Assembly (NCBI GenBank): GCA_021845865.1
Contig: JAJZVC010000004.1
Location: 31,555-95,554 of the forward strand
Length of the DNA stretch: 64,000 nucleotides
Source of the DNA: Pseudomonadota bacterium
GTDB lineage: Bacteria > Pseudomonadota > Gammaproteobacteria > Burkholderiales > UBA9220
Direction: 5' to 3'
Shown here piece by piece: positions 1 through 64,000 of the stretch (positions are counted from its first letter, which is position 1; every line of letters starts with the position of its first letter). Under the pieces are notes generated by a model, which worked only from the letters and a program-made list of their open reading frames with translations, was not told the DNA's origin and searched no databases. The position numbers and the translations under genes are program-made.

Positions 1-712
1 CGCGGCCGGTGCGGTAGCCTTCCCGCACGCCCTCCAGGCCGTAGATGAAGCCAGCGGTGGGAAAATCCGGGGCCTTGACGATGTCGATCAGCTCGTCGAT
101 GGTGGTGGCCGGATTGTTGAGCAGCATCAGGCAGGCATCCACCACCTCGTTCAGGTTGTGGGGCGGGATGTTGGTGGCCATGCCCACCGCGATGCCGGAG
201 GAACCGTTGATCAGCAGGTTGGGAATCTTGGACGGCAGCACCAGGGGTTCCTGCTCGGAACCGTCGTAGTTGGGGCCAAAATCCACCGTCTCCTTGTCGA
301 TGTCGGCCAGGAGCTCGTGGGCGATTTTCGCCATGCGCACTTCGGTGTAACGCATGGCCGCGGCGTTGTCGCCGTCGATGGAGCCGAAGTTGCCCTGGCC
401 GTCCACTAGGGGATAGCGCAGGGAGAAATCCTGGGCCATGCGCACGATGGTGTCGTACACCGCCGTGTCGCCGTGGGGGTGGTACTTACCGATGACGTCG
501 CCGACGACGCGGGCCGATTTCTTGTAGGGCTTGTTCCAGTCGTTGGACAGCTCGTTCATCGCGTAAAGCACGCGGCGGTGCACCGGCTTCAAGCCGTCGC
601 GCACATCCGGCAGGGCCCGTCCCACGATCACGCTCATGGCGTAATCGAGATAGGAACGGCGCATTTCCTCTTCAAGACTGACTGGCAGGGTTTCTTTGGC
701 GAATTGTTCCAT
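1..712 (-). CDS. gyrA: DNA gyrase subunit A, N-terminal part (runs off window start)
   Basis: Reverse-strand translation [52 protein letters not shown]...[39 protein letters not shown] is the classic GyrA N-terminus. Confidence 0.97.
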
Positions 713-974
713 CGGCTGGCTTTAAGTTTTAACCGCTTAAAAAGCCTTGGATTCTATCACGCACCCCCAGCCCCGTCATCTTCGCCATTTCGGCGCCGAT
801 GGGGCAGGTGTTGCTTCGGCGCAACACCTGCTGCCGACAAAAACCAATTTGTGTTTTTTTATTCCTAAGACTATGTTGTAGAATGAGGTGGGAATCCAAT
901 AACAATTAGCCGAAATCCATACTTGCAAATAGCGTCGCCACGAAATCAAAGAAACTCAAACAGGAGTCTGAAGA

Positions 975-1598
975 ATGAAAATGTCCAAACTTATGAATGT
1001 TCTGATCGCCGTTGCCGCCCTGGCTTCCGCAAGCTCTGCTTTCGCCGCCAAGGAAGGTTACCTGGTCGACACCCGCGGCAACGTGGTGCGCAACAACTAC
1101 GGCGAGTGCTGGAGGACCGGTTACTGGACCCCCGCCATGGCCATCGAGGAGTGCGACTCTTCCCTGGCGAAGACTGGCAAAGGCATCGGTCCTGAGGCTG
1201 CCGCATTCGCCAAGGCCACCCTGCAGGCCGAAACCCTGTTCGACTTCGACAAGTCCGTCCTCCGCCCCGCCGGCAAGCAGGCCCTGGACGAGTTCGTGAC
1301 CAAGATGAAGGACCACCCCGAAGTCGAACTGCTGCTGGTGACCGGCCACACCGACCAAATCGGTAGCGACAAGTACAACCAGAAGCTGTCCGAGCGCCGC
1401 GCCGCCTCCGTGAAAGCCTACCTGGTGAGCAAGGGCATCGCCGCCAACCGCATCGAGACCGTGGGCATGGGCGAGAAAGAGCCCGTCAAGTCCCTCAAGG
1501 AATGCAAGGGCAGCCACGGCAAGAAGCTGATCGAGTGCCTGCAGCCCAACCGTCGCGTGGTGGTTGAGATCAAGATGCAGAAACCGACCCAGAAGTAA
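975..1598 (+). CDS. OmpA family outer membrane protein (signal peptide plus C-terminal OmpA peptidoglycan-binding domain)
   Basis: MKMSKLMNVLIAVAALASASSAFA signal; LFDFDKSVLRPAGKQALDEF...VTGHTDQIGSDKYNQKLSERRAASVKAYLVSKGI. Confidence 0.93.
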   Translation: MKMSKLMNVLIAVAALASASSAFAAKEGYLVDTRGNVVRNNYGECWRTGYWTPAMAIEECDSSLAKTGKGIGPEAAAFAKATLQAETLFDFDKSVLRPAGKQALDEFVTKMKDHPEVELLLVTGHTDQIGSDKYNQKLSERRAASVKAYLVSKGIAANRIETVGMGEKEPVKSLKECKGSHGKKLIECLQPNRRVVVEIKMQKPTQK

Positions 1599-1612
1599 TT
1601 CCGTCCACACGG

Positions 1613-1649
1613 AAAGCCCCGCCGCCACTAGGCCGAGCGGGGCTTTTTT
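1613..1649 (+). terminator. Rho-independent terminator after the OmpA gene
   Basis: AAAGCCCCGC...GCGGGGCTTTTTT hairpin followed by a T-run. Confidence 0.8.
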
Positions 1650-1664
1650 ATGCCCGCCAGAACC

Positions 1665-2993
1665 ATGGAATCCCTGACCGCCATCGATACCCTGATCGAC
1701 GCCCGCTGGATCGTTCCCGTAGAACCGGAACGCACCATCCTGCCCCGGCATAGCCTGGCCATCCGCGAGGGAAAGATCGTCGCCCTGCTGCCGACGGAAG
1801 AGGCGCACCTTCGCTTCAGGCCCCATCAGCACCTCCAGCTGAAGAATCACCTCCTGATTCCCGGCCTCATCAACCTCCACACCCACGCCGCCATGACCCT
1901 GTTGCGCGGCTTGGCCGATGACCTGCCCTTGATGGACTGGCTGCACAACCACATCTGGCCAGCCGAAGGGCGCTTCATGTCGCCGGAATTCGTCCACGAC
2001 GGCACCCTTCTCGCCTGCGCGGAAATGCTGCGCAGCGGGATCACCTGCTTCAACGACATGTATTTCTACCCCGAAGCAGCCGCCAACGCCGCCCTTCAGG
2101 CAAAAATACGCGCCGCGCTGGGCATCGTGACGGTGGAATTTCCCACGCCCTACGCCTCCGATGCCGGCGATTATCTCAACAAAGGCCTGGCCGCCCGCGA
2201 CGCTTTCCGGGATGAAGCCTTGATCAGCTTCACCCTGGCCCCCCATGCCCCCTATACCGTCAGCGACCAGACCTTCGCCAAAATACTAACCTACGCCGAG
2301 CAGCTAGACCTGCCGATACACCTGCACCTCCACGAAACCCACGACGAGATGGAAGAAAGCCTGAAGCAGTTCCAGGTACGCCCCTTGGAACGCCTGCATC
2401 GCCTCGGTTTGCTCGGCCCGAATCTGATCGCCGTCCACATGGTGCAACTCAACAAAGAGGAAATCCGCCTCCTTGCCGAACACGGCTGCCATGTCGCCCA
2501 CTGCCCCAGCTCCAACCTCAAGCTGGCCAGCGGCATCGGCCCCGTGGTGGAAAAACTGGAGCACGACGTCAACGTCGGCCTCGGCACCGATGGGGCCGCA
2601 AGCAACAACCGCCTCGACATCCTGGCCGAAATGCGCCTTGCCGCCTTGCTGGCCAAGGGGCAAAGCCGCAAGGCCTTTGCCCTGCCCGCCTTCGAAACCT
2701 TGAAACTGGCCACCCTCAACGCGGCCCGCGCCTTGCGCCTCGATCATCTCGTGGGCTCCCTCGAACCGGGCAAAGCGGCCGACATCGTGGCCCTCGACTT
2801 CTCGGGCCCGGAAATGGAGCCCTGCTACGACCCCGTCTCCCACCTGGTTTACGCCGCCGGACGGGAACAAGTCAGCCATGTCTGGGTCAACGGGGAACTG
2901 CTGCTGAACGAACGCCGCCTGACCACCCTGGACGAGCGCGACCTCCATGCCAAAGCCACCCTGTGGCAGGAGAGAATCCGCAACGCGGCCTGA
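1665..2993 (+). CDS. TRZ/ATZ-family amidohydrolase (5-methylthioadenosine/S-adenosylhomocysteine deaminase-like)
   Basis: LLIPGLINLHTHAAMTLLRGLADDLPLMDWL, HLHLHETHDE, GLGTDGAASNNRLDILAEMR motifs. Confidence 0.9.
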   Translation: MESLTAIDTLIDARWIVPVEPERTILPRHSLAIREGKIVALLPTEEAHLRFRPHQHLQLKNHLLIPGLINLHTHAAMTLLRGLADDLPLMDWLHNHIWPAEGRFMSPEFVHDGTLLACAEMLRSGITCFNDMYFYPEAAANAALQAKIRAALGIVTVEFPTPYASDAGDYLNKGLAARDAFRDEALISFTLAPHAPYTVSDQTFAKILTYAEQLDLPIHLHLHETHDEMEESLKQFQVRPLERLHRLGLLGPNLIAVHMVQLNKEEIRLLAEHGCHVAHCPSSNLKLASGIGPVVEKLEHDVNVGLGTDGAASNNRLDILAEMRLAALLAKGQSRKAFALPAFETLKLATLNAARALRLDHLVGSLEPGKAADIVALDFSGPEMEPCYDPVSHLVYAAGREQVSHVWVNGELLLNERRLTTLDERDLHAKATLWQERIRNAA

Positions 2994-3014
2994 TTTGTGG
3001 TTAAATATGCGCCT

Positions 3015-3707
3015 ATGAGCAACGCCGACCAAATCGAACTGGACAAATTCGCCCAACTGGCCCACCGCTGGTGGGACCCCAACAGCGAATTCAAGCCCCT
3101 TCACGACATCAACCCCCTGCGCCTCGATTACATCGACCGCACCGCTGGCTTGGCGGGCAAAACGGTCCTCGACGTGGGCTGCGGCGGCGGTATCCTGTCG
3201 GAGAGCATGGCCCAGCGGGGCGCCAGCGTCACCGGCATCGACCTGGGCGAAAAGGCCCTCAAGGTCGCCAAGCTCCACAAGCTGGAAAGCGGCGTCAACG
3301 TGGACTATCGCCTCATCTCGGCAGAAGACCTCGCCCAGGAGCAACCCCAGCGCTACGACGTGGTCACCTGCATGGAGATGTTGGAGCACGTCCCCGACCC
3401 GTCTCTCGTGGTGCGGGCCTGCGCGCAACTGGCAAAGCCCGGCGGTTACATCTTCTTCTCCACCCTCAACCGCAACCTCAAGTCTTATCTCTTTGCGGTG
3501 GTGGGCGCCGAATACGTCCTCAACCTGCTGCCAAAGGGCACCCACGAATACGCCAAATTCCTCAAGCCCTCCGAACTGTCCCGGTCCTGTCGCGACGCTG
3601 GCCTGGAAGTGGCGGACATCACCGGCATGAGCTACAACCCCTTCAACAAGTCCTACTCCCTCGGCAAGGGCACCTCGGTCAACTACCTCCTCTGCTGCCG
3701 CGCCTGA
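3015..3707 (+). CDS. ubiG: Bifunctional 3-demethylubiquinol 3-O-methyltransferase/2-polyprenyl-6-hydroxyphenol methylase
   Basis: SAM motif [26 protein letters not shown] and UbiG-like N-terminus [36 protein letters not shown]. Confidence 0.95.
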
Positions 3708-4357
3708 TGTACCGCGCCGTCCTCTTCGACCTCGACGGCACACTGGCCGACACCGCGCCGGACCTGGGTCACGCCCTAAACCTGCTGTTGGAACGCCACG
3801 GCCGCCCCGTCCTTTCCCAGGAAACCCTACGCCCCTACGCTTCCCACGGCACCCCTGGCCTCCTCGGCATCGGCTTCGGCCTCACCCCCGAGGACCCGCG
3901 CTTCGCCCCCCTGCGGCAGGAATACCTGGCCCTGTACGAGGCCCACCTCGTCACCCATACCCGCCTCTTCGCAGGCATGGCCGAATTGCTGGAACAGCTC
4001 GAACAGCGCGGCCTTCCCTGGGGCGTCGTCACCAACAAACCGGAGCGCTTCGCCCTTCCCCTCATGGAACGCCTCGGCCTGAGAAACCGCGCCGCCACCG
4101 TCATCGGCGGCGACACCTGCCCGCGCCCCAAACCCCACCCCGAACCCATGCACCGCGCCAGCCAGGACGTCGGCGTCCCCCCTGCCGAATGCCTCTACGT
4201 GGGCGATGCGGAGAGAGACGTGGAAGCCGCCCGGGCCGCCGGCATGAACACCCTCATCGCCGCCTACGGCTACCTGGGCGAGCATGACCGCCCGCTGGAA
4301 TGGAACGCCCTCGGCATCATCCACTCCCCCCTCGACATCCTCGCCTATCTCGACTGA
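3707..4357 (+). CDS. gph: HAD-family phosphoglycolate phosphatase
   Basis: [25 protein letters not shown]..., overlaps the ubiG stop; VGDAERDVEAARAAGM. Confidence 0.88.
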   Translation: MYRAVLFDLDGTLADTAPDLGHALNLLLERHGRPVLSQETLRPYASHGTPGLLGIGFGLTPEDPRFAPLRQEYLALYEAHLVTHTRLFAGMAELLEQLEQRGLPWGVVTNKPERFALPLMERLGLRNRAATVIGGDTCPRPKPHPEPMHRASQDVGVPPAECLYVGDAERDVEAARAAGMNTLIAAYGYLGEHDRPLEWNALGIIHSPLDILAYLD

Positions 4358-4429
4358 TAACCGGGTATAATAAAAATCGTGAAGCAGCGGAACTTTCCAT
4401 TCCCACTGCTTTCATAGGTAGGACTGCTT

Positions 4430-4792
4430 GGGGGCGACCTGGCTTCGACGTGGGTTGCAAAGCAGCGCAGGGCATACCGAGGACCAGCCACCTCGTAAAT
4501 CCGCTGGAAAAAAATAGTCGCCAACGACGAAACTTACGCTCTGGCCGCTTAATCGGCCAGACTCTGCACTAGCCTGACTCCGGGCTAGGCGGGGCAACCC
4601 GCAGCAGAGTCATTTCAGGAGTCTCGCGCCGTTCAGGGTTGCTTTGACCGGCGTTAAATCCAAGGCAACTCGCCTGAATCGAGCCTGTTCGGCCGGCGCG
4701 CTTCGGGTTAAAACCCAATCGACCGGACTAAGTATGTAGAACTGTCTGTAGAGGGCTTGCGGACGCGGGTTCGATTCCCGCCGCCTCCACCA
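4430..4792 (+). ncRNA. ssrA: Transfer-messenger RNA (tmRNA), tag peptide ANDETYALAA*
   Basis: 5' GGGGGCGACCTGGCTTCGACG and 3' GGTTCGATTCCCGCCGCCTCCACCA; acceptor stem GGGGGCG/CGCCTCC pairs; tag ORF GCCAACGACGAAACTTACGCTCTGGCCGCTTAA at 4520-4552. Confidence 0.97.
4779..4792 (+). repeat. attL core (3' end of ssrA)
   Basis: CGCCGCCTCCACCA, identical to 11227-11240. Confidence 0.9.
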
Positions 4793-4814
4793 TTTACCTA
4801 TCCAACATCATCCA

Positions 4815-4842
4815 AGGCCGTCCCAAAGACGGCCTTTTTCTT
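4815..4842 (+). terminator. Terminator supplied by the element downstream of ssrA
   Basis: AGGCCGTCCCAAAGACGGCCTTTTTCTTTT. Confidence 0.8.
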
Positions 4843-4971
4843 TTATTTTACAGGCACTTCAAGCCCACAACAGTCCCATATATTCCCACTACAGCCCAAG
4901 AATTAGGGGTATTCACTTGGGGGTATCATGGTTTATCATCCAAAACAGCAGAATTATTTTGGGGGTACACC

Positions 4972-6207
4972 ATGCCGAAAAAAATCACGCCGCTCACCGA
5001 TGCAGAAGTTAAATCCTTTATAAAACAAGATGTAAAAGGCTCAAAACTATTCGATGGGGGCGGCCTGTTTCTTCACATTCCCCCAAAATCCGGTGCCCCC
5101 TCTTGGCGCGTGAAGTACCGTTTTGGGGGTAAAGAAAGAACCTTCACTCTGGGCCAGTACCCTCAAATCACCCTCGCCAACGCAAGGATTGAGTTGTTGA
5201 AGGTAAGGGAACAGGTGAAGCAAGGGCATGACCCGGTACAGCAGCGCCAGCTCACAATCAAAGGGAACCAGGAGTCAGCGGAAGCCACCTTCGCCGCTAT
5301 TGCCGCTCAATGGCTGGAAAAGAAGGCGATGGACTGGAGCGCAGGACACCACCAAAGGGCAAAACGCGCCATTGAACGGGACTTGTTTCCCCACTTGGGG
5401 AAGTTGCCTATCGCCCAGGTGGATTCATATTTACTAGCACAAGCCATTAAACCAACTGTAGATCGCGGCGTCATCGAAACCGCCGACCGCATCCTTCAAC
5501 ACACCACCGGCATTTTCAACTTCGCTAAAGGGCTTGGAATTTACAAGGGTGACAACCCAGTAGATGGTGCGCGGGAAGTGGTAATGCGGAAAAAGCCCAC
5601 TCCCAAACGGATGCCAGCTTTAACAACATGGAACAGCCTTGGAGAGATTTTACGCAAAGCGAAAGCCGCCAACATTTCCCCGGCAATCTATTTGCTTCAT
5701 CGCCTCATTGCATTTTCATCCGTCCGAATCGGCACCGCCGTCCTTGCAGAGTGGAAAGAATTTGACCTAAATTCCAGCCCCGCGATTTGGACGATCCCAC
5801 GGGAAAAAATGAAAATGAAGTCCCGCCACTCCGACCACCGCATCCCCCTTCCGGCTGTAGTTGCCCAGGAATTGCGAGAATGGAAATCTCTTGGGTTATC
5901 GCGAAAGCTGGTATTCCCTTCCCCGCAAGCCAACAAGAACGGGCAACCGATAAGTTCCGAAGGCTTGGAGAAGGCATACAGGGTAACTTTAGGTCTGGAG
6001 GGCAAGCACACCCCGCACGGCTGGCGGGCTGCCTTTTCCACCCTTGCAAGGGATGAAGGGTTTAACCGAGAAGTCGTGGAAATCGCCCTCGACCACTGCC
6101 ACGATGATGAAGTAGCAATGGCTTACGACCGTGGGGAGCGATGGGAAGAACGGGTTAAGCTGTTCCAGTGGTGGGGCGTGAAGCTACAGGAATCAGAAGC
6201 CAGTTAG
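4972..6207 (+). CDS. Tyrosine recombinase/integrase, P4 type with N-terminal DUF4102
   Basis: [44 protein letters not shown] (DUF4102 arm domain); [29 protein letters not shown] catalytic region. Confidence 0.95.
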
Positions 6208-6866
6208 GCCGCCATTTCCAGCACATTTTTAATAGTAGTGGCGTACCATTTCCCGCCCCTTGCGGTCTTTACCCCAAGGTTGTTTAGCTGGTCGGCGATA
6301 GCTCCCAAGGACATTCCCTGCCCTCGATGCTGACGGATGGTAGGCAATACCTTCTCCGCGAACTCCAAAGCCTTTTCCCGGTTGGCCTGCTGTCCTTTCT
6401 TTCGGGCTTCATCAAGATTTGTCCGATTTCCAAGCATTGCGCCTTCGGCCTTCTTCGCCGCCAATGCCGCCCTGGTGCGGCTGCTGATTAGTTTGCGCTC
6501 TTTCTCCGACAAAGCCGCGAACAGGTGAAGGATAAAGGGGTCGGTATCCACGCCCAATTCAACTACGATGAACGGAACACCACGTGCCATTAGACCAGAG
6601 ATAAAAGCCACGTCCCGGCTCAGTCTGTCCAGTTTCGCCACGATAACCGGGCACCGGGCTTTGTGTGCCTTTGCCAGAGCATCCCGCAAGCCCTCCCGAT
6701 CATCTAACCCCAGCTTGCCACTTGCCACCTCTGTTATCACCTCAACCAGCTCAAATCCCTCAGCCTCGGCAAATCTCCGCACCGCCTCAGCCTGCGCGGC
6801 CATACCCAAGCCACTGCGCCCCTGCTCCCTGGTGCTGACCCTTACATATCCGATTGCTGATTTCAT
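6204..6866 (-). CDS. Small serine recombinase (resolvase/invertase family)
   Basis: [29 protein letters not shown]...[35 protein letters not shown]-terminal recombinase HTH. Confidence 0.93.
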
Positions 6867-7129
6867 GGTGGCGGCCCCTATAACCATTAAACGTATAATC
6901 ATTATACGACCGTTTACGGTTTATACAATGTATTTTTGAGGTTACGGCGTCAAAAGAATAACCCCATTACCCCCGCCCCCAGGGGCAAGTAGCCATATAA
7001 ATGCCGTCGGAATTGTGTCCATGTGGCAAGCTATAGAACGGCATGACTCCCACACCGTTTCAGTAACTTGCAATTCCTTTAAATAAGTGATAGATGATTG
7101 TTTATATTGTGTTATTTAAGGGAGTGATG

Positions 7130-7480
7130 ATGCCAGATAAACCAATGGAATTCGATTTAGACAAGGTGCGGGCGCTGGCCGCGAAGGGATTGAACAACAA
7201 ACAAATTGCAGCCGCCATCGGATGCTCAGAGCGAACCGTTCAAAGACGTTTGGCAGAAGATGAAGATTTCGCCGCCGCTGTCGCGGAAGGTCAGGCGCTC
7301 TTATGTGTTGAAGTGGGGAATCTCTTACTCGACGCCGCCCGGAATGGTTCCGTGGATGCAATGAAGTTTATTGCAGATCGAAAAGCTGGATGGACGAAGC
7401 AAACGAAAACCGAAGTTGAAGTCTCGGCAGCGCCTAGTTTGCAAATTGTTTTTGCGCCGACTCCTGGTGTTGGAAACTAA
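7130..7480 (+). CDS. HTH protein resembling phage terminase small subunits
   Basis: VRALAAKGLNNKQIAAAIGCSERTVQRRLAEDEDFAAAVAEGQA...LLLDAARNGSVDAMKFIADRKAGWTKQTKTEVE; HTH followed by the helical region typical of TerS. Confidence 0.65.
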   Translation: MPDKPMEFDLDKVRALAAKGLNNKQIAAAIGCSERTVQRRLAEDEDFAAAVAEGQALLCVEVGNLLLDAARNGSVDAMKFIADRKAGWTKQTKTEVEVSAAPSLQIVFAPTPGVGN

Positions 7481-7508
7481 CCCCGAGTTATCTCACCGGA
7501 GAGAGCAT

Positions 7509-7781
7509 ATGTTGAATGAGTCAGATTATGTTTCTGAATACATGTTACGAGCGTCGAAAGTAGGGTGTCGCCTCCAACGAAAGGAAATAACCAAACATTT
7601 AAAACAGGCGATAAAAGATATTGTTGGTACGACTTCATGTCATCTAGTTCTCTTACGAAGGTATGCCATCTGGTATCTACGTCCATATCTCAGGGGGTTA
7701 TTCCGGGTTCTGGCATTTCGACAACCACTAAATAGTTCATCATCTGCTTCCCTTTCGGTCGAACGGCAGGAACCATTATAG
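7509..7781 (+). CDS. Possible small hypothetical protein in the element
   Basis: ATG with upstream GGAG-like sequence, in-frame portion of ORF 7371-7781 (MLNESDYVSEYMLRASKVGCRLQRKEITKHL...). Confidence 0.3.
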   Translation: MLNESDYVSEYMLRASKVGCRLQRKEITKHLKQAIKDIVGTTSCHLVLLRRYAIWYLRPYLRGLFRVLAFRQPLNSSSSASLSVERQEPL

Positions 7782-7834
7782 GCACAAAACCCACCGCTTC
7801 GGGTGGGGAAAGATTGTTATAAAATTGGGGCGGT

Positions 7835-8215
7835 CTAGTGCATGACCAGCCCCAGGAATTCCGGTAAATCTTCTGCATAACTCCAAGCGCCGCCGTAAAT
7901 AACCATGTGCCTCATGCACTGCCCCCCAGCGGCCCCACAATCCGCAACGTAAACCACTGGCAGCACCTCTTTTCCCACCCGCGCACCAAGGCCAGATGGG
8001 GCAGCAGTCAAAGTTTTATAGGCTGGCTTGAGTTGCCCTTGGTCAGCACCAGCTACTAACCGATCAATAACCGCTCGATATGCCTGGTATGCCTGGTAAG
8101 ACTTTTTACGGCTACCGGGATTTTCCTGGTTCCAGCGTTCCAGTGTTGCGAGAATGAAATTTAGATCAAGGTCATCAAAATCAACCGTTTTAGTAAAATC
8201 AATCGCATTCTCCAT
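7835..8215 (-). CDS. Hypothetical element protein
   Basis: ORF MENAIDFTKTVDFDDLDLNFILATLERWNQENPGSRKKSYQAYQAYRAVIDRL..., co-oriented and abutting the next ORF. Confidence 0.6.
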   Translation of the reverse strand: MENAIDFTKTVDFDDLDLNFILATLERWNQENPGSRKKSYQAYQAYRAVIDRLVAGADQGQLKPAYKTLTAAPSGLGARVGKEVLPVVYVADCGAAGGQCMRHMVIYGGAWSYAEDLPEFLGLVMH

Positions 8216-8412
8216 TATTTACCTCCCCGATTCCGACGTGCAAAGGCGTCATACACCCCTGTCATAATTTCCGCTTCCGCTTTCTTTTTCGCAGCCTCTA
8301 AGGCTTCTAACGTCTGACGGGCTTTCTCGATATTAGCCTCTTTCTCGGCAAGGTATTTTTCCCGTTCTTCGGTGCTATTACTGATAATTAAATTGCTTTT
8401 AAGCATATACAA
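8215..8412 (-). CDS. Small coiled-coil hypothetical protein
   Basis: MYMLKSNLIISNSTEEREKYLAEKEANIEKARQTLEALEAAKKKAEAEI...; stop overlaps start of the downstream ORF. Confidence 0.6.
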   Translation of the reverse strand: MYMLKSNLIISNSTEEREKYLAEKEANIEKARQTLEALEAAKKKAEAEIMTGVYDAFARRNRGGK

Positions 8413-8570
8413 CTCCTATAAGATGCCATCGCTGGCTGTTAAAAAATCTGTAGCAGGACAATTAGGACGATTTAGTGCGATTTCCGGTAAAGCCTTCGGG
8501 GAAATCAAAAAATATATTAATAAGCAAATGGGGTCTAATCGTCCTGATCGTCCTGGTCGCCATTCCATAC

Positions 8571-10127
8571 TCACCCACCCCTCCGAAGGCGAATCCCGCG
8601 CCGGTACTTGATTCCCCCGCGCTTCTCGTCACTGATTCCCCGTTCCGATAACTTCCGTCCGAAGGAGTTGGCGGTCATCTTGTGGAATCCATTTTCTTCG
8701 CACCAGTACCGGAAAGAGGAATAAAGGGAACTTGCCGTTATCTCGTAATCCCCGGCCTCACATTCGGCCTCTAGGAATTGGCCCACGATGTCGGAATCTG
8801 CTTGGTAGCTGGCCGTTTCCTTGCGAATCTCGTCCGGTAGGGATAACCCTTCTTGCTGGTACAACTTCCAGCCTTCAATACCCCAGTTGAGGATGCCGCT
8901 TGCTTCTTTTTGCATTTTCTCGAAGAGTTTTGCGTCTCTTTCAGCCTCTGGAATGGTTACTCCAAACAGCACCAGGGCAAGCCGCCGCCAAAACCCGTAA
9001 TCACTCCCAGAAACAAAAGGTTTGTGATTGCCAGCAACCCAGATTTTCGCCCTGGGCGTGAACTCGAAGTACTCTCTAAATAAGTAGCGGGCTACCATCC
9101 GATCACCGCCCGACAACTGCTTCAACAAGGTTTCCGCCCATTTTCGTCCGTCCGGTAGTTCGTTCGCTAAGGCAAACCTCACTCCGACCAGGGTGGCGAC
9201 GTCGTTTGGCACACCCGCATCCGCGCCCCTATCCATAAGGGTTTCTGAGGGGAGCATCCGACCATAGCCGCCCATGAGCCACAACCACAGACCCAACAGG
9301 ACGGATTTGCCGTTAGCGCCAAGCCCGTAAGCGAAGTTCACACTCTGCACCTCCGTCAGGCCTGACAAGGAATAACCCAGGCTTTTCTGGATATATCGCC
9401 GGATTGCTGGGTTCGGTTGAACCTGCTCCAGGAACTCCAGGAACCTAGGGCAGCCAGCAGCTATATCAAAGGGCGCATTTAGTGTCCTGGTGACGTAATC
9501 CCCGGCCACCATCGGCCTAACTTTTGCTGACCTAAGATCAAGCACCTCCCCGCTTTTTAATCCAACTAATAGGGGGTCGGAATCAAAAAATTCCTGGTGC
9601 ATCGTGATACCGGGGAGGGCCTTGAGTAAACGCGCAGCGCCCTCGACGAAGGACGACCTTTCGGCCCTTAGTGTCGCCGCGATCACCTTTGCCCCCTTGT
9701 CGCTTCCGTGTCGTGCCTGCTCGATTCCGCGCTCCTTCACCTCCGCCAAGACTGCTAGGATTTCCCTTGCAATCGCGCCGCCGGAATCCTTGTTCCAGAC
9801 CCTGGATGCCTCGTCAAACACCACGAAGCTATCCTGCTCTGGTACGAAGTGGATTTGCCCCTTCCGGCGGGCTGCAACGGCCTGCGCAACCTGGAGTTCA
9901 GTAACCGAATCAACCTCGGCTCTTGTGGCATTTTTGGCGGATAAATCGGGAGTTAAAATCAAGCGGATTTCGGATTCCAACATACCGAATTCGCGACCCT
10001 TTTCCACGGCCAGCCCGAGATGTTGTTCAGGGCTGTCGGATTGGGTTTTGATTACATTAAGGAGTGTCGCTAGGCTCTGGGCAGACGTAGCTTTCTCGAT
10101 AATTCCCGCAGCGGTATTGGAATTCAT
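8571..10127 (-). CDS. D5/P4-family primase C-terminal/helicase (SF3-like) replication protein
   Basis: NFAYGLGANGKSVLLGLWLWLMGGYGRMLPSETLM Walker A; RFALANELPDGRKWAETLLKQLSGGDRMVARYLFREYFEFTPRAKIWVAGNHKP motifs. Confidence 0.92.
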   Translation of the reverse strand: MNSNTAAGIIEKATSAQSLATLLNVIKTQSDSPEQHLGLAVEKGREFGMLESEIRLILTPDLSAKNATRAEVDSVTELQVAQAVAARRKGQIHFVPEQDSFVVFDEASRVWNKDSGGAIAREILAVLAEVKERGIEQARHGSDKGAKVIAATLRAERSSFVEGAARLLKALPGITMHQEFFDSDPLLVGLKSGEVLDLRSAKVRPMVAGDYVTRTLNAPFDIAAGCPRFLEFLEQVQPNPAIRRYIQKSLGYSLSGLTEVQSVNFAYGLGANGKSVLLGLWLWLMGGYGRMLPSETLMDRGADAGVPNDVATLVGVRFALANELPDGRKWAETLLKQLSGGDRMVARYLFREYFEFTPRAKIWVAGNHKPFVSGSDYGFWRRLALVLFGVTIPEAERDAKLFEKMQKEASGILNWGIEGWKLYQQEGLSLPDEIRKETASYQADSDIVGQFLEAECEAGDYEITASSLYSSFRYWCEENGFHKMTANSFGRKLSERGISDEKRGGIKYRRGIRLRRGG

Positions 10128-10798
10128 GGCCGCCCCCCTTTCGGTTCATGCTCAAAGCCCAAGGCAATAGGGGAACGAATTACACCGTAGAAACGACAGT
10201 CAGGACAAACGTCTCGGTTAGCGTCGTTGAATCTCGAACAGAGCGCGGGCTTGATACCTTCGCTTTTAATTCGCTCCACGCGATATTCCAATTCCGATTC
10301 GCGGAAGTTGGGGTATTTATCGGAACACTCCCTGGAAAGATTCGGCTCGGAATGCTCAGTGATTGATAGGGCCGACCACCAGTAAGGCTCAGGAACATCC
10401 CCGCCCAGCGCTCTTACCAAAGCCATTTGCGGGCAACGTTGAATTATTAAATTGGCGTCCGGCTTAGGTCGAAATCCTTCCCAAATCACTTCCCTGGAAA
10501 TCCCTTGCCCTTCAAATGAAGATGCCAAACCAGGTTCAGGGTGCCCCTCCAGAATCCAGCGTGCCTTCCTTATGTAAAAGTCCCGATGCTCTTGGCTGTA
10601 TCCCTCAATCCGAGGCCAATTAGCACGTATGTGGCAGGAGGTGTCGGTATCGCAGAGCGCCTTGACTTGTTCCCACGTCAGGGCAACCCCTTGACTTTTA
10701 TTATGATAATGCGTATTATTCGCATTGTTCATCACGCCATTGCTGTCTCCTAAAACGCCACCGTCCCGAGTGGCGTTCCCCATTCTAGGGGCGCTCAT
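10124..10798 (-). CDS. Hypothetical replication-associated protein with possible C-terminal Cys cluster
   Basis: Overlaps primase start by 4 nt; ALCSRFNDANRDVCPDCRFYGVIRSPIALG. Confidence 0.6.
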   Translation of the reverse strand: MSAPRMGNATRDGGVLGDSNGVMNNANNTHYHNKSQGVALTWEQVKALCDTDTSCHIRANWPRIEGYSQEHRDFYIRKARWILEGHPEPGLASSFEGQGISREVIWEGFRPKPDANLIIQRCPQMALVRALGGDVPEPYWWSALSITEHSEPNLSRECSDKYPNFRESELEYRVERIKSEGIKPALCSRFNDANRDVCPDCRFYGVIRSPIALGFEHEPKGGRP

Positions 10799-10980
10799 TG
10801 TGGCACCTGCTCAAAATTACTCATCCAGGCTTCCGCTTCCGCCACTGGAACAAGACGCCGCTTACCGAGTTTCAGGGTTTTAGGCCCTTTTCCTTCCGCA
10901 AGTAATCGGTAGAAGTTTGACTTTGAAAGGCCGTAAGCCTTTAAGAATTCTTGAATTGATAGGTTTCTTTTTTCCTGCAT
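10795..10980 (-). CDS. AlpA/excisionase-like HTH regulator
   Basis: MQEKRNLSIQEFLKAYGLSKSNFYRLLAEGKGPKTLKLGKRRLVPVAEAEAWM. Confidence 0.85.
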   Translation of the reverse strand: MQEKRNLSIQEFLKAYGLSKSNFYRLLAEGKGPKTLKLGKRRLVPVAEAEAWMSNFEQVPQ

Positions 10981-11226
10981 AAAATTTCCTTCTAAAAAAA
11001 TTTTCAAAAAACATTTGACATTCACCTAAACCGTAAAATATACTTATAGGTTAGGATAATTGTGCTTCTATCACACTGCGGGGGACTTGTCAACCCCCCA
11101 AGGGACTTACAGGGAATCGAATCAACCTTTAGGGGTAATGTGGGGGTATATCGCCATTTATGGCTATAGCACTTATTGATTGTTTTTGTTATATATCAAT
11201 AAGATGTGAACTTCTTAGCGGTTAGT

Positions 11227-11240
11227 CGCCGCCTCCACCA
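11227..11240 (+). repeat. attR core
   Basis: CGCCGCCTCCACCA, identical to ssrA 3' end. Confidence 0.9.
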
Positions 11241-11254
11241 AATCGAATAAAATC

Positions 11255-11278
11255 GGCACCTTTTATGGTGCCGTTTTT
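11255..11278 (+). terminator. Displaced original ssrA terminator
   Basis: GGCACCTTTTATGGTGCCGTTTTT directly downstream of attR. Confidence 0.75.
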
Positions 11279-11354
11279 ATTGCTACCCATTTCTAGCTTA
11301 CCGTTCCCGACCGGCCTCGTGGAAAGCCTTCTGCACCGGCGACAGCAGATGGTT

Positions 11355-11447
11355 AATAGGGGCAGACCACTGTTTTTCCCGCTTGAAGCACCTCTGCTTG
11401 CACAGGTGCTCTTATCCCAAGAGAGAAACCGTGGTCTGTCCCCTATT
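11355..11447. repeat. REPIN/MITE-like palindromic element, copy 1
   Basis: Ends AATAGGGGCAGACCAC and GTGGTCTGTCCCCTATT are near-perfect inverted repeats; ~85% similar to copy 2. Confidence 0.85.
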
Positions 11448-11517
11448 ATTGCATTGAAATAGCTCTGATCACAGGCAACCAAAAGGAGTTTCGTCAGTTC
11501 CACGCTAGTACGGTTGG

Positions 11518-12627
11518 TCATTTTTGCTCCCCTTCACAGACGTTGATTACGCGAAGTTTGTACTGCCCGTTACCTTCAATACGGAATCGATCATCGCTTC
11601 CAAATGCCAGCTTGCAGCCATCGGGCGACAGGGCGAATCCACCGCCTAACCGACCCGCCACAACCCGCTTTGGACTGGTGCCTTGCTGATACCGATAGAC
11701 CCCCGATTTACCGATAAAGCGGGTTAACGATGGGTCAGCTCCCATGAATAGGATTCCGTTGCGCGTTGGCATCACCCCTATCTCGTTAGCCAGTGGCCAG
11801 TTACGGTCACGCTTATAGGTCAGGGCTTCTTCGATTCGGCCATCGGGGTATAACCACCAGAGGGTGGCGCTAATGCCATCGGGCAGCGGGCTAACCCAGT
11901 ACTCCGTGTTGATGAGATAGGCCTTTTTGTATGCGAAATAGCGAGGGGTGAAATTCACGCGATACCCGGCTTGGAGACGGCTTTTAAATACATCGGGCAA
12001 TTCAATCGCTGGCCCTTGGCTTGCTCCGGGACGGTACAGCTTGGCGGGATAAAATGCTGATACACGCTCGTTCTGCTGCAATTCCTGATATTCCAGCAGC
12101 CCATGCTCCGGCCTCAGCCGCTTGATGAGCTTGCCTTTCGTCCACGCAGGCAAGGGCGACAACTCCGACGAAGCCCTACAGGCAAGACTAAAGTCAAATC
12201 CCTGCAGTTCTTCTCGGCTTATTTCCCGGCTAGAAAGACTGTGCAGTGTTCCCCGAACAAGCCAAAAACGATCTTTCTCAGAGAGCGCACGAATATCGCG
12301 ATTGTCGTTGGCATAAGCAACCTGTTCTCCATCTACACATAGCTGGCCGGTAAATTCTCCATACCATTCGATCTTCCCCGTCTTTAAATCAAGAGTCGCG
12401 AATTTGCCGACCCTTTTTCCTGGATATTGCGTCGGACGGGTTTCCTGAATCGCAACCAGTCCCTTGAAAACCAGCCTGGATTCATTCATCCAATGGATGC
12501 TCCCTGGAGTAGGCGCGACTTCAACTCCGTAGTCCTTGACTTGCACAGCCCAGGCAGTGGCCGGCAATAGATTGGGGAACAAGCAAAGGGCATATCCCAG
12601 CACATAAATAATTAGCTGTTTCATCAT
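11518..12627 (-). CDS. Hypothetical secreted protein, possibly beta-propeller-like
   Basis: Signal-like N-terminus MMKQLIIYVLGYALCLFPNLLPATAWA; WD/Kelch-like stretches GGGFALSPDGCKLAFGSDD. Confidence 0.65.
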   Translation of the reverse strand: MMKQLIIYVLGYALCLFPNLLPATAWAVQVKDYGVEVAPTPGSIHWMNESRLVFKGLVAIQETRPTQYPGKRVGKFATLDLKTGKIEWYGEFTGQLCVDGEQVAYANDNRDIRALSEKDRFWLVRGTLHSLSSREISREELQGFDFSLACRASSELSPLPAWTKGKLIKRLRPEHGLLEYQELQQNERVSAFYPAKLYRPGASQGPAIELPDVFKSRLQAGYRVNFTPRYFAYKKAYLINTEYWVSPLPDGISATLWWLYPDGRIEEALTYKRDRNWPLANEIGVMPTRNGILFMGADPSLTRFIGKSGVYRYQQGTSPKRVVAGRLGGGFALSPDGCKLAFGSDDRFRIEGNGQYKLRVINVCEGEQK

Positions 12628-13017
12628 GCAGCCTTCCTATGGTTGCTGTCGGCGCTGGCGGTCATTGCTACCGCGTTGATGGAGCTGGAGCTGGCGGCGA
12701 TGGAGCCCAGCCCGAGGCCGGCGAGCATCCGGAAAAAAGCTTCGCCCGAGGTGACGGTTTCGTTGTTGAACAGGTTGCCGAATGCGCCGGCCCACTTCAC
12801 GGCGTCCTGGGCTTGGATGAGGGTGGCGGCTTCGCTGATTACGCCTGCGCCGGCAAATTCGGCGCCGGTGCGAACATGGGTGTAGAAGGCGGTCTCGATG
12901 CGGTGGGCGTCGGCGATGTCCAGGGGGTTGCCGGCATGGACGCCGGCGAGGTATTTCCAGTCGAAGAGCACCAATTGGCCGCCGGTGCCGATGTGGCCGC
13001 CACCGAGGCGGAGCAAT
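12624..13017 (-). pseudogene. Truncated hypothetical gene (N-terminus replaced by REPIN copy 2)
   Basis: Reading frame GGHIGTGGQLVLFDWKYLAGVHAGNPLDIADAHRIETAFYTH... continues into the repeat at 13018; called ORF start lies inside the repeat. Confidence 0.55.
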
Positions 13018-13112
13018 AATAGGGGACAGACCACGGTTTTTTTCCGCTTGAAGCGTCTCTGCTTGTACTGGTGCTCTTGTCCCAAGAGAGAAACCATGGT
13101 CTATCCCCTATT
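13018..13112. repeat. REPIN/MITE-like palindromic element, copy 2
   Basis: AATAGGGGACAGACCACGGTTT ... GAAACCATGGTCTATCCCCTATT. Confidence 0.85.
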
Positions 13113-13280
13113 TCGGTTTTTTATCTTTATAAGAATATAAGCGTAACTTTACATGCCCCTTTACGCCGAAACATCCGCAGAATTACCAGTCTTGACGGCT
13201 TAATTGCCTTTAGCGCATAAGTTCAAGCTTGATACTCTTGTCATGGCCAAGCCGGCCCAGCGCAAGCGCTCGCCGAACTC

Positions 13281-14930
13281 CTAGCCGAAGGTGAACGCAT
13301 ACGCCTCCACTCCCGGTGTTTCCGTCCTGATTTCCAGCAGGCTGTTCTTCGGCGTTTTCTGGTCGATCAGCTCGTAGAGGGTATTGCGCTCGATGGTCGC
13401 CACGCCATTGGGCGCGTCCTTGCCGGCGTTGGCGCCGACGGGTTCGCCGTTCAGCGTGAGCGACACGCGCACCGGCTTGCCGCTGGCGCTGCCCAGCACC
13501 AGGAACACCTTGCCGGCCTTGAAGTTGAGGCGCAGGGCCGCGTCTTTTTCCAGGGCCACGATTTTTTCGGCTTCCACTCTCCAGCCGCCGCTCAAGGCCC
13601 AGGCATCTTCCGGCAGGAAGGCAGGGAAGCGGTAACTGCCGCGACCGTCCCGCGCCACCTGGTCCTTGCCGCCGAAGCCGTCCGCCCTGGCGTAGCCGAG
13701 ATAGGTTTCCGGCGTCTGGTCGGGGGCGAAGTCCGGCTCCTTGGCCTGCATACCGTCAGCCTTGCTCTTCAGGCCGAGCAGATAACGGATGTTGTTTTCC
13801 GTCACGTCGTATTCGCCCTCGCCGAAGTGGGTGTACACCACCTGCCCGTCGCGATTGATGAGGTAGTGGGCGGGCCAGTAAACGTTGTTGAAATTGGTCC
13901 AGGTGGCGAGATGGTTATCCAGGGCCACCGGATAGCGGATGCCATGCTGAGCGATGGCGGCCTTGACGTTGTCGAGCTTCTTCTCGAACTCGAATTCGGG
14001 CGCGTGGACGCCGACGATCACCAGGCCCTGGCCGCGGTATTTCCGGTCCCAGTCGGTGAGATAAGGCAAGGTGCGGATACAGTTGATGCAGGAATAGGTC
14101 CAGAAATCCACCAGCACCACTTTTCCCTTGAGGCTCTTCATGGCGAGGGGCGGCGAATTGAGCCAGGCATCGATGCCGGCGAACTCCGGCGCGGGATAGG
14201 GCCGATCCAGGCCGTTGCGCAGGCCCGTTTCCCTTTGCGCTGCCGGCGGCTTGCCGACGGAGGCGAAGAACGTCCGCGCATCCACGCCGGAAGCGATGTA
14301 GGCGACGGAAAGCAGGATCAGCACGCCGAACGCCTTGCGCGCGCCCTCGGCATGGCGCGTGAAGAACCCCAGTTTGCTCATGATTTTTCTCCCGGACAGG
14401 GCGATCGCCAGCATCGGCACGCCGGCGCCGAGGGCGAAAGAAACGATGATCAGATTGCCGGCCAGATCGGTCTGCTGACGGATGACCTGCACCAGCACGG
14501 CGGCAAGAATCGGCCCGGCGCAGGGCGTCCACACCAGGCCGATGAGGGCGCCGATCATGACGCCGCTCAGCAGCCCTTCGCCGCCGCTGGAAGCCAAGCG
14601 GTTGCCGAAATTGGCCGCCCCTTGGGTCAGGGCGCTGAATTTCTCCGACAGCCTTTCCGACAGCAGCACCACCCCGAACAGGGCCAGCAGCATCAGGGAG
14701 GCCTCCTTGATGACGTCGAGGTCGATGCCCAGCAGGGCGACGATCTTGCGGGCGGTGATGGCGAACAGGCTGAAGGCGAACACGAAGCCGATGATGATGC
14801 CGTAGGGTCGCCGCCGGCCGCCTTCCACCGAGGCCGCCAGCACCAAGGGCAGCACCGGCAGGATGCAGGGGGAGACGATCAGGGCCAGGCCCTCGAGAAA
14901 CGCCAAGCCGATTTCGATGGGGTTCATCAT
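13281..14930 (-). CDS. DipZ-like protein: CcdA/DsbD transmembrane region plus thioredoxin-like domain and C-terminal extension
   Basis: LIVSPCILPVLPLVLAASVEGGRRRPYG...WTPCAGPILAAVL; VVLVDFWTYSCINCIRTLPYLTDWDRKY. Confidence 0.92.
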   Translation of the reverse strand: MMNPIEIGLAFLEGLALIVSPCILPVLPLVLAASVEGGRRRPYGIIIGFVFAFSLFAITARKIVALLGIDLDVIKEASLMLLALFGVVLLSERLSEKFSALTQGAANFGNRLASSGGEGLLSGVMIGALIGLVWTPCAGPILAAVLVQVIRQQTDLAGNLIIVSFALGAGVPMLAIALSGRKIMSKLGFFTRHAEGARKAFGVLILLSVAYIASGVDARTFFASVGKPPAAQRETGLRNGLDRPYPAPEFAGIDAWLNSPPLAMKSLKGKVVLVDFWTYSCINCIRTLPYLTDWDRKYRGQGLVIVGVHAPEFEFEKKLDNVKAAIAQHGIRYPVALDNHLATWTNFNNVYWPAHYLINRDGQVVYTHFGEGEYDVTENNIRYLLGLKSKADGMQAKEPDFAPDQTPETYLGYARADGFGGKDQVARDGRGSYRFPAFLPEDAWALSGGWRVEAEKIVALEKDAALRLNFKAGKVFLVLGSASGKPVRVSLTLNGEPVGANAGKDAPNGVATIERNTLYELIDQKTPKNSLLEIRTETPGVEAYAFTFG

Positions 14931-15000
14931 CCGTGCCTCGCTGCGAAGCGTGCGTTAAACATTCCCGCTAATTCAGTGAGCACTGAAGAGGCGATTCTTT

Positions 15001-15462
15001 TCAGCCGATGGCGATGGCGTAGGCGATGAGCTTGCTGAGGGCGATCACGGAACACGCCACCACCAGGTGCTTGGAAACTTCCGAGCGCGCGCTCACGCCC
15101 CGCTCCCGGGCCAGCAGGCAGGTGAGTACCGTCAGCAGGAACAGCCCCCAGGCGATGGCGATGAAAACGGCGGCCCGGAGCGGAAAAACCGCCACGATGA
15201 GCGCGAAGCTGAGCCCGCCCAGCAGGCGGGAGGCGAAATTCCACACGGTGCCGACGAAGGCCTCGTGCTTCTCCAGGTGCTCGGACTCCTGGTAGATGTG
15301 GATGCTGAGGGAATCCGTCAGGTTGTCGGCCAGGGCCGCGATGAGCAGGGCGCTGATGATGACGGACTTGGCCGCGCCGCTGGCGCCGAGGCCCGTGATG
15401 AGGGCCATTCCCGTCACGATCGCCGCCGTGCTGCCGAAGCTGATTCGACTGATTTTGAACAT
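15001..15462 (-). CDS. VIT1/CCC1-like small membrane protein
   Basis: MALITGLGASGAAKSVIISALLIAALADNLTDSLSIHIYQESEH plus TM segments. Confidence 0.6.
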   Translation of the reverse strand: MFKISRISFGSTAAIVTGMALITGLGASGAAKSVIISALLIAALADNLTDSLSIHIYQESEHLEKHEAFVGTVWNFASRLLGGLSFALIVAVFPLRAAVFIAIAWGLFLLTVLTCLLARERGVSARSEVSKHLVVACSVIALSKLIAYAIAIG

Positions 15463-15588
15463 GTCCGCCGCCTGAAATGATTAGAGCATCGCGCCGTTTG
15501 GCGTTTGGACGTTAGACGCGCCTCCCCGCCAAAAATTCATAGCACCAAGAGCCTATTTCAGTAGGCCCTAAGGCGTCGAATGCGCCTC

Positions 15589-16455
15589 TCAGCCCCGGTA
15601 GGAGCGGATTTCCTCCAGCTCGGCCAGGGCGTCCTCGGTGATGTCCGCCAAGTCTTCCCCGTTGAGCCCCAGGTAGTCCAGGGCCTTCTGTCCGCCGGCG
15701 CGCCACTCGGCGTCGTCGGGCATGCCGAGGAAGGAGGCGACGATATGCTCGGCGATCAGGGTGATGGCCACCAGGGCGCGTACCTGGGGTTCCACGTGGC
15801 CGGTGGAAAAAATGCCGAGGTCGTGGTGCAGCAGAATCGCCTCGCTGATGTGGGACGGCAGGAACCAGTTGCGCGCCAGGATGTTGCCCACCACCGCATG
15901 GTTGGTGGCATAGCTCTCGTCCTCCACGGCGATGACCAGCTCGGCGGCGTTGTTGGCGGCGGCGAGCTTGTCCTTGTAGTCGGGGAACTTCTGCATCAGG
16001 ATGGGGATGCCGCAGTCGTGGAACAGGCCGTGGGTGTAGGCGTCCTCCCGGGACACGCCGTGAAGCCGGACCGCCATGTGGGAGGCCACCACGGCGGTGA
16101 AGTTGGAGCGGTCCCAGAAGCGCTCCATGGAGATGCCGTCGCCGCCCAGGGTCTTGCGCAGGGCCAGGCCGGTGACGATTTGGGCGATGTTCTTCAGCCC
16201 CAGCACGGACACCGCCTGCTGCACCGACGCGACCTTGTTGCGCAGGGCGAAGAAGGGGGAATTGGCCGTCTTCAGCATCGACGCCGCCAGGCTCACGTCG
16301 CCGCTGATCAGCTTCACCAGCTTGGGAAACTCCACTTCCGGCTTGCGCACCTCCTCCATCAGCGCCACCACCACCCCCGGGCAAGGGGGAACCTGGATGC
16401 TCTTGAGGATGTTCTCGGCGGCTTGGGTATCGATTTCCGTTTTGCTGTTGTCCAT
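15589..16455 (-). CDS. HDOD domain protein
   Basis: IQVPPCPGVVVALMEEVRKPEVEFPKLVKLISGDVSLAASMLKTANSPFFALRNKVASVQQAVSVLG. Confidence 0.92.
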   Translation of the reverse strand: MDNSKTEIDTQAAENILKSIQVPPCPGVVVALMEEVRKPEVEFPKLVKLISGDVSLAASMLKTANSPFFALRNKVASVQQAVSVLGLKNIAQIVTGLALRKTLGGDGISMERFWDRSNFTAVVASHMAVRLHGVSREDAYTHGLFHDCGIPILMQKFPDYKDKLAAANNAAELVIAVEDESYATNHAVVGNILARNWFLPSHISEAILLHHDLGIFSTGHVEPQVRALVAITLIAEHIVASFLGMPDDAEWRAGGQKALDYLGLNGEDLADITEDALAELEEIRSYRG

Positions 16456-16628
16456 GGGCCTGTCGCGGTGAAGAGTTGAACGGGGTTTATCAGTTCTATC
16501 ACTGTTATCATTATTTCCGTTTGCAGTTTAGGCCATTTGCATAGCCTTGCGCTAGTGGCGGCCGCCGATTCCGTATTTCCCCTCCCGGCGGTGCTATCAT
16601 CACAGCGACGCCATTACTGGAAGCCCCC

Positions 16629-17465
16629 ATGACCGCCCACTCCGCCGAAAAAATCCGCAACATGGCCCTGTTCTGCGATTTCGAGAACGTGGCCCTCGGC
16701 GTGCGCGACGCCAAGTACGCCAAGTTCGACATCAGCAAGGTGCTGGAGCGCCTGCTGCTCAAGGGCAGCATCGTGGTGAAGAAAGCCTATTGCGACTGGG
16801 AGCGCTACAAGGAGTTCAAGGCCGCCATGCACGAAGCCTCCTTCGAACTGATCGAAATTCCCCACGTGCGCCAGTCGGGCAAGAACTCCGCCGACATCCG
16901 CATGGTGGTGGACGCCCTGGACCTGTGCTACACCAAGTCCCACGTGGACACGTTCGTCATCATCAGCGGCGACTCGGATTTCTCCCCCCTGGTGAGCAAG
17001 CTGCGGGAGAACAACAAGACGGTGATCGGCATCGGCGTCAAGAACTCCACCTCCGATCTGCTCATTGCCAACTGCGACGAGTTCATCTACTACGACGACC
17101 TGGTGCGGGAAACCGCGGAAAAGGCGAAGAAGCGCACCCGCAAGAAACCCGCCGCCAAAAGCGCCACGGAGCCCACTCCCAAGGCCGCCCCGGCGGAGGA
17201 AAAAGACAAGACCCAGGAAGCCCTGGAGCTGGTGTTGGAAACGGTGGAAGCCCTGTTCGCCGAACGGGGCGAGGAGGAGAAAATCTGGGGCTCCATGGTG
17301 AAGCAGGCCCTGAAGCGCCGCAAGCCGGGATTCAACGAGAGCTACTACGGCTTCCGCTCCTTCGGCAAGCTCCTCGACGAAGCCGCCGCCCGCAAGCTCC
17401 TGGAACTGGAGCACGACGACAAGTCCGGCGGCGTCATCATCCGCAACTTCAATCCCGAATACTAA
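16629..17465 (+). CDS. NYN (LabA/PIN-like) domain protein with C-terminal OST-HTH/LOTUS-like region
   Basis: NMALFCDFENVALGVRDAKYAKFD...FVIISGDSDFSPLVSKLRENNKTVIGIGVK; C-terminal SMVKQALKRRKPGFNESYYGFRSFGKLLDEA. Confidence 0.9.
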   Translation: MTAHSAEKIRNMALFCDFENVALGVRDAKYAKFDISKVLERLLLKGSIVVKKAYCDWERYKEFKAAMHEASFELIEIPHVRQSGKNSADIRMVVDALDLCYTKSHVDTFVIISGDSDFSPLVSKLRENNKTVIGIGVKNSTSDLLIANCDEFIYYDDLVRETAEKAKKRTRKKPAAKSATEPTPKAAPAEEKDKTQEALELVLETVEALFAERGEEEKIWGSMVKQALKRRKPGFNESYYGFRSFGKLLDEAAARKLLELEHDDKSGGVIIRNFNPEY

Positions 17466-18199
17466 GCTTCCTCGTTCTCCCGCAGCAGGTGGGTCCAGAG
17501 GGGGTTGAGGTCGGCATTCGCCGCTTCCAGCAGGGCCATCACCCTGGCCTTTTGCGCTTCGCCCATGGGTTCCTCCCCCAGGCTGTCCACCGCCCGCAAC
17601 AGGGACTGGATGGAAACGAACTCCAGGTGCCGCGGCCAATCAGGCACGGCCCAGGTATCGTTGATCGCCAAGCGTAGCGGCAGACGAGGGAGAACCTTGT
17701 CCCGCAGCAGGCTGACGGCCTCGTCGCCGGCGGCGGAATCCCAGGTCCAGAGCTTCTTCTCCGGGCTCCAGTGCTCCAGCTTGGCGCAGCTGATGGACGC
17801 CCAGCCCGCCCACGACACGCCGTGGAAACTCAGCCCCTCGCCGGAGACCTCCACCCGCCGCAGCAAGGGGGTCCGGTCCTCCGCCACGTAGACATCGACC
17901 CACCTCCGCCCCGGCTTGGCGCCTGCGTCGGGGAGAGAAACCGCGCCCAGATAGGTGAGGACGGTCCGTTTCCGGCTGCGGAGAATGGACGACGTTTCCT
18001 TCTGGGCGATCATCACCAGGGCCTTCAGCAGGCGGGGGTGCAGGCGGGTCACGATCTGGCGGAACGCCTCGGCCCCTTCCTCGCTGTCGCCGCCCTTCAG
18101 CCAGCGGTCGGCCAGTTCGGCGAGAACTTCCAGCTCGCTCGCCAGGTCGCTGACGGTGATGGGGGGGGTTTCCTTGCGGATGACTTCGATTTCATTCAT
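17462..18199 (-). CDS. Hypothetical protein
   Basis: ORF from MNEIEVIRKETPPITVSDLASELEVLAELADRWLKGG; good coding character. Confidence 0.7.
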   Translation of the reverse strand: MNEIEVIRKETPPITVSDLASELEVLAELADRWLKGGDSEEGAEAFRQIVTRLHPRLLKALVMIAQKETSSILRSRKRTVLTYLGAVSLPDAGAKPGRRWVDVYVAEDRTPLLRRVEVSGEGLSFHGVSWAGWASISCAKLEHWSPEKKLWTWDSAAGDEAVSLLRDKVLPRLPLRLAINDTWAVPDWPRHLEFVSIQSLLRAVDSLGEEPMGEAQKARVMALLEAANADLNPLWTHLLRENEEA

Positions 18200-18257
18200 G
18201 GACGGGCTTCGGCGGCAAGCGTGAACACTGTTAACCCTAGCCAATGCGGCGAATAAT

Positions 18258-18545
18258 TCAACCGTCCGCCGCCCAGGTCTCGGCGATTTTCCGCTTCTCC
18301 TCCGCCGGCAGCCGCTTGATGGCCTGCTCCGCCTTCGCCGCCAGGCTGCGGTTGAGATACCGCCGCTGGGCGAGCAGGCGCAGGGGGGGATTGGCACGGG
18401 TGTATTTGGCGCCCCGTCCCTCCGCATGGGCGCGGTAGCGGGCCGCCACGTCGGTGGTGATGCCGGTGTAGACGGCGCCGTTGCGGCATTCGATCAGGTA
18501 CAGCCACCAGGCGGGCATGGATGCTCCAGGAACGCGATGGGCCAT
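18258..18545 (-). CDS. GIY-YIG nuclease family protein (YhbQ-like)
   Basis: WWLYLIECRNGAVYTGITTDVAARYRAHAEGRGAKYTRANPPLRLL. Confidence 0.92.
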   Translation of the reverse strand: MAHRVPGASMPAWWLYLIECRNGAVYTGITTDVAARYRAHAEGRGAKYTRANPPLRLLAQRRYLNRSLAAKAEQAIKRLPAEEKRKIAETWAADG

Positions 18546-18559
18546 GGTAACACCAAAAC

Positions 18560-18588
18560 AGAAAGGGCAGCCGAGGCTGCCCTTTCTG
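18560..18588 (-). terminator. Hairpin between GIY-YIG gene and efp
   Basis: AGAAAGGGCAGCCGAGGCTGCCCTTTCT perfect palindrome downstream of efp. Confidence 0.75.
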
Positions 18589-18605
18589 ACCGGATAGCGC
18601 GACGT

Positions 18606-19163
18606 TCAGGCGCGGCGCTTGAATTCGCCGGTGCGGGTGTCGATCTCGATCTTGTCGCCGATTTCCACGAAGGCGGCCACGGGCAGCTCGAAGCCCGTGC
18701 CTTTCAGGCGGGCGGGCTTCATCACCTTGCCGGAGGTGTCGCCGCGCACGGCGGGCTCGGTGTACTCCACTTCGCGCACCAGGGTGGTGGGCAGTTCCAG
18801 GGAGATGGCCTTGCCCTGGTAGAACACCACTTCGCAGGGCATGCCGTCTTCCAGGTAGTTGAGGGCGTCGCCCATGTTGTCCTTCTCCACTTCATACTGG
18901 TTGTACTCGGTGTCCATGAACACGTACATGGGGTCGGCGAAGTAGGAGTAGGTGCACTCCTTGCGCTCCAGGACCACCACGTCGAACTTCTCGTCGGCCT
19001 TGTACACCGACTCGGTCACGGAACCGGTGAGGAGGTTCTTCATCTTCATCTTCATCACGGCGGCGTTGCGGCCGGATTTGTTGTACTCGGCCTTTTGCAC
19101 CACCATGGGGTCGTTGCCCACCATGATGACGTTGCCGGCGCGGATTTCCTGAGCTTGCTTCAT
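18606..19163 (-). CDS. efp: Elongation factor P
   Basis: 185 aa, [47 protein letters not shown] (Arg-type loop). Confidence 0.97.
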
Positions 19164-19207
19164 AAAATTCGTCCTGGAGTATTGGGAATGAGCGGATGCA
19201 AAGCCCG

Positions 19208-20350
19208 CTATTTTACCTTATTTTTCAGAAAATTCACCAGGTTCGACAGCAAATCCCCGTGGGAGCGCAGGGTTTCCGCCCAGCGGACGGCATGGCGCCC
19301 CAGTTCGGCATGGCGCGCCCAGAAGGCATTCCAGGCCGCCCCTGCGTTCCCCCCCCCGTTCCAGGCCGATTCCAGGGTTTGCAGGGCCTCCTTGGCCTGG
19401 GGCGGCAAGCCCGCCCCGTAGCGGCCGAGAAAGGCTTCCAGCTTGATCAGATGTGCCTCCTCCTGCTGGGGGTAGATACGCCACACCAGCGGCTTGGCGG
19501 CCCACTGGGCGCGAACGAAGGAATCCTCGCCGCGGACGAAGTTGCAGTCGCAGGCCCACAGCAGCCGATCGTATTTCTCCTGGGCGACGAAGGGCAATAC
19601 CCGCGCCTCCAGCTTGCCGCGACGGAAAACGCTCCCCGCCGCGGCGCCGGCAGCGCCGAAAAAATCCGCCAGGGGGGCCGCCGACCGCCCTTCGGGCACC
19701 AGGGCCACTACCGGACGCCCGCCCTCGGCCCAGGCCGTCAGCAGCCCCGCCACATCCTCGTCGCCGTAGCCAAAGAGGGAAATCCGCAGCTCGTCCCCCT
19801 GGGGCCCGAGGCCCAGTTCGCGCCAGAACGCTTCCCGGGCCGCCGGGTCGGCGAGGAAGGCGCGGCGCTCTTCCTCCAGCCCCCTTTCCCGCAGCAGGCC
19901 GCCGGTGGCCGGAGAGAATCCGGGAAAGAAAAAATACTTCGTCAAGGGAAGGCGCGGATGAGGCGAGGCAAGGCCATGGCAATCCTCCACCCACTCCTCG
20001 GCGCTGAGGTACTCCAGGTTCACCCACAGGGGCTTGGATTCCCGAGCCGCCATGCCGGCCACGTAGCGCTCCGGCAGGTGGCAGGCGAAGGCCTCCACCA
20101 CCACGTCGGCCGGCTCCACCACGGGAAAATCCGCCGCCCAGTGGCGCACTTCCACTCCTTCCGCCAGCTGCCGCTCCCTGGCCGGGTCGAGGCCGTGGCA
20201 AAGGCGCTGGAAGCTGGCCAGGTCGTCCACCCACAGGCGCACCCGGTAGCCGTGCTCGCCCGCCAGCTGCCTGGCCAGGCGCCAGCAGACGCCGATATCG
20301 CCGTAGTTGTCGACGACGGCGCAAAAGATGTCCCAGCGCCAGCCCAGCAC
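19208..20350 (-). CDS. earP: EF-P arginine rhamnosyltransferase EarP
   Basis: [45 protein letters not shown]; immediately upstream of efp. Confidence 0.95.
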
Positions 20351-20967
20351 TAGTTGCCGCCCGCCTTCAAGCCAGCCTGGCGCAACCGCGCCTCCAGCTC
20401 GGCCAGCACGCCGGAAAAGGCCGTGTTCATGGCCCGCGCCACGGCCTGGGGAGAGCGGTCCGTCAATGCCACCCGCCGGCTCAAATCGGCATTGAAGACG
20501 ATATCGCCGCTGCCGCCCTTGTCGGTGAGATAGAACTGCACCGTCACCACCGCCGCGGGCTTTTCGCCGCCGCGGAAATCCGCGTAGAGCTCGCTGACGT
20601 GCCCTTCCAGGAGGTAATCCGCATCGCCGCCGACGCCCTTCGCCAGGACGTTGCGGAACAGGCCCGACTGCCGCAGCCAGCGGGTGGCGCCGTCGGCGGC
20701 CATGGCGCGCGGAGAGACAAAGAACTCGTTATAGAAATCGGCTTCGTAGCGGGTGTCGTCCAGCCGGTACACCAGTCCCTTGCCTTCGAAAGGCGGCGCC
20801 ACGCTGAAGTTGCCGACCCGCAGGGTGGCGTCCGTGGCTTGTGCCGGCGCCCCGCCGCGCTCTCCCTGCAGCAGATAGGTCTGCCTCGCCAGGGGCGGGC
20901 GGTTCACGCTGCAGGCCGAGGCGAAAACCGCCGCCAGCAGGGCCAGGAAAACAATCCGTTTCGTCAT
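20350..20967 (-). CDS. ABC-type transport auxiliary lipoprotein
   Basis: Lipobox ...AAVFASACSVNRPP; downstream of MCE-type ABC genes. Confidence 0.85.
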   Translation of the reverse strand: MTKRIVFLALLAAVFASACSVNRPPLARQTYLLQGERGGAPAQATDATLRVGNFSVAPPFEGKGLVYRLDDTRYEADFYNEFFVSPRAMAADGATRWLRQSGLFRNVLAKGVGGDADYLLEGHVSELYADFRGGEKPAAVVTVQFYLTDKGGSGDIVFNADLSRRVALTDRSPQAVARAMNTAFSGVLAELEARLRQAGLKAGGN

Positions 20968-21950
20968 CGAGTCACCTCGCTGTGGGGCGGCGGTTCGCCG
21001 AAAAGGACGCCGGCCGGATAGCGCTTGGCCGTATCCGTCAGGTCCCTTAGGTTTTCGCTGGTCTGGCGCAGGTTCTCCAGGGTGGCGCTGATATCCTGCT
21101 CGCGTCCGGCAAAGGCCTTCTCGGCGCGGATCAGGGTATGCTGAAGGGCATCAAGCGACTGCTGGAACTGGGGGTCCTCGGCCAACTGGCGCAGGCGCTT
21201 GGCCGTCGCGCCCAGGTTCTGCGGCATGGAAGCCACGTCGGGGTCCGCCGCGATGCGGTTGAGGGTGGCGGTGAGGGTGCGCAATTGGGACAGGGTGGCG
21301 GCCATGTCGGTGCCGATCTTGTCCAGGGGAACCTTCTCCAGTTTCGTGTCCAGATTGTCCACCAGCTTGTTCAGGTTCGCCATCAGGCGATCCAGGTCCA
21401 TCCGGTTCAGCTTGCGCATGAAGCTTTCCGCAATGTTGACCAACTGGGTCACGGTGCCTTGGGAGGAAGGCACGTAAACATTCTCCGGCGTCCAGTCGAT
21501 GGGCAGGACGGCGTTGGTCTTGGGGTCCACGTAATCCAGTTCCAGATAACTGGTGCCGGTGAGCCCCTGGGCCGCCAGGCGCACCCGCAATCCCTGCTGG
21601 ATGTAATGCCGCAGGGCGCCTTCGTCGGTCTCGGTTCCCGCCAGGCCCAACTGCCCCCGCGACAGCCGGGCCTCCACCATCACATACTGGCGCCGCTGGG
21701 AAATGGGTTTATCCAGCTCGTAGCGATTGTAGGTGAAGCCGATGTGGCTCACCTCGCCGATCACCACCCCCCGCAGCTTGACCTTGGAACCGACGCTGAG
21801 GCCCTGGACCGATTCGTTGAAATAGGTTTCCAAGGTCACGTCGTCGCGGAACAGGGACCCGGCTCCCAGCATCAGCACCACGGCCACCAGCAGCGCGAGC
21901 GCGGAAAGGATGAAAAGGCCCAGTTTGAAGTAGCCTGTTTTCTGCGTCAT
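20964..21950 (-). CDS. MlaD/MCE-domain substrate-binding protein
   Basis: YFNESVQGLSVGSKVKLRGVVIGEVSHIGF. Confidence 0.93.
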   Translation of the reverse strand: MTQKTGYFKLGLFILSALALLVAVVLMLGAGSLFRDDVTLETYFNESVQGLSVGSKVKLRGVVIGEVSHIGFTYNRYELDKPISQRRQYVMVEARLSRGQLGLAGTETDEGALRHYIQQGLRVRLAAQGLTGTSYLELDYVDPKTNAVLPIDWTPENVYVPSSQGTVTQLVNIAESFMRKLNRMDLDRLMANLNKLVDNLDTKLEKVPLDKIGTDMAATLSQLRTLTATLNRIAADPDVASMPQNLGATAKRLRQLAEDPQFQQSLDALQHTLIRAEKAFAGREQDISATLENLRQTSENLRDLTDTAKRYPAGVLFGEPPPHSEVTR

Positions 21951-22711
21951 GATGAAACCGCCTCACGGTTGAAAAAGCGGCGCACCCAGGGGTTGTCGCT
22001 GTGGTCCCGCAGCATTTCCGGCCTGCCCTCGGCGATGATGCCCCGGGCCGTCTTGTCGAGCATGATAACCCGATCGGCGATGGCGTAGATGCTCGGCAAT
22101 TCGTGGGTGACCACGACGAAGGTGATGCCCAGGTTGCGCGCCAGGCTCAGGATCAGCTGGTCCAGCTCCGCCGACGTGATCGGGTCCAGGCCGGCGGAGG
22201 GCTCGTCGAGGAACAGGATCGCCGGGTCCAGCACCATGGCGCGGGCGATGGCCGCCCGCTTCTGCATCCCGCCGCTGAGTTCCGCCGGCATGTGGCGGCC
22301 AAACCCCTCCAGCCCCACCAGGGCGAGCTTGGTGCGCGCCACCAGCTCCCTGGCCTCCGGGGGAAGATCGGTGTACGACTCCAGGGGCAGGGTCACGTTC
22401 TCCAGCAGGGTCATGGAACCGAACAGGGCGCCGGATTGGTACATGACGCCGAACTTGCGCAGGAGCGCCAAGCGCTGGACCCCTTGCGCGGTGACGATGT
22501 CTTCGCCGTCGATGAGGATGGTTCCCGCCGCGGGCGGGTAGAGGCCGATCAGGTGCTTCAGCAGGGTGCTCTTGCCGCAGCCCGAGCCCCCCAGGATGAC
22601 GAACACCTCGCCGCGCCGCACCTGGAAGGAGACGTCCTGCAACAGCAAGCCGTCGTCGAAGCCGGCGCTGAGGCCCTCCACGCGGATGATGGCGTCGCCC
22701 TGCGGGTCCAT
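21947..22711 (-). CDS. ABC transporter ATP-binding protein (MlaF-like)
   Basis: VFVILGGSGCGKSTLLKHLIGLYPP...LSGGMQKRAAIARAMVLDPAILFLDEPSAGLDP. Confidence 0.95.
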   Translation of the reverse strand: MDPQGDAIIRVEGLSAGFDDGLLLQDVSFQVRRGEVFVILGGSGCGKSTLLKHLIGLYPPAAGTILIDGEDIVTAQGVQRLALLRKFGVMYQSGALFGSMTLLENVTLPLESYTDLPPEARELVARTKLALVGLEGFGRHMPAELSGGMQKRAAIARAMVLDPAILFLDEPSAGLDPITSAELDQLILSLARNLGITFVVVTHELPSIYAIADRVIMLDKTARGIIAEGRPEMLRDHSDNPWVRRFFNREAVSS

Positions 22712-22715
22712 GGCG

Positions 22716-23837
22716 TCAGAAGTCCAGGTAGTAGAACATCACCGCGAACACGCCGTCGGTGATGACGATCAGGACGATGGCGCTGACCACGGCCCGGGTG
22801 GTGGAAACCCCCACCGCCGCCGCCCCGGTGCGGGTTTGCAGGCCCCGCAGGCAGCCGATGCCGGCCACCAGGACGCCAAACACGCAGGCCTTGATCAGGC
22901 CGCCGGTCAGGTCCTCCCAGTCCGCCGCGGTGGTGAGCTGGCGGTAATAGGTCACCCAGGGGATGTCGAAGCTCCGCATCACCAGGCCGCCCCCCACCAG
23001 GCCGATGACGTTGGCGAACACCGTCAGCAGCGGCGCCACCACCAGCCCGGCGAGCACCCGGGTCACCACCAGGAAACGCACCGGGTCGAGGCCCATGGTG
23101 ACGAGGGCGTCGATCTCCTCGTTCACCTTCATGGTGCCGATCTCCGCCGCGAAGGCCGCCGCGGACCGGCCGGCGAGGAGGATGGCGGTCATCAGCGGCC
23201 CCAGTTCCCGCAGCAGGGACAGCCCGACCAGGTTGGCGACGAAGATTTCCGCGCCGAACTGGCGCATCGCCACCGCCGACTGGAAGGCGAGAATCACCCC
23301 CATGAGGAAGGCGATCAGGGCGACGATGGGCAGGGCGTTGGCCCCGGCCTCCTGCGCCACGGCCAGGGCATCCTTCCAGCGGACGCGGCGGGGATGGCGC
23401 AAGGCGGCCCCAATGGCGGCCGCGCCTTCGCCGACGAAGGCCACCTGCTCCCACAGGTCCCGCCCCAGATCGGCGGCCATCCTGCCCACCCGTTCCACCG
23501 TTGAGGGCCGCGCTGCCTCCTGGCGCGCGCTGGCGGCGAAAGCGGCGGGGTCGAAGGGCTCCAGCAGATGGCGGTAAGGCTCGGCGAGATTGCGCACGGA
23601 CACGGCCGCGCCGGCGGGGCGGGGCTGGCGCAGCAAATCCAGCAGCAGGGCCACCCCGGCCCCGTCGCAATAGTCCACCTCGCCGGCGTCCACCGTGATC
23701 GGCTGGGTGGCGTTGCGGACCAGCGCCTGCCGCGCCTCCGCCCAGACGGCGGCGATGGAGTAGGCGTCCAGGCGCCCGCCCAGGGACAGCACCGTCCCGC
23801 CTTCCTCCCGTCGTTCGGTCAGGCGCGCCGGCGTCAT
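22716..23837 (-). CDS. MlaE-family permease with N-terminal STAS-like domain
   Basis: STAS-like N-terminus (DAGEVDYCDGAGVALLLDLL) plus VALIAFLMGVILAFQSAVAMRQFGAEIFVANLVGLSLLRELGPLMTAILLAGRSAAAFAAEIGTMKVNEEIDAL. Confidence 0.94.
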   Translation of the reverse strand: MTPARLTERREEGGTVLSLGGRLDAYSIAAVWAEARQALVRNATQPITVDAGEVDYCDGAGVALLLDLLRQPRPAGAAVSVRNLAEPYRHLLEPFDPAAFAASARQEAARPSTVERVGRMAADLGRDLWEQVAFVGEGAAAIGAALRHPRRVRWKDALAVAQEAGANALPIVALIAFLMGVILAFQSAVAMRQFGAEIFVANLVGLSLLRELGPLMTAILLAGRSAAAFAAEIGTMKVNEEIDALVTMGLDPVRFLVVTRVLAGLVVAPLLTVFANVIGLVGGGLVMRSFDIPWVTYYRQLTTAADWEDLTGGLIKACVFGVLVAGIGCLRGLQTRTGAAAVGVSTTRAVVSAIVLIVITDGVFAVMFYYLDF

Positions 23838-24027
23838 GGCCTGCGCCCTGAAGAAATGGGCCGGCCGCCCGCGATGCAGGCCACCCCAGTGGCAGAAGCC
23901 GTCATCCGCTACCTCTTGCGTATGCGTATGCCTTAAGGTTACACCAAAGCCGAAACCCTGGCGCGGCGGGCAGCGCCCTCAACGGGCGGGAACGGGTGCC
24001 GGGGAAGGGCTATCGGCCTGGGCCGGT

Positions 24028-24843
24028 TCAGAAACCGGGGCGGGGAAAATCCTGGGCAATGGAGCGGAAATGGCCTTCCGTCGCCCGGCGGTAGGCCTCG
24101 TCCCCGCCGCCGGAAACGATGTGCTGGCAGCCAGTAACGATGCTTTCCGCCAGGGGGATGGCGACGGTGCGGCCCTTGTAGGTGGCCAGGGGAGAACCGC
24201 GGCCCTGGCCGATGCCGCTCACGTCCGCCCAAGTGAGCCCCTGGGCGCCGGCGAAGGGATTGGAACCGATGCCGGTGTCGTAAAGGATTTCGAATACCCG
24301 GCAGGCGCCGAAATTTCCGCCCGCGGCCAATTCCAGCAGGTCCTTGGCCGCCTGTTTGCGGTAGGCGCGGAAATCGCCGAGCACCGCCGTGATATCGGCC
24401 CAGGACAGGGCATACAGGGTGCTGCTGCGCCCTTCGCTCACCTCCAGCCGGCGGGTGGTGCGCAATTGCCCGTCGCCGTTGAGGGCGGCGATGAACTGGC
24501 CGTCCACGGCGCTCCACAGGGCGACGAACTCCGCCGGCGTGGCCGTGTCGGCGATGAGCCGCATGGCCTCCACCGCCGCCTTGGCGCTGGCCTTGCCTTC
24601 GTCGAAGCGCTTGTCGACCTTGGCCCAGTAGATGTTGTCCAGCACGTATTGCAAGCGCGCCTCCTGGGGCAGGCGGCGCAGCTCTTCCGCCGGCAGGGGA
24701 CGGTACATCTCCCGCGCCCCCTGCTTGAGCGCCTGGGAAACGGCCATGTCCCGCTTGCCGACGAGAAAATCCATCATGTCCGCCCGCGCCGCCGCCGGCA
24801 GCAGCAGGGCCGCCGCCAAGCTCAGAACCGCGCGCCCCTTCAT
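24028..24843 (-). CDS. Hypothetical periplasmic protein
   Basis: MKGRAVLSLAAALLLPAAARADMMDFLVGKRDMAVSQALKQGAREMYRPLPAEELRRLP; start overlaps the stop of the adaptor gene. Confidence 0.7.
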   Translation of the reverse strand: MKGRAVLSLAAALLLPAAARADMMDFLVGKRDMAVSQALKQGAREMYRPLPAEELRRLPQEARLQYVLDNIYWAKVDKRFDEGKASAKAAVEAMRLIADTATPAEFVALWSAVDGQFIAALNGDGQLRTTRRLEVSEGRSSTLYALSWADITAVLGDFRAYRKQAAKDLLELAAGGNFGACRVFEILYDTGIGSNPFAGAQGLTWADVSGIGQGRGSPLATYKGRTVAIPLAESIVTGCQHIVSGGGDEAYRRATEGHFRSIAQDFPRPGF

Positions 24844-25598
24844 GGCAGCTTCACCGTCGCCGCGGTGCCGGCGCGCAGGACGTCATCGGTGCGGAACAGC
24901 ACGTCCGCCGGATAAGTGGGGCCGTCCTTGGTCATCGCCGGCTCCAGGCCGAGGGCGCGGACGGTGCCGGAATAGCTCTTGCCTCCCGCCACCACCGTCA
25001 CGGCCTGGCCCACCTTGAGCTTGCCGATCTGGTTGTCGTAGAGGCGGAAGCGGGCCAGCATCTCCCCCGCCCTGGCCAGCACCAGCACCGGCTGGGCCTG
25101 CAGCCGCACCACCAGGTTCTGCCCCGGCTCCACCCGGCGGTCCACCACCACGGCGTCGAAGGGAGCCCGCAGCACGCTGTCGTCGGCATTCCTGCGCTCC
25201 TGGCCGACCCGGGCCGAAGCTTCGCTGGCCTGGGCCGACGCCTTGGCGTAGCGCAGCTTGGCCTGCTCCAGCTCGCTGATGGAAATCACGGTGCGGTTGT
25301 AGAGCTCCTGCATGCGCCCCAGATCGCGCTTGGCATCCGCCGCATCCTCCCGCTGGCGCTTCAGGGCGGCCTGGCTCTCCGCCAGCCTCGCCTGGTAAAT
25401 GCGCCCGTCCAGGGTCAGCAGCGCCTGCCCCTGTTTGACACGGTCCCCCACCTGGGCCTCGACCGTTTCCACCACTCCGGACACCCGGGGCGACAGCTCC
25501 ACCCGCTGGGACCACTGCAGCACGGCGGGCACGTCCAAGGCCCAAGCCGGCGCGGCGAGCAACGCTGCCGCCATTCCCGTCAGCCAATAGCGTTTCAT
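24840..25598 (-). CDS. Efflux periplasmic adaptor subunit (RND/HlyD family)
   Basis: VELSPRVSGVVETVEAQVGDRVKQGQALLTLDGRIYQARLAESQAAL. Confidence 0.92.
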   Translation of the reverse strand: MKRYWLTGMAAALLAAPAWALDVPAVLQWSQRVELSPRVSGVVETVEAQVGDRVKQGQALLTLDGRIYQARLAESQAALKRQREDAADAKRDLGRMQELYNRTVISISELEQAKLRYAKASAQASEASARVGQERRNADDSVLRAPFDAVVVDRRVEPGQNLVVRLQAQPVLVLARAGEMLARFRLYDNQIGKLKVGQAVTVVAGGKSYSGTVRALGLEPAMTKDGPTYPADVLFRTDDVLRAGTAATVKLP

Positions 25599-26908
25599 CG
25601 GTTCTTTTCCTTTTCGTCTGCTTTCGTCGCCTGCTCCAGGGGCACCCCCAGCAGCGCTTCCATCCGGGCCAGGGACAGGGCCAGGCGGTATTCCGTCCCC
25701 CGCTCCCGCACCTTGGCCTCCATGGTCGCCGCCATGGAGGTGCCCAGGTTGGTCTTCAGCTCCACTTCGTATTCGCCCCGGGCCCGCTCCAGGGCCAAGT
25801 CGCGGTAGGCGCTGTGCTGCTTGTTCGCCGCCCTGACCGTGCCGCGCAGCTGCTCGATTTCGAGCCAGTTTTCGAGCAGGGCCTGGGTCAGCTCCATTTT
25901 AAGCTTCTCCACCCGGGCCTGGGCCTGCTGAAACAAGGCCCGTTCCTTCGCCTGCCGGGCATCCACCCGCCCGCCCTGATAGAGGGGCCAGTTGAGCACC
26001 AGTCCGGCGCGCCATTCGTCCCGCCCGCTCAGTTTGCGCTGGGCATAGTCGGCCGCCTCCATCTCCGCCTCCAGGGTGGGGTTGCGCTCGGCGCGGACCG
26101 CCTCCAGGCGCTGGCGGGCGGCCTCCAGCTGGGCCTCGGCGGCCTTCAGGCGCGGGCTGTTGGCCAGCAGCAGGGGCATCAGGGCCTCGTACTCCGGCAG
26201 GGGGCGGTCGTTACCCTTCAGCGCCGGGTCTTCCAGGTCCGGCGCCAGCTCGCCGGGCCGGTTCATGGCGATGGCCAGCAGCGCCCGGGCCACCCGCTGG
26301 CGCTGCTGGCTGGCGTCGCGCTTGACCTTCATTTCCTGGTAGCGGTTCTCCAGGGCCGCCAAGTCCACGGACGACAGCTTGCCCACCGCGGCCCGATCGC
26401 GGCCGTTGTCGAAATCCACGTAGGCCACGGCCATGTATTCGTTGTCGGCGGCGGCCTGGAGGTCCGCCAGCAGAACGTCGAAGAACCGCGCCATGATGTC
26501 GAGGCGGCGCCGGTCCCGGGCCCCGATCAGGTCGGCGCCGCGGGAATCCGCCTCGGATTTGGCGGCGGCTTCCAGGGAGGCGCTGCGGCCGAAATCGTAG
26601 AGGGATTTGCGCAGGGTCAGACGGACGCTGTTGTCGCTGAGCTGGGAATAGCCGTCCGGGGGAAGGCTGGGCTTCACCCGGCGCAGCCCCGCTTCCAGGT
26701 TGACGTTGAGGTCCTGGCGGGCGGCGGCGAGATCCAGGTCGGCCACGGCGGCGTCCCGGTCGGCTTCCGCCATCCGCAGGTCGGGATGGGGCGCGTCGGC
26801 GGCCTTCAGGGCGTCGGCCAGGGTCAGGGGCTTATCCCCTTCGGCCAGGGCCGGGAAAGCCAGGCAAAGCAGCAGCAAGCCCGCCGAACAACGGGCGGCG
26901 AAGGTCAT
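25595..26908 (-). CDS. TolC-family outer membrane protein
   Basis: ADALKAADAPHPDLRMAEADRDAAVADLDLAAARQDLNVNLEAGLR...GLVLNWPLYQGGRVDARQAKERALFQQAQARVEKLK. Confidence 0.92.
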   Translation of the reverse strand: MTFAARCSAGLLLLCLAFPALAEGDKPLTLADALKAADAPHPDLRMAEADRDAAVADLDLAAARQDLNVNLEAGLRRVKPSLPPDGYSQLSDNSVRLTLRKSLYDFGRSASLEAAAKSEADSRGADLIGARDRRRLDIMARFFDVLLADLQAAADNEYMAVAYVDFDNGRDRAAVGKLSSVDLAALENRYQEMKVKRDASQQRQRVARALLAIAMNRPGELAPDLEDPALKGNDRPLPEYEALMPLLLANSPRLKAAEAQLEAARQRLEAVRAERNPTLEAEMEAADYAQRKLSGRDEWRAGLVLNWPLYQGGRVDARQAKERALFQQAQARVEKLKMELTQALLENWLEIEQLRGTVRAANKQHSAYRDLALERARGEYEVELKTNLGTSMAATMEAKVRERGTEYRLALSLARMEALLGVPLEQATKADEKEKNR

Positions 26909-26911
26909 GGC

Positions 26912-27415
26912 CTAGTTCGCTTGCTGCTTGTACTTGGCGAAGGGCATCGCCTTGTAGGCATCCTCCACCACGTACCGCCCCAGGAGCAGGAATTCGTTGG
27001 CATCCTTGGTGGCGCCGGTATAGCGGGCCATCTGGTTGCCCTGGAGGTCGTAGAAGGCGAAAACCGGCGTGGCACGCACCCGGTTGTCGAAGGAAAAGGC
27101 CTTCTCGGTGGTGTTCTTGCCCTTGAAGTCCACCATGGCGGTGTCGCCCTTGGTGTCGATGGTGAAAATCAGGAAGTGCTTGCGGTAAAAATCCTGCACC
27201 GCGGCCTGGTTGAGGACGGTCTGCTTCATGCGGTGGCAGAAGGGGCAATCGTCCAGTTCGTACATCAGCAGGATGCCCTTTTTGCCCTCCTGCTTGGCGG
27301 TGGCCAGCTCGGCCTTGAAATCCCCCATCTTCTGGTCGAAGAACTGGTCCGTGGAACGGGTTTCCCCCCAGGCCAGGACCGGCAGCAGCAGCAAGAGCCA
27401 CAATAGACGCTTCAT
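26912..27415 (-). CDS. Thioredoxin-fold periplasmic protein
   Basis: Signal peptide; KKGILLMYELDDCPFCHRMKQTVLNQAAVQDFYRKHFLIFTIDTKGD (CPFC). Confidence 0.88.
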   Translation of the reverse strand: MKRLLWLLLLLPVLAWGETRSTDQFFDQKMGDFKAELATAKQEGKKGILLMYELDDCPFCHRMKQTVLNQAAVQDFYRKHFLIFTIDTKGDTAMVDFKGKNTTEKAFSFDNRVRATPVFAFYDLQGNQMARYTGATKDANEFLLLGRYVVEDAYKAMPFAKYKQQAN

Positions 27416-27522
27416 TTTCCGTTCTCCTCGTTTCCGTTCTTGTCTTTTCCCGGTCTGCGCCGGATGCTTGCCGGGAAAATATTGCCCCCGCCTCAACCCA
27501 GCGTCAAGGCGGTACGGATGGA

Positions 27523-28089
27523 CTATTCCCCGTGTTTTTCACCGCCCTCGCCCTGCCCCGAGCCGTGGGCATCGGCGGCATGGGTGAAATACAGCGCGAG
27601 GCCGACGAGGGCGATGCTGCCGCCGAAGTAGAGCATGTCCAGGGGGCCGGCCATCTCGATCTTGATGGCGCGCTCGAACAGGGTGACGATGAGGATCATC
27701 AGGATCACCTTGGCGAGGCGGTTCTTCAGGTCGTCCAGGTTGCTGATCACCAGAATCTTGCTCGACGTCCGGCTGCCGTGGGCCTCGTCGATGTCGCTGA
27801 TGAACAGCTCGTAGAGGCCGAGGGAGAAGATCACCATCACCGTGGCCAGGAGGTAGCCGTCCACCACGCCGACGATGTGGGTGATGGTTTCGTCATGGAT
27901 CAGCTTGCGCGCGTCGGCGGACAGGCTGGGGTCGGCATAATGGGCCACATGGCCGATCAGATACACCACGTCCACCGTGGCGATGTAGAAGATGGCGAAG
28001 GCCGCCGCCATGCTGGCGACCACCGCCAAGATGATGACGAAGCGGCTGTTCCACAAGGCGCCTTCGAAAATCCGTTCCAGAAATTTCAC
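27523..28089 (-). CDS. YqhA/UPF0114 family membrane protein
   Basis: VKFLERIFEGALWNSRFVIILAVVASMAAAFAIFYIATVDVVYLI...GVVDGYLLATVMVIFSLGLYELFISDID; GTG start. Confidence 0.88.
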   Translation of the reverse strand: MKFLERIFEGALWNSRFVIILAVVASMAAAFAIFYIATVDVVYLIGHVAHYADPSLSADARKLIHDETITHIVGVVDGYLLATVMVIFSLGLYELFISDIDEAHGSRTSSKILVISNLDDLKNRLAKVILMILIVTLFERAIKIEMAGPLDMLYFGGSIALVGLALYFTHAADAHGSGQGEGGEKHGE

Positions 28090-28478
28090 GGGGCTTTCTC
28101 CAAATTCAACCAGAGGCGTAGCACGGAGCGGGGCAACAGGCGCGCCGCCAGGGAAACCAGCGCCACGCCGATGAGGGCCGCCGCCCAGAGGGGGAAGAAT
28201 AACACACCGGGCAAGCCCAGCAGCCCCACCTCGACGCCGGCCGCCAGGGCGCCCCCCATCACTGCCAGCAACCGCCACACTGGCGGATAGGGCGTCGCCG
28301 GCAGCCGCGCCAAGGCCCCCAGGAGGAGAACGGTGAAGAGCGCGAAGCCGGCGCCGTGGCTAATCTGGAAAATGGTCATGCTCGGGGCAAGCACCGGCAG
28401 CCCCCAGCGGTGCCAGCCATACAGCGCGGCCAGCCACAGGGCCGCCGGCAGCAGGCTTAGGTATCGTCGTCGTTCCAT
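28086..28478 (-). CDS. Small membrane protein, VanZ-like
   Basis: Several TM segments; overlaps the YqhA start. Confidence 0.55.
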   Translation of the reverse strand: MERRRYLSLLPAALWLAALYGWHRWGLPVLAPSMTIFQISHGAGFALFTVLLLGALARLPATPYPPVWRLLAVMGGALAAGVEVGLLGLPGVLFFPLWAAALIGVALVSLAARLLPRSVLRLWLNLEKAP

Positions 28479-28534
28479 GGCGCCCCCATAAAAAAGAGCG
28501 GGCTCGCGCCCGCTCCGGTCATTTTACCGGATCG

Positions 28535-28849
28535 CTACTGTTTGCCTTGGCCGGCCTTGGCTTTTTCGCGGAAGGCCTTGCGCTCCTCCTGCTGCTTCTG
28601 CTGCAGGGTCTTGCGTTCCTCCTTGTGCTTTGCCTGCAGGGCGCGGCGTTCCTCCCGGTACCGCTCCTGCCGGGCCTTGCGCTGTTGAGCTTCCGTCCTA
28701 CGTTCTTCGCGCTGCTTCCGCATGTCGGCGCGGCGCGGCTGGGCCGTCTGCTCGGCTTGGGCGGCGCCGGCGGGAGCAGCATCCTCGGCCAGGGCGGGGC
28801 CGGCCGCCACGGCCAGCGCCAGGGACAACAGGAGGGACAGTTTTTTCAT
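28535..28849 (-). CDS. Small exported highly charged coiled-coil protein
   Basis: MKKLSLLLSLALAVAAGPALAEDAAPAG signal then REERRALQAKHKEERKTLQQKQQEERKAF repeats. Confidence 0.75.
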   Translation of the reverse strand: MKKLSLLLSLALAVAAGPALAEDAAPAGAAQAEQTAQPRRADMRKQREERRTEAQQRKARQERYREERRALQAKHKEERKTLQQKQQEERKAFREKAKAGQGKQ

Positions 28850-28869
28850 CTTGAGCTCCTTCTTCACGT

Positions 28870-31413
<2,544 letters not shown>

Positions 31414-31417
<4 letters not shown>

Positions 31418-31758
31418 ACCGCGTAAGCCTTTGCCACTGGGGCGCCATCGTCAGCCTCATCGCCCTCATCCTCCTCGGCACGGCCTGGGAACTGTGGCTC
31501 GCCCCCCTGCGCCCCGGCGGCTCCATGCTGGTGCTCAAGGTGGCGCCCCTGCTGGCCGCCCTCTTCGGCATCCTGCGCGGCAAGCGCTACACCTACCAGT
31601 GGTCGTCCCTGGTGATCCTGCTCTACTTCATGGAGGGCATCGTCCGCGCCATGAGCGACAAGGGCTTCTCCGCCACCCTGGCGGTGGGCGAGATCGTCCT
31701 TTCCCTGGTGTTCTTCGTTTCGGTGATTTTCTACGCGCGGCTGACGCGGAAACGCTAG
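31414..31758 (+). CDS. DUF2069-family membrane protein (TTG start)
   Basis: LAPLRPGGSMLVLKVAPLLAALFGILRGKRYTYQWSSLVILLYFMEGIVRAMSDKG. Confidence 0.88.
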
Positions 31759-31928
31759 TGGCTAAGCCACGATGTGCGGACGGGGACATGGAGAAGGGGG
31801 GTAGCGCAAAAATGACTCAAAGCGGCCTCCCTTGGTTTTCAAGTTCTTGTCGGCCCCCGTCGGGCGTCGAAAATAGGCCTCTACCTATCATATCTTGCGG
31901 CGGCAAAATAAATATTTTGTTGAAACCA

Positions 31929-31969
31929 TAATCAAATATAATCGTTTTGTGCCGACCATAACCGTTTTG
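31929..31969. promoter_or_regulatory. Phased TAATC/TAACC repeats upstream of the Fic gene
   Basis: TAATCAAATA (31929), TAATCGTTTTG (31939), TAACCGTTTTG (31959): spacings 10 and 20 bp. Confidence 0.5.
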
Positions 31970-32010
31970 GGACAGTCGGCCCTCGATTCATATAGTTAGC
32001 GTCGTCGCCT

Positions 32011-33510
32011 ATGAGCCTTCTTGGATATGCTTGGCTGATAAATCATTTTGGGCTTTGCAAGCGCCCGCTTGCGGTGGAGTCCTGTCTAGGCACTCGGCTA
32101 CGCACTAGACAGGGGGCTGATGGCTCGGTTCAGCACGAGTATCCTCCCCAGTATGAGCCGGAGCAGAGTATCGCGGGCCACCTGGAGTTCGCCATGAAGC
32201 ACGAAGGGGTGGATTTGTGCACTCTGCGCGATGTTTTTCTGGCTTGTGGTTCCACCCCCGTCGAAGAGGCAATTCGCGCCCGCCCAACCAGTCGTTATAC
32301 CCGGTTGATGGGGTTCTTCTATGAATTAACAACTGGGTGCGTGCTAGACCCGAGTCTCGTCGTGGGCGGCAATTATGTCGAGGCATTGCAAGCGGATAAG
32401 TATTGGATTTCGCCTATCCCAAAGCGTAACCAACGTTGGCGCGTGACAGACAACCTGTTGGGGGATGGTCGCTATTGCCCCACTATTCGACGAACGCCTG
32501 AACTGGCTGAAGCGCTGGCCATTCCCCTGCAAGACGAGTTGCAGGGGTTGGTGAATGACTTTCCTCCTGAGCTGTTCCAACGCGCCTCGGACTACCTATA
32601 TCTCAAAGAGACGCGCTCGACGTATGGCATCGAGAGGGAGGCCATGCCGACCGGCGACCGCACCCAGCGATTCGTAGCACTGCTACGCTCCGCTGGTGAG
32701 GGAGCGCTACCTGATGTGCTCTCCGAGGCGGAACTGGTCAAGCGGCAAAACCTCATTGTTGATCCGCGCTATGCCGTGCCATCGTTTCGCCCAAATCAGA
32801 ACTATGTGGGGGAGCAACGGCCAGATTACAGCCAACGGATTCACTATGCGTGTCCGCCGCCGCAACTTGTCGGAAGCCTGATGGAGGGTTTGGCAAATTC
32901 CGCAGAACGTAGCGCCGGTTTGCCTGCTATCGCCAGAGCGGTGGTAGTGGCATTCGGATTCGTGTTTATCCACCCTTTTGAAGACGGTAATGGCCGCTTG
33001 CACCGTTTTCTGATTCACGATGTACTACATCGTGACAACTTTGTTAGTCATGGCGTTATGCTTCCCGTCTCCGCCACCATGCTGCGGCGCATGCCGGACT
33101 ACGATGCCGCACTGGAACGTTACTCGCGCCCCTTGATGATGGGGTGGGTAGCCTATACCCTCGACTCGGAAGGAACGATGATGATCATCAATCCAGACCA
33201 AGTCGAAGGCTATTACCGCTTCCCCGACCTGACCCCCCAGGCGGAATATTTAGCGAAGACGGTCGCACTATCGATTCGTGAAGATTTTGCCGAGGAATTG
33301 CGATTTCTGCGAGGTTACGACGCAGCCCGAAAAAACATAAGGGAAATCATCGACATGCCGGATCGCAACCTGGACTTGCTCTTACGGTTGTTGCACCAAA
33401 ATGGAGGGAAACTCGCCAAGGCAAAGCGACACAAGTTTGCTGAGGTCTCGGATGAAGAACTGGAGAGGATTGAAAAAGCATTCTCTGAATCCTTCCATGA
33501 CGACCGCTAA
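32011..33510 (+). CDS. Fic-family (putative AMPylator) protein
   Basis: Fic core motif HPFEDGNGRLHR in VVAFGFVFIHPFEDGNGRLHRFLIHDVLHR. Confidence 0.95.
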   Translation: MSLLGYAWLINHFGLCKRPLAVESCLGTRLRTRQGADGSVQHEYPPQYEPEQSIAGHLEFAMKHEGVDLCTLRDVFLACGSTPVEEAIRARPTSRYTRLMGFFYELTTGCVLDPSLVVGGNYVEALQADKYWISPIPKRNQRWRVTDNLLGDGRYCPTIRRTPELAEALAIPLQDELQGLVNDFPPELFQRASDYLYLKETRSTYGIEREAMPTGDRTQRFVALLRSAGEGALPDVLSEAELVKRQNLIVDPRYAVPSFRPNQNYVGEQRPDYSQRIHYACPPPQLVGSLMEGLANSAERSAGLPAIARAVVVAFGFVFIHPFEDGNGRLHRFLIHDVLHRDNFVSHGVMLPVSATMLRRMPDYDAALERYSRPLMMGWVAYTLDSEGTMMIINPDQVEGYYRFPDLTPQAEYLAKTVALSIREDFAEELRFLRGYDAARKNIREIIDMPDRNLDLLLRLLHQNGGKLAKAKRHKFAEVSDEELERIEKAFSESFHDDR

Positions 33511-33511
33511 A

Positions 33512-33572
33512 TAATCAAAATATTTCATCACGCGGCGATAATAATCATTTTGGCGCATTCTTAATCATTTTG
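33512..33572. promoter_or_regulatory. Phased TAATC repeats downstream of the Fic gene
   Basis: TAATCAAAATA (33512), TAATCATTTTGGCGCATTCT (33542), TAATCATTTTGGTGCATCTT (33562): spacings 30 and 20 bp. Confidence 0.5.
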
Positions 33573-33741
33573 GTGCATCTTTGCCGGCGCTAGCGGAACC
33601 ATGTCCCGAACTGAGTGAGTGCTAAAGGTTAACAAACCGGGATTTTTTCACAGCCCATGGCGATCAACCACGGGGCGCAATGGTACGGTCAGGATGGGGC
33701 GGCACAGAATCAAAGGGGGGGCAGCTTCGCTTTATTTTGCG

Positions 33742-34614
33742 TCAGCGCCGTTTCGCCATCACCAGCACCACCCCCGCCAGGATCACCCCCATCCCCACCA
33801 TTTCCTGGCTGGAGAGGTGCTCCCCGGCCAGCCCCACCCCCAGCAGCACGGCGATGGGCGGGTTGACGTAGGCGTAGCTGGTGGCCACCGCCGGGCGCAC
33901 GCTGTGCAGCAGGTAGAGGTAGGCGCTGAAGGCGACGAAGGAACCGAACACCACCAGGTAGGCCAGGGCGGCGGCGGCCTTGAGGGAGGGAACGGCCTCC
34001 AGCCGTTCGCCGAAGGCGAAGCTCACCGCCATGAGGGCGAAGCCGCCGCCCAGCATCTGGGCGGCGCTGGTCATCATCCCCCCCGGCAGGGGCAGGCGCC
34101 AGCTCCACACCGAGCCGAAGGCCCAACTGGCGGAAGCCAGGAGCAGGATCACCGCCCCGGCGGGGCTCGCCCGCAGATTGCCGTCCAGGTTGAGCACCAC
34201 GATGCCGGCGAAGCCGATCACCACCCCCACCACCTCCCGCCGGGTGGGGTATTTTTTCCACAGGGCGGCGAAAAGCAGGGTCCACAGGGGCACGGTGGCC
34301 ACCACCAGGGCGGCGATGCCGGAAGCCACGGTCTGCTCGGCGTAGGCCACGGCGCCGTTGCCCCCCAGCAGCAGCAAGGCGCCCACCGCCCCGCAGGCGG
34401 CCCACTGCCTGCCCGTGGGGGCCGGCGTGCCGCGCCAGCGCAGGTAGGCATAGAGCCCGCCTCCCGCCACCAGGAAGCGCAGCCCCGCCATCAGGAAGGG
34501 CGGAAAGCTCTCGATGGCGAAGCGCATCGCCAGATAGGTGGAACCCCAGATCAGGTACAGGGCCAGCAGGGCCAGGCCGATGAGCCAGCGTTCGCGGGAA
34601 GCGTGGAGGGTCAT
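33742..34614 (-). CDS. EamA/DMT-family transporter
   Basis: LIGLALLALYLIWGSTYLAMRFAIESFPPFLMAGLRFLVAGG. Confidence 0.93.
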   Translation of the reverse strand: MTLHASRERWLIGLALLALYLIWGSTYLAMRFAIESFPPFLMAGLRFLVAGGGLYAYLRWRGTPAPTGRQWAACGAVGALLLLGGNGAVAYAEQTVASGIAALVVATVPLWTLLFAALWKKYPTRREVVGVVIGFAGIVVLNLDGNLRASPAGAVILLLASASWAFGSVWSWRLPLPGGMMTSAAQMLGGGFALMAVSFAFGERLEAVPSLKAAAALAYLVVFGSFVAFSAYLYLLHSVRPAVATSYAYVNPPIAVLLGVGLAGEHLSSQEMVGMGVILAGVVLVMAKRR

Positions 34615-35084
34615 GATGTCAGCATTGTCTTGAGTTTTTTCCCGCCTGTCACCTCGAAGCCGTTGGCCTGATAAAAACGCAGGGCACGGTCGAATTCGGG
34701 CAGGGGTGGCGTGGTGACTTCCAACCGCGTCCAGCCTCGGGCTTTACCATGTTCCCGCGCCGCCGCCAGCAAAGCGGCACCGATGCCCTTGGAGCGATAG
34801 CCGGGCGCCACGTAAAACTCGGGGATGACACCGAAGGCGCCGCCGGCGTAGAGGGCGCGCGCTTCGGTCAAGGTCAGGACGCCCGCCGCCACGTTCCCCG
34901 CCCACGCCAGCCAGGCGGTATAGTGGCCCTGGCGCAGGAAATCGCGGCAGCGGGCCCGCAGTTCCTCTTCATTAGCCTTGAAATGGTTCGACCCGGTAGC
35001 GGCCATGATTTCCTCCAGCAGGGCCTTCACCATGGAGGCCACCGCGGCGGCCTCGTCGGGCCGAACCAGAGCGATCTTGAACAT
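34611..35084 (-). CDS. GNAT-family N-acetyltransferase
   Basis: EFYVAPGYRSKGIGAALLAAAREHGKARGWTRLEVTTP. Confidence 0.92.
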   Translation of the reverse strand: MFKIALVRPDEAAAVASMVKALLEEIMAATGSNHFKANEEELRARCRDFLRQGHYTAWLAWAGNVAAGVLTLTEARALYAGGAFGVIPEFYVAPGYRSKGIGAALLAAAREHGKARGWTRLEVTTPPLPEFDRALRFYQANGFEVTGGKKLKTMLTS

Positions 35085-35101
35085 ATCCGTCTCCCTGAAA
35101 A

Positions 35102-35131
35102 GAAAAAGGGCCGCACGGGGCGGCCCTTAAG
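35102..35131 (-). terminator. leuA terminator
   Basis: Reverse strand AAGGGCCGCCCCGTGCGGCCCTTTTTCTTTT. Confidence 0.8.
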
Positions 35132-35149
35132 TCACGTCGGTCGCCCGGC

Positions 35150-36688
35150 TCACACCTGCGGATGGGCGCGCTCCAGCTTGCTGTGCAGCTTGTTCAAGGC
35201 ATGGAGGTAGGCCTTGGCGGAGGCGATGACGATGTCGGTGTCCGCCCCCTGTCCGTTGACGATGCGCCCGCCCTTGGACACGCGCACGGTGACCTCGCCC
35301 TGGGCGTCGGTGCCGCTGGTGATGTTGTTCACCGAGTAGAGCAGCAGCTCGGAACCGCTGTTGACGATGCCCTCGATGGCCTTGAAGGCCGCGTCCACCG
35401 GGCCGCCGCCGTCGGCGGCCGCCTCGCGCTCCATGCCGCCCTCGGCCAGCACCACCTTGGCGTGGGGGGTCTCGCCGGTCTCGGAACAGACCTTGAGGGA
35501 CAGGAGCTTGAAGTGTTCCTGCTCCTGGGTGGACTGCTCGTCGCTCACCAGGGCGTGGAGGTCCTCGTCGAAAATCTCGTGCTTCTTGTCCGCCAGGTCC
35601 TTGAAACGGGCGAAGGCGGTGTTGACCGCCTCCTCGCTCTCCAACTGGATGCCCAGCTCGGAAAGACGCGTTTTGAAGGCGTTGCGGCCGGAGTGCTTGC
35701 CCAGGACCATCTTGTTGGCGGTCCAGCCCACATCCTCGGCGCGCATGATTTCGTAGGTCTCGCGGTGCTTGAGGACGCCGTCCTGGTGGATGCCGGATTC
35801 GTGGGCGAAGGCGTTGGCGCCGACGATGGCCTTGTTGGGCTGCACGGCGAAGCCGGTGATGCTCGCCACCATGCGGCTGGCGGGAACAATCTGGGTGGTG
35901 TCGAGACCGGTGTCGCAGAGGAACAAATCCTGCCGCGTGCGCACCGCCATCACCACTTCTTCCAGGGAAGCGTTGCCCGCCCGTTCGCCGAGGCCGTTGA
36001 TGGTGCACTCCACCTGGCGGGCGCCGTTCATCACGGCGGCGAGGGAGTTGGCCACGGCCAGGCCCAGGTCGTTGTGGCAGTGGACCGAGAAGATGGCCTT
36101 GTCGGAGTTGGGAATGCGCTCCCGCAAGGTGCCGATGAGGGCGCCGAAAACGTGGGGCAGGTTGTAGCCCACGGTATCCGGCACGTTGATGGTGGTGGCC
36201 CCGGCGTCGATCACCGCCTCGATCACGCGGCAGAGGAAGTCGGTTTCGGAGCGGCCCGCGTCCTCGGGGGAGAACTCCACGTTGTCGGTGTACTGGCGCG
36301 CCCACCTCACCGCCTTCACCGCCTGCTCCACCACCTGGTCGGGGCTCATGCGCAGCTTCTTCTCCATGTGGATCGGGCTGGTGGCGATGAAGGTGTGGAT
36401 ACGGCCGGAATTGGCGCCCTTGATGGCCTCGCCGGCCCGGGCGATATCCTTCTCCAGGGCCCGGGCGAGGGAGCAGACGGTGCTGTCCTTGATGGCGTCC
36501 GCCACCGCCTTCACCGCCTCGAAGTCCCCGTTGGAAGCGGCGGCGAAGCCGGCCTCGATGACGTCCACCCGCATCTTTTCCAGCTGCTTGGCGATGCGCA
36601 CCTTCTCTTCCCGGGTCATGGAAGCGCCGGGGCTCTGCTCGCCGTCGCGCAAGGTGGTGTCGAAAATGATCAATTTATCTTTGTTCAT
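35150..36688 (-). CDS. leuA: 2-isopropylmalate synthase
   Basis: [59 protein letters not shown]. Confidence 0.97.
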
Positions 36689-36931
36689 GGCTGGCTCCAT
36701 TGCTGCAATTCTTCATACAAGCCCATCAACCGGTTTTCCGGCTGCGGCACGCTTTGATACTGGGGGGAGGGGGGTGGGGGTCAGCGCGCGCGAACGCGCA
36801 GCAGCAGGCCGGCCAGGAGCAGGCTGCGGGGGGAAAGCTCGGAAGGAAGGAAGCTGACGAACTTGAACATAGTGGAGCTAAATATAATGGCTTTCCGGCC
36901 CGCATGCAACAGGGGCGGTATAATCGGGCCC

Positions 36932-37267
36932 ATGCAGAACCCCTTCACCGCCCGCTGGACCCAGACCGGCAACAACCTGTGCCTCGGCGAATGGGAAATC
37001 CATTACCTCGGCCGCCCCATCAGCCTCGGCGCCGCGCGCCGGGACGAGGACATGGGCACCTACGGCATTTTCAGCTACATCTTCCCCGACGACGAGGAAT
37101 TCGCCGAGGGCCTGCCCGAGGACGAGTGGATACTGGAGAACGCCGAATGGCTGGGGGAACTCTTCGCCGCCCACGATATCCCCATCGACGAGGAACACCT
37201 GCGCTGGTTCTACCGGGCGGTGAACCCCAGGGACTGGCGCTGCGGCAGCTGCGGCGGCTGCCTTTAA
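36932..37267 (+). CDS. Hypothetical acidic protein with Cys-rich C-terminus (CGSCGGCL)
   Basis: ORF MQNPFTARWTQTGNNLCLGEWEIHYLGRPISL...RCGSCGGCL. Confidence 0.7.
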   Translation: MQNPFTARWTQTGNNLCLGEWEIHYLGRPISLGAARRDEDMGTYGIFSYIFPDDEEFAEGLPEDEWILENAEWLGELFAAHDIPIDEEHLRWFYRAVNPRDWRCGSCGGCL

Positions 37268-37322
37268 ACTCCCCTCCGGGGCCGACCGCCTCGCAGAGGC
37301 GGCCGAGGGAGAGGAATGGCGG

Positions 37323-37703
37323 TTACGCCGGCTGCGCTGACAGCTCGCCCGCCCCGCTGCCGGTGGCGTGGCGCTCGATGACGCTGTCGATGAAGCGGCG
37401 CAGGAAACCCTCGGTCTGGGCGCTGTGGAAGCGGTCGATCTCCTCGCCGCGGCTGTAGACGATCACCGTCGGGAAGCCCCGCACGCCATGACGGCCGGCG
37501 ATGCGCATGTTCTCGTCGGCATCCACCTTGGCCAGGAGGAACTGGCCGGCGTATTCCTTGACCAGCTTTTCCAGGATGGGCCCCAGCACCAGGCAGGGCC
37601 CGCACCAGTCGGCGCCGATGTCCACCAGCACGGGGGTCTGATGGGAGCGGGCCACCACCAGCTCATCGAAATCGGCTTCTTCCACGTCGTAAGAGAAAGT
37701 CAT
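37323..37703 (-). CDS. Thioredoxin-family protein
   Basis: TPVLVDIGADWCGPCLVLGPILEKLVKEYAGQFLLAKVDADEN. Confidence 0.92.
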   Translation of the reverse strand: MTFSYDVEEADFDELVVARSHQTPVLVDIGADWCGPCLVLGPILEKLVKEYAGQFLLAKVDADENMRIAGRHGVRGFPTVIVYSRGEEIDRFHSAQTEGFLRRFIDSVIERHATGSGAGELSAQPA

Positions 37704-37783
37704 CGCACTGATCCGCAAAAACAAAACCTCGCCAGTCTACCCAGACCCGCGCGCCGTCGCCACTACCCTGATGGGTAAGCTTA

Positions 37784-37814
37784 GAGCCTATTTCAGTCTG
37801 AAATAGGCTTTTAT
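37784..37814. terminator. Palindrome/terminator between the thioredoxin gene and the AsmA-like gene
   Basis: AGAGCCTATTTCAGTCTGAAATAGGCTTTTATTT. Confidence 0.6.
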
Positions 37815-38911
37815 TTGCCGAACAGCTTGCCCACCGCCTCCCCCACGCCCTTGACCGCGCTGCTGCTTGCGCTGCCGACCCCCTTGGCCAGCCCTTCCAG
37901 GCTCACCCCCAGGCTCTCGGCCATGGAGGCGCCGACGCGGGTGGCGAAATTCTCGTTGAGGGCGAACTTGGGATCGTTGAGATTGCCCTCCAGGGTAAAG
38001 TTCACCTTGATCTGGCCGTTGCGGTTTTTCAGCATGGACACCACGGCATTGCGGGGCATCCCCATGAAGGTTCCGCCCGACGCCAGTTCCAGGCCGGTGA
38101 GGGTCAACGCGCCGGGGGCGCGAAGATGGTTGCGCTGCACGGTGGACTTCAAGTCCATGTCGAGGGTTCCCCGGCGCACGCCCGTTTCCGCCGCCTTGAC
38201 CAGATAGGGCTGGAGCGTCACCAGGTCCACGCCGCGCAGCTGGGTGGCGAGCACCGAATCCTTGCTGGCGAGTTCGATGTCGCCTTTCAGGGAAACCTTG
38301 CCGTCGCGCCGCGCTCCCTTCAGCACCCCGTCGAGCTCAAGCCTGGACCGCCCCGCCAGGTCAGGCAGGCTCAGGTGATCCAGCGTGGCATCGAGCTGCT
38401 CCAGGCGCAGCTTGAGGGGCGGCTTGCGCACCGAGGCATCGAAAAACTCCAGGGCGGAGTCCCGCAATTTGACGCTGCCGATTTCCACGGCAGGCCCGGA
38501 AGCGCTGTCCGTTTTGGGCCGCTCCAGCAGGGAAGGAAGCAGCCGCAAGCGGCCATCCGCGGTGCGCAGCAGGGACAGGTAACCGCCTTCGACGGTAATG
38601 GCGTGGATGCGCACCCGCGAAGACAACAGGCTGCGCAGGTCGGGCACGACGACGATGCGCTCCGCCCGCAGCTGGTCCTCCGCCGGCCAGGCGCCAGAGG
38701 CCCCTTCGCCACGGATGCGCAAGCCGACGATTTCCACCCCGCCGTCCGCCACGCGAATGGCCGACACTTCCCCGGCCGGCCCGAGGGCCTCCTCCACCTT
38801 GCCCTTGAGGGCCTGGACGGCGAAATGAAAGGCGCCGTAGCCGGCAGCGGCCAATATGGCAATGGTGGCGACAAGAATAATCGCCCAGCGTCTGACAACG
38901 GTATTCGTCAT
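37811..38911 (-). CDS. DUF748/AsmA-like membrane-associated protein
   Basis: N-terminal TM; AsmA-like repeats VVPDLRSLLSSRVRIHAITVEGGYLSLLRTADGRLRLLPSLL. Confidence 0.75.
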   Translation of the reverse strand: MTNTVVRRWAIILVATIAILAAAGYGAFHFAVQALKGKVEEALGPAGEVSAIRVADGGVEIVGLRIRGEGASGAWPAEDQLRAERIVVVPDLRSLLSSRVRIHAITVEGGYLSLLRTADGRLRLLPSLLERPKTDSASGPAVEIGSVKLRDSALEFFDASVRKPPLKLRLEQLDATLDHLSLPDLAGRSRLELDGVLKGARRDGKVSLKGDIELASKDSVLATQLRGVDLVTLQPYLVKAAETGVRRGTLDMDLKSTVQRNHLRAPGALTLTGLELASGGTFMGMPRNAVVSMLKNRNGQIKVNFTLEGNLNDPKFALNENFATRVGASMAESLGVSLEGLAKGVGSASSSAVKGVGEAVGKLFGK

Positions 38912-39030
38912 GGCATTTCCCCTTTGAACAGGCAGCATGGCCTGGGTTTTAGCAGGTTTGGCGCCGTTACCGCAAGCGCAAACACGCTATAGTGACATCC
39001 CGTTTCGCGACATTCCCCGAAGGAGGCGAC

Positions 39031-39546
39031 ATGAACCCCAGGCTGGCCCTTTCTTCCTTGCTATTGCTCAGCGCCTGCGCCAACTACAGCGGCGGCGGAC
39101 TCAAGCCCGGCCAGGCGAAGCTCGACGACGTGCTGCGCGCCATGGGCCCGCCCGCCCAGCGCTGGCAGGAAGCGGACGGCTCCCAGCAGCTGGCCTATCC
39201 CCGCGGCCCTGCCGGCTATCACACCTACATGGCCTACATCGGCGCCGACGGCAAGCTGAAGAAAATCGAGAACGTCCTCGACGAAGCCACCTTCGCCCGC
39301 ATCCGCCCCGGCATGAGCAAGGCGCAGATACTCCGCCTGCTGGGCCCCTCCCAGCCCGGCTGGAGCGCCTACTTCCCGGCCCGGGACGAACTGGCGTGGG
39401 AATGGCGCTATTGCGACCAGTGGAACGCGGCGGCCCGCTTCGACGTCCTCTTCGACGCCAGCGCGGGCACGGTGCGCTCCACCCTCAGCCAGACCGAGGC
39501 CGTTTTGGGCCTGTGTGGCGAAGGGGACTGCATCTGCTCCCGCTAG
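39031..39546 (+). CDS. Lipoprotein, SmpA/OmlA (BamE)-like
   Basis: MNPRLALSSLLLLSACANYSGGGLKPGQAKLDDVLRAMGPPAQRWQ. Confidence 0.8.
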   Translation: MNPRLALSSLLLLSACANYSGGGLKPGQAKLDDVLRAMGPPAQRWQEADGSQQLAYPRGPAGYHTYMAYIGADGKLKKIENVLDEATFARIRPGMSKAQILRLLGPSQPGWSAYFPARDELAWEWRYCDQWNAAARFDVLFDASAGTVRSTLSQTEAVLGLCGEGDCICSR

Positions 39547-39558
39547 GTTTTTCCCGGC

Positions 39559-40029
39559 TCAGTTAGCCGGCGCCAGGGCATCGCCGACCGCCGCTGCCGC
39601 ATACCAGGCGAGCAGCTCGCCCTCCTCCCAGCCCTTGGTCCACGGGGCGTAATCCCCCTCCGCCACCGGCACGTAGGGCCCGTGCTTGACCTCGAAAATC
39701 ACCCCGCCCTCGTCCAGGGACAGCACCGCGTGCCACGTCCCCGCCGGATTTTCCAGCACGCTCGCGCCCTCCCCCAGCACGCTCCGCCCGGTCACCCGCC
39801 CGCCATCGTCGAAATGCAGCACCAGGAAACGGCCCCGCAGGGGAAACAGCAATTCGAAGGTGTGGGGATGGCGATGGGGCAGCACCACCGTGCCCGGCTC
39901 CATGGCGATGGCCAGGCGCTGGATGGGGTCGGCCAGCTCCGGGTGCAGGTTGTGGTTGGCGCGGCGGCGCGGGGACTGCCTGGCCTGCTGGCTCAGGGCG
40001 TCGAGACGCGATTGGTCGAGTTGTTTCAA
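39559..40029 (-). CDS. WbuC-family cupin metalloprotein (TTG start)
   Basis: MKQLDQSRLDALSQQARQSPRRRANHNLHPELADPIQRLAIAMEPGTVVLPHRHPHTFELLFPLRGRFLVLHFDDGG. Confidence 0.88.
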   Translation of the reverse strand: MKQLDQSRLDALSQQARQSPRRRANHNLHPELADPIQRLAIAMEPGTVVLPHRHPHTFELLFPLRGRFLVLHFDDGGRVTGRSVLGEGASVLENPAGTWHAVLSLDEGGVIFEVKHGPYVPVAEGDYAPWTKGWEEGELLAWYAAAAVGDALAPAN

Positions 40030-40088
40030 GGAAAACTCCGGGTCTGAAAAGCTGAGTATTATCCCTGAACGAAGCCAAATATTGCGCA

Positions 40089-40105
40089 AGTCCCAATACG
40101 GGACT
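40089..40105. promoter_or_regulatory. Palindromic candidate operator upstream of higB-like gene
   Basis: AGTCCC-AATAC-GGGACT perfect inverted repeat 12 nt before the ATG at 40117. Confidence 0.5.
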
Positions 40106-40116
40106 ACCATTACCCC

Positions 40117-40419
40117 ATGCGAATCATTGCGCTCTCGACACTCAAGGCATTCTGGGAAGAACACCCCGCCCATCTCGACGCCAAGGAACCCGCGCTGGCA
40201 TGGTATCGCCACGCACTGCGGGCGAACTGGGCCGCTCCCGCCGACATCAAGGCGGATTTCGGCTCCGCCAGCATCCTGCGGGATGGCCGAGTGGTATTCA
40301 ACCTGGCGGGCAACAAATACCGGCTGGTGGTCTGGATCAATTATGCCTACCGGGTAGCGTACATCCGCTTCATCGGCACTCACGCCCAATATGATCGGAT
40401 CGACGCGCAGACGATTTAA
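40117..40419 (+). CDS. HigB-family type II toxin (mRNA interferase-like)
   Basis: MRIIALSTLKAFWEEHPAHLDAKEPALAWYRHALRANWAAPADIKADFGSASILRDGRVVFNLAGNKYRLVVWINYAYRVAYIRFIGTHAQYDRIDAQTI. Confidence 0.94.
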   Translation: MRIIALSTLKAFWEEHPAHLDAKEPALAWYRHALRANWAAPADIKADFGSASILRDGRVVFNLAGNKYRLVVWINYAYRVAYIRFIGTHAQYDRIDAQTI

Positions 40420-40423
40420 GGAG

Positions 40424-40813
40424 ATGAACATGGACATCCGCCCCCTCAAGACCGAGGCCGACTACCAAGCCGCCCTGCGGGAAATCGAAACCCTCATGCA
40501 CGCCGCAGCGGACACCCCCGAAGGCGACCGCCTGGACGTGCTGGCCACCCTGGTCGAAGCCTATGAATCCCGGCATTACCCCCTGGACCTTCCCGACCCG
40601 GTGGAAGCCATCAAATTCGCCATGGAGCAGAAAGGGCTGTCGGTGAAAGACCTGGAACCGATGATCGGCCGCACCAACCGGGTCTATGAAATCCTCAACC
40701 ACAAACGGCCCCTGACCCTGAAAATGATCTGGCGGCTGCACAAGGGACTGGGCATTCCGGCGGAGAGCCTGATTCGGCAAGAAGAAGACCGCCCCACGCC
40801 CCAAGCAGCCTGA
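40424..40813 (+). CDS. HigA-like XRE antitoxin
   Basis: EAIKFAMEQKGLSVKDLEPMIGRTNRVYEILNHKRPLTLKMIWRLHKGLGIPAESLI HTH; starts 4 nt after the toxin stop. Confidence 0.94.
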   Translation: MNMDIRPLKTEADYQAALREIETLMHAAADTPEGDRLDVLATLVEAYESRHYPLDLPDPVEAIKFAMEQKGLSVKDLEPMIGRTNRVYEILNHKRPLTLKMIWRLHKGLGIPAESLIRQEEDRPTPQAA

Positions 40814-40823
40814 TTCCAGCCCC

Positions 40824-43800
40824 ATGGCAAAACCCCATCACCACTGGCCGCGCTTCTGGGTTCCCCTGGGCAAGACCATTCCACTCGATGATCAAGGGTT
40901 TTTGCTTGACCCTGAAAGCGAATACGCCCATTTCTACTATGCCGGTTACCGGGCGCGCGCCCTGGCGCAACTGAACGAATTCCCGGTAACCATCCTGCTA
41001 GGAGAACCCGGCGTAGGGAAATCCACGACATTGGAGGAGGAGGCCTCCCGCCTCCGCGCCGCTGGCGAAGCATGCCTGTATCGGGAACTGAACCAGTACC
41101 ACAGCGATAGCCGGCTTATTGGCGATATTTTCGATTCGGAAGAAATCCAAGCATGGAAGCAAGGCAGCCACCCCTTGACGCTCCTGTTGGATAGTCTCGA
41201 CGAATGCAGTTTAACCATCCCAGCCGCTGCCAGAATTCTGCTCAACCAGTTGAAAAAGCTGCCCACGGAACGCCTGGCCTTGCGCCTGACCTGCCGAACG
41301 GCAGACTGGCCGGAATCGTTCACCGGCGAACTCCGGGCACTTTGGCGTGGCGAAAACAGCGAGGCACCCGACCCCGTAGGCATATTCGAGTTGGCCCCCC
41401 TGCGATCGGAAGACATCCGGCGAGCTGCCCAGGACCGTGGACTGGATGCCGCTGCCTTCCTGAAGGAAATCCGAAATAAGGAAATCCAACCCCTCGCCAG
41501 CCATCCCAATACCCTCAACATGCTGCTCGGCCTTTCCGGCCGGCCCGACGGGCTCCCCAGGCAACGCGCGGAACTCTATCGCCTTGGCTGCGAAACCCTG
41601 GCCGACGAAAGCAGCCCTTTTCGCCAAGAGTCCCGCTACACGGGAAAACTCGCCGCCCGTCAGCGCATGGCCATTGCGGCCCGCATCGCCGCCCAAATGG
41701 TATTCGGCCACCGTTCGGCCATTTGGCGTGGCAACACCTGGGAGGCCGAAACAGCCGACCTGATCGAGAGCGAAATTACCGGTGACGTGGAACAAGCCGA
41801 CGGCTTGGATTTTCCCGTTGATGCACCCGCGTTGCGGGAAACCCTCGAATGCGCCTTGTTTTCGGGACGAGGCGAAAAAAGAATCGGCTTTTCCCACCAG
41901 TCCTATGCCGAATTCCTGGCCGCTTGGCATCTGCATTCCCATAGCCTCGGCACCCAACGCGCCCTCGCGCTCCTTCTCCACCCCGACGACGGACGCGTTC
42001 CCCCACAACACGCCGAAACAGCCATCTGGCTGGCCGCGCTCGATAGAACCGTCTTCAGCGCCCTGGTGGAAACCGAACCCCTGCTTTTGCTGCGCACCGA
42101 TCTATCGGACACCTCCGACAACCAGAAAACCGAACTGACCCAGGCGCTGCTCGGCGCCTTCGCCAATCGAACCGAATTCGACATGGATTGGGGGCTGCGT
42201 CAGCACTACCGCAAGCTGGCCCACCCCGGCCTGATGGCGCAGCTCCGCCCCCTTATCGCGGACAGCAACGCAGCCCACGCCGCCCGCCGCGCGGCCATGG
42301 ACATCGCCTCGGCCTGCAATGTCCACGAACTGGCGGAAGACCTCATTGTCCTGGCCCTTGACCAGGAAGAAGAGTACCAACAGCGGCTGAACGCCGCCTA
42401 TGCCGCCACCGAGCTGGCGAGTGAGCAACAGCTTGCCCGCCTACGCCCCCTCGCTCTGGGCGAGGCCGGCGACGATCCGGAAGACCAGCTCAAGGCCGTC
42501 GTCGTTCCAGCGCTCTGGCCGAAGCAGCTCTCCACGCAGGAAATTTTCGACTTGCTGTCGCAAACACGGAACGCCCGATGCCTGGGCAAGTTTCGTTATT
42601 TGCCTGAGAAATTTGCGCCCCGATTCACCGACAACGATCTCATCATTGCCCTTCATTGGACCGCCGAAATCGGCGACACCCACGACGATTACGAAGCACA
42701 GCTCCACAAGGACGCCATCATGGCCGAGGCCTGGAAGAGACTTGATGCCCCCGACGTGCGGAGCGCATTCGTCGAGACGGCCTGGGCCTGCCTGGACCGC
42801 CACGAGCGCGTGTTCAACCGGCGCGGGGAACGTGACAAAGACTGGCTGGAGCAGGACGCCCCTAAAAGGCGGCAAGCCGCCTTGGCATTGCTGGAGGGCC
42901 ATTCCGCCACCCATAACACGCGCGACCCAATAAGCCTGATTGTCGGCGAAAATGCTTTCATCCTCCCCCAGGACAACCACTGGCTCCTGGAGCACTACCA
43001 GGCAAGCACCGACCCGGCCCTCCGTGCCAACCTAGCCAAGTGCATCGATTTTTTCGTCCGCTGGGACGCGGAAACGGCGTGGCTGAATACCGTGATCGAC
43101 GCCGCCTGCGTGGATGCCACCCATAGCGCATCCCCTTTGGCGGATACTGTTGCGCCCTGGATGGAACCCATTTGGTTTGGTTCGGATACTGAGCGCACGC
43201 TTAAAGAGCGCGACGCAAAACAGAAGAGGTGGCAACAAAGACACCCCCTCCCCCTAGCCCCTCCCCCGCCAGCACGGGTCGAACAGGCCTTAGAAGAATC
43301 CGAGGCCGGCAAAACCGATGCCTGGATGCGCCTATGGCAGGAACTCTCCCTGCCGGACGACGCGACCTACTACGGGTGGCGCTTCGATGCCGTCACGAAA
43401 TTTCCCGGCTGGCTACGCGCAAACCACGCCGAGCGGGAACGCATCCTGCGTTGCGCCGAAGCGTGGCTGACGCACGAAACTCTCGCCCAAGAAGAAATTT
43501 TCCGCACCGACAACTCCACTGGCTATCAGCATACCTCGTCCTATCTAGCACTTCGGCTGCTGGCCGACGAGGCCTCCGCTGTCCTGGCGGCGGCGCCAGC
43601 GGAGAAATGGCGCCATTGGGCCGAGATCATTGTCGCCTTTCCCTTCGACCAAGACAGCGCGGAGCGGAACAATATCCTCAAGCTGGCTTATGCCATGGCG
43701 CCCGACGCCGTGCTCACTACCTTCCGGCGCCTGATCGGCCAGGAAATCGACGCCCACCAATCGCCATCCCGGGCAAGGGAGTTGGCGGCCATCTGGGCAG

Positions 43801-45017
43801 AACCGGTTGCCGCTCTCCTCCGCGAGTTTCTAGCACAGCCAGGCCTGACGCCGGACCAGACCAGCGTCTGGCTAGAAATGCTCCTCGAACACGGCGACGA
43901 AACCGCCTTCGATTTCGCCCGCGACATCGTTGCTAAGCGCCCGGCCATGGGACCGCCCAACCAGCCCCTGGCCCTGGCCGCCGCCAGGAAACTGCTGGCC
44001 CATCAGACGCAAAAAGCCTGGCCGTTCGTGTGGGAGGCCATGCTAACGGATGCCGGCTTTGGCGAGCGCCTGATGCTTGAACTTGCCCACCATGGAAGCC
44101 GAGAAGGAGGCATCTTGGTAGCCCTCGCCGAACCGCAAGTCACCGACCTGTATTTCTGGCTTGAGGAGCATTTTCCGCCACAGGAGGATGCTTATTATCC
44201 ATCTGGACAAGCTCATTCCGTGACGCCGCGCGACACGGTGGCACGCATACGGGACAATTGCCCCGCTCATTTATCCCGCCGGGGCACCCAACCCGCCATC
44301 GACGCGCTGGATTCGATTTGCGCCCGGCAGCCGGACCGGGATTGGCTGAAACATCTGCTGAACGAGGCCAAGCAGGCTTACCGCAAGGCCACCTTGTCCG
44401 CCCTCTCCCCCGCCGAGCTTATCGCTTACACCCACCGCAAGGACGCGCGACTGGCCCGCAGCAGTGCCGAACTCATGGCGGCCGTGCTGGTTTCCTTGCA
44501 GCGCTTGCAACAGAAACTGCACGGTCAAACGCCCCTCGCCCCTTTTCTGTGGGACTTGGCCGACAACGGCAAGTCTGGGCGTCCCAAAAGCGAGGACCGC
44601 TTGTCGGATTTCGTCAAACACCACCTCGAATGCGACCTGCCAACCTTCGTCATCGACCGGGAAGTCCAGATACAAAACCTCAAGGAACATGGCATCGGCG
44701 AGCGCACCGACTTGAAGATAGAAGCCAAGGACGCAGAAGGGCGATCCCTCTCGGTCATCATCGAAAGCAAGGGTTGTTGGAACAAGGAACTCATGACCGC
44801 CATGGAAAGCCAGCTTGCCGAGCGTTACTTGAAACTGGCTGCGGAGTCTTGTGGAATTTACCTCGTCGGTTGGTTCCGTTGCGAACGCTTGGCCGATAAG
44901 TATTGTGTTTTTCCTGGCACGAAAGAAGAACTGTCGACCACCCTCAATGGGCAAGCCCAAGAACTTTCAAAGGGCAGGGGAAATTTGTCGGCCTTCGTCC
45001 TGGATGCGTCCTATTGA
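40824..45017 (+). CDS. 1397-aa NACHT/STAND-like NTPase with alpha-helical repeats and C-terminal PD-(D/E)XK-like nuclease
   Basis: Walker A TILLGEPGVGKSTTLEEEA (~41000), Walker B LTLLLDSLDECSL (~41180-41210), HEAT-like middle; C-terminal GERTDLKIEAKDAEGRSLSVIIESKGCWNKEL (~44697-44790) fits D-Xn-(E)xK. Confidence 0.85.
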   Translation: MAKPHHHWPRFWVPLGKTIPLDDQGFLLDPESEYAHFYYAGYRARALAQLNEFPVTILLGEPGVGKSTTLEEEASRLRAAGEACLYRELNQYHSDSRLIGDIFDSEEIQAWKQGSHPLTLLLDSLDECSLTIPAAARILLNQLKKLPTERLALRLTCRTADWPESFTGELRALWRGENSEAPDPVGIFELAPLRSEDIRRAAQDRGLDAAAFLKEIRNKEIQPLASHPNTLNMLLGLSGRPDGLPRQRAELYRLGCETLADESSPFRQESRYTGKLAARQRMAIAARIAAQMVFGHRSAIWRGNTWEAETADLIESEITGDVEQADGLDFPVDAPALRETLECALFSGRGEKRIGFSHQSYAEFLAAWHLHSHSLGTQRALALLLHPDDGRVPPQHAETAIWLAALDRTVFSALVETEPLLLLRTDLSDTSDNQKTELTQALLGAFANRTEFDMDWGLRQHYRKLAHPGLMAQLRPLIADSNAAHAARRAAMDIASACNVHELAEDLIVLALDQEEEYQQRLNAAYAATELASEQQLARLRPLALGEAGDDPEDQLKAVVVPALWPKQLSTQEIFDLLSQTRNARCLGKFRYLPEKFAPRFTDNDLIIALHWTAEIGDTHDDYEAQLHKDAIMAEAWKRLDAPDVRSAFVETAWACLDRHERVFNRRGERDKDWLEQDAPKRRQAALALLEGHSATHNTRDPISLIVGENAFILPQDNHWLLEHYQASTDPALRANLAKCIDFFVRWDAETAWLNTVIDAACVDATHSASPLADTVAPWMEPIWFGSDTERTLKERDAKQKRWQQRHPLPLAPPPPARVEQALEESEAGKTDAWMRLWQELSLPDDATYYGWRFDAVTKFPGWLRANHAERERILRCAEAWLTHETLAQEEIFRTDNSTGYQHTSSYLALRLLADEASAVLAAAPAEKWRHWAEIIVAFPFDQDSAERNNILKLAYAMAPDAVLTTFRRLIGQEIDAHQSPSRARELAAIWAEPVAALLREFLAQPGLTPDQTSVWLEMLLEHGDETAFDFARDIVAKRPAMGPPNQPLALAAARKLLAHQTQKAWPFVWEAMLTDAGFGERLMLELAHHGSREGGILVALAEPQVTDLYFWLEEHFPPQEDAYYPSGQAHSVTPRDTVARIRDNCPAHLSRRGTQPAIDALDSICARQPDRDWLKHLLNEAKQAYRKATLSALSPAELIAYTHRKDARLARSSAELMAAVLVSLQRLQQKLHGQTPLAPFLWDLADNGKSGRPKSEDRLSDFVKHHLECDLPTFVIDREVQIQNLKEHGIGERTDLKIEAKDAEGRSLSVIIESKGCWNKELMTAMESQLAERYLKLAAESCGIYLVGWFRCERLADKYCVFPGTKEELSTTLNGQAQELSKGRGNLSAFVLDASY

Positions 45018-45041
45018 GTGGTCGCAAGCCCCCAATGCCGC

Positions 45042-46895
45042 CTACCCGACCCCGTTGGCCGCATCCTCCAGCACCTTGAGGAACTCGTCGCCGTAGCGCG
45101 CCAGCTTGGCTTGGCCGACGCCGCTGATCCCGCCCATTTCCGTCAGGCTGCCGGGGCGGCGGTTGAGGATTTCCAGCAGGGTGCTGTCGTGAAAGATGAC
45201 GTAGGGGGGAACGCCCTGCTCCCGGGCCAGTTCCAGGCGCTTGGCCTTGAGGGCCTGCCACAGGGGATCGTCGTTGGCGCCGGCGAAGGCCTCCTTGGCA
45301 CGGGCGGCCCGTTCGGCCTTGCTGCCACGCCGTTTGGCGGGCTCGGGGTCGCGGCGCAGCCACACGGCCTTTTCCCCCTTCAGCACCGGCCGCGCCTCCT
45401 CGGTGAGGCGCAGGCCGCCGTAGGCCTCCATGTCCACCTGCAGCAGGCCGGCGGCCACCAGTTGGCGGAAGACGCTGCTCCACTGGGCTTGGCTCAGCCC
45501 TTGGCCGATGCCGAAGGTGGACAGAGCCTGGTGGCGGAATTTTTCCACCTGGGGCGTGGCCTTGCCCAGCAGGACGTCGATCAGGTGGCCGACGCCGAAG
45601 CGCTGACCGGTGCGATAGACGCAGGAGAGGGCCTTTTGCGCCGCCTCGGTGCCGTCCCAGGTGTCCACCGGCTCCAGGCAGTTATCGCACTGGCCGCAGT
45701 TGCCCGGGTGCTCCTCGCCAAAGTAGCGCAATATCGCCTGATGACGGCAGGCGGTGGATTCGCAGTAGCCCAGCAGGGCGTCGAGCTTGCGCAGTTCCAG
45801 GCGCTTGCGCTCCTCGGGGGTGTCGCCGGAGTCGAGCAGTTGGCGCAGGGACACCACGTCCCCCAAGCCGTAGGCCATCCAGGCGTCGGCCGGCAGGCCG
45901 TCGCGACCCGCGCGGCCGGTCTCCTGGTAGTAGCCCTCCATGCTCTTGGGCAGGTCCAGGTGGGCGACGAAGCGCACGTTGGGCTTGTCGATGCCCATGC
46001 CGAAGGCCACCGTCGCCACCATGACGACGCCCTCCTCCCGCAGGAAGCGGGTCTGGTTGGCGTTGCGGGTGGCGGCGTCGAGCCCCGCGTGGTAGGGCAA
46101 GGCGTCCCAGCCCCGTTCCTTGAGCCAGGCGGCGGTTTCCTCCACCTTGCGCCGGGACAGGCAATAGACGATGCCGGCATCGTTGGGGTGTTCGGCCTCG
46201 AGGAAGGCCAGCAACTGCTGGCGGGCGTTGGCCTTCTGCGTCACCCGGTAGCGGATGTTGGGCCGGTCGAAGCTGGAGACGAAGCGGCGCGCCTGCTCCA
46301 GGGCCAGGCGCTCGACGATTTCGTTGCGGGTCGGCGCGTCCGCCGTGGCGGTGAGGGCGATGCGCGGCACGGCGGGGAAGCGCTCGTGGAGCACGGTCAA
46401 TTCCCGGTACTCGGGGCGGAAATCGTGGCCCCACTGGGAAACGCAATGGGCCTCGTCGATGGCGAAGAGGGCCAGCCCCGGCCCCATCTGTACCCGCTCC
46501 AGCATCTCGAGAAACCCCGGCGTCAGCAGCCGCTCCGGCGCCACGTAGAGAATATCCAGCGCCCCCTGCGCCAACGCCCTTTGCACCTTCCGCGCCTCCT
46601 CGGCGGCGAGGCTGGAGTTGAGGAACGCGGCCTTCACCCCAAGCTGGCGCAGGGCGTCCACCTGGTCCTGCATCAGGGCGATGAGGGGCGACACCACGAT
46701 GCCGACGCCGGGCCGCAGCAGGGCGGGAATCTGGTAGCAGAGGGACTTGCCGCCGCCGGTGGGCATCAGCACCAGGGCATCGCCCCCGCTCGCCACGTGC
46801 TCGACGATGGCTTCCTGCTCGCCGCGGAAGGACGAGTAGCCGAAAACGTCGTGGAGGATTTTCTGGGCGGAGGAAGACGGCACGGGGCAGGACAC
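45042..46895 (-). CDS. recQ: ATP-dependent DNA helicase RecQ
   Basis: [47 protein letters not shown]...[20 protein letters not shown]. Confidence 0.97.
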
Positions 46896-47132
46896 GGGAA
46901 TGGGAAAAACGGCTATTCTACCCTGACGGTCGATAAAACATGCCGCCGGCCTAGCAGCGGCCCGAGGGCAAAACGGAACCTCCCGCGCCCTGGCGCTGTC
47001 TCATTGGGAGTTCGACCCCAGGTCCCCATGGCCAAGAACAAAGCTTACCGCCGCACGAGGGCGCTAAAACAAGCCGTCACAGTGCTGCCGCCGCAAAAAC
47101 TCCGCGAATACTCACCCATAAGGAGATTTCAC

Positions 47133-48224
47133 ATGCCTTCGCTTTTCGACCCCTTGCAACTGGGCGATATCAAACTCGAAAACCGCATCGTCATGGCCCC
47201 CCTTACCCGCAACCGGGCCGTCGAAGGCAACAAGCCGGGGCCGATGACGGTCGAGTATTACCGCCAGCGCGCCACGGCCGGCCTGATCATCGCGGAGGCC
47301 AGCCAGATCAGCCCCATGGCCCAGGGCTATCTCGACACTCCCGGCATCTATTCCCCCGAACAGGTCGCCGCGTGGCGCCAAGTCACCGATGCGGTCCATG
47401 CCGAGGGGGGACGGATTATCATCCAGCTGTGGCACGTGGGCCGGGTTTCCCATGTTTCCCTGCTGCCCGACGGCGCATCCCCGGTCTCCTCGACCGACCG
47501 CCAGTCGAATGCCATGACCTTTACCCGCGACGGTTTCGTTCCGGTTTCCAAGCCCCGCGCCCTGCGGGACGACGAACTGCCGGGCCTGATCGGCGACTAT
47601 GTCCATGCCGCCCGCTGCGCCATGGAGGCGGGGTTCGACGGGGTCGAGGTCCATTCGGCCAACACCTATCTGCTCGAGCAGTTCCTGCGGGACAGCATCA
47701 ACGACCGGACGGGCCCCTACGGCGGCAGCATCGCCAACCGGGCCCGCCTCGCCGTCGAGGTCGTTCAGGCCGTGGCGGAAGCCATCGGTCCCGGCCGGAC
47801 CGGCGCGCGCCTGAGCCCGATGACGACCTTCGGCAACACGGCCGAGCGGGACAGCCAGCCCCAGGCCCTCTACGGCCACGTGGTCGAACGGCTGGCCCCC
47901 CTCAAGCTCGCCTTTGTCCACGTCATCGAGGGCGAGACGGGCGGCGACCGCGCCCCTGCCGACGCGGCGGCACCCTTCGATTACGACGCCCTGCGCGCCC
48001 GTTTTCCCGGCGCCTGGATGGTCAACAACGGCTACACGCGGGATACGGCGATGGCAGCGGTGGCAAGCGGCAAGGCTGACCTGGTGGCCTTCGGGCGCCC
48101 CTTCATCAGCAACCCCGATTTGGTCCGTCGCCTGCGGGAGAACGCGCCCCTCAACGAACTGCGCGCCGACAAGCTTTACGGCGGCGGCGCCGAGGGCTAT
48201 ATCGACTACCCCGCTCTTTCTTAG
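47133..48224 (+). CDS. Old yellow enzyme / N-ethylmaleimide reductase-like
   Basis: MPSLFDPLQLGDIKLENRIVMAPLTRNRAVEGNKPGPMTVEYYRQRATAGLIIAEASQISPMAQGY. Confidence 0.94.
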   Translation: MPSLFDPLQLGDIKLENRIVMAPLTRNRAVEGNKPGPMTVEYYRQRATAGLIIAEASQISPMAQGYLDTPGIYSPEQVAAWRQVTDAVHAEGGRIIIQLWHVGRVSHVSLLPDGASPVSSTDRQSNAMTFTRDGFVPVSKPRALRDDELPGLIGDYVHAARCAMEAGFDGVEVHSANTYLLEQFLRDSINDRTGPYGGSIANRARLAVEVVQAVAEAIGPGRTGARLSPMTTFGNTAERDSQPQALYGHVVERLAPLKLAFVHVIEGETGGDRAPADAAAPFDYDALRARFPGAWMVNNGYTRDTAMAAVASGKADLVAFGRPFISNPDLVRRLRENAPLNELRADKLYGGGAEGYIDYPALS

Positions 48225-48355
48225 AACCTCGCTCGGAAAATCCTTAGGCTGCGTTGAGGCGCGACGCCGCTTGTGTTAAAAGTACCCCTTTTCGATGGCC
48301 GACCTGCACGGGTTGCTTCCGGCGAGCCCGGCGGATCCGAAATGGATACTTCGTC

Positions 48356-50017
48356 TTGGAAATAGCAGTCAGCGAACTGATCGTCAGGTTCATGGAGCGC
48401 CTGGGAGTCACCCATGTATTCGGCATGCCTGGCGCCCATATCCTGCCGGTCTACGATAGCCTGTACGACTCCCAGCTCATGACCGTTCTGGTCAAGCACG
48501 AGCAGGGGGCGGCCTTCATGGCCGGTGGCTATGCGCGGGCCACGGGGAAGATCGCGGCCTGCATCACCACCGCGGGGCCCGGCGCCACCAACCTGGTGAC
48601 CGGCATCGCCAACGCCTACGCGGACAAGCAGCCGGTGCTGGTCATCACCGGCGAGACTTCCACCCAGTTTTTCGGCAAGGGCGGGCTGCAGGAGAGTTCC
48701 GGCGAGGGCGGCAGCATCGACCAGGTCACGCTATTTGCCGGCATCACCCGCTACCACAAGCTGATCGAACGCACGGATTACCTGCCCACGGTGCTGAACC
48801 AGGCGGCCAAGCACCTGCTTTCCCGAACCCCCGGCCCGGTGGTGCTGAGCTTCCCCCATAACGTGCAGAAGGAAATGGTGGATGCCTCCCTCCTGGATCG
48901 GATTTCCTTCGCGCCCATGAACGGCGACTGCGTGATCGCCGAGCCATACCTCGACAAGAGCGTGGAACTGCTCCGCGCAGCGAAGCGCCCCCTGATCGTC
49001 GCCGGCTACGGCTGCATCCATTCCGGCGCCCAGGAACACCTGCGCCGCATCAGCGAGCGGCTCAACATTCCGGTGGCCAGCAGCCTCAAGGCCAAGGGCG
49101 CGCTCGACGAACGCTCCCCCCTGGCCCTGGGCAGCCTCGGCGTCACCTCCGGCGGCCACGCCATGCGCTACCTGGAGCAGGAGGCCGACCTGGTGCTGGT
49201 GCTGGGAGCGGGTTTCAACGAAAGGACCAGCTATGTCTGGGACCGGAACCTGCTGGCGGGCAAGAAGCTCATCCAGGTGGATATCAGCGCCCAGCAGCTG
49301 GAAAAGGTCTTCTGCGCCGATCTGGCGATACAGGCCGATGCCAGTGCCTATCTGCGGGCGCTGGATTCCGCCCTGGAGGCGCTGCCAGCGAAAAAACCGG
49401 TGGATGTCGCCGCCTTCATCGCCGCCGCCCAGGCCCAAGCCGATGCCGCCGGCGAGACCATCTTCAACCGTCAATTCGACCACGTGCGCGCCTTTTACGC
49501 CTGGCTGGAGCACAAGTTTCCGGACGGCCTGGCCATGTTCGACGACAACATCGTCTTCGCCCAGAATTTCTACCGGGTGTCCGCCCAGGACCGCTATTAC
49601 CCCAATACCGGCATCTCCTCCCTGGGCCATGCCGTCCCGGCGGCCATCGGCGCCGGCTGCGCGATAGGCCAGCCGCTGTTCGCCGTGATCGGCGACGGCG
49701 GCTTCCAGATGTGCGCCATGGAAATCATGACGGCGGTGAATTACGCCATCCCGCTGAACATCGTCCTGTTCAACAACAGCACCATGGGCCTGATCCGCAA
49801 GAACCAGCACCACCTCTACCGGGATCGTTTCATCGACTGCGATTTCACCAACCCGGACTACGGGCTGCTGGCGCAATCCTTCGGCATCCGGCATTGCCGG
49901 GTGGAAAACGAGGAAGACCTGGCGAAGCTGGAAGCCATCGATTTCCGCCGTGGCATCAACCTCATCGAGGTCGCCCTCGACCAGGATGCCTACCCGAATT
50001 ATTCCTCCCGCCGTTAA
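48356..50017 (+). CDS. Thiamine-pyrophosphate enzyme, acetolactate-synthase-large-subunit-like (probable TTG start)
   Basis: ELIVRFMERLGVTHVFGMPGAHILPVYDSLYDSQLMTVLVKHEQGAAFMAGGYARATGKIAACITTAGPGATNLVTGIANAY; C-terminal FAVIGDGGFQMCAMEIMTAVNYAIPLNIVLFNN. Confidence 0.9.
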   Translation: MEIAVSELIVRFMERLGVTHVFGMPGAHILPVYDSLYDSQLMTVLVKHEQGAAFMAGGYARATGKIAACITTAGPGATNLVTGIANAYADKQPVLVITGETSTQFFGKGGLQESSGEGGSIDQVTLFAGITRYHKLIERTDYLPTVLNQAAKHLLSRTPGPVVLSFPHNVQKEMVDASLLDRISFAPMNGDCVIAEPYLDKSVELLRAAKRPLIVAGYGCIHSGAQEHLRRISERLNIPVASSLKAKGALDERSPLALGSLGVTSGGHAMRYLEQEADLVLVLGAGFNERTSYVWDRNLLAGKKLIQVDISAQQLEKVFCADLAIQADASAYLRALDSALEALPAKKPVDVAAFIAAAQAQADAAGETIFNRQFDHVRAFYAWLEHKFPDGLAMFDDNIVFAQNFYRVSAQDRYYPNTGISSLGHAVPAAIGAGCAIGQPLFAVIGDGGFQMCAMEIMTAVNYAIPLNIVLFNNSTMGLIRKNQHHLYRDRFIDCDFTNPDYGLLAQSFGIRHCRVENEEDLAKLEAIDFRRGINLIEVALDQDAYPNYSSRR

Positions 50018-50020
50018 TCC

Positions 50021-51847
50021 ATGAGCGGTTTCAATTCTCCCCAACTGGCGGCATGCCTCGCGCGCCATCAGTCCGCCATTCCCGGCCTGGCCGAAATCGG
50101 CGTTCGCCTGTCGGAACCGAACACGCTCGACGGGCTGATCGGCCTCTACGAATGCTGCTATCCCCTGCTGGAACAGGCGATGTGGTCCGGGGAGGCGGAT
50201 TTTCATCCTCTGCAGGCCGACTACCAGGCCCTGTTCCGCGAGCAGGAGGCCCTGATCCGGCAGCGCGGCGGCGACGACCGCCACCATTTCATCCTCGGCA
50301 TCCCCATCGCCGACCGCCCGCCCCACCTGCGGGCCTGCCTGGAAAGCATTTACCAGCTGTGCGCCCTGTTCGGCTACGGCGGGCGGACGGATGGCGCGTG
50401 GGACAAGATCAAGGTCGTCGTCGCCGAGGACAGCCGCGATGAAGACAACATCCGCCGGCACATCGAGCTGGTGGCGGAATACCGGCAGAAAGGCCTGCAG
50501 GTCTTTCATTTCGGCCTGGACGAGCAGTACCGGCTGCTGCGCGCCCTCCCCGCCGAGAAGCGCGACAAGCTGGGCCATCTGCTCACCACCCAGCCCCGGG
50601 AACGGTTCTACCGCAAGGGCCAGGCCGCCAACCGCAACCTGAGCTACCTGAAGTTCCTGCAACTGACGGAGGACAAGGAACGGACGCTGTATTACCTGGT
50701 GGACAGCGACCAGCATTTTTGCGTCAACCGGAAAACCGAAGCCGGCGAAGAGGCGGCGTACGCGCTGAACTATTTCCACGCCATCGACCGGATTTTCCGC
50801 ACCACCGATACCCTGATGCTCACCGGCAAGCTGGTGGGCGACCCGCCCGTCTCACCGTCGGTGATGGCGGCCAACTTCCTCGACGACGTGACGGCTTTCT
50901 TCGCCCGCCTGGCGGCCTTGCCCGCTGAGCAGGCCTGCCAGTTTCACGGCGCCCCGGGACCGCTGCCGGGCGACGCCGCCTACCACGACCTGGCCGGACT
51001 ATTCGGCTTCGACAACCAGGCAAACACCTTTCCCTACCAGTGCCGGCTTTCCGGCGCCCACGACCATTGCGCCTGCCTCAAGGACTTCGCCCGGCGGCTC
51101 AACGCCTTCTTCTTCGGCGAGCACCTCACGCGCAAGACCTGGTTTGCCTACGGCAGCGGCTTTGGCCAACTCGCCCCGGCGCGGACGGTCTATCCCGGCA
51201 ATTACGTCGTCAGCCATGCCGGGCTGAAATACATTATCCCCTTCGGCCATCTGCGCTTAAGAATGTCCGGCCCCACCGCCGGGCGGCTGATCGCCGCCGA
51301 AATCGGGGGGCGCTTCGCCTCCTTCAACATGCCCAATCTGCACCGGCGCACCACCGAGGCAGGCCTGGACGACGATTTCCGCCCCGGCGTGGAACTGGAC
51401 GAAGCCCGGCAACGGGTTGACCTGTCCGACGAATTCGAGCGCCAGTTCTTCGGCGACCTGATGCTGTTTTCCACCGAAGAATTGGTCAGGCAGGCGGATG
51501 TGAAGCAGCCATTTCCCCATGACGTGATCGAATCGGTCATCACCCGCAAGGAAGCCGAACTGCTGGCGCTGTACCAGCAGAAGCACGAAGCCATCGTTGC
51601 CAGGAACAGCCGACTGCATGAACTGGTATTCAACGCCGGGCATTGGTGGCTGAATTCGCCTGAACTGGCGCCAGCCTTGCGTCAGGTGCAGACCTTCATC
51701 GACAACATCGCGCGCAATTTTGGTGAACACGCAGCCGCCTGGGACCAAATCCAGTCAGCCGAGCATCGTGCCCAGCGCAAAGGGCAGATTATCGAAGCCC
51801 TGATGAATTACCGGGCGGAGCGGGACGCCTGGGACAGCCTATTCTAG
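50021..51847 (+). CDS. Large GT-A-like glycosyltransferase
   Basis: FILGIPIADRPPHLRACLESIYQLC...IKVVVAEDSRDEDNIRRHIELV...TLYYLVDSDQHFCVNRKT (DXD-like); starts 3 nt after the preceding stop. Confidence 0.7.
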   Translation: MSGFNSPQLAACLARHQSAIPGLAEIGVRLSEPNTLDGLIGLYECCYPLLEQAMWSGEADFHPLQADYQALFREQEALIRQRGGDDRHHFILGIPIADRPPHLRACLESIYQLCALFGYGGRTDGAWDKIKVVVAEDSRDEDNIRRHIELVAEYRQKGLQVFHFGLDEQYRLLRALPAEKRDKLGHLLTTQPRERFYRKGQAANRNLSYLKFLQLTEDKERTLYYLVDSDQHFCVNRKTEAGEEAAYALNYFHAIDRIFRTTDTLMLTGKLVGDPPVSPSVMAANFLDDVTAFFARLAALPAEQACQFHGAPGPLPGDAAYHDLAGLFGFDNQANTFPYQCRLSGAHDHCACLKDFARRLNAFFFGEHLTRKTWFAYGSGFGQLAPARTVYPGNYVVSHAGLKYIIPFGHLRLRMSGPTAGRLIAAEIGGRFASFNMPNLHRRTTEAGLDDDFRPGVELDEARQRVDLSDEFERQFFGDLMLFSTEELVRQADVKQPFPHDVIESVITRKEAELLALYQQKHEAIVARNSRLHELVFNAGHWWLNSPELAPALRQVQTFIDNIARNFGEHAAAWDQIQSAEHRAQRKGQIIEALMNYRAERDAWDSLF

Positions 51848-52579
51848 GCAAAGCGAATCCGCCGCATTGCCGATGATTGCCCGCCGGCACTCCCGGTAAG
51901 CCTCCCGCGCCCGGCGCAGCGCGTCCTCCGGAATGGCGACATGGGAATAATCGCTCGGCGTCCGGTCGATCTTGCCGCTGTGAATGCGCTCCGACGAGTC
52001 GCCCTTGCGGGGCTTGCCGGTGTGGCTGAAGATTTGATAGCGCTCGCTCAAGGGCGAATCCAGTTCCAGCCAATCCGACAGTTTCGGGAGCAGCCGTTCC
52101 GGCGCCTGTTGTAAAAGCTCGGCGTCGAAATAGAAATAGGGTCGAGCGGCGGTCCGGCTGAAATCGGCGAGGGCCTGGACGCGGGCGACGTAGTAGTTCG
52201 CGGCCTCGAGGGGGGAAGCGTAAAGCTCTTTGCTTTCCTTGCGCGTGAACAGGTCGACGATGCTCTTGATGGCGCGCTCCGGCTCCAGCAGCGAAACCAG
52301 TATCCTCATCTCCGCCAGGCCCAGCCGCTCGGGTTTCAGCACATAGTCGTTGTGCAGCAGCTTGTCGAACAGATAGCGGCTGTTTTCCTTGAGCGCATCG
52401 CCTTCCAGGAACACCTCGAGCTGCCTGTCCAACGCGGACGGAGCCTCATAGCTGAGGTGCATTTCGTAGTAGCCGTTGACCTGCGGATGGGAGCCGAGAA
52501 TATGCCCGGCCAGACTGGTGAAGGCGCGCATATGGCTGAGGAGGAAAATCCGGGAAAGTTGCTCGGGCAAGGCATTCAT
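51839..52579 (-). CDS. Sulfotransferase-like protein
   Basis: IFLLSHMRAFTSLAGHILGSHPQVNGYYEMHLSY resembles the PAPS 5'-phosphosulfate loop region; 3' end overlaps the convergent GT gene. Confidence 0.6.
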   Translation of the reverse strand: MNALPEQLSRIFLLSHMRAFTSLAGHILGSHPQVNGYYEMHLSYEAPSALDRQLEVFLEGDALKENSRYLFDKLLHNDYVLKPERLGLAEMRILVSLLEPERAIKSIVDLFTRKESKELYASPLEAANYYVARVQALADFSRTAARPYFYFDAELLQQAPERLLPKLSDWLELDSPLSERYQIFSHTGKPRKGDSSERIHSGKIDRTPSDYSHVAIPEDALRRAREAYRECRRAIIGNAADSLCLE

Positions 52580-52616
52580 CGCTTAAGCCGGTCGGTTTCT
52601 TGCCAAGGGGCAAAAA

Positions 52617-52646
52617 AGAAACGGCCTAGATTTTACTCTAGGCCGC
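52617..52646 (-). terminator. Terminator of the tRNA cluster
   Basis: CGGCCTAGATTTTACTCTAGGCCG hairpin with T-rich tail on the minus strand. Confidence 0.75.
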
Positions 52647-52653
52647 TGAGATG

Positions 52654-52730
52654 TGGGGTGGACGATGGGACTCGAACCCACGACAACCGGAATCACAATC
52701 CGGGACTCTACCAACTGAGCTACGTCCACC
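52654..52730 (-). tRNA. tRNA-His (GTG)
   Basis: GGTGGACGTAGCTCAGTTGGTAGAGTCCCGGATTGTGATTCCGGTTGTCGTGGGTTCGAGTCCCATCGTCCACCCCA. Confidence 0.96.
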
Positions 52731-52757
52731 ATTGAACTGTCGCGCACAACGAATTCT

Positions 52758-52834
52758 TGGCGTGCCCGACAGGGATCGAACCTGTAACCCCCAGCTTAGA
52801 AGGCTGGTGCTCTATCCAGTTGAGCTACGGGCAC
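52758..52834 (-). tRNA. tRNA-Arg (TCT)
   Basis: GTGCCCGTAGCTCAACTGGATAGAGCACCAGCCTTCTAAGCTGGGGGTTACAGGTTCGATCCCTGTCGGGCACGCCA. Confidence 0.96.
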
Positions 52835-52852
52835 CGCTCAACCTGCTAACCT

Positions 52853-52929
52853 TGGTCGGGGTGGAGAGATTCGAACTCCCGACATCCTGGTCCCAAACCA
52901 GGCGCGCTACCAGGCTACGCTACACCCCG
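52853..52929 (-). tRNA. tRNA-Pro (TGG)
   Basis: CGGGGTGTAGCGTAGCCTGGTAGCGCGCCTGGTTTGGGACCAGGATGTCGGGAGTTCGAATCTCTCCACCCCGACCA. Confidence 0.96.
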
Positions 52930-53033
52930 AAGGCGCGAAACTATACCGCGCTCCCGGGCAAAGGTCAATCCGCCTTGAGCGAAAAGGCGCAAAAATGGGA
53001 TAATTCCCCTTTCCCACTACCGGTTTACTCATC

Positions 53034-53888
53034 ATGCCCGCAAAAATCATCGACGGCAAAGCCATCGCCGACAACCTGTTGCAAACCATCCGCAACCGCG
53101 TCGAGGAAAGGGCCGCCGCCGGCAAGCGCCGCCCCGGCCTGGCCGTGGTGCTGGTAGGGGACGATCCGGCGTCGTCCATCTACGTGCGCAACAAGCGCCG
53201 CGCCTGCGAAACCACCGGCTTTCACTCCGTCTCCTACGACCTGCCCGCCGCCACCACCCAGGAAGAACTGCTGGCACTGATCGATAAGCTGAACGAGGCG
53301 CCGGATATCGACGGCATCCTGGTGCAGATGCCGGTGCCGGCCCATATCGACCCGGAGGCCATCGTCGAGCGCATCCATCCGGACAAGGACGTGGACGGCT
53401 TCCATCCCTACAACATCGGCCGCCTGGCGTTGCGCATCCCCGTGCTTCAGCCCTGCACGCCGCGGGGCGTGATGACCCTGCTGGAAAGCACTGGAGAAAG
53501 CCTGCGGGGCAAGAACGCGGTGGTCGTCGGCGCCTCCAACACCGTGGGCCGCCCCATGGTGCTGGAACTGCTGCTGGCGGGCGCCACCGTCACCGTCACC
53601 CACAGCGCCACCCGCGACCTGGAGTCCTTCGTGCGCAACGCGGAAATCCTGGTGGTGGCCGTGGGCCGTCCGGAACTGGTGAAAGGCGAGTGGATCAAGG
53701 ACGGCGCCATCGTCATCGATGTCGGCATCAACCGCCTGGAAAGCGGCAAGATTTGCGGCGACGTGGAGTTCGAGGCCGCCAAGGAGCGCGCTTCCTGGAT
53801 CACGCCGGTTCCCGGCGGCGTCGGCCCCATGACCGTCGCCACCCTGCTGGAAAACACGCTGGACGCAGCCGAAAAACTGCATGCTTGA
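53034..53888 (+). CDS. folD: Methylenetetrahydrofolate dehydrogenase/cyclohydrolase
   Basis: [62 protein letters not shown]. Confidence 0.97.
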
Positions 53889-54073
53889 GGCGGGATACCT
53901 TCTCCATGCCGGCCCCAGCGTGTTTCAGCGCAAGCCAACCTGCGCAGGCAGGTGACGCTGAAGCCAAAACGCGCTGGACGCCACGGAGACGTTACACAGC
54001 CAGTCCGAACCTTTTAGCTTGTCCCAAAAACAAACCCGCCATCCGGCGGGTTTGTTTTTGATGCTTGCTGAAC

Positions 54074-54838
54074 TTAGTTAACCCGAGCATGCCACCAATG
54101 TAGCAGGTCCAGGTCCACGTAACTCTTGCCGTTGGCATCGCCCTTCAGCACCCGGAAGGGCTGGTCAGGCTCGCCGAGGTCCGACAGGACGGCGAAGGCC
54201 CCGTCGAAATCCTCGCGCTCGGTGTAGTTGCTGACCGTCACCAGGGTCGGCAGGCCGGCGCCGAGGCTGGACAGCACGCCATTGCGGGAGTCCTCCACGG
54301 CCAGGCATTCCGACGCCTTCCAACCCGCCTTCTCCAGAGCCCAGAGATAAATGTCCGGCGCCGGCTTCTTGGCGGGAACGATATCGCCGGCGGCGATGAC
54401 GTCGAACCAGCTCTCCGAATCCGGCGCCAGGCTGTTTTTAATCAAGGCGGTGACGTTCTCGGGGGTCGTGGTCGTGGCCACCGCGAGGCGCACGCCGGCG
54501 GCCCGGGCCTCCTCCATCAGGCGCTTGACGCCGGGACGCAGGGGAATGCGCCCTTCCTCCATCATGGCCACGTAATGGCGGGTCTTGGTCTTGTGCAGGG
54601 CCACCACCAGATCGTCGAAATCCCTGGGCTTTTCGTAGCCGGGATGGAATTTCTCGACGAAGTAACGGATGCGTTCCTTGCCGCCGGTAACGGCCAGCAG
54701 CTTGCCGTAGAGAGCCTCGTCCCAGCTCCAGTCGAGCCCCAGTTCCTTGAAGGCGGCATTGAAGGCCACCCGGTGGCCATCGCGCTCGGTATCGGCCAGG
54801 GTGCCATCCACGTCGAAAATCAAAGCGTTAAGTGTCAT
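54074..54838 (-). CDS. HAD hydrolase (CbbY-like)
   Basis: MTLNALIFDVDGTLADTERDGHRVAFNAAFKELGLDWSWDEALYGKLLAVTGGKERI. Confidence 0.9.
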   Translation of the reverse strand: MTLNALIFDVDGTLADTERDGHRVAFNAAFKELGLDWSWDEALYGKLLAVTGGKERIRYFVEKFHPGYEKPRDFDDLVVALHKTKTRHYVAMMEEGRIPLRPGVKRLMEEARAAGVRLAVATTTTPENVTALIKNSLAPDSESWFDVIAAGDIVPAKKPAPDIYLWALEKAGWKASECLAVEDSRNGVLSSLGAGLPTLVTVSNYTEREDFDGAFAVLSDLGEPDQPFRVLKGDANGKSYVDLDLLHWWHARVN

Positions 54839-54921
54839 GTCGTCCTAAATTGTGTTGCGATGAAAATGGATTTCTGCTATTAAAGCGGTTTTTTGTTTTC
54901 AACCGAAAGAAGTGGGGCCCC

Positions 54922-55344
54922 ATGCCAGTTGAACTGCACAAACAATTCACTCCCTACGTCGCCAAGAAGGGCGAGGAGTACATGAACCCCAAGCAACAGG
55001 CCCATTTTCGCAAAATCCTCGAGGACTGGAAAGCCGAGCTGAGCCGGGACATCGACAACACTGTCCACACCATGCAGGAAGAGGCGACCCTGTTCGCCGA
55101 CCCCAACGACCGTGCCAGCCAGGAGTCCGACATGGCCCTGGAACTGCGCAACCGTGACCGGGAGCGCAAGCTGATCAAGAAAATCGACGAGACCATCGCC
55201 AAGATCGAATCCGGCGATTACGGCTACTGCGAGAGCTGCGGCGTGGAAATCGGCCTCAAGCGCCTGGAAGCCCGCCCCACCGCCACGCTGTGCATCGACT
55301 GCAAGACCCTGGACGAGATTCGGGAGAAACAGGTCGCGAAGTAA
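54922..55344 (+). CDS. dksA: RNA polymerase-binding protein DksA
   Basis: MNPKQQAHFRKILEDWKAELSRDIDNTVHTMQEEATLFADPNDRASQESDMALELRNRDRERKLIKKIDETIAKIESGDYGYCESCGVEIGLKRLEARPTATLCIDC. Confidence 0.97.
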   Translation: MPVELHKQFTPYVAKKGEEYMNPKQQAHFRKILEDWKAELSRDIDNTVHTMQEEATLFADPNDRASQESDMALELRNRDRERKLIKKIDETIAKIESGDYGYCESCGVEIGLKRLEARPTATLCIDCKTLDEIREKQVAK

Positions 55345-55488
55345 AACTCGCGCTCTGCTTCAAGAGAGGGAACGCGGGCTTAGGGCCCGCGTCATGCCCA
55401 GGGCACTAACCGTCGTTCAGCGGGTTGCCGCCGACAGGCTGGGCAGCCCTGATAAGTCCATGCTTTCCGTACATCGCGAGCTTCTTCC

Positions 55489-55935
55489 ATGACCGCAGCC
55501 GACCAAGATCACGCCGAATTCGACCGCCTCTACAACGGCCTGCTGTTCAGCCTGATGAGCTGGGAACAGCTGTCGGATTTCTGGCGGCGCATCGACACCT
55601 CGGCCGGCTGGTACCTGTATGCCATCGGCGAAGCCCTGCCCGAAGGAATTTCCAACGAAGAAGCCACCTCCCGCTTTCTGCGGGAAATCGACGCCTTGCT
55701 GCGCCGTGACCACCACGAGGACTACTGCGGCATCGTCTACACCGACGATCTGGAGTCCCCCTGCCTGGTCAAGATCTACGACCCCAACAACCTGGGATCA
55801 TCCTGCGGCGGCACGGGGAAGCATGCCATTCCGCCGGGCTGGATCATGAGCCGCGTCCCCCCCCGGGAAATCGCCCCCGGCGGCGTTATCGCCGGCAACC
55901 GCCGCCGCTGGTGGCAAGCCTTTCTCGAAGGCTAA
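55489..55935 (+). CDS. Hypothetical protein
   Basis: MTAADQDHAEFDRLYNGLLFSLMSWEQLSDFWRRIDTSAGWYLYAIGEALPEGISNEEATSRFLREIDALLRRDHHEDYCGIVYTDD. Confidence 0.75.
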   Translation: MTAADQDHAEFDRLYNGLLFSLMSWEQLSDFWRRIDTSAGWYLYAIGEALPEGISNEEATSRFLREIDALLRRDHHEDYCGIVYTDDLESPCLVKIYDPNNLGSSCGGTGKHAIPPGWIMSRVPPREIAPGGVIAGNRRRWWQAFLEG

Positions 55936-56627
55936 GCCTCGACGAAGCACGCCCGTTCCAGCAGCACGTCGACCCCGCCCGCGGGAACGATGGCCGTGGC
56001 GGGAATTTTCTCCCCCGAGCGCCAGGCCGACACCGCGCCGCGCTTGCCTTCCCCCGTCAGCATGAACATCGCCTGCTGCGCCAGGCTGAGCCGCCACGCG
56101 CTGAGGGAAACCCGGTCCGGCGGCGGCTTGGGGGAACCGCGCACCGGCAGCGCCGCCGGGCCGCGCGGGGACAGGCCCCACTCCCGGCCGGGAAAAAGAC
56201 TGGCCACGTGACCGTCCTCCCCCAGTCCGAGCAGCACCAAGTCGAATTCCTCCACCTCCCGCATCAGTTCGCCGTAGCGGCGCGCGCCTTCTTCCGGCCC
56301 CAGTTCGGCGGGAATGGGAAACGCCTGTTCCGCCCCCACGGGGACATGGTCCAGCCACTCGCCAAACGCCATGCGGCTGTTGCGCTCGGGATGGTCCGGC
56401 GGCACGCAGCGTTCGTCCCCCCAATAAATGCGCCAGGCCGGCCAGTCGGTATCGATGCCGCGCAGCTTGCGATATACCTGCCGGGCCGTGGCGCCGCCGG
56501 TGAGGACGATGCGGAACGCTCCCATCTCCTCGATGCGGCGGTTGGCGATGCGGGCGATGGCCGCCGCGGCATGGGCGTATACGTCGCCAGCGGTGGGGTA
56601 GATATGCCAGCGGCAGAGTTGCTTCAT
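55932..56627 (-). CDS. pgl: 6-phosphogluconolactonase
   Basis: FRIVLTGGATARQVYRKLRGIDTDWPAWRIYWGDERCVPPDHPERNSRMAFGEWL; next to zwf. Confidence 0.94.
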   Translation of the reverse strand: MKQLCRWHIYPTAGDVYAHAAAAIARIANRRIEEMGAFRIVLTGGATARQVYRKLRGIDTDWPAWRIYWGDERCVPPDHPERNSRMAFGEWLDHVPVGAEQAFPIPAELGPEEGARRYGELMREVEEFDLVLLGLGEDGHVASLFPGREWGLSPRGPAALPVRGSPKPPPDRVSLSAWRLSLAQQAMFMLTGEGKRGAVSAWRSGEKIPATAIVPAGGVDVLLERACFVEA

Positions 56628-56634
56628 GGCCGGT

Positions 56635-58115
<1,481 letters not shown>

Positions 58116-58119
<4 letters not shown>

Positions 58120-59030
58120 TTCTCCTCCTTCACCCCATGACCGCCGAAACCCTTGCGCATCATGGCCAGCAGCTTGGCCGGGTAGTCGTTGTGGCCCTGG
58201 CTGGCGAAGCGCATCATCAGGGCCAGGCTCATCACCGGCGCGGGAACCCCCTGTTCCACGGCCTCCAGGGCGGTCCAGCGGCCCTCGCCGGAATCGGCGA
58301 CGAAGGGCTCGATATCCTTCAGCTCCTGGTCACTCTTGAGGAAATCGGCGGTCAGGTCCAGCAGCCAGGAGCGCACCACGCTGCCGTGGCGCCACATTTC
58401 GGCGATGGCCGCCAGGTCCAGGTCAAACTCGGCCTTGCCCTTCATCAGGGCCAAGCCCTCGGCATAGGCCTGCATCATGCCGTACTCGATGCCGTTGTGG
58501 ATCATCTTGACGAAGTGCCCCGACCCCACTGGGCCACAGTGGAGCCAGCCCCGGTCGGGAGCCGGCGCCAGCACCTTGAGGAAGCGCTCGGCCCTGGCCA
58601 CCACTTCCTTCTCTCCGCCCACCATCAGGGCATAGCCGTTCTCCAGCCCCCAGACGCCGCCGGACACCCCGGCGTCCACGTAGCCGATGCCTTTTCCCGC
58701 CAACTGCACAGCCTGGCGGCGGGATTCGCCGTAATAGGCGTTGGCGCCGTTGACCAGCACGTCGCCGCTTTCCAGCAGGTCCGCCAATTGTTCCACGGCC
58801 TGTTCCGTCGCCTCGCCCGCCGGCAGCATCAGCCACGTCACCCGCGGCCGCTCCAGGACCGCCACCAGGTCCTTCAGGGTCGCGCAGGCCGTCGCCGCCG
58901 TCTCCTGGGCAAGCGCCCGGGCCACCTCGGCGCTGCGGTTGTACAGCGCCAGCTTGATTCCGCCCCGGGCCAGCCTGCGGGCCATGTTGCCCCCCATGCG
59001 GCCCAGTCCCACCATCGCCATTTCCGCCAT
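58116..59030 (-). CDS. gnd: 6-phosphogluconate dehydrogenase, short decarboxylating type
   Basis: [43 protein letters not shown]...[24 protein letters not shown]. Confidence 0.95.
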
Positions 59031-59133
59031 GCGTTCCTCGTCCTTGTTGTTGATTGCCGGGGAGCCCCTTACAATGGCTGGAACACCGCGTCCATAGAAC
59101 AAAAGCTCCCAAAACCAATATAGCACACGCCCC

Positions 59134-60606
<1,473 letters not shown>

Positions 60607-60608
60607 CC

Positions 60609-62078
60609 ATGTACATCGTCCATATCGCCAGCGAGTGCACTCCCGTCGCCAAGGTCGGCGGGCTGGGGGACGTGGTTTACGGCCTGGCCGGGGAACTCGC
60701 CCGCCGCGGCCATACGGTGGAAATCATCCTCCCCCGCTACGACTGCATGCGCCATGACCGGATCGCGAACTTCCATGTCGCCTACCAGGACCTGTGGGTG
60801 CCCTGGAACGGCGGCGCCATCCGCTGCACCGTGTGGTACGGCGACGTGGACGGGCGCCAGTGCTTTTTCATCGATCCCCACTCCGACGAGCACTTCTTCG
60901 ACCGGGGCAGCTACTACGGCTACTGGGACGACCCCATGCGGATGGCCTTCTTCAGCAAGGCGGCCCTGGAATTCCTGGTCAAGACCGGCAAGCGCCCCGA
61001 GGTGCTCCACTGCCACGACTGGCAGACGGCCCTGGTGCCGGTGCTGCTCTACGAGCTTTACCAGGAGGCCCTGCCTCACCAGCGGGCCTGCCTCACCATT
61101 CATAATTTCAAGCATCAGGGCACGACCGATATCCACCTCCTCCACGCCGCCGGCCTGGGGCGGCCGGAATATTTCCTGCGGGCGGACAAGCTGCGGGACG
61201 ACCACAGCCACCACGCCATCAACCTGATGAAAGGCGGCATCGTCTACGCCAACTTCGTCACCACGGTCTCCCCCCACCATGCCTGGGAGGCCCGCCACAC
61301 CGAAATGGGCTTCGGCATGGGGCACGCCCTGTACGTGCAGCAGGACAAGTTCAAGGGCATCCTCAACGGCCTGGATTACGACTACTGGAACCCCCGGACC
61401 GACAGCCACATCCCCCACCACTACGACCGGGACAGCCTGAAGACCAAGGACAAGAACCGCAAGGCCCTGCGCCAGCGACTGTGGCTGCGGGAGGCCAAGA
61501 AACCCATCGTCGCCTACGTGGGCCGCCTGGATTCCCAGAAAGGCGTCCATCTGATCCGCCACGGCCTCTTCTACGCCCTGGCCAACGAGGCCCAGTTCGT
61601 GCTGCTGGGGTCGAGCCCCGAAATGGGCATCAACGATTATTTCTGGCACCTGAAGCAGGAACTCAACGACAACCCGGACTGCCACCTGGAAATCGGCTTC
61701 GACGAGGATCTGGCCCACCTGATTTACGCCGGCGCGGATATCGCCATCGTCCCCAGCAATTTCGAGCCCTGCGGGCTCACCCAACTCATCTCCCTGCGCT
61801 ACGGCACCGTACCCGTGGTGCGCGCCGTGGGCGGGTTGCAGGATACGGTCTTCGACCGGGACCATTCCCCGAAGGAAGTCGAGAAACGCAACGGCTTCGT
61901 GTTCGAGCATTCCGACCATGCCGGGCTCGAATCCGCCCTTTCCCGCGCTCTCCGGCTGTGGCACGGCGATCCCGCCGCTTTCCGCGAGCTCCAGCTCCAG
62001 GGCATGGCCTGGGACTACTCCTGGAACCGCCCCACGGAGGAATACCTCCAGATTTACGCCTTCATCCGCCACCAGTGA
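60609..62078 (+). CDS. Second glycogen/starch synthase-like glycosyltransferase (GT5)
   Basis: MYIVHIASECTPVAKVGGLGDVVYGLAGELARRGHTVEIILPRYDCMRHD; starts 3 nt after glgA stop. Confidence 0.92.
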   Translation: MYIVHIASECTPVAKVGGLGDVVYGLAGELARRGHTVEIILPRYDCMRHDRIANFHVAYQDLWVPWNGGAIRCTVWYGDVDGRQCFFIDPHSDEHFFDRGSYYGYWDDPMRMAFFSKAALEFLVKTGKRPEVLHCHDWQTALVPVLLYELYQEALPHQRACLTIHNFKHQGTTDIHLLHAAGLGRPEYFLRADKLRDDHSHHAINLMKGGIVYANFVTTVSPHHAWEARHTEMGFGMGHALYVQQDKFKGILNGLDYDYWNPRTDSHIPHHYDRDSLKTKDKNRKALRQRLWLREAKKPIVAYVGRLDSQKGVHLIRHGLFYALANEAQFVLLGSSPEMGINDYFWHLKQELNDNPDCHLEIGFDEDLAHLIYAGADIAIVPSNFEPCGLTQLISLRYGTVPVVRAVGGLQDTVFDRDHSPKEVEKRNGFVFEHSDHAGLESALSRALRLWHGDPAAFRELQLQGMAWDYSWNRPTEEYLQIYAFIRHQ

Positions 62079-62148
62079 GGCGCTTGCGGCCCGTCCGAGG
62101 GGAATTTATAGTGGCGGTTCCACAGTGTGCGGCCATCGGGCGGATAGC

Positions 62149-64000
62149 GTGAAAATGAAGGCAGCTGGCAATCGGTTCCCGTCCCAGCGGATTTGGTTCG
62201 CCATCCTCATCGCCATCCTGCTGGGGGTGGTCGCCATTTTCGCCAACGGCCTCGCCCAGCGCTACGGCGACCGCCTGACCCGCGCCACCGCGGTGAGCGA
62301 AAGCATGTCGCGGGTTTTGGAACAGCATGCCGCCTCCATTCTGCAGAAAGCCGACCTGGTGCTGCTCCACGTGGCCGAGGAACTGGAGCATCAGGCGCCG
62401 GGGAAAAGCCCCGCCGCCGCCGAACTCGATAACTACCTCAAGGAGCTCAAGCTTTCCCTGCCCGAAGTCCGCCTGCTGCGGGTGGTCGATGCCGGCGGCC
62501 ATCGCCTCGCCGACACCACGGACAGCCCATCCCGCTTCTATTCCGGCGACCGGGACTACTTCATCCGCCACCGCGACAATCCGAATCTGGGGCTGCTCAT
62601 TTCCGGCCCCATCCAGGGGCGCTCCTTCCCCGGCTGGCAAATCGTCCTCAGCCGCCGCATCAACAAGCCTGACGGCAGCTTCGGCGGCATCGTCACCTCT
62701 TCCATTTCCCTCTCCTATTTCGAGGATTTCTTCCGCTCCCTCAACCTGGGCACGGACAGCAACATCACCTTGCTGAGCAGCGACTTCCGCATCATCGCCC
62801 GCTACCCCAGCGACGGCAGCCAGCATCTGAAATCGGTGCGCAACGGCCAGATATTCCAGGCCAGCCGGCAGAACCCCGAGCACGGCACCCTTACCGGGAT
62901 ATCCGCCGTGGACGGCGTCGAACGGATTTTCAGCTACCGCAAGGTGGAAGGTTTCCCGCTGTATGTGGTGGTTGGCCTGTCCAAGAAAGAGCAGCTGGCC
63001 GACTGGCGCCGCAACGCGCTGTTCGACGGCGGGGCCATGCTGCTGCTGCTCGGCGCCATCGGCCTACTGGCCTACAACCTGCTGCGCCAATACGAGCGGG
63101 AGTGGGAAAATGAGCGCCAGCTGCGGGAAATCACCACCACCATGGGCGAAGGCTTGTACGTCCTCGACCGCGAAGGGTGCATCACCTTCGCCAATCCCGA
63201 GGCCCAGCGGCTATTGGGGTGGACGGAAAATGAACTGGTCGGCAGCAACGCCCATGCCCTGTTCCACCACCGCAGGATTGACGGCACTCCCTATCCCGCC
63301 GAGGAGTGCGCCATCCGCCAAGTGACCACCAGCGGCCGGGGCTATCGTTCCGACGATGAAACCTTCTGGCGCCGGGACGGTAGCCCCCTGCCCGTTGCGG
63401 TCATCGCCTCGCCCATCATCCGCCACGGCAAGGTGGTGGGGTCGGTGGAAGCCTTCCAGGACATTTCCAAGCGCAAGCTGGCCGAACAGGAATTGAAATC
63501 CCTCAACGAGAACCTGGAACAGCGGGTCCATGGCGAGGTGGCGAAAAACATGGAACAGGAACGGATGCTGATCCAGCAGTCCCGCCTTGCCGCCATGGGC
63601 GAGATGATCGGCAACATCGCCCACCAGTGGCGCCAGCCCCTCAATGCCCTCAACCTGCTCCTGGCCAATATCAAGGATGCCTTCGAATACGGCGAGCTTG
63701 ACCGGGATTATTTGGACCATGCCCTCGCCGACGGCAACCAGCTGGTTCAGCGGATGTCCGCCACCATCGACGATTTCCGCAACTTCTTCAACCCCAACAA
63801 GGTCATCCAGAACTTCAGCCTCAACCGGGCGATTTCCGCCGCCCTGTCCCTGGTCAGCCACAGTTTCAAGAACCACAACATCGCCATCCTGGTGGAGGAG
63901 GGGGAGGATTGGCAAGCGCGGGGCTTCCCCAACGAATTCTCCCAGGTGCTGCTCAATATCCTGGCCAACGCCAAGGAAGCCATCCTGGAAAGGCAGGTTC
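62149..64000 (+). CDS. Membrane sensor histidine kinase with Cache-like sensor and PAS domain (runs off window end)
   Basis: Two TM segments flanking a dCache-like region; EITTTMGEGLYVLDREGCITFANPEAQRLLGWTENELVG (PAS); RLAAMGEMIGNIAHQWRQPLNALNLLLANIKDAFEYGEL (HisKA). Confidence 0.92.
   Translation, partial: MKMKAAGNRFPSQRIWFAILIAILLGVVAIFANGLAQRYGDRLTRATAVSESMSRVLEQHAASILQKADLVLLHVAEELEHQAPGKSPAAAELDNYLKELKLSLPEVRLLRVVDAGGHRLADTTDSPSRFYSGDRDYFIRHRDNPNLGLLISGPIQGRSFPGWQIVLSRRINKPDGSFGGIVTSSISLSYFEDFFRSLNLGTDSNITLLSSDFRIIARYPSDGSQHLKSVRNGQIFQASRQNPEHGTLTGISAVDGVERIFSYRKVEGFPLYVVVGLSKKEQLADWRRNALFDGGAMLLLLGAIGLLAYNLLRQYEREWENERQLREITTTMGEGLYVLDREGCITFANPEAQRLLGWTENELVGSNAHALFHHRRIDGTPYPAEECAIRQVTTSGRGYRSDDETFWRRDGSPLPVAVIASPIIRHGKVVGSVEAFQDISKRKLAEQELKSLNENLEQRVHGEVAKNMEQERMLIQQSRLAAMGEMIGNIAHQWRQPLNALNLLLANIKDAFEYGELDRDYLDHALADGNQLVQRMSATIDDFRNFFNPNKVIQNFSLNRAISAALSLVSHSFKNHNIAILVEEGEDWQARGFPNEFSQVLLNILANAKEAILERQV

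Follow-up and report, generated by a model that had tools for sequence, protein, structure and literature searches.

PD-lambda-2 is a three-gene defence system with HigB/HigA-like components, the third gene of which encodes a relative of a P4 antitoxin (PMC9519451). In bNACHT25, a member of the Avs/bNACHT proteins, the effector is of the PD-(D/E)XK type and is placed N-terminally (PMC12169576). Further points of comparison are HigBA type II modules with solved structures (PDB 5ycl, 5ifg) and two NCBIfam families, the recently named EruA (NF058535, NACHT domain-containing antiphage protein) and HyoA (NF058534), for which a literature search did not find an antiphage paper. An antiphage role of the EruA-like protein described here is likely, judging by the NCBIfam family name. 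EruA is also the name of an unrelated E. coli regulator.

Layout of the operon and its promoter region

Within the window (the whole 64-kb stretch of DNA that was analysed), an ORF check places a HigBA pair directly ahead of a gene for a large EruA-like protein. The features are as follows:

40082..40110, + strand: promoter-like site, with -35 TTGCGC (40082-40087), a 17-nt spacer holding a dyad, and -10 TACCAT (40105-40110); TTGnnn/TAnnnT pattern in relatives
40089..40105, + strand: probable HigA operator, dyad AGTCCC-AATAC-GGGACT; TCCCN5GGGA recurs before higB of relatives
40117..40419, + strand: higB, RelE-like toxin, 100 aa
40430..40813 (alternative start 40424), + strand: higA, Xre-type HTH antitoxin
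40824..45017, + strand: EruA-like NACHT STAND NTPase with C-terminal nuclease-type domain, 1397 aa
40824..42143, + strand: NACHT module, residues 1-440
41001..41027, + strand: Walker A GEPGVGKST, residues 60-68; G60, E61, P62, G63, G65 and K66 invariant in 23 homologues
41181..41204, + strand: Walker B LLLDSLDE, residues 120-127; L122, D123, D126 and E127 invariant
41889..41924, + strand: NACHT winged-helix motif FSHQSYAEFLAA, residues 356-367; H358, E363 and A366 invariant
42144..44363, + strand: middle region, probable sensor, residues 441-1180; fastest-evolving part
44364..45014, + strand: PD-(D/E)XK-type domain, residues 1181-1397

The three tandem ORFs, their strand and their gaps agree with the sequence-only reading, except at the start of higA. 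Its end at 40813 stands, while the start proposed at 40424 (4 nt behind higB) gives way to 40430 (10 nt behind it) as the more likely one, because the Shine-Dalgarno GGAG at 40420-40423 directly abuts the first ATG and is well spaced to the second, and because in a second genome with this arrangement (G003) the higA codon at the place of 40424 reads ATA and the second ATG is retained. Between higA and the NTPase gene the gap is 10 nt, and a clear Shine-Dalgarno was not found upstream of 40824.

The identities proposed for the two small proteins are borne out. HigB matches Pfam PF09907 (4.8e-29), the nearest solved relatives of both proteins are the HigB and HigA of 5ycl and 5ifg, and in PADLOC the HigB region hits PD-Lambda-2_A and the HigA region PD-Lambda-2_B. 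With a HigB toxin fold, an Xre-type HigA and the toxin gene in first place, the pair has the make-up of a HigBA type II toxin-antitoxin (TA) module, from which it differs by the defence-type gene 10 nt downstream. The operon is ruled out as a PD-lambda-2 system, since the HigA match to PD-Lambda-2_B (1.3e-44) is confined to the N-terminal part (1-124 of 402) without the C-terminal peptidase fusion; moreover, the third gene here encodes a NACHT NTPase. Chance is excluded as an explanation for the ORFs, the motifs and the HigB/HigA matches.

The HigA-type dyad lies in the promoter spacer. AGTCCC-N5-GGGACT occurs only once in the window, at 40089-40105, where 0.01 occurrences are expected. Of 50 distinct regions upstream of HigBA, 45 carry its core TCCC-N5-GGGA, against 0.065 by shuffling, and the core mostly lies 13-14 nt ahead of the higB ATG. 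In 23 of the 50 the dyad is enclosed by TTGnnn and TAnnnT elements set 16-19 nt apart. A strict consensus promoter scan called no promoter at 40082-40110, where the -10 box is degenerate, and the consensus scan, which is low in sensitivity, found no promoter-like site before the NTPase gene. The natural reading of this arrangement is autorepression of one promoter by HigA. The -10 box is placed such that transcription would begin close to the ATG of higB, whose mRNA may then have almost no leader.

The NACHT protein and its C-terminal domain

The large protein belongs to the NACHT STAND NTPases; it is an ATP-driven switch and a bacterial relative of the human inflammation sensors. The Walker A P-loop and the Walker B noted in the sequence-only reading are intact and conserved family-wide, the latter with its acidic pair, and FSHQSYAEFLAA carries the winged-helix FxHxxxxEF motif of NACHT STAND NTPases. 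By sequence, the Pfam NACHT model reached only E 0.11, below its cut-off, and a weak match to NLRP3 covered profile positions 318-367 in the winged-helix region. A structure model of residues 1-440 (AlphaFold2, pLDDT 87) agreed with the NACHT assignment, its best PDB folds being NLRC4 (1.1e-8), NLRP3 (4.3e-8) and, among the Avs/bNACHT proteins, Avs4 (8dgf, 2.9e-7). Since only about 50 residues lie ahead of the P-loop, an N-terminal effector domain is absent.

Residues 48-1396 align with positions 19-1318 of the 1318-position EruA model (4.4e-76, 257 bits), an end-to-end homology that includes the C-terminal nuclease region, and an EruA member above the curated cut-off (L031) has the same C-terminal nuclease motif. 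The score stays well under the curated equivalog cut-off of 1000 bits, so by this criterion the protein is related to EruA without belonging to the family; similar scores were obtained for its own relatives. It also differs from EruA in its place in the tree and in its HigBA leader, which was absent at the EruA loci among the matches listed. In a midpoint-rooted tree of 61 homologues it pairs with a protein of a Gammaproteobacteria MAG (L089; support 100), its closest full-length homologue among the matches listed (59-60% identity), while the EruA members fall elsewhere. The match to HyoA extends over the NACHT part and beyond (2.7e-52 over residues 52-604), with the best stretch covering less than half of the model and 178 bits against a cut-off of 1200.

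Compared with L089, the middle region is 51% identical, the NACHT module 69% and the nuclease domain 74%. This faster divergence, seen in a single close pair, suggests that the middle region is probably the sensor.

Judged by motif and topology, the C-terminal domain is very probably a PD-(D/E)XK nuclease, in line with what had been proposed from the letters alone. E1257, E1280, D1296, E1314, K1316, Q1330 and Y1335 are invariant across 28 homologues, down to 24% identity, and among them are the E, D, E1314-x-K1316 and Q expected on a PD-(D/E)XK core; the nuclease motif ERTDLKI...VIIESKGCWNKEL (about residues 1293-1323) is conserved family-wide. The structure model of this part (pLDDT 84.8) has the alpha-beta-beta-beta-alpha-beta order of the PD-(D/E)XK core, with the D opening one core strand, the ExK in the next strand and the Q in the following helix. 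Restriction enzymes (EcoO109I, BamHI, BsaWI, MspJI, OkrAI) are among the top matches of the PDB fold search at E 0.01-0.1, and viral models annotated as PD-(D/E)XK match the fold at E 0.002-0.01. A PDB sequence search with this domain returned no meaningful match. The domain might instead be non-catalytic, as a degenerate fold or a nucleic-acid binder, with killing by another route, which would agree with the lack of any Pfam family match and of any PDB fold match below E 1e-3. Against this, residues of the catalytic type are invariant in 28 diverse homologues and the predicted topology fits PD-(D/E)XK, and we regard a non-catalytic domain as very improbable.

A PD-(D/E)XK effector is probably common to this protein and bNACHT25, N-terminal there and C-terminal here. 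The inverted order of NTPase, repeats and nuclease noted earlier is correct; it is, however, not special to this locus but the rule of the whole EruA-like family. The clade around the window protein includes Pseudomonadota, Cyanobacteriota, Bacillota, Bacteroidota, Planctomycetota and one ANME-2 archaeon, and represents a widespread NACHT group with a probable nuclease at the C-terminal instead of the N-terminal end. The group lends itself to studying how switching of a NACHT module is passed on to an effector that lies beyond the sensor repeats.

HigBA and its link to the NTPase gene

Among the matches listed, 61 distinct homologue loci had at least 600 nt of upstream DNA. HigB/HigA were absent within 3 kb at 59 of these, and the two exceptions were the window and G003. 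At the L089 locus, the NTPase gene stands alone behind an ABC transporter gene, without HigBA. A conserved TA-NTPase partnership is rejected on these grounds. The sequence-only reading had HigBA gating or assisting the NTPase, and had named beforehand a majority of homologues without HigBA as the observation that speaks against it; this majority is what the matches listed contain.

In G003, the cupin-higB-higA order and the 10-nt gap are as in the window, and the NTPase gene is a remnant of a start codon and about 33 codons, although an assembly fault is possible in this 600-contig draft. Comparison of G003 with the window gives a dN/dS of about 0.04 for higB and of about 0.10 for higA. These low values beside an NTPase remnant indicate that HigBA is maintained by purifying selection on its own. 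The HigBA subfamily is mostly found without a neighbouring STAND gene, and stand-alone copies occur. In a genome of the same genus (G001), the cupin gene has another neighbourhood and is hence uninformative as an empty site.

A single obligate three-gene system, in which the NTPase is under the physical control of HigA or HigB, or itself sets off the release of HigB, would account for the compact operon and for the arrangement common to the window genome and G003, and PD-lambda-2 is a precedent for a three-gene defence system with HigB/HigA-like parts (PMC9519451). The two HigBA-bearing loci out of 61 among the matches listed do not support such a system, HigBA persists under purifying selection without the NTPase, and the window HigA lacks the peptidase domain of PD-lambda-2_B; we therefore hold TA gating to be improbable.

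Alternatively, the genes might be island neighbours with no functional link, the NACHT gene being expressed mainly from a promoter of its own inside higA, or receiving read-through from higBA that is of no consequence. HigBA of the same subfamily lies 10-38 nt ahead of genes that look like housekeeping genes from their sequence (L166, L182, L188), and the nearest NTPase homologue among the matches listed, L089, is a lone gene. At 0.58-0.64, the GC content of the segment is below that of the flanks (0.65-0.70), a sign that the segment may have been acquired; this would also suit mere adjacency. On the other hand, the 10-nt gap is kept in G003 despite the decay of the NTPase gene, and the scan, low in sensitivity as it is, saw no promoter-like site before the NTPase gene. 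Adjacency without function is possible in our estimate, if on the unlikely side. That the operon came from a phage or a plasmid was considered and rejected: the NTPase had zero matches in 50,697 phage records and only short, weak ones in IMG/VR, and near-identical plasmid DNA was not found for the operon.

Proposed reading: a portable HigBA cassette ahead of a self-sufficient defence protein

We posit, with a confidence somewhat better than even, that a self-sufficient EruA-like NACHT STAND protein is transcribed behind an autonomous, autorepressed HigBA cassette. A shared transcript is suggested by the 10-nt gap, by the sole dyad of the window lying before higB and by the absence of any promoter-like site before the NTPase gene in the consensus scan. 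The autonomy of HigBA is indicated by the probable operator in 45 of 50 relatives, the stand-alone copies, the purifying selection and the NTPase homologues without HigBA.

At rest, the NACHT protein would be an inactive monomer. Binding of a phage product to the fast-evolving middle region might then cause the NACHT module to oligomerise and bring the C-terminal nuclease domains together, and these assembled domains would cut DNA, so that infection is aborted and the infected cell likely killed. HigBA would not be the on-switch of the NACHT protein; by autorepressing the shared promoter, it could keep the basal level of a dangerous nuclease low. If HigA is lost during host shut-off, expression may rise, and addiction through HigBA may slow the loss of the segment. 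The HigBA leader raises the question whether a TA autorepressor can control how strongly a defence gene unrelated to it is expressed.

Genes of other kinds, unrelated defence genes among them, are found behind similar HigBA pairs as well. A TOTE primase-helicase gene follows directly on the same strand in Acinetobacter plasmids (L161/L193, gap of 25 nt), and TOTE likewise follows in G261 (gap of -8) and in G347 (gap of 3, with a split TOTE gene); GmrSD follows in G297 with a gap of 16. In a class sample that contained about 27 TOTE genes, HigBA lay ahead of only two, and a role as fixed TOTE partner is rejected on this count. Together with the varied downstream genes, this gives HigBA the look of a portable cassette that is tied to no particular partner. 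A bolder version, which we put forward as speculative and unlikely to hold, is that HigBA and its operator act as portable leaders that have repeatedly captured large stand-alone defence proteins under HigA autorepression (the EruA-like NACHT nuclease of the window, the TOTE proteins of the Acinetobacter plasmids, G261 and G347, and the GmrSD of G297), and that loss of HigA at phage-induced shut-off would free HigB and raise the level of the defence protein. If true, this would amount to a response in two tiers, assembled from exchangeable modules. ISL3 transposase genes also lie tightly behind HigBA of this subfamily, on the same strand.

Broken genes behind intact HigBA

In a relative genome (G003, a draft of 600 contigs), an intact HigBA pair lies directly 5' of a remnant of the NTPase gene (L030:5062-5319) that consists of the start codon and residues about 131-163. 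A parallel to this remnant is provided by L198 (G347), where HigBA is likewise intact and the gene for the TOTE primase-helicase is split into two ORFs.

Genes preceding defence genes and NTPase homologues

The same HigBA subfamily heads tight operons in two Acinetobacter plasmids (L161, L193) as well as in L197 (G261), L198 and L199 (G297), with either TOTE or GmrSD as the downstream gene. On the Picosynechococcus plasmid pAQ6 (L196), HigBA is flanked by a gene for a DUF1156 protein on the one hand and by XisH/XisI, PIN and helicase genes on the other, a neighbourhood that we regard as defence-like.

Short same-strand ORFs upstream of TOTE genes in L206, L208, L214 and L227 appear by eye, from their sequences, to resemble RelE/ParE-type or PIN toxins. 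At L091:4851-5897 and L114:5215-5844, two other NTPase homologues are closely preceded by a Fic-domain gene, at 91 nt, or by an Xre-type HTH gene, at 69 nt.

Integrase region and direct repeat of the window

A likely integrative element or phage satellite is marked by the following genes (window 4430-10127):

4430-4792, tmRNA gene, adjoining the integrase gene
4972-6207, integrase gene
6204-6902, resolvase
8571-10127, D5-type helicase

Two ORFs without a Pfam or PADLOC match lie between the copies of a 75-nt direct repeat (11373-11447 and 13038-13112), which are 89% identical and 1665 nt apart.
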